Assembly: GCA_021847535.1 (NCBI GenBank)
Contig: JAJZMR010000069.1
Span: forward strand, 1 to 12,123
Source of the DNA: a bacterium
Lineage (GTDB): Bacteria; Babelota; Babeliae; Babelales; Babelaceae
Reading direction: 5' to 3'
Length of the DNA: 12,123 bases
The notes beneath the pieces were generated by a model that saw only the letters and a list, made by a program, of their open reading frames with translations, was not told the origin of the DNA and ran no database searches. Position numbers and translations under genes: made by a program. Shown in pieces: positions 1 to 12,123 of the stretch; position 1 is the stretch's first letter, and each line of letters starts with the position of its first letter.

Positions 1-2
1 AT

Positions 3-560
3 AATCCTGACTGGGAATATCGCCTATGGACTGAAAAAGAAATTGATGATTTTGGTTTAATAAATCGTGAGATGTATGATTTTGCCGTTAATTATGGTGA
101 GCGCTCTGATATCGCTCGTTATGAGATTTTACATCGTATTGGCGGTGTCTACGTTGATACAGATTATGAATGTTATAAGCCCTTTGATATGCTGCATCAA
201 GCGTATGATTTTTATATAGGTATCCAGCCACTTGATACCGGTCATGTTCAACTGGGTATTGGCATTATCGGCTCGCGGCCCGGACACCCTTTGCTCAAAC
301 AGGCGATTCATGAAATTGGTAAAAAACGTAAAACGGCCGAACCGGTGGTTTTGCGGACAGGTCCATTCTTTTTTACCCTCATTTTTCACCGTATGGCACC
401 TACATGCTCTGATGCTGTCATAGCGTTACCAAGCTCATTTTTGTACCCTATGGGGTATTATGAAAAGGTCGAAGAAAAAACAAAATGGGTCAAGTCAGAG
501 TCATACGCCAATCACCTGTGGGGTGGCAGCTGGCTTTCAGATGATGCATTTGTTAAGTAA
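3..560 (+). CDS. GT32-type glycosyltransferase with DXD motif (5' end outside window)
   Basis: The frame is open from the left edge, so the real start lies outside; the first ATG in the window (position 72) is inside the conserved region and is not the start. Visible are NPDWEYRLW, then SDIARYEIL and GGVYVDTDYE, and near the C-terminus NHLWGGSW. This is the order seen in the sugar-binding-region DXD family (Pfam Gly_transf_sug, OCH1/capsular type, GT32). The DTD at 156-164 would bind the metal and the nucleotide-sugar diphosphate. Members move a hexose from a nucleotide sugar to a glycan, lipid or, in some intracellular bacteria, a host protein; the acceptor here cannot be told. About 185 codons are present, probably missing only some tens of N-terminal residues. 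It converges with the MurE fusion gene, 26 bases apart. The family assignment is firm; the substrate is unknown. Confidence 0.85.
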   Translation, partial: NPDWEYRLWTEKEIDDFGLINREMYDFAVNYGERSDIARYEILHRIGGVYVDTDYECYKPFDMLHQAYDFYIGIQPLDTGHVQLGIGIIGSRPGHPLLKQAIHEIGKKRKTAEPVVLRTGPFFFTLIFHRMAPTCSDAVIALPSSFLYPMGYYEKVEEKTKWVKSESYANHLWGGSWLSDDAFVK

Positions 561-586
561 GTGTACATTTGCGCTGATTATTGTCT

Positions 587-3334
587 TTAAAGAGACCTTA
601 AAATCTCTCGTTCACTAAAATAAAATTTATTATCTTGGATAATTTGGTATTCATCAGGCCCTTTGCCCAGCAGTAGCACGATTGCGCCAGGGCCTGCCAG
701 GGAGTGTGCAAGCCGTATCGCCTTTTCTCTGTCAGGTTCTTTACAAATTTTTTGCACACAATCTTGAGGGATTCCCGCTACAATGTCCTCAATAATTCTT
801 TCAGGCTCTTCATGGCGCGGGTTGTCAGTTGTTAAAATAATATGGTCTGCATAGGTTGCCGCTATTGCACCCATTATAGGCCTTTTGACGACGTCTCTGT
901 TGCCTCCAGCACCAAAAACCACAATAAGTTGCGCCGTTTCCACCCGTAACGTTTCAAGGACTGCTTTCATAGATGATGGCGTATGTGCGTAATCGATATA
1001 AGCGGTAATATCTTGAGCTAATGAATATTTATTAAGTCTACCTGGGACACCAGCAAAAGTTGATATACTTTTTTGTGTAACATGTGCTGGGATATTAAGC
1101 GCGCGAGCTAGCATAAATGCCATATAAATATTATGCATATTAAAGGCGCCCAGCAAAGCACTATTTTCAAAGACTAATTGATCGATGTAGCAACTTATGC
1201 CAGCACGTGATACTCCGATAACTGTTATATCCTGCATACAACTGACCAAGGCATGGGCGCAGAGCGAACGGAGTGATCTAACAAGTGGTTCATCACCATT
1301 AAGAACCAGATGGCCATTCTTTTTTAATTGTTTAAGCAATGCCGCTTTTGCGGCAAAATAGTCTTGTTGCGTTGCATAAAATTCTCCATGTTCTCGGCTA
1401 AAATTAGTAAAAATAATTGCATCAAATTCAATGCCATGCACGCGAGACATTGATACTGCTTGAGCCGCCACTTCCATAACGACCCATTCAACTTCATCAT
1501 GTACACATTTGTCAAAAAACATATGGAGATAGTCTGGCTGCTGAGTTGTTAATTGCGTTACATAGGTCTGGTCGTTAATAGCATTGCTCACGGTACTGAG
1601 CCGTGCAGTTTTGTACCCGGCTGTTTTTAAGATATGCTCCATAATAAAGGTTGTCGTTGTTTTGCCTTTAGTACCTGTTATGCCAATAATTTTTAATTTT
1701 TTTGCAGGATGATTATAAGCGTGAGCGCTTAATTCGGCCAATACTTTGCGTGTATTTTCAACGCGATAGCTTGAGACCGTTTTTAATAATTGTTCTGTCG
1801 CAGGGTCCAGGGATGCATTGTGCTCAAGAACAATAGTCTCTGCACCATGATCTATCGCTTTCTGAATAAATTGTGCTCCATCAGACTTTGTGCCAGCAAT
1901 GGCAACAAAGGTTGACCCCGGGCCGACATTATCCGTGTGACACGCTACTTTAAATAGTGTCGGCATGTTGCCGCCACTCGTACTTCCGCTATGATTTTTT
2001 AGCCGTTGCTCGTCACATGTGACCGCTTTCATGATAAAAGGCATAAGTATACTTAACCCATAAAGATTCATAATAAGCATTCCGGCGTTTGCTATGTCCA
2101 CAGCAGACCAGACAACTGATACTGTGCCAAATATGCCGAAAAAAACCATGCAGGCGTATAAAAAAGCGTACCATGACGGGGAAATCGAGGGCATTAAAAA
2201 TGTCCAACATTCGCGACCAATATACGCATAAGCAACCAAGACACCTAAACCAAAAGAAATTGAAAGAAGCGTGACGACTATTTTTCCGTAGACCCCGAAC
2301 AGCGTTTCAAACGCTGCACTTGTTAAGGCCGTACTTGTAAGGCCACTTTCCCATACTCCACTTGCCACAAAAACAAGTAACATTAAGCAGCAGACCAGGT
2401 GATTACTAATCATTAATGAGGCCATCGACATAATGCCATTTTTGAAAGGTTCTTTGCCCCCTGTTGCGCCAAACAAGATACCAGATGTCCCTAACCCAAG
2501 TTCAGTTGCGCTGACTGAACGTGAAATGCCATAGCGCAATGCTGTTTGTATAGTATATCCCATGCCGGCACCAGCAACTGCCTTCCAAGTGAATGCATAC
2601 TCCATAATAAGAATAAGCGCCGGAAAAAGTGCATATGCATGGTACCATAACAGTGCCGCCATACAGCTGAAAAAAAGCCCAACCTTAAGGGGAATTATTT
2701 TATCAGAAAAGGCAATAACCCTTTGGGCGCCACCGTAAAGGATATAGGCAACAAGACCGAATAAACAAAATGCTATAAATGGCTTATTAAAACCAGTCAA
2801 ATGTTCTATGCTGATCGCCATTGAATTACATTGCATTGCACTGCCTGCCACAAAACTTGTTACTAGACAAAAAAAAGCGTATAGAACAGGTAGATATTTT
2901 TTGCCTGGTACAAGATGTAAATAGACCATCGGGCCACCACGAAAAACACCCTGTGAATTTTCATCCACAAACAGACTGCTTGCATACACTTCGACAAAAC
3001 GAAGCGCTATGCCAAAAAAACCAACGATAAAGATCCAAAAAGCTGCTCCTGGGCCACCAGAGGCAATTGCGGTTGCCATACCTGCAGCGCTTCCATTACC
3101 CAAACTAGCGCTGAGTGTGTTTAAGAAGGCCTGAAAAGGTGTTATATATGCGGTATTCTGTGGATTTTTTTCGGTAGGGTGAATTGCATAATACCAAGAT
3201 TTTTTGAAATAGCGTATTTGAATCCATCCCAATGCAATAGTCATGCAAATACTGACTATTAAAATACTCAAAACAAGAGGCCATCCCCATAAAAAGTCGC
3301 TGAGAGTGTTAATGGTGTTTTCTATCATGTACAT
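587..3334 (-). CDS. murE: AGCS sodium:amino-acid symporter fused in frame to MurE-type UDP-MurNAc-peptide ligase
   Basis: This is one uninterrupted frame of 915 residues. Residues 1 to about 436 are a complete AGCS (sodium:alanine/glycine symporter) domain, with SLGNGSAAGMATA, GGPGAAFW, RGGPMVYL and the last helix ending LYGLSILMPFIMK, closely parallel to the neighbouring 451-residue symporter. After a polar linker of about 20 residues (437-456, Ser/Gly/Asn-rich) comes MurE: DGAQFI, P-loop GITGTKGKTTT (551-561), the lysine expected to be carbamylated in DYFAAK (K663), GVPGR, DYAHTPSSM, GGNRD, DNPR (837-840, the meso-diaminopimelate signature) and GKGPDEYQ (890-897). MurE normally adds the third stem-peptide residue in the cytoplasm. 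The MurE half lacks roughly the first 20-25 residues of the family. The consensus EVSSH is EVAAQ, and a glutamine five residues further on is methionine. The start at 3334 is chosen for an AAGGAG 12 bases upstream; the longer frame from 3385 has no such support. The gene overlaps the upstream symporter by 26 bases. Domain identity is firm; whether the product stays one polypeptide is not proven. Confidence 0.88.
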   Translation of the reverse strand: MYMIENTINTLSDFLWGWPLVLSILIVSICMTIALGWIQIRYFKKSWYYAIHPTEKNPQNTAYITPFQAFLNTLSASLGNGSAAGMATAIASGGPGAAFWIFIVGFFGIALRFVEVYASSLFVDENSQGVFRGGPMVYLHLVPGKKYLPVLYAFFCLVTSFVAGSAMQCNSMAISIEHLTGFNKPFIAFCLFGLVAYILYGGAQRVIAFSDKIIPLKVGLFFSCMAALLWYHAYALFPALILIMEYAFTWKAVAGAGMGYTIQTALRYGISRSVSATELGLGTSGILFGATGGKEPFKNGIMSMASLMISNHLVCCLMLLVFVASGVWESGLTSTALTSAAFETLFGVYGKIVVTLLSISFGLGVLVAYAYIGRECWTFLMPSISPSWYAFLYACMVFFGIFGTVSVVWSAVDIANAGMLIMNLYGLSILMPFIMKAVTCDEQRLKNHSGSTSGGNMPTLFKVACHTDNVGPGSTFVAIAGTKSDGAQFIQKAIDHGAETIVLEHNASLDPATEQLLKTVSSYRVENTRKVLAELSAHAYNHPAKKLKIIGITGTKGKTTTTFIMEHILKTAGYKTARLSTVSNAINDQTYVTQLTTQQPDYLHMFFDKCVHDEVEWVVMEVAAQAVSMSRVHGIEFDAIIFTNFSREHGEFYATQQDYFAAKAALLKQLKKNGHLVLNGDEPLVRSLRSLCAHALVSCMQDITVIGVSRAGISCYIDQLVFENSALLGAFNMHNIYMAFMLARALNIPAHVTQKSISTFAGVPGRLNKYSLAQDITAYIDYAHTPSSMKAVLETLRVETAQLIVVFGAGGNRDVVKRPIMGAIAATYADHIILTTDNPRHEEPERIIEDIVAGIPQDCVQKICKEPDREKAIRLAHSLAGPGAIVLLLGKGPDEYQIIQDNKFYFSEREILRSL

Positions 3335-4664
3335 AAAAAGCGCGTACTCCTTTTTGAATTTCCGGCATGAGCCACATAAGGCCATACAAGTTACTTATAA
3401 TTAAGCCAGCATTTACAATATCGATGGCATTCCATAACATACGAACTTCAACCAGTGCTCCAAAAAAAGCCATGAGACAGAAAATTAATCCGTAAAGCGT
3501 AAGATATTTACCCTTGGTCAGAAAGGACCAACATTCGCGCCCTATATAGGCATAGGCTATGACACAACCAATCCCAAACATCATAGAGAGGCTATTAACG
3601 ATCCATCCACCGAATGATCCAAAAATGCTTTCGTAGGCAAAAATGGTCATGCGGATATCACTAAAACCGCTCTGCCATGCACCTGTTGCAACAAAAAGCC
3701 ACATAAGTAAAAAACAGACGCCAAAGTTGCTTATTGACGTTGTGGCCAATGAAATGATGCCGCTTTGAACAGGATTTTTTGTTCCTGTTGTTCCGAATAT
3801 GATTCCTGATGTGCCAAGCCCAACTTCTGTAGCATTAATTGAACGTGCTATTCCAAATCGAAGTGCGCTTTGCATCGTGTATCCCAAAAGAGCGCCTTTT
3901 GCCGCTTGTGCGGTAAAGGCGTACCTTGCCATAATAATAAATGCGTGCCAAAGCGATCCGACATTGTACAAGAGAGCAAAGAGAGTTGCTATAAAAAAAA
4001 GACCGACTTTGACAGGAGTTATCGCGTCAGATACGCGTATAATACGTTGAGCCCCACCAACCATGATATACAATAAAAATAAAAACATACAAAACGCGAG
4101 TACATAAATATTCCACGAGGTCATTTTTACCAAACCAAGTGCTATAGAATTACATTGCATTGCATTGCCTGTTACAAAAGTGAGCATGAGGCAGAAAAAT
4201 GCATAAAAATGAGGCAACCACGATCCGCCAGGCACTCGCTTAAGATAGACCATAGGTCCGCCCCGAATAAGACCCGTTGGTTGTTTTTCAGTAAATGCAG
4301 TGCTTGCATATACTTCTGCAAAACGGATAGCCATCAAAAAAAAGCCGAGAAAGAGAATCCAAAATCCAGCACCCGGACCACCGCTATATAAAGCAGTTGC
4401 CATACCAGCAAGGCTTCCGTTGCCTAAACTTGCACTCAGTGCATTCATAAAAGCCTGAAAGGGCGTTATATAATTTTCTTGGGCGGATGACGATGTGTCA
4501 GGCGTTAAAAGATATTTCCAGGAACGAAGAAAATAGCGAAACTGTATAGCACCAAAAGCTATGGTCATGATAAGACTGACCGCCATGATAGCTATAATCA
4601 GGGGCCAACCCCACAAAAATTCACCGCAGTTTTTTATAAAAACATCCAAATCTTGGTATGTCAT
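3309..4664 (-). CDS. AGCS-family sodium:alanine/glycine symporter (stand-alone copy)
   Basis: This is a 451-residue integral membrane protein of normal length for AGCS, with about ten to eleven hydrophobic segments. Family landmarks are TPFQAFMNALSASLGNGSLAGMATA (around 67-91, with GNGS at 81-84), GGPGAGFW (95-102), RGGPMVYL (134-141), GGAQRI (203-208) and ARSINATEVGLGTSG (273-287). AGCS proteins have a LeuT-like fold and import alanine, glycine or related small amino acids with sodium. The start is supported by AGGAG six bases upstream of the ATG. The protein is clearly a paralogue of the symporter half of the next gene, sharing motifs such as AMQCNS, AYAYIGRECW and NLYGL, so the pair arose by tandem duplication. 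It is first in a two-gene minus-strand operon and its 3' end carries the ribosome-binding site and start of the fusion gene. The substrate cannot be read from sequence. Confidence 0.92.
   Translation of the reverse strand: MTYQDLDVFIKNCGEFLWGWPLIIAIMAVSLIMTIAFGAIQFRYFLRSWKYLLTPDTSSSAQENYITPFQAFMNALSASLGNGSLAGMATALYSGGPGAGFWILFLGFFLMAIRFAEVYASTAFTEKQPTGLIRGGPMVYLKRVPGGSWLPHFYAFFCLMLTFVTGNAMQCNSIALGLVKMTSWNIYVLAFCMFLFLLYIMVGGAQRIIRVSDAITPVKVGLFFIATLFALLYNVGSLWHAFIIMARYAFTAQAAKGALLGYTMQSALRFGIARSINATEVGLGTSGIIFGTTGTKNPVQSGIISLATTSISNFGVCFLLMWLFVATGAWQSGFSDIRMTIFAYESIFGSFGGWIVNSLSMMFGIGCVIAYAYIGRECWSFLTKGKYLTLYGLIFCLMAFFGALVEVRMLWNAIDIVNAGLIISNLYGLMWLMPEIQKGVRAFYVHDRKHH
3347..3352 (-). promoter_or_regulatory. 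Ribosome-binding site of the AGCS-MurE fusion gene
   Basis: AAGGAG lies inside the coding end of the upstream symporter, 12 bases before the ATG at 3334 and 18 before the next in-frame ATG at 3328. It fixes the start of the fusion gene well downstream of the ATG at 3385. The overlap of start and stop regions (3309-3334) suggests translational coupling. The 12-base spacing is longer than ideal. Confidence 0.55.
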
Positions 4665-4670
4665 GAATAA

Positions 4671-4715
4671 CTCCTGTACCTCTTTCCCATAAGGGGGTGA
4701 ACCCTATAGAGGAGA
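4671..4715 (-). promoter_or_regulatory. AGCS leader: RBS with an upstream complementary (anti-SD) stretch
   Basis: On the minus strand the leader reads TCTCCTCT (4715-4708), then AGAGG (4683-4679) and the likely Shine-Dalgarno AGGAG (4675-4671), six bases before the ATG. CTCCT can pair with AGGAG and CCTCT with AGAGG, five base pairs either way, so the upstream segment could mask the ribosome-binding site. Short pairings like this arise by chance; the RBS itself is solid, the switch is conjecture. Confidence 0.35.
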
Positions 4716-4787
4716 TTTTAAAAATAATTAATCTTATCATTAAAGATACATAACTGGCGTAAATAGTGAAGTTTTGATCTGTTTATT

Positions 4788-4955
4788 TTAATATTCATAT
4801 ATTTTCATAGTATCTGGATCAAAGATATTCATAATAAGTTTATAATTTTACCCTGATTTTTTTGTAAAACCTCTTACCATAAATGATCCTGCCGGAAATG
4901 AGCTTGCCATTTGGTCATTTAAAAATGCATTTTTGTAGTTTTCAGCCCTTGGGCC
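4788..4955 (-). pseudogene. Decayed C-terminal remnant of a third copy of the neighbouring secreted-protein family
   Basis: Directly after the TAA of the secreted-protein gene at 4956-5561, and in the same reading frame, 56 codons resemble that gene's own C-terminal third. AENYKNAFL matches AQHYVNEFF, GFTKKSG matches GFTRAKDSAG, then an in-frame TAA interrupts, and the frame resumes with YKLIMNIFDPD and KIYEY before a final TAA, matching YNLHISIDPS and ELKIY. The copy also resembles the second family member (FKEVFL). It has no start codon of its own in a sensible place and no N-terminal part. The simplest reading is a tandem duplicate largely deleted and then interrupted by a stop codon. The alignment was made by eye. 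Confidence 0.6.
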
Positions 4956-5561
4956 TTAATAGATTTTGAGCTCCATGATTTTATCAGGTTTTGACGGATC
5001 GATTGAAATATGCAAATTATAAATTTTTTCGATATCTATATTTCCAGCAGAATCTTTTGCGCGGGTAAAGCCTTTTTCGATTGTATATATTTCTCCAAGC
5101 GAGTCTTTGCTTTTAAAAAATTCATTCACGTAATGCTGCGCAGATTGGCCCAAAATTTTATCATAAACAAGAAATGCTGTTACAAGAGTTCCGCCCGGAA
5201 ATGTCTCATTGATAGCGTCAAGGATGTTCCTGTTAAAATCTTTAATGGTTTGCGCGGTGGCATTTTCTACACGAGCATAATCGCTTTCTGCCATAACGAT
5301 AGCAATAAGGGGTTCATGGGTTGTTTGTGAGGGGATATTGTCGATTATAAAGCCGGTGATAAGAGCGGGACCTAGTCCATTTACTATGATATGACGATTC
5401 AATTGCCAGGCTGCTCGGGATTTTACAAGGGTTTGTATCTCCTGTGAGAGATCTTGGCTATTCACTACATCTGCGCTAATAATGCCTGGTGCATTAAGTG
5501 CAGTATGAGAGGAAAAAACAAGCACTGCAAGCAGATGAATTCTTATAAATCTATTTTTCAT
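4956..5561 (-). CDS. Secreted protein of unknown function (tandem family, member A)
   Basis: The 201-residue product begins with a Sec-type signal peptide: a basic start MKNRFIRIH, a hydrophobic core, and likely cleavage after ALNA (about residue 24). No known domain is recognised. The mature part carries a probable beta-strand core, ALITGFIID (66-74), PLIAIVMAES and TLVTAFLVYDK (125-135), then GFTRAKDS. The same layout occurs in the gene at 5731-6303 (SIITGYIA, TIFLIYRE), so the two are probably diverged paralogues. A cysteine-free mature sequence and export suggest a periplasmic or secreted soluble protein. The upstream RBS is weak. A remnant of a further copy follows its stop codon. Reality of the gene is well supported by the signal peptide and the paralogue; its function is unknown. 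Confidence 0.8.
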   Translation of the reverse strand: MKNRFIRIHLLAVLVFSSHTALNAPGIISADVVNSQDLSQEIQTLVKSRAAWQLNRHIIVNGLGPALITGFIIDNIPSQTTHEPLIAIVMAESDYARVENATAQTIKDFNRNILDAINETFPGGTLVTAFLVYDKILGQSAQHYVNEFFKSKDSLGEIYTIEKGFTRAKDSAGNIDIEKIYNLHISIDPSKPDKIMELKIY

Positions 5562-5602
5562 GAAGCATCTTTCGTTTTTAACTATATAAACTACTTTATA
5601 TT

Positions 5603-5632
5603 ATTGTATCATTATGTCTTTTTTTAAATCAA
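5603..5632 (-). promoter_or_regulatory. Candidate sigma70-type promoter for the secreted-protein gene A
   Basis: On the minus strand TTGATT (5632-5627) is followed after 18 bases by TACAAT (5608-5603), 4/6 and 5/6 matches to the -35 and -10 consensus, about 40 bases before the ATG at 5561. The surrounding DNA is very AT-rich, which raises the chance of a fortuitous match. Confidence 0.4.
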
Positions 5633-5730
5633 TATTTAGCTGCTTATTTTTTTTATTGCAATAGCCCGCTTTTTTGCGCGTGAATGATATGCCCATATTG
5701 TAAAAGTACAGGTTTTGATCCTGGCGGCCT

Positions 5731-6303
5731 TTAAGATATAGGCATGATGGTCAGGCTTGTTGTTTCATCTAGGACATTGATAGCCAAGCAATTTTTTTCC
5801 GATTCATTTTCTGAATCAGCAAAACTCTTGGTGAGCAATGTTATGTGGTTGTCGTTTGCTCGATTCATAGAGAGAAAAACTTCTTTAAATCTATCGATGG
5901 CTGCGCCTATATTTTCGCGATAAATAAGAAAAATCGTCTTTATAGCACGGTGTCGTCCAGGACGGCTGATTCTCCTGTTTATTTCGTTTTTATTTTCCCA
6001 ATTTGTTGCTATGGGTAATTCGAGCACTTCTGGTCCATTTTTTATAAAACCGATCTCGAATCTTTCTGGCATGTCACGAAATGATCGCGCATGAGCTATA
6101 TAGCCGGTAATAATACTGCTATTTAACGGGTACACAATCGCAAAATTATTTTGGTTCCAATCTTCATATGTATGATTTAATGGCGTTATTGAAGATGTTA
6201 AGTTTTCCGAATTCAGTATATTTAATAGGAATAGATCTATTTGGGAAATTGAGTAGACGCTCTGCATAAACATTAATGCAGCTGGCAATAATTGTATTTT
6301 CAT
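5731..6303 (-). CDS. Secreted protein of unknown function (tandem family, member B)
   Basis: The chosen start gives 190 residues, beginning MKIQLLPAALMFMQSVYS, a short signal peptide with cleavage likely near residues 18-20. A longer frame from 6348 would put the start codon inside an extended -10 promoter element, so the shorter start is preferred. No domain is recognised. The central part, SIITGYIAHA (about 63-72) and IKTIFLIYREN (about 121-131), followed by FKEVFL and LTKSFADS, lines up with member A (4956-5561) and with the tail remnant at 4788-4955. It is transcribed away from ruvX. The gene has no obvious Shine-Dalgarno. It is likely exported; its role is unknown. Confidence 0.75.
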   Translation of the reverse strand: MKIQLLPAALMFMQSVYSISQIDLFLLNILNSENLTSSITPLNHTYEDWNQNNFAIVYPLNSSIITGYIAHARSFRDMPERFEIGFIKNGPEVLELPIATNWENKNEINRRISRPGRHRAIKTIFLIYRENIGAAIDRFKEVFLSMNRANDNHITLLTKSFADSENESEKNCLAINVLDETTSLTIMPIS

Positions 6304-6346
6304 ATAAACTTTTGTAGAAAATATTTTTAAGTTTACAACATGTATC

Positions 6347-6376
6347 ATTATAGCAAGGATATCCTGATGTATACAA
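6347..6376 (-). promoter_or_regulatory. Extended -10 promoter for secreted-protein gene B, overlapping the ruvX start region
   Basis: The minus strand reads TGCTATAAT (6355-6347), a perfect extended -10 (TGn then TATAAT), with TTGTAT as a poor -35 at 6376-6371, 18 bases upstream. Transcription would begin near 6340, upstream of the ATG at 6303 but downstream of the ATG at 6348. The element overlaps the ruvX ribosome-binding site on the other strand. Confidence 0.5.
6355..6359 (+). promoter_or_regulatory. Ribosome-binding site that sets the ruvX start
   Basis: AAGGA lies seven bases before the ATG at 6367. The alternative in-frame ATG at 6340 has no such site and adds nine residues that precede the conserved RuvX start region. 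Confidence 0.6.
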
Positions 6377-6795
6377 GTAAAGAGGGCAAAATTGCGGCGT
6401 TAGATATGGGTGACCAGTGGGTGGGAATCGCTCTTTCTGATATAACGCGCACTCTTGCAAAGCCTTTTACAACTGTCCCTTTTGCAGATTACAAAAAGGA
6501 AGTTTCAAAGCTGATTGTAGAACAACGTCCCGTAACTATTATTATTGGGTATCCAAAAACTATGCGTGGAACAGAAAGTGAGCAGACTAAAAAAATTCTT
6601 ACACTTCACGCTGAGCTTGAAAAGAATTTTCCAGAGACTGTTTTTATTTTATGGGATGAGCGGCTGAGTAGTAAGCGGGCACAGACTGCAAGCCCAGCTC
6701 GAACAAGAGAAGAAAAATTAAAATCGCATGCTATTGCTGCAGCATTCATACTCGATTCTTATTTGGGGTATCTTGCAATGCAGAAAAATATGTAA
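6367..6795 (+). CDS. ruvX: RuvX/YqgF family RNase H-fold nuclease (putative Holliday junction resolvase / pre-16S rRNA nuclease)
   Basis: The 142-residue product has typical RuvX length. Family landmarks in order are AALDMGDQWVGIALSD (D13 is the first catalytic aspartate), TIIIGYPKTMRG (57-68), DERLSS (97-102) and AIAAAFILDSYL near the end. The family processes the 5' end of 16S rRNA and was also proposed to resolve Holliday junctions. The final acidic residue, usually an aspartate just before the xxAA motif, is a histidine here (H121 in KSHAIAAA), so catalysis may be altered. The start at 6367 is chosen for its Shine-Dalgarno. The gene stands alone on its strand: upstream is a divergent secreted-protein gene, and downstream 188 bases separate it from the zinc-ribbon gene. 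Confidence 0.88.
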   Translation: MYTSKEGKIAALDMGDQWVGIALSDITRTLAKPFTTVPFADYKKEVSKLIVEQRPVTIIIGYPKTMRGTESEQTKKILTLHAELEKNFPETVFILWDERLSSKRAQTASPARTREEKLKSHAIAAAFILDSYLGYLAMQKNM

Positions 6796-6931
6796 ATTCA
6801 GACAATATAAAAACTGTAAAATTCTATTTAAAAATGAACACTTTAGGTTTTTACAAATATATATGATTTAAAGGGTTTTAACCTGTTTTGTGCCTAAAAA
6901 TATAGAGGGTAAAAATAAAAAAATCTAATAA

Positions 6932-6961
6932 TTGACAAGGAAGCTCTCCTTCAAGTACGCT
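6932..6961 (+). promoter_or_regulatory. Candidate promoter for the zinc-ribbon/tsaB genes
   Basis: A perfect TTGACA (6932-6937) follows an A/T-rich tract (6909-6931) that could act as an UP element. The -10 partner is poor: TACGCT at 6956-6961 after an 18-base spacer matches only three of six positions. If used, the leader would be only about 16 bases and would exclude the hairpin described at 6945-6978. Confidence 0.35.
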
Positions 6962-6978
6962 GTCACCAAAGAAGGAGA
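6945..6978 (+). promoter_or_regulatory. Perfect 8-bp inverted repeat covering the zinc-ribbon RBS
   Basis: TCTCCTTC at 6945-6952 is the exact reverse complement of GAAGGAGA at 6971-6978, which contains the Shine-Dalgarno of the zinc-ribbon gene. In RNA the pairing would form an 8-bp stem with an 18-base loop and hide the RBS. A competing 5-bp hairpin, AAGGA 6937-6941 with TCCTT 6947-6951, would free it. This works only if transcription starts upstream of about 6937. Confidence 0.4.
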
Positions 6979-6983
6979 TGCGT

Positions 6984-7163
6984 ATGAAGTGTTCAAAATG
7001 TAATGGACTTATGGTCGTCCAATCGTTTTTCGATCATTTTTTAAACTTTGATGGCTGGAAATGCTTGAACTGTGGTAAAATAATGGTCAAGAAGGAAAAA
7101 ACTATCGAGTTTGACGCCTTTAGTATCTTTTACCAACAACAAAAGAATAATAACCGAAATTAA
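6984..7163 (+). CDS. Small zinc-ribbon protein (CxxC...CxxCG)
   Basis: The 59-residue product contains CSKC (C3, C6) and, 20 residues later, CLNCG (C27, C30), a standard four-cysteine zinc-ribbon. DGWKCLNCGK resembles small bacterial zinc-ribbon proteins of unknown role. Such ribbons bind zinc and usually mediate nucleic-acid or protein contacts. The ATG at 6984 is preferred over that at 6978 because AAGGAG (6972-6977) stands six bases before it and abuts the other. It lies five bases upstream of tsaB and is probably co-transcribed with it. The Lys/Asn/Gln-rich tail is likely disordered. The fold is well supported; the function is unknown. Confidence 0.8.
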   Translation: MKCSKCNGLMVVQSFFDHFLNFDGWKCLNCGKIMVKKEKTIEFDAFSIFYQQQKNNNRN

Positions 7164-7168
7164 TACAT

Positions 7169-7828
7169 ATGTCATCTTCTCAATTTTATTTGATCATACA
7201 TAGTGGTTACCAATCAGTTTTTATTGGTCTTTATAATCGTACTCAAGCTGTGAGTATTCAGACGCTCGACAAAAAAATGGTGAGTGGCTTTTTGTTTATA
7301 ACACTTTTAGATATTTTGAAGTGCCACGAATTAATCTTTGCAGATCTTTCTTTTATAGGTGTGCACGCTGGTCCGGCACCATTTACCACGTTGCGGGTTG
7401 GGGTTACAACGAGCAATGGCATCGCTTTTGCCGCTGGATTGCCGCTGGTTGCCGTTAATGGGTTGGAGGTTTTAAGTAATCTATATCCAGAATATACCGT
7501 GCTCCTTAACGCTTTTTGTGACGATGTGTATGTGGGTCAAGGGTCATCATTGTCATGCCAAAATATTGATGCCTTTTTACACAACCAGGCATCATCCATT
7601 ACACAACCGGTAACGTATATAGGCAATGGCGTCGCTTTGCATCATGAAAAAATAAAGCATGTACTTGGGGATAGAGCAGTCTTGCTGCATGATTACCCCT
7701 ATGAAGCATCAATTGATATGATTGCGCAGTATGCATATAGGCAATGGTCTGCTGGCGCGAACAGCGTGAAGCAGGTAATGCCTGTCTACATGAAGGAATA
7801 TTCAGCAAAAATGGCGACAAATCGTTAA
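7169..7828 (+). CDS. tsaB: TsaB (YeaZ) subunit of the tRNA t6A-modification complex
   Basis: The 219-residue ASKHA-fold protein shows the TsaB signature GPAPFTTLRVG (68-78; usual form GPGSFTGLRIG), preceded by ADLSFIGVHA and followed by NGIAFAAGLPLVAVNGLEVL. TsaB is a non-catalytic scaffold that pairs with TsaD and TsaE to put threonylcarbamoyl on A37 of ANN-decoding tRNAs in the cytoplasm. The N-terminal DTS of the family is HSG here (11-13). The C-terminal half is more divergent. It follows the zinc-ribbon gene by five bases without an obvious RBS, so translation may depend on that gene. Its stop codon overlaps that of convergent rsmE. Confidence 0.85.
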   Translation: MSSSQFYLIIHSGYQSVFIGLYNRTQAVSIQTLDKKMVSGFLFITLLDILKCHELIFADLSFIGVHAGPAPFTTLRVGVTTSNGIAFAAGLPLVAVNGLEVLSNLYPEYTVLLNAFCDDVYVGQGSSLSCQNIDAFLHNQASSITQPVTYIGNGVALHHEKIKHVLGDRAVLLHDYPYEASIDMIAQYAYRQWSAGANSVKQVMPVYMKEYSAKMATNR

Positions 7829-8571
7829 ACGCGGACGATGCCCATTAAAAGGCTGGCGGCATCACGAGCCCGCAGTACCGTATTAGTCAATTTTACTGGC
7901 GTAAACGGTGGGTTGAGTAATATTTTTTCTTCAGGGGTAAAATCCCCTTCTGGCCCTACTATAAGAAGGTAGCTCTCTTGTTCAGCGATTAATGCACGAT
8001 TTTTCAAAATAGGGCCGCCTGCTATATCGCACCATAATTTTTTATAATTTTTGTAAGCAGTTTCTACCGATAGAATAGCTTTTTGTAGGGCAACAGGTTG
8101 TTCGATCTGTGGTTGGTAAAATTGCTTTGATTGCTCGCTGGCGGCCTGGGCGATGCGGTAAAGGCGTTGATGATCTTTTTGTGTATATATTTTTCTACTT
8201 TTTTCACTGATAAGTAATTGAACGGTTTTTACGCCATATACAACAGCCATGTAGATAACCTCTTCAAGAGCGTCCCGCTCAAGCAGGGGAAGCATTAATG
8301 TAATCGATGGGCATGGTATAGCAATGGGCAATCGTTCATTGAGTATACAGGTTATAGTTTTTTTATGAATATCAGTAATCGTAAGCGATAAGCTCTGGAT
8401 TTTGTCAAAAAAAATAATCGATTCACCAGTTTTTAATCGTAATACGCTCGTGATGCGATGTATCAGTTCGGGAGAGATTATAGTTATTGTTTTCGCTGAA
8501 TCATGAACAGCGATATCTTGGGCTGAATCGAAAAAAAGAGAAAATTCGTGGCCATGATGCAGCGGTGCCAT
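7825..8571 (-). CDS. rsmE: RsmE, 16S rRNA (uracil-1498-N3)-methyltransferase
   Basis: The 248-residue product is of normal length for RsmE, a SPOUT-class methyltransferase that uses S-adenosylmethionine to methylate U1498 in the small ribosomal subunit. Landmarks are HRITSVLRLKTGE (38-50, PUA-like N-terminal part), EEVIYMAVVYGVKTVQLL, ASEQSKQFYQP (144-154), IVGPEGDFTPEE (204-215) and the knot region KLTNTVLRARDAA (227-239; usual ILRTETA). The knot motif has diverged but its register is kept. The gene begins four bases after the stop of a small secreted-protein gene and lacks its own clear RBS, so the two are probably coupled. It converges with tsaB, sharing TTAA at the stops. Confidence 0.9.
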   Translation of the reverse strand: MAPLHHGHEFSLFFDSAQDIAVHDSAKTITIISPELIHRITSVLRLKTGESIIFFDKIQSLSLTITDIHKKTITCILNERLPIAIPCPSITLMLPLLERDALEEVIYMAVVYGVKTVQLLISEKSRKIYTQKDHQRLYRIAQAASEQSKQFYQPQIEQPVALQKAILSVETAYKNYKKLWCDIAGGPILKNRALIAEQESYLLIVGPEGDFTPEEKILLNPPFTPVKLTNTVLRARDAASLLMGIVRV

Positions 8572-8575
8572 TTTT

Positions 8576-8950
8576 TTAGCGCTTTTGTGTGAGTATTTTT
8601 AAATTGTTTTTTAATTTTTGATAATAATTGGTGCACATATCATTGATATGTATATATGCCAAAAAAACATGTATACCTATGCGTTCACCAGTCTTTTGTA
8701 AAAAATTTAGCCATGAACTGTCTGTTTGTGCATTTTGATTTTTTTCGTAAAGGCACTCTATAAATGGTTCCTCTTCTATGCAGTTAGGGTCGAAGCTATA
8801 TACATCTTCTTGGCAGAGATCAAGAAATTCAATATCATATTGGTCATCGCTTGCATTATTAATGGTGCTCATTGCATGGAGTGATCCGGTCTGAAAAACA
8901 GTGTATAGGAGCATAAGTGATCCGATTATTATATTTTTGTTTTTTTTCAT
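8576..8950 (-). CDS. Small secreted protein of unknown function with four cysteines
   Basis: The 124-residue product begins with a clear Sec signal peptide: MKKNKN, a hydrophobic core, and likely cleavage after LHA (about residue 26). The start at 8950 is chosen for this; the frame extends upstream to 9007 but adds only an implausible tail. The mature part is acidic in its first half, has cysteines at about 46, 57, 66 and 106 that could form disulfides after export, and ends in a basic segment (YYQKLKNNLKILTQKR). No family is recognised. It is the first gene ahead of rsmE, four bases away. Confidence 0.7.
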   Translation of the reverse strand: MKKNKNIIIGSLMLLYTVFQTGSLHAMSTINNASDDQYDIEFLDLCQEDVYSFDPNCIEEEPFIECLYEKNQNAQTDSSWLNFLQKTGERIGIHVFLAYIHINDMCTNYYQKLKNNLKILTQKR

Positions 8951-8968
8951 GATAAATCTTTCTAAGCT

Positions 8969-8998
8969 GTAATAGAGCAATACTCTTAACAAGGACAA
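8969..8998 (-). promoter_or_regulatory. Weak candidate promoter for the small secreted protein-rsmE pair
   Basis: On the minus strand TTGTCC (8998-8993) and TATTAC (8974-8969) are separated by 18 bases, each matching four of six consensus positions. This would give a leader of about 12 bases before the ATG at 8950. The 75-base divergent interval must also hold the gpmI promoter, for which no convincing match was seen. Confidence 0.3.
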
Positions 8999-9025
8999 CC
9001 TTATCATAAAAAGTAGTTTATTTCT

Positions 9026-10459
9026 ATGAACAGCAAAAGTAAACCAGTTGTACTTATTATTTTAGATGGATTTGGATATGCAAGTCTATCCCCTTGTAAT
9101 CCCATTTCTGCTGAAAATATGCCATTTTTCTTTTCTTTAATAGCACGTTATCCATGGACGACGCTTGCAGCATCAGGGACCGCGGTTGGGCTACCTGCCG
9201 GTGTTCCTGGTAATTCGGCTGTCGGCCACTTTACCTTGGGTGCTGGAAAAAAAGTTGAACAGCCGCTGACACGACTGACCCGGTTAATTGCAGATGATGC
9301 ATTCATTCATCTGCCAATTATCAAGACACATTTTTCAGCACTTGCCGCTGGAGGCAATGCCTTACATATTTTGGGCCTAGCTTCAGATGGTGGCTCGCAT
9401 AGCAGGATTGAATTTATTAATGCCGCTATTAAGGCCGCTCGATATTACGGCATTAGAAAAATTTACGTACACGCAATTCTTGATGGCCGTGATGTTGCGC
9501 AAAAGAGTGCGGCAACCTTTTTAGAAAAAATAGATGCTCCTATTGCAACGATTCAGGGCCGGCTATACGCGATGGACAGGAATCAAAATAAAGAGCGGGT
9601 ACAAAAGGGGTATAATATTTTTGCAATAGCTGGCAAGGCTGTATACGCATCCTGGCAAGATGCTTTGGCTGATTATTATGCCCAGGGAATGTATGATGAA
9701 ATAATACCACCAATAAGGCTGATAGATGAGATTTTTATTAAGCAGGGTGATGGTTGTATTTTTGTTAATATTAGAGCAGATCGCGAGCGAGAGATGTACG
9801 CTCTGCTAAAAAACAACAATCTTCTTTCTTTTCTTATAACTGGTGTTAATTATATGCCCGACGGATTGTCGGAAGCTCTTTGTCCGGCGCCGCTGAGTAA
9901 GACGACGCTGAATGACTTTTTAGAGCAAAAAGGCATTCCTATTTTTTCTATTGCTGAATCTGAAAAATATGCCCATATTACCTATTTTTTTAATGGCGGC
10001 GCTGAAAAGATTCGTCCCAATGAAACACGCGTAATCATACCATCCGATTCACCAATGACGTTTATAACCAGTCCAGAGATGAAGGCAAAAGAGATAACGG
10101 ATGTTTTATGTAAAGCGCTTTTTGACTGCAAAGCCTTATTTTACCTGGTCAACTACGCAAACCCCGATATGGTGGGCCACACCGGGAACCTGCAAGCGAC
10201 AAAAAAGGCATTAAGCTTTTTAGATACTCAGCTTGAAAAAGTCTATGAAACAGTTGTGACACAATTAAGGGGAACTATTTTTATCACCGGTGATCATGGA
10301 AATGCGGAAAATAAATGTGATAATAGCCCATCCCATACCCTGAATCCCGTCTATTTTGTAGTTGCAGGGCAATCGACAATAGATCAAAATGTGCTTAAGG
10401 GCATGCAGACAGTTGCTGATGTAAAAGACATTATTATAAAAGCGATAAATCATTCTTAA
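9026..10459 (+). CDS. gpmI: 2,3-bisphosphoglycerate-independent phosphoglycerate mutase
   Basis: The 477-residue enzyme of the alkaline-phosphatase superfamily interconverts 3- and 2-phosphoglycerate in glycolysis using two metal ions and a phosphoserine. All key residues are visible: D14 in LDGFG, the nucleophile S64 in GNSAVGH, H125 in SDGGSHS, R155-D156 in LDGRD, R179 and R185 in GRLYAMDR, R250 and R253, K314 in SEKYAH, D381 and H385 in NPDMVGH, D423-H424 in TGDHGN, and H437 in SHTLNP. The residue after the nucleophile is alanine where the family usually has glutamate. At 477 residues it is somewhat shorter than typical members (about 510) and lacks the usual last segment. It is transcribed alone, divergent from a secreted-protein gene, with no strong Shine-Dalgarno. 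Confidence 0.95.
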   Translation: MNSKSKPVVLIILDGFGYASLSPCNPISAENMPFFFSLIARYPWTTLAASGTAVGLPAGVPGNSAVGHFTLGAGKKVEQPLTRLTRLIADDAFIHLPIIKTHFSALAAGGNALHILGLASDGGSHSRIEFINAAIKAARYYGIRKIYVHAILDGRDVAQKSAATFLEKIDAPIATIQGRLYAMDRNQNKERVQKGYNIFAIAGKAVYASWQDALADYYAQGMYDEIIPPIRLIDEIFIKQGDGCIFVNIRADREREMYALLKNNNLLSFLITGVNYMPDGLSEALCPAPLSKTTLNDFLEQKGIPIFSIAESEKYAHITYFFNGGAEKIRPNETRVIIPSDSPMTFITSPEMKAKEITDVLCKALFDCKALFYLVNYANPDMVGHTGNLQATKKALSFLDTQLEKVYETVVTQLRGTIFITGDHGNAENKCDNSPSHTLNPVYFVVAGQSTIDQNVLKGMQTVADVKDIIIKAINHS

Positions 10460-10503
10460 GTTTAAAAGTCGCTTTAAGTATAATGGTTTTTTTCTTTACT
10501 AAC

Positions 10504-10532
10504 TTGACAAAATAATGAAAAAAAGGTAACAT
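10504..10532 (+). promoter_or_regulatory. Sigma70-type promoter for the small secreted/membrane protein
   Basis: A perfect TTGACA (10504-10509) is followed, after the optimal 17 bases, by TAACAT (10527-10532), a 4/6 -10. A start near 10539 leaves a leader of about 35 bases with GAGG (10562-10565) eight bases before the ATG. This is the most convincing promoter in the window. Confidence 0.65.
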
Positions 10533-10573
10533 AATCAGTGTAAGTTAGACACATAATTTTTGAGGTAAAAAAT

Positions 10574-10933
10574 ATGAAGAAATTATTATTGCTTGTTTTG
10601 GCATTAACGGCCCTTATTAACCCACTCAATGCTGTTTTAGAATGGGCTTACACACCATTGTTGACGACCTCATTTTTAACAACTGTGTTTGGTGTGGTGC
10701 ATTGGGTAGATTCAAAACATTTGGAGAGCTGGAGCGTGGCATATAAAAAAACGCCCGTAGCAGCAGATGATAAAGGAACAAAAGAAAGGTTTAAGCAGAA
10801 GAGGGAAGAGTTATCAGCTTTAGCAAAAAAGAAACAATTTTACGGGAATATGTTTTTTGGCATCGGCATCGCTTCTGGAGTCGCTTTTGTTGGTTTACAA
10901 GTGGCAAATAGGGTGCTTGAAAAACAAGTGTAG
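10574..10933 (+). CDS. Small exported membrane protein of unknown function
   Basis: The 119-residue product starts with a strong Sec signal (MKKLLLLVLALTALINPLNA, cleavage likely after residue 20). A hydrophobic stretch at about 27-43, a basic lysine-rich middle (about 57-87, probably a helical or coiled segment), and a glycine-containing hydrophobic helix at about 91-109 (GNMFFGIGIASGVAFVGL) follow. This suggests a small inner- or outer-membrane protein with a charged loop. It has its own good promoter, RBS and intrinsic terminator, so it is a single-gene unit that may be well expressed. No family is recognised. Confidence 0.75.
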   Translation: MKKLLLLVLALTALINPLNAVLEWAYTPLLTTSFLTTVFGVVHWVDSKHLESWSVAYKKTPVAADDKGTKERFKQKREELSALAKKKQFYGNMFFGIGIASGVAFVGLQVANRVLEKQV

Positions 10934-10961
10934 TAAAATAATTATAGAATAAAGTGCTACC

Positions 10962-10996
10962 GGGCCGTTCCTTTTTTTGGAGCGGCCCTTTTTTTT
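10962..10996 (+). terminator. Strong intrinsic terminator
   Basis: GGGCCGTTCC (10962-10971) pairs with GGAGCGGCCC (10979-10988) through ten base pairs, one of them G-U, around a seven-T loop, and is followed by eight T residues (10989-10996). It ends the + strand transcript of the small exported protein. On the minus strand the stem is not followed by a T run, so it works mainly in one direction; its T tract overlaps the stop codon of the convergent GNAT gene. Confidence 0.9.
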
Positions 10997-11537
10997 ATGC
11001 ATTGTGTAATGAATAGGTTAAATAGACGTATTTGCCCGTGTCATATAGGTAATTAAACCCTATCTTTTCATAAAGAGATCGTGCGCCTGTATTGATAAGT
11101 CGTGTGCATATTTCAACTGACCGAATACCCTGATTGCGTAAACGATCGAGTACAAAGGTGATCAACTTTTCTGCAATGCCTTGACGTCTATAATCTTTAT
11201 CGACATACACAAATTGAATATTTGCAAAAATTGAGGAATCGCAGTAATACGATATAAAGGCTACGGGCTTTTTATCTTTATAGTACAGGTAAAAATGTAC
11301 AGGGACGTGAACAAAAGGATGTATTCCCGTATCCAATGTCTCCTGTTGACGGTATCCTGTAGCTTCATCGGCAATAAGCCAAAAATGGTCTTCGGCCGTT
11401 TTTTTTAAAATAAAATCTCTATCTTTTTTTGCATTGTATGGGTAGATTCCTTCGGTTCTTTCGCTGAAGCATCCCGTTAATAAAAAAAATATGAACGAAA
11501 AATAAAATTTTTTTTTATTTAATATTTTATACAGCAT
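10995..11537 (-). CDS. GNAT-fold acetyltransferase with lipoprotein signal peptide
   Basis: The 180-residue product starts with MLYKILNKKK, a hydrophobic core and a lipobox FFLLTGC, with C23 the predicted lipidated residue. The rest is a GNAT domain: a substrate-side region up to about 80, HFYLYYKDKKPVAFISYY, IQFVYVDKDYRRQGIA (about 107-122; R/Q-x-x-G-x-A acetyl-CoA pyrophosphate loop) and ARSLYEKIGF (152-161, motif B). GNAT enzymes move an acyl group from acetyl-CoA to an amine. The start at 11537 is set by AAGGA eight bases upstream and by the lipobox; the frame back to 11573 only adds residues that overlap truA. It overlaps the truA stop by 11 bases, suggesting coupled translation. The GNAT fold and lipobox are seen; export is predicted, and the substrate is unknown. 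Confidence 0.8.
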   Translation of the reverse strand: MLYKILNKKKFYFSFIFFLLTGCFSERTEGIYPYNAKKDRDFILKKTAEDHFWLIADEATGYRQQETLDTGIHPFVHVPVHFYLYYKDKKPVAFISYYCDSSIFANIQFVYVDKDYRRQGIAEKLITFVLDRLRNQGIRSVEICTRLINTGARSLYEKIGFNYLYDTGKYVYLTYSLHNA

Positions 11538-12123
11538 TATTTGTTTCCTTATACACGATTGAACGTAGAACAAGTCCTTGAGCGCTCGCAGTTTTTAACT
11601 GTTGTCGCGGATTTTTTTCTTCTAATATTTTTTTCAAAAAAAGAGGTCCATTTTCAATTTTATGCGTCAATTGCATAGTCATAGCCTGTAAACTTCCTCC
11701 TACGATTCTACGAACCATATACCTCAAAAAACCAGGTCCTTGCACCCGGATTCTATACAGATTATACCGTTTAAGGTGGCAGATAGTAATAGAATGTATT
11801 GTGCGCACTGTATTTTCCTTATCATCACCAGTGCAAAAAGACCTAAAGTCATGTGTTCCTAAAAAAATTTGCAAATTTGCCTCAAGAAGCTGCGCATCAA
11901 AAATTGGGTAATATGATGCACAGTAACGGGTAAAAAAGGGAGCCATGCAACGCGTACTGAGATAATAATCATAGGTCTTAGAAATAATCCCATCATGAAG
12001 CCCAAAATCGCCATCGCGATATTGCACGTGACGTAACATAATGTTACTTGGAAGCGTCCCCTGCCAAGCTTGTTGCAATTTAAGCGGCTCGATATAAAAG
12101 GCTGTGCGTACGCGCACAACCTG
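11527..12123 (-). CDS. truA: TruA, tRNA pseudouridine(38-40) synthase (5' end outside window)
   Basis: The frame stays open to the right edge, so the N-terminal part, including the catalytic aspartate of the RTDxGVH motif, lies outside. The visible 198 codons begin at the family's QV..F position and contain the LPSNIMLRHV segment, SKTYDYYL (usual RxYxY strand), FLGTHDFRSFCT, VRTI, and GPGFLRYMVRRIVG, then GLVLRSIVY near the C-terminus. This is the usual TruA order. TruA isomerises uridines 38-40 in the anticodon arm of many tRNAs. The GTG at 12117 is internal and is not the start. The downstream lipoprotein GNAT gene overlaps its end by 11 bases. Confidence 0.92.
   Translation of the reverse strand, partial: QVVRVRTAFYIEPLKLQQAWQGTLPSNIMLRHVQYRDGDFGLHDGIISKTYDYYLSTRCMAPFFTRYCASYYPIFDAQLLEANLQIFLGTHDFRSFCTGDDKENTVRTIHSITICHLKRYNLYRIRVQGPGFLRYMVRRIVGGSLQAMTMQLTHKIENGPLFLKKILEEKNPRQQLKTASAQGLVLRSIVYKETNNAV
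11546..11550 (-). promoter_or_regulatory. Ribosome-binding site inside truA that sets the lipoprotein GNAT start
   Basis: AAGGA on the minus strand lies eight bases before the ATG at 11537, within the last codons of truA. It supports the start that gives a normal lipoprotein signal peptide. Confidence 0.6.

Follow-up and report, generated by a model that had tools for sequence, protein, structure and literature searches.

A symporter and a MurE ligase encoded in one frame

Does a bacterium make an amino-acid importer and the ligase that adds an amino acid to its peptidoglycan precursor as one protein, and what might such a protein do? The question is raised by a 12,123-nt contig (the whole of which is hereafter called the window) of a Dependentiae genome from the class Babeliae, available as a 765,576-base draft in 100 contigs that is 88.6% complete. 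The open-frame check of the window revealed a minus-strand frame of 932 residues without a stop between positions 587 and 3385 (Table 1). Besides the in-frame ATG at 3385, a Met lies further 3′ at position 3334; it is the start in most fused relatives in the alignment and equals the upper coordinate given by a first-pass annotation of the locus. Pfam placed an Na_Ala_symp domain (PF01235) at residues 73-464 of the 932-residue frame (235.2 bits against a cut-off of 24) and the N-terminal, middle and C-terminal Mur ligase domains between residues 486 and 909. The first-pass annotation had described, without naming a strand, a complete symporter of the AGCS family and a "nearly complete" MurE in one frame. 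The frame and the symporter were confirmed, but the MurE half proved complete, because in related genomes the unfused MurEs start at the junction or close to it, which rules out an N-terminal truncation. We regard the AGCS-MurE fusion as genuine: one Dependentiae genus has a protein built of both domains.

Table 1 Features of the window in and around the fusion gene, with the evidence for each
Feature	Coordinates	Strand	Basis
AGCS-MurE fusion gene	587..3334	minus	open frame, Pfam, NCBIfam, alignment of fused relatives
MurE domain, meso-DAP type (DNPR motif), three-domain ligase	590..1966	minus	Pfam, NCBIfam, motif, fold
ATG where free MurEs begin	1964..1966	minus	alignment with free MurEs and fused relatives
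End of last AGCS helix and linker	1964..2014	minus	alignments, model pLDDT
AGCS-like sodium symporter domain (PF01235), clade M	1994..3169	minus	Pfam, AGCS tree, fold match 6cse
Tandem unfused clade-M AGCS	3309..4664	minus	open frame, Pfam, AGCS tree
RuvX, TsaB-like and RsmE genes	6340..8571		Pfam and neighbourhood comparison; conserved murE neighbours in much of the class

Conservation and origin of the fusion

A protein database search, from which the best 100 matches of 7,994 scored candidates were reported, returned, from three contigs, the longest of 84,840 bases, a shorter form of the window's protein with a later start (P0001, 885 residues). Among the 100 matches listed, P0002-P0009 were full-length fusions with 69-73% identity, P0003 being identical over MurE to the protein of genome G002; P0010 (640 residues, 60% identity) was fused and stopped inside MurE, P0011 was a full-length fusion at 44-45% identity, and most of the others were lone MurE or lone AGCS proteins. 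AGCS or murE loci were also fetched from 92 of the 101 genomes of the class, and a single AGCS-MurE frame was present in three genomes of the genus (the window's, G001 and G002) and in none of the 89 others. The architecture whose recurrence in related genomes had been proposed as a check was thus found in G001, G002, P0002-P0009 and P0011. An assembly error, or a stop lost in this assembly and nowhere else, might be suspected of a draft in 100 contigs; given the three contigs carrying P0001 and the homologous fusions in other genomes and metagenomes, we regard it as extremely improbable, and a chance frame is refuted by the same proteins.

A stop codon between the domains in close relatives had been named as evidence against a fusion. 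None was present in G001 and G002, and the other genera examined do have one. At ten loci of other genera in which the AGCS and MurE frames agree, the two are separated by one stop (six loci) or two (four), which rules out a fusion spread over many genera; elsewhere in the class, AGCS and murE overlap or abut in different frames. Since AGCS lies on the same strand just upstream of murE in most relatives missing DapF (see below), we infer that loss of the stop between these co-directional neighbours gave rise to the fusion. When the ten fused rows were constrained to one clade, p-AU was 0.639; a single origin is therefore not rejected, and two origins, with P0011 arising separately, are without support.

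The linker is variable among the aligned fused proteins and both its flanks are conserved. The Ser/Gly/Asn linker singled out by the first-pass annotation is present in the window and particular to it, relatives carrying other short, variable linkers. At the ancestral MurE start, exactly, the window has an ATG, and G001 and G002 a TTG, raising the possibility that MurE is also, or mainly, translated from this internal start, the two proteins then being partly separate in the cell. The same position is Leu in eight of the ten proteins P0002-P0011 (Met in P0006 and Pro in P0009; DNA was at hand for G001 and G002 only), and the best Shine-Dalgarno matches at the three internal starts with DNA (window, G001 and G002) span 3, 3 and 0 bases. 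The latter point is weak, since 51 of 86 free MurE loci likewise score at most three bases. On balance, separate translation of MurE appears unlikely.

Predicted structure and membrane tethering

The full-length protein was modelled with AlphaFold2 (920 residues, 103 aligned sequences), and both folds were intact in the prediction, with a mean pLDDT of 93.9 and a pTM of 0.73. The pLDDT fell below 50 at model residues 258-263 and 455-459, the latter corresponding to the linker (about positions 1973-1987). The C-terminus of AGCS-type carriers is cytoplasmic, given their LeuT-type fold, and MurE would therefore lie on the cytoplasmic side. Anchoring of MurE to the membrane through the symporter, as the first-pass annotation had anticipated, is thus well supported by homology and by the model: the symporter would sit in the membrane, and a short, flexible linker would connect its cytoplasmic C-terminus to MurE.

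The MurE half

The MurE half matched the NCBIfam models NF001126 (meso-DAP MurE; 419.1 bits, cut-off 373) and TIGR01085 (403.7 bits, cut-off 257.3). It carries the DNPR motif, which we take to be the mark of the meso-DAP type and which is found in 85 of the 89 MurEs of the class. By family models and motif, the MurE half is a meso-DAP type ligase, its activity being predicted. The meso-DAP-adding enzymes of Escherichia coli (1e8c) and Mycobacterium (8g6p) share with it the three domains and the DNPR motif, and were matched by Foldseek with TMt values of 0.82 and 0.79, respectively; unlike either of them, the fusion's MurE is joined to a transporter. MurF and MraY were found in the fusion-bearing genome itself, so the wall pathway would go on past MurE.

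MurE is likewise joined to another wall protein in MurE-MurF fusions (8f5d; NCBIfam NF008896; P0041). Neither a MurF domain nor a second ligase was found in the AGCS-MurE chain, NF008896 matching its MurE part only. Another database protein, P0058 (1,207 residues), carries PF03717, PF00905 and PF03793, presumably penicillin-binding-protein and PASTA domains, joined to Mur ligase domains. Whereas the partner is a wall enzyme in the MurE-MurF fusions and in P0058, it is an amino-acid importer in the AGCS-MurE protein. No description of such a protein, or of a Mur ligase anchored in the membrane by an importer, was found in the literature searched; a JGI annotation of P0002 mentions both its halves.

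The symporter half belongs to a distinct AGCS clade

The symporter half fell narrowly under the NCBIfam agcS model TIGR00835 (271.0 bits, cut-off 272.65) and is therefore referred to as AGCS-like. Its sole PDB sequence match was AgcS (6cse/6csf; 28% identity), titled a sodium/alanine symporter with L-alanine bound; 6cse matched the predicted model with a TMt of 0.92 and an rmsd of 2.4. No ligase is fused to AgcS, unlike the AGCS-MurE protein. In a tree of 101 AGCS rows, the murE-linked sequences formed one supported clade of 72 rows, hereafter clade M, to which tandem copies, two database proteins and some copies not linked to murE also belong. A separate clade held 20 further rows from Dependentiae, and one more (G070) stood on a long branch; these 21 rows, drawn from 20 fetched regions rather than from every such copy in the class, were 26-31% identical to the window's AGCS. 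Residues were counted with the long-branch row left out. Clade M retains Gln170 (71/71 rows) and Glu276 (72/72) of AgcS. In contrast, it has Asn in place of Thr78 in all 71 rows with a residue there, Tyr in place of Trp370 in 57 of 72 and a changed FSNEAG motif, and mostly deviates from AgcS at Thr78, Asn80, Phe273, Ser274, Asn275, Thr366 and Trp370. We take Thr78, Gln170, Glu276 and Trp370 to line the substrate site. The family (TC 2.A.25) is reported to take substrates beyond alanine and glycine, GutA of Campylobacter importing glutamine (PMC12795558).

A second, unfused clade-M gene stands in tandem with the fusion gene, which its 3′ end overlaps by 26 nt. Its product is about 52% identical to the fused AGCS and scores 255.9 bits on TIGR00835 (cut-off 272.65); each of the three genomes searched in the genus has the tandem copy.

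AGCS mostly accompanies murE where DapF is missing

AGCS and murE were scored as linked if the stop of the nearest upstream same-strand AGCS gene lay no more than 3.5 kb from the first MurE residue in the alignment. The murE locus was analysable in 89 of the 101 genomes, 69 DapF-negative and 20 DapF-positive. Of the 69 genomes without DapF, 61 had AGCS linked upstream of murE; none of the 20 with DapF did, six of their loci having less than 3.5 kb of upstream sequence (1.1-3.2 kb). Fifty of the linked genomes had the two genes within 100 nt and 11 farther apart, the latter including the three fused genomes, which the script entered through their tandem copy; without these three, 58 of 66 DapF-negative genomes were linked, 50 of them within 100 nt. 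Restricting the comparison to genomes at least 90% complete gave 47/52 against 0/13. The eight unlinked DapF-negative genomes were G009-G011, G022, G040 (at a contig edge), G076, G088 and G089. As a control, 79 MurE loci from outside the class, listed among contig-scan matches together with one Dependentiae locus, were inspected, 63 of the 80 having at least 3 kb on both sides; AGCS occurred anywhere in the fetched stretch at two of the 79, once more than 10 kb away.

A plain two-by-two test of DapF against linkage gives a Fisher value of 8e-14 that ignores kinship: DapF changes only twice on the MurE tree, leaving two independent contrasts and no significance. In the second of these (G004 and G005), the sequence upstream of murE (5.8 and 2.5 kb) contained no ruvX, and murE itself therefore seems to have moved there. 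The neighbourhood is otherwise syntenic, a tsaB-like gene lying near murE in 61 and ruvX in 57 of the 69 DapF-negative genomes, and the adjacency of AGCS and murE may thus be inherited gene order. Since ruvX also stands beside an AGCS-less murE in DapF-positive G070 and in DapF-negative G040, G076, G088 and G089, the gain or loss of AGCS apparently took place at a single point of an ancient gene block.

G009-G011, which form one genus, have MurE and neither AGCS nor DapF. A different transporter beside murE was sought in them and discarded as an explanation, the neighbours being a threonyl-type tRNA synthetase in G011, a CNNM/CorC-type membrane protein in G010 and, on the opposite strand, an ankyrin protein in G009. 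Conversely, G003, G078 and G079 (95, 82 and 87% complete) retain clade-M AGCS and gave no MurE match over cut-off. Among individual loci, the gene between AGCS and murE encodes a Cas12f1-like TNB domain protein in G006 (L039:8597-9961) and a WD40 protein in G044 (L077:6980-8914). In G001, murE is followed by a gene for a membrane H+-pyrophosphatase (L054:3919-5910), and the homology cluster of that gene occurs near murE in 39 genomes.

Supply of wall amino acids in the class

DapB was absent from all 101 genomes and DapA had no match over cut-off in any of them, the two families being matched in 11 and 14, respectively, of 14 control genomes. By these searches, therefore, the usual path to DAP is missing from every genome of the class. 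DapF was found in 24 of the 101. A CBS/CysK-like PLP enzyme gene adjoins dapF in 19 of 20 fetched loci (L229-L248) and, by coordinates, lies next to it in 21 of the 24 DapF genomes; ten proteins of the dapF neighbourhood scanned with Pfam were for the most part this enzyme. An Na+/H+ antiporter-family gene near dapF (PF03553, scanned in G070; L230:4079-5707) has homologues in L232, L235 and L242, making four of 20 loci. In Fusobacterium, a PLP enzyme is reported to make wall lanthionine in place of DAP, and the DapF homologue to act mainly as a histidine racemase (PMC11602996). That Dependentiae might build lanthionine into their wall, with the CBS/CysK-like enzyme and DapF making it, is no more than a lead. 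PALP-family matches, in a family that includes other enzymes, were found in 95 of 101 genomes; the PALP-less genomes at 90% completeness or above, G003 and G034, are both also without a MurE match over cut-off, and G053 (94%), G007 and G078 have PALP without such a match.

Alanine racemase was detected in 54 of the 61 linked and in three of the 20 DapF-positive genomes; the seven linked genomes without a match include G037, at 99% completeness. Glutamate racemase was over cut-off in just 15 of 101 genomes, though MurE is nearly universal, a rarity that makes the supply of D-amino acids, D-glutamate among them, puzzling in this class. Members of Dependentiae are known to infect amoebae and a flagellate-type host. 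A wall is reported absent from Babela massiliensis (PMC4378268) and the mur path complete in Chromulinavorax (PMC6561590); the string "diaminopimel" was not found in the main texts of these two reports or of the Babelota papers.

What the fusion may do

Intracellular bacteria that have a wall but do not make DAP need some source of the third residue. The first-pass annotation had suggested that an imported amino acid serves wall synthesis. The class-wide lack of DapA and DapB matches over cut-off in 101 genomes and, at 89 loci, the placing of AGCS beside murE only where DapF is absent favour this suggestion; phylogeny, synteny and the clade-M genes kept without a MurE match weaken it. The contrast in linkage between DapF-negative and DapF-positive genomes suggests that clade M feeds MurE. 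We put about even trust in a reading in which the stop between closely spaced, co-directional clade-M AGCS and murE genes was lost, MurE became tethered to the membrane, and sodium-driven uptake supplies a wall amino acid from the host or from ingested prey. Since DapA and DapB are missing throughout the class, and the linked genomes lack DapF as well, the most likely cargo would be the residue of DAP type, either meso-DAP itself or a similar compound such as lanthionine, which MurE attaches at the third position. The two domains might pass it on directly, though the reading does not require such channelling. Of the readings considered, a link between the two halves through a substrate is the best, though not an established one.

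A serious rival, to which we grant a sizeable probability short of even, is that the symporter brings in alanine, or some other small, neutral amino acid, to meet general needs, that its adjacency to murE is inherited, and that losing the stop was almost neutral and did no more than tether MurE. AgcS, with its bound alanine, as the sole PDB sequence match, the syntenic murE block with its tsaB-like gene and ruvX, the three genomes that keep clade M without a MurE match, and the way alanine racemase tracks linkage all fit an alanine importer. They do so less well once the seven linked genomes without alanine racemase, the mostly altered seven positions from Thr78 to Trp370, and the retention of the fusion down to 44-45% identity are considered. 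If uptake for the wall is nevertheless the function, a transporter linked to MurE through its gene, and covalently so in one genus, would show where the third residue comes from and make the question testable, and a Mur ligase would be held at the membrane by an importer. A bolder form of this wall-supply reading is tentative, and we lean against it as a whole: clade-M symporters would import meso-DAP or meso-lanthionine from host or prey, having replaced the CBS/CysK-like and DapF route in half of the Dependentiae tree, and one genus would couple import and ligation in a single membrane protein.

Other features of the window

Neither an Rfam match at the gathering threshold nor a tRNA was present in the window. 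Over positions 1-6400, promoter-like sites numbered 22 against 19.7 in shuffled sequences, and terminator-like sites three against 5.9. Two minus-strand genes, at 4956-5561 and 5731-6348, encode proteins of about 200 residues that have no Pfam match and, by eye, carry N-terminal signal sequences.
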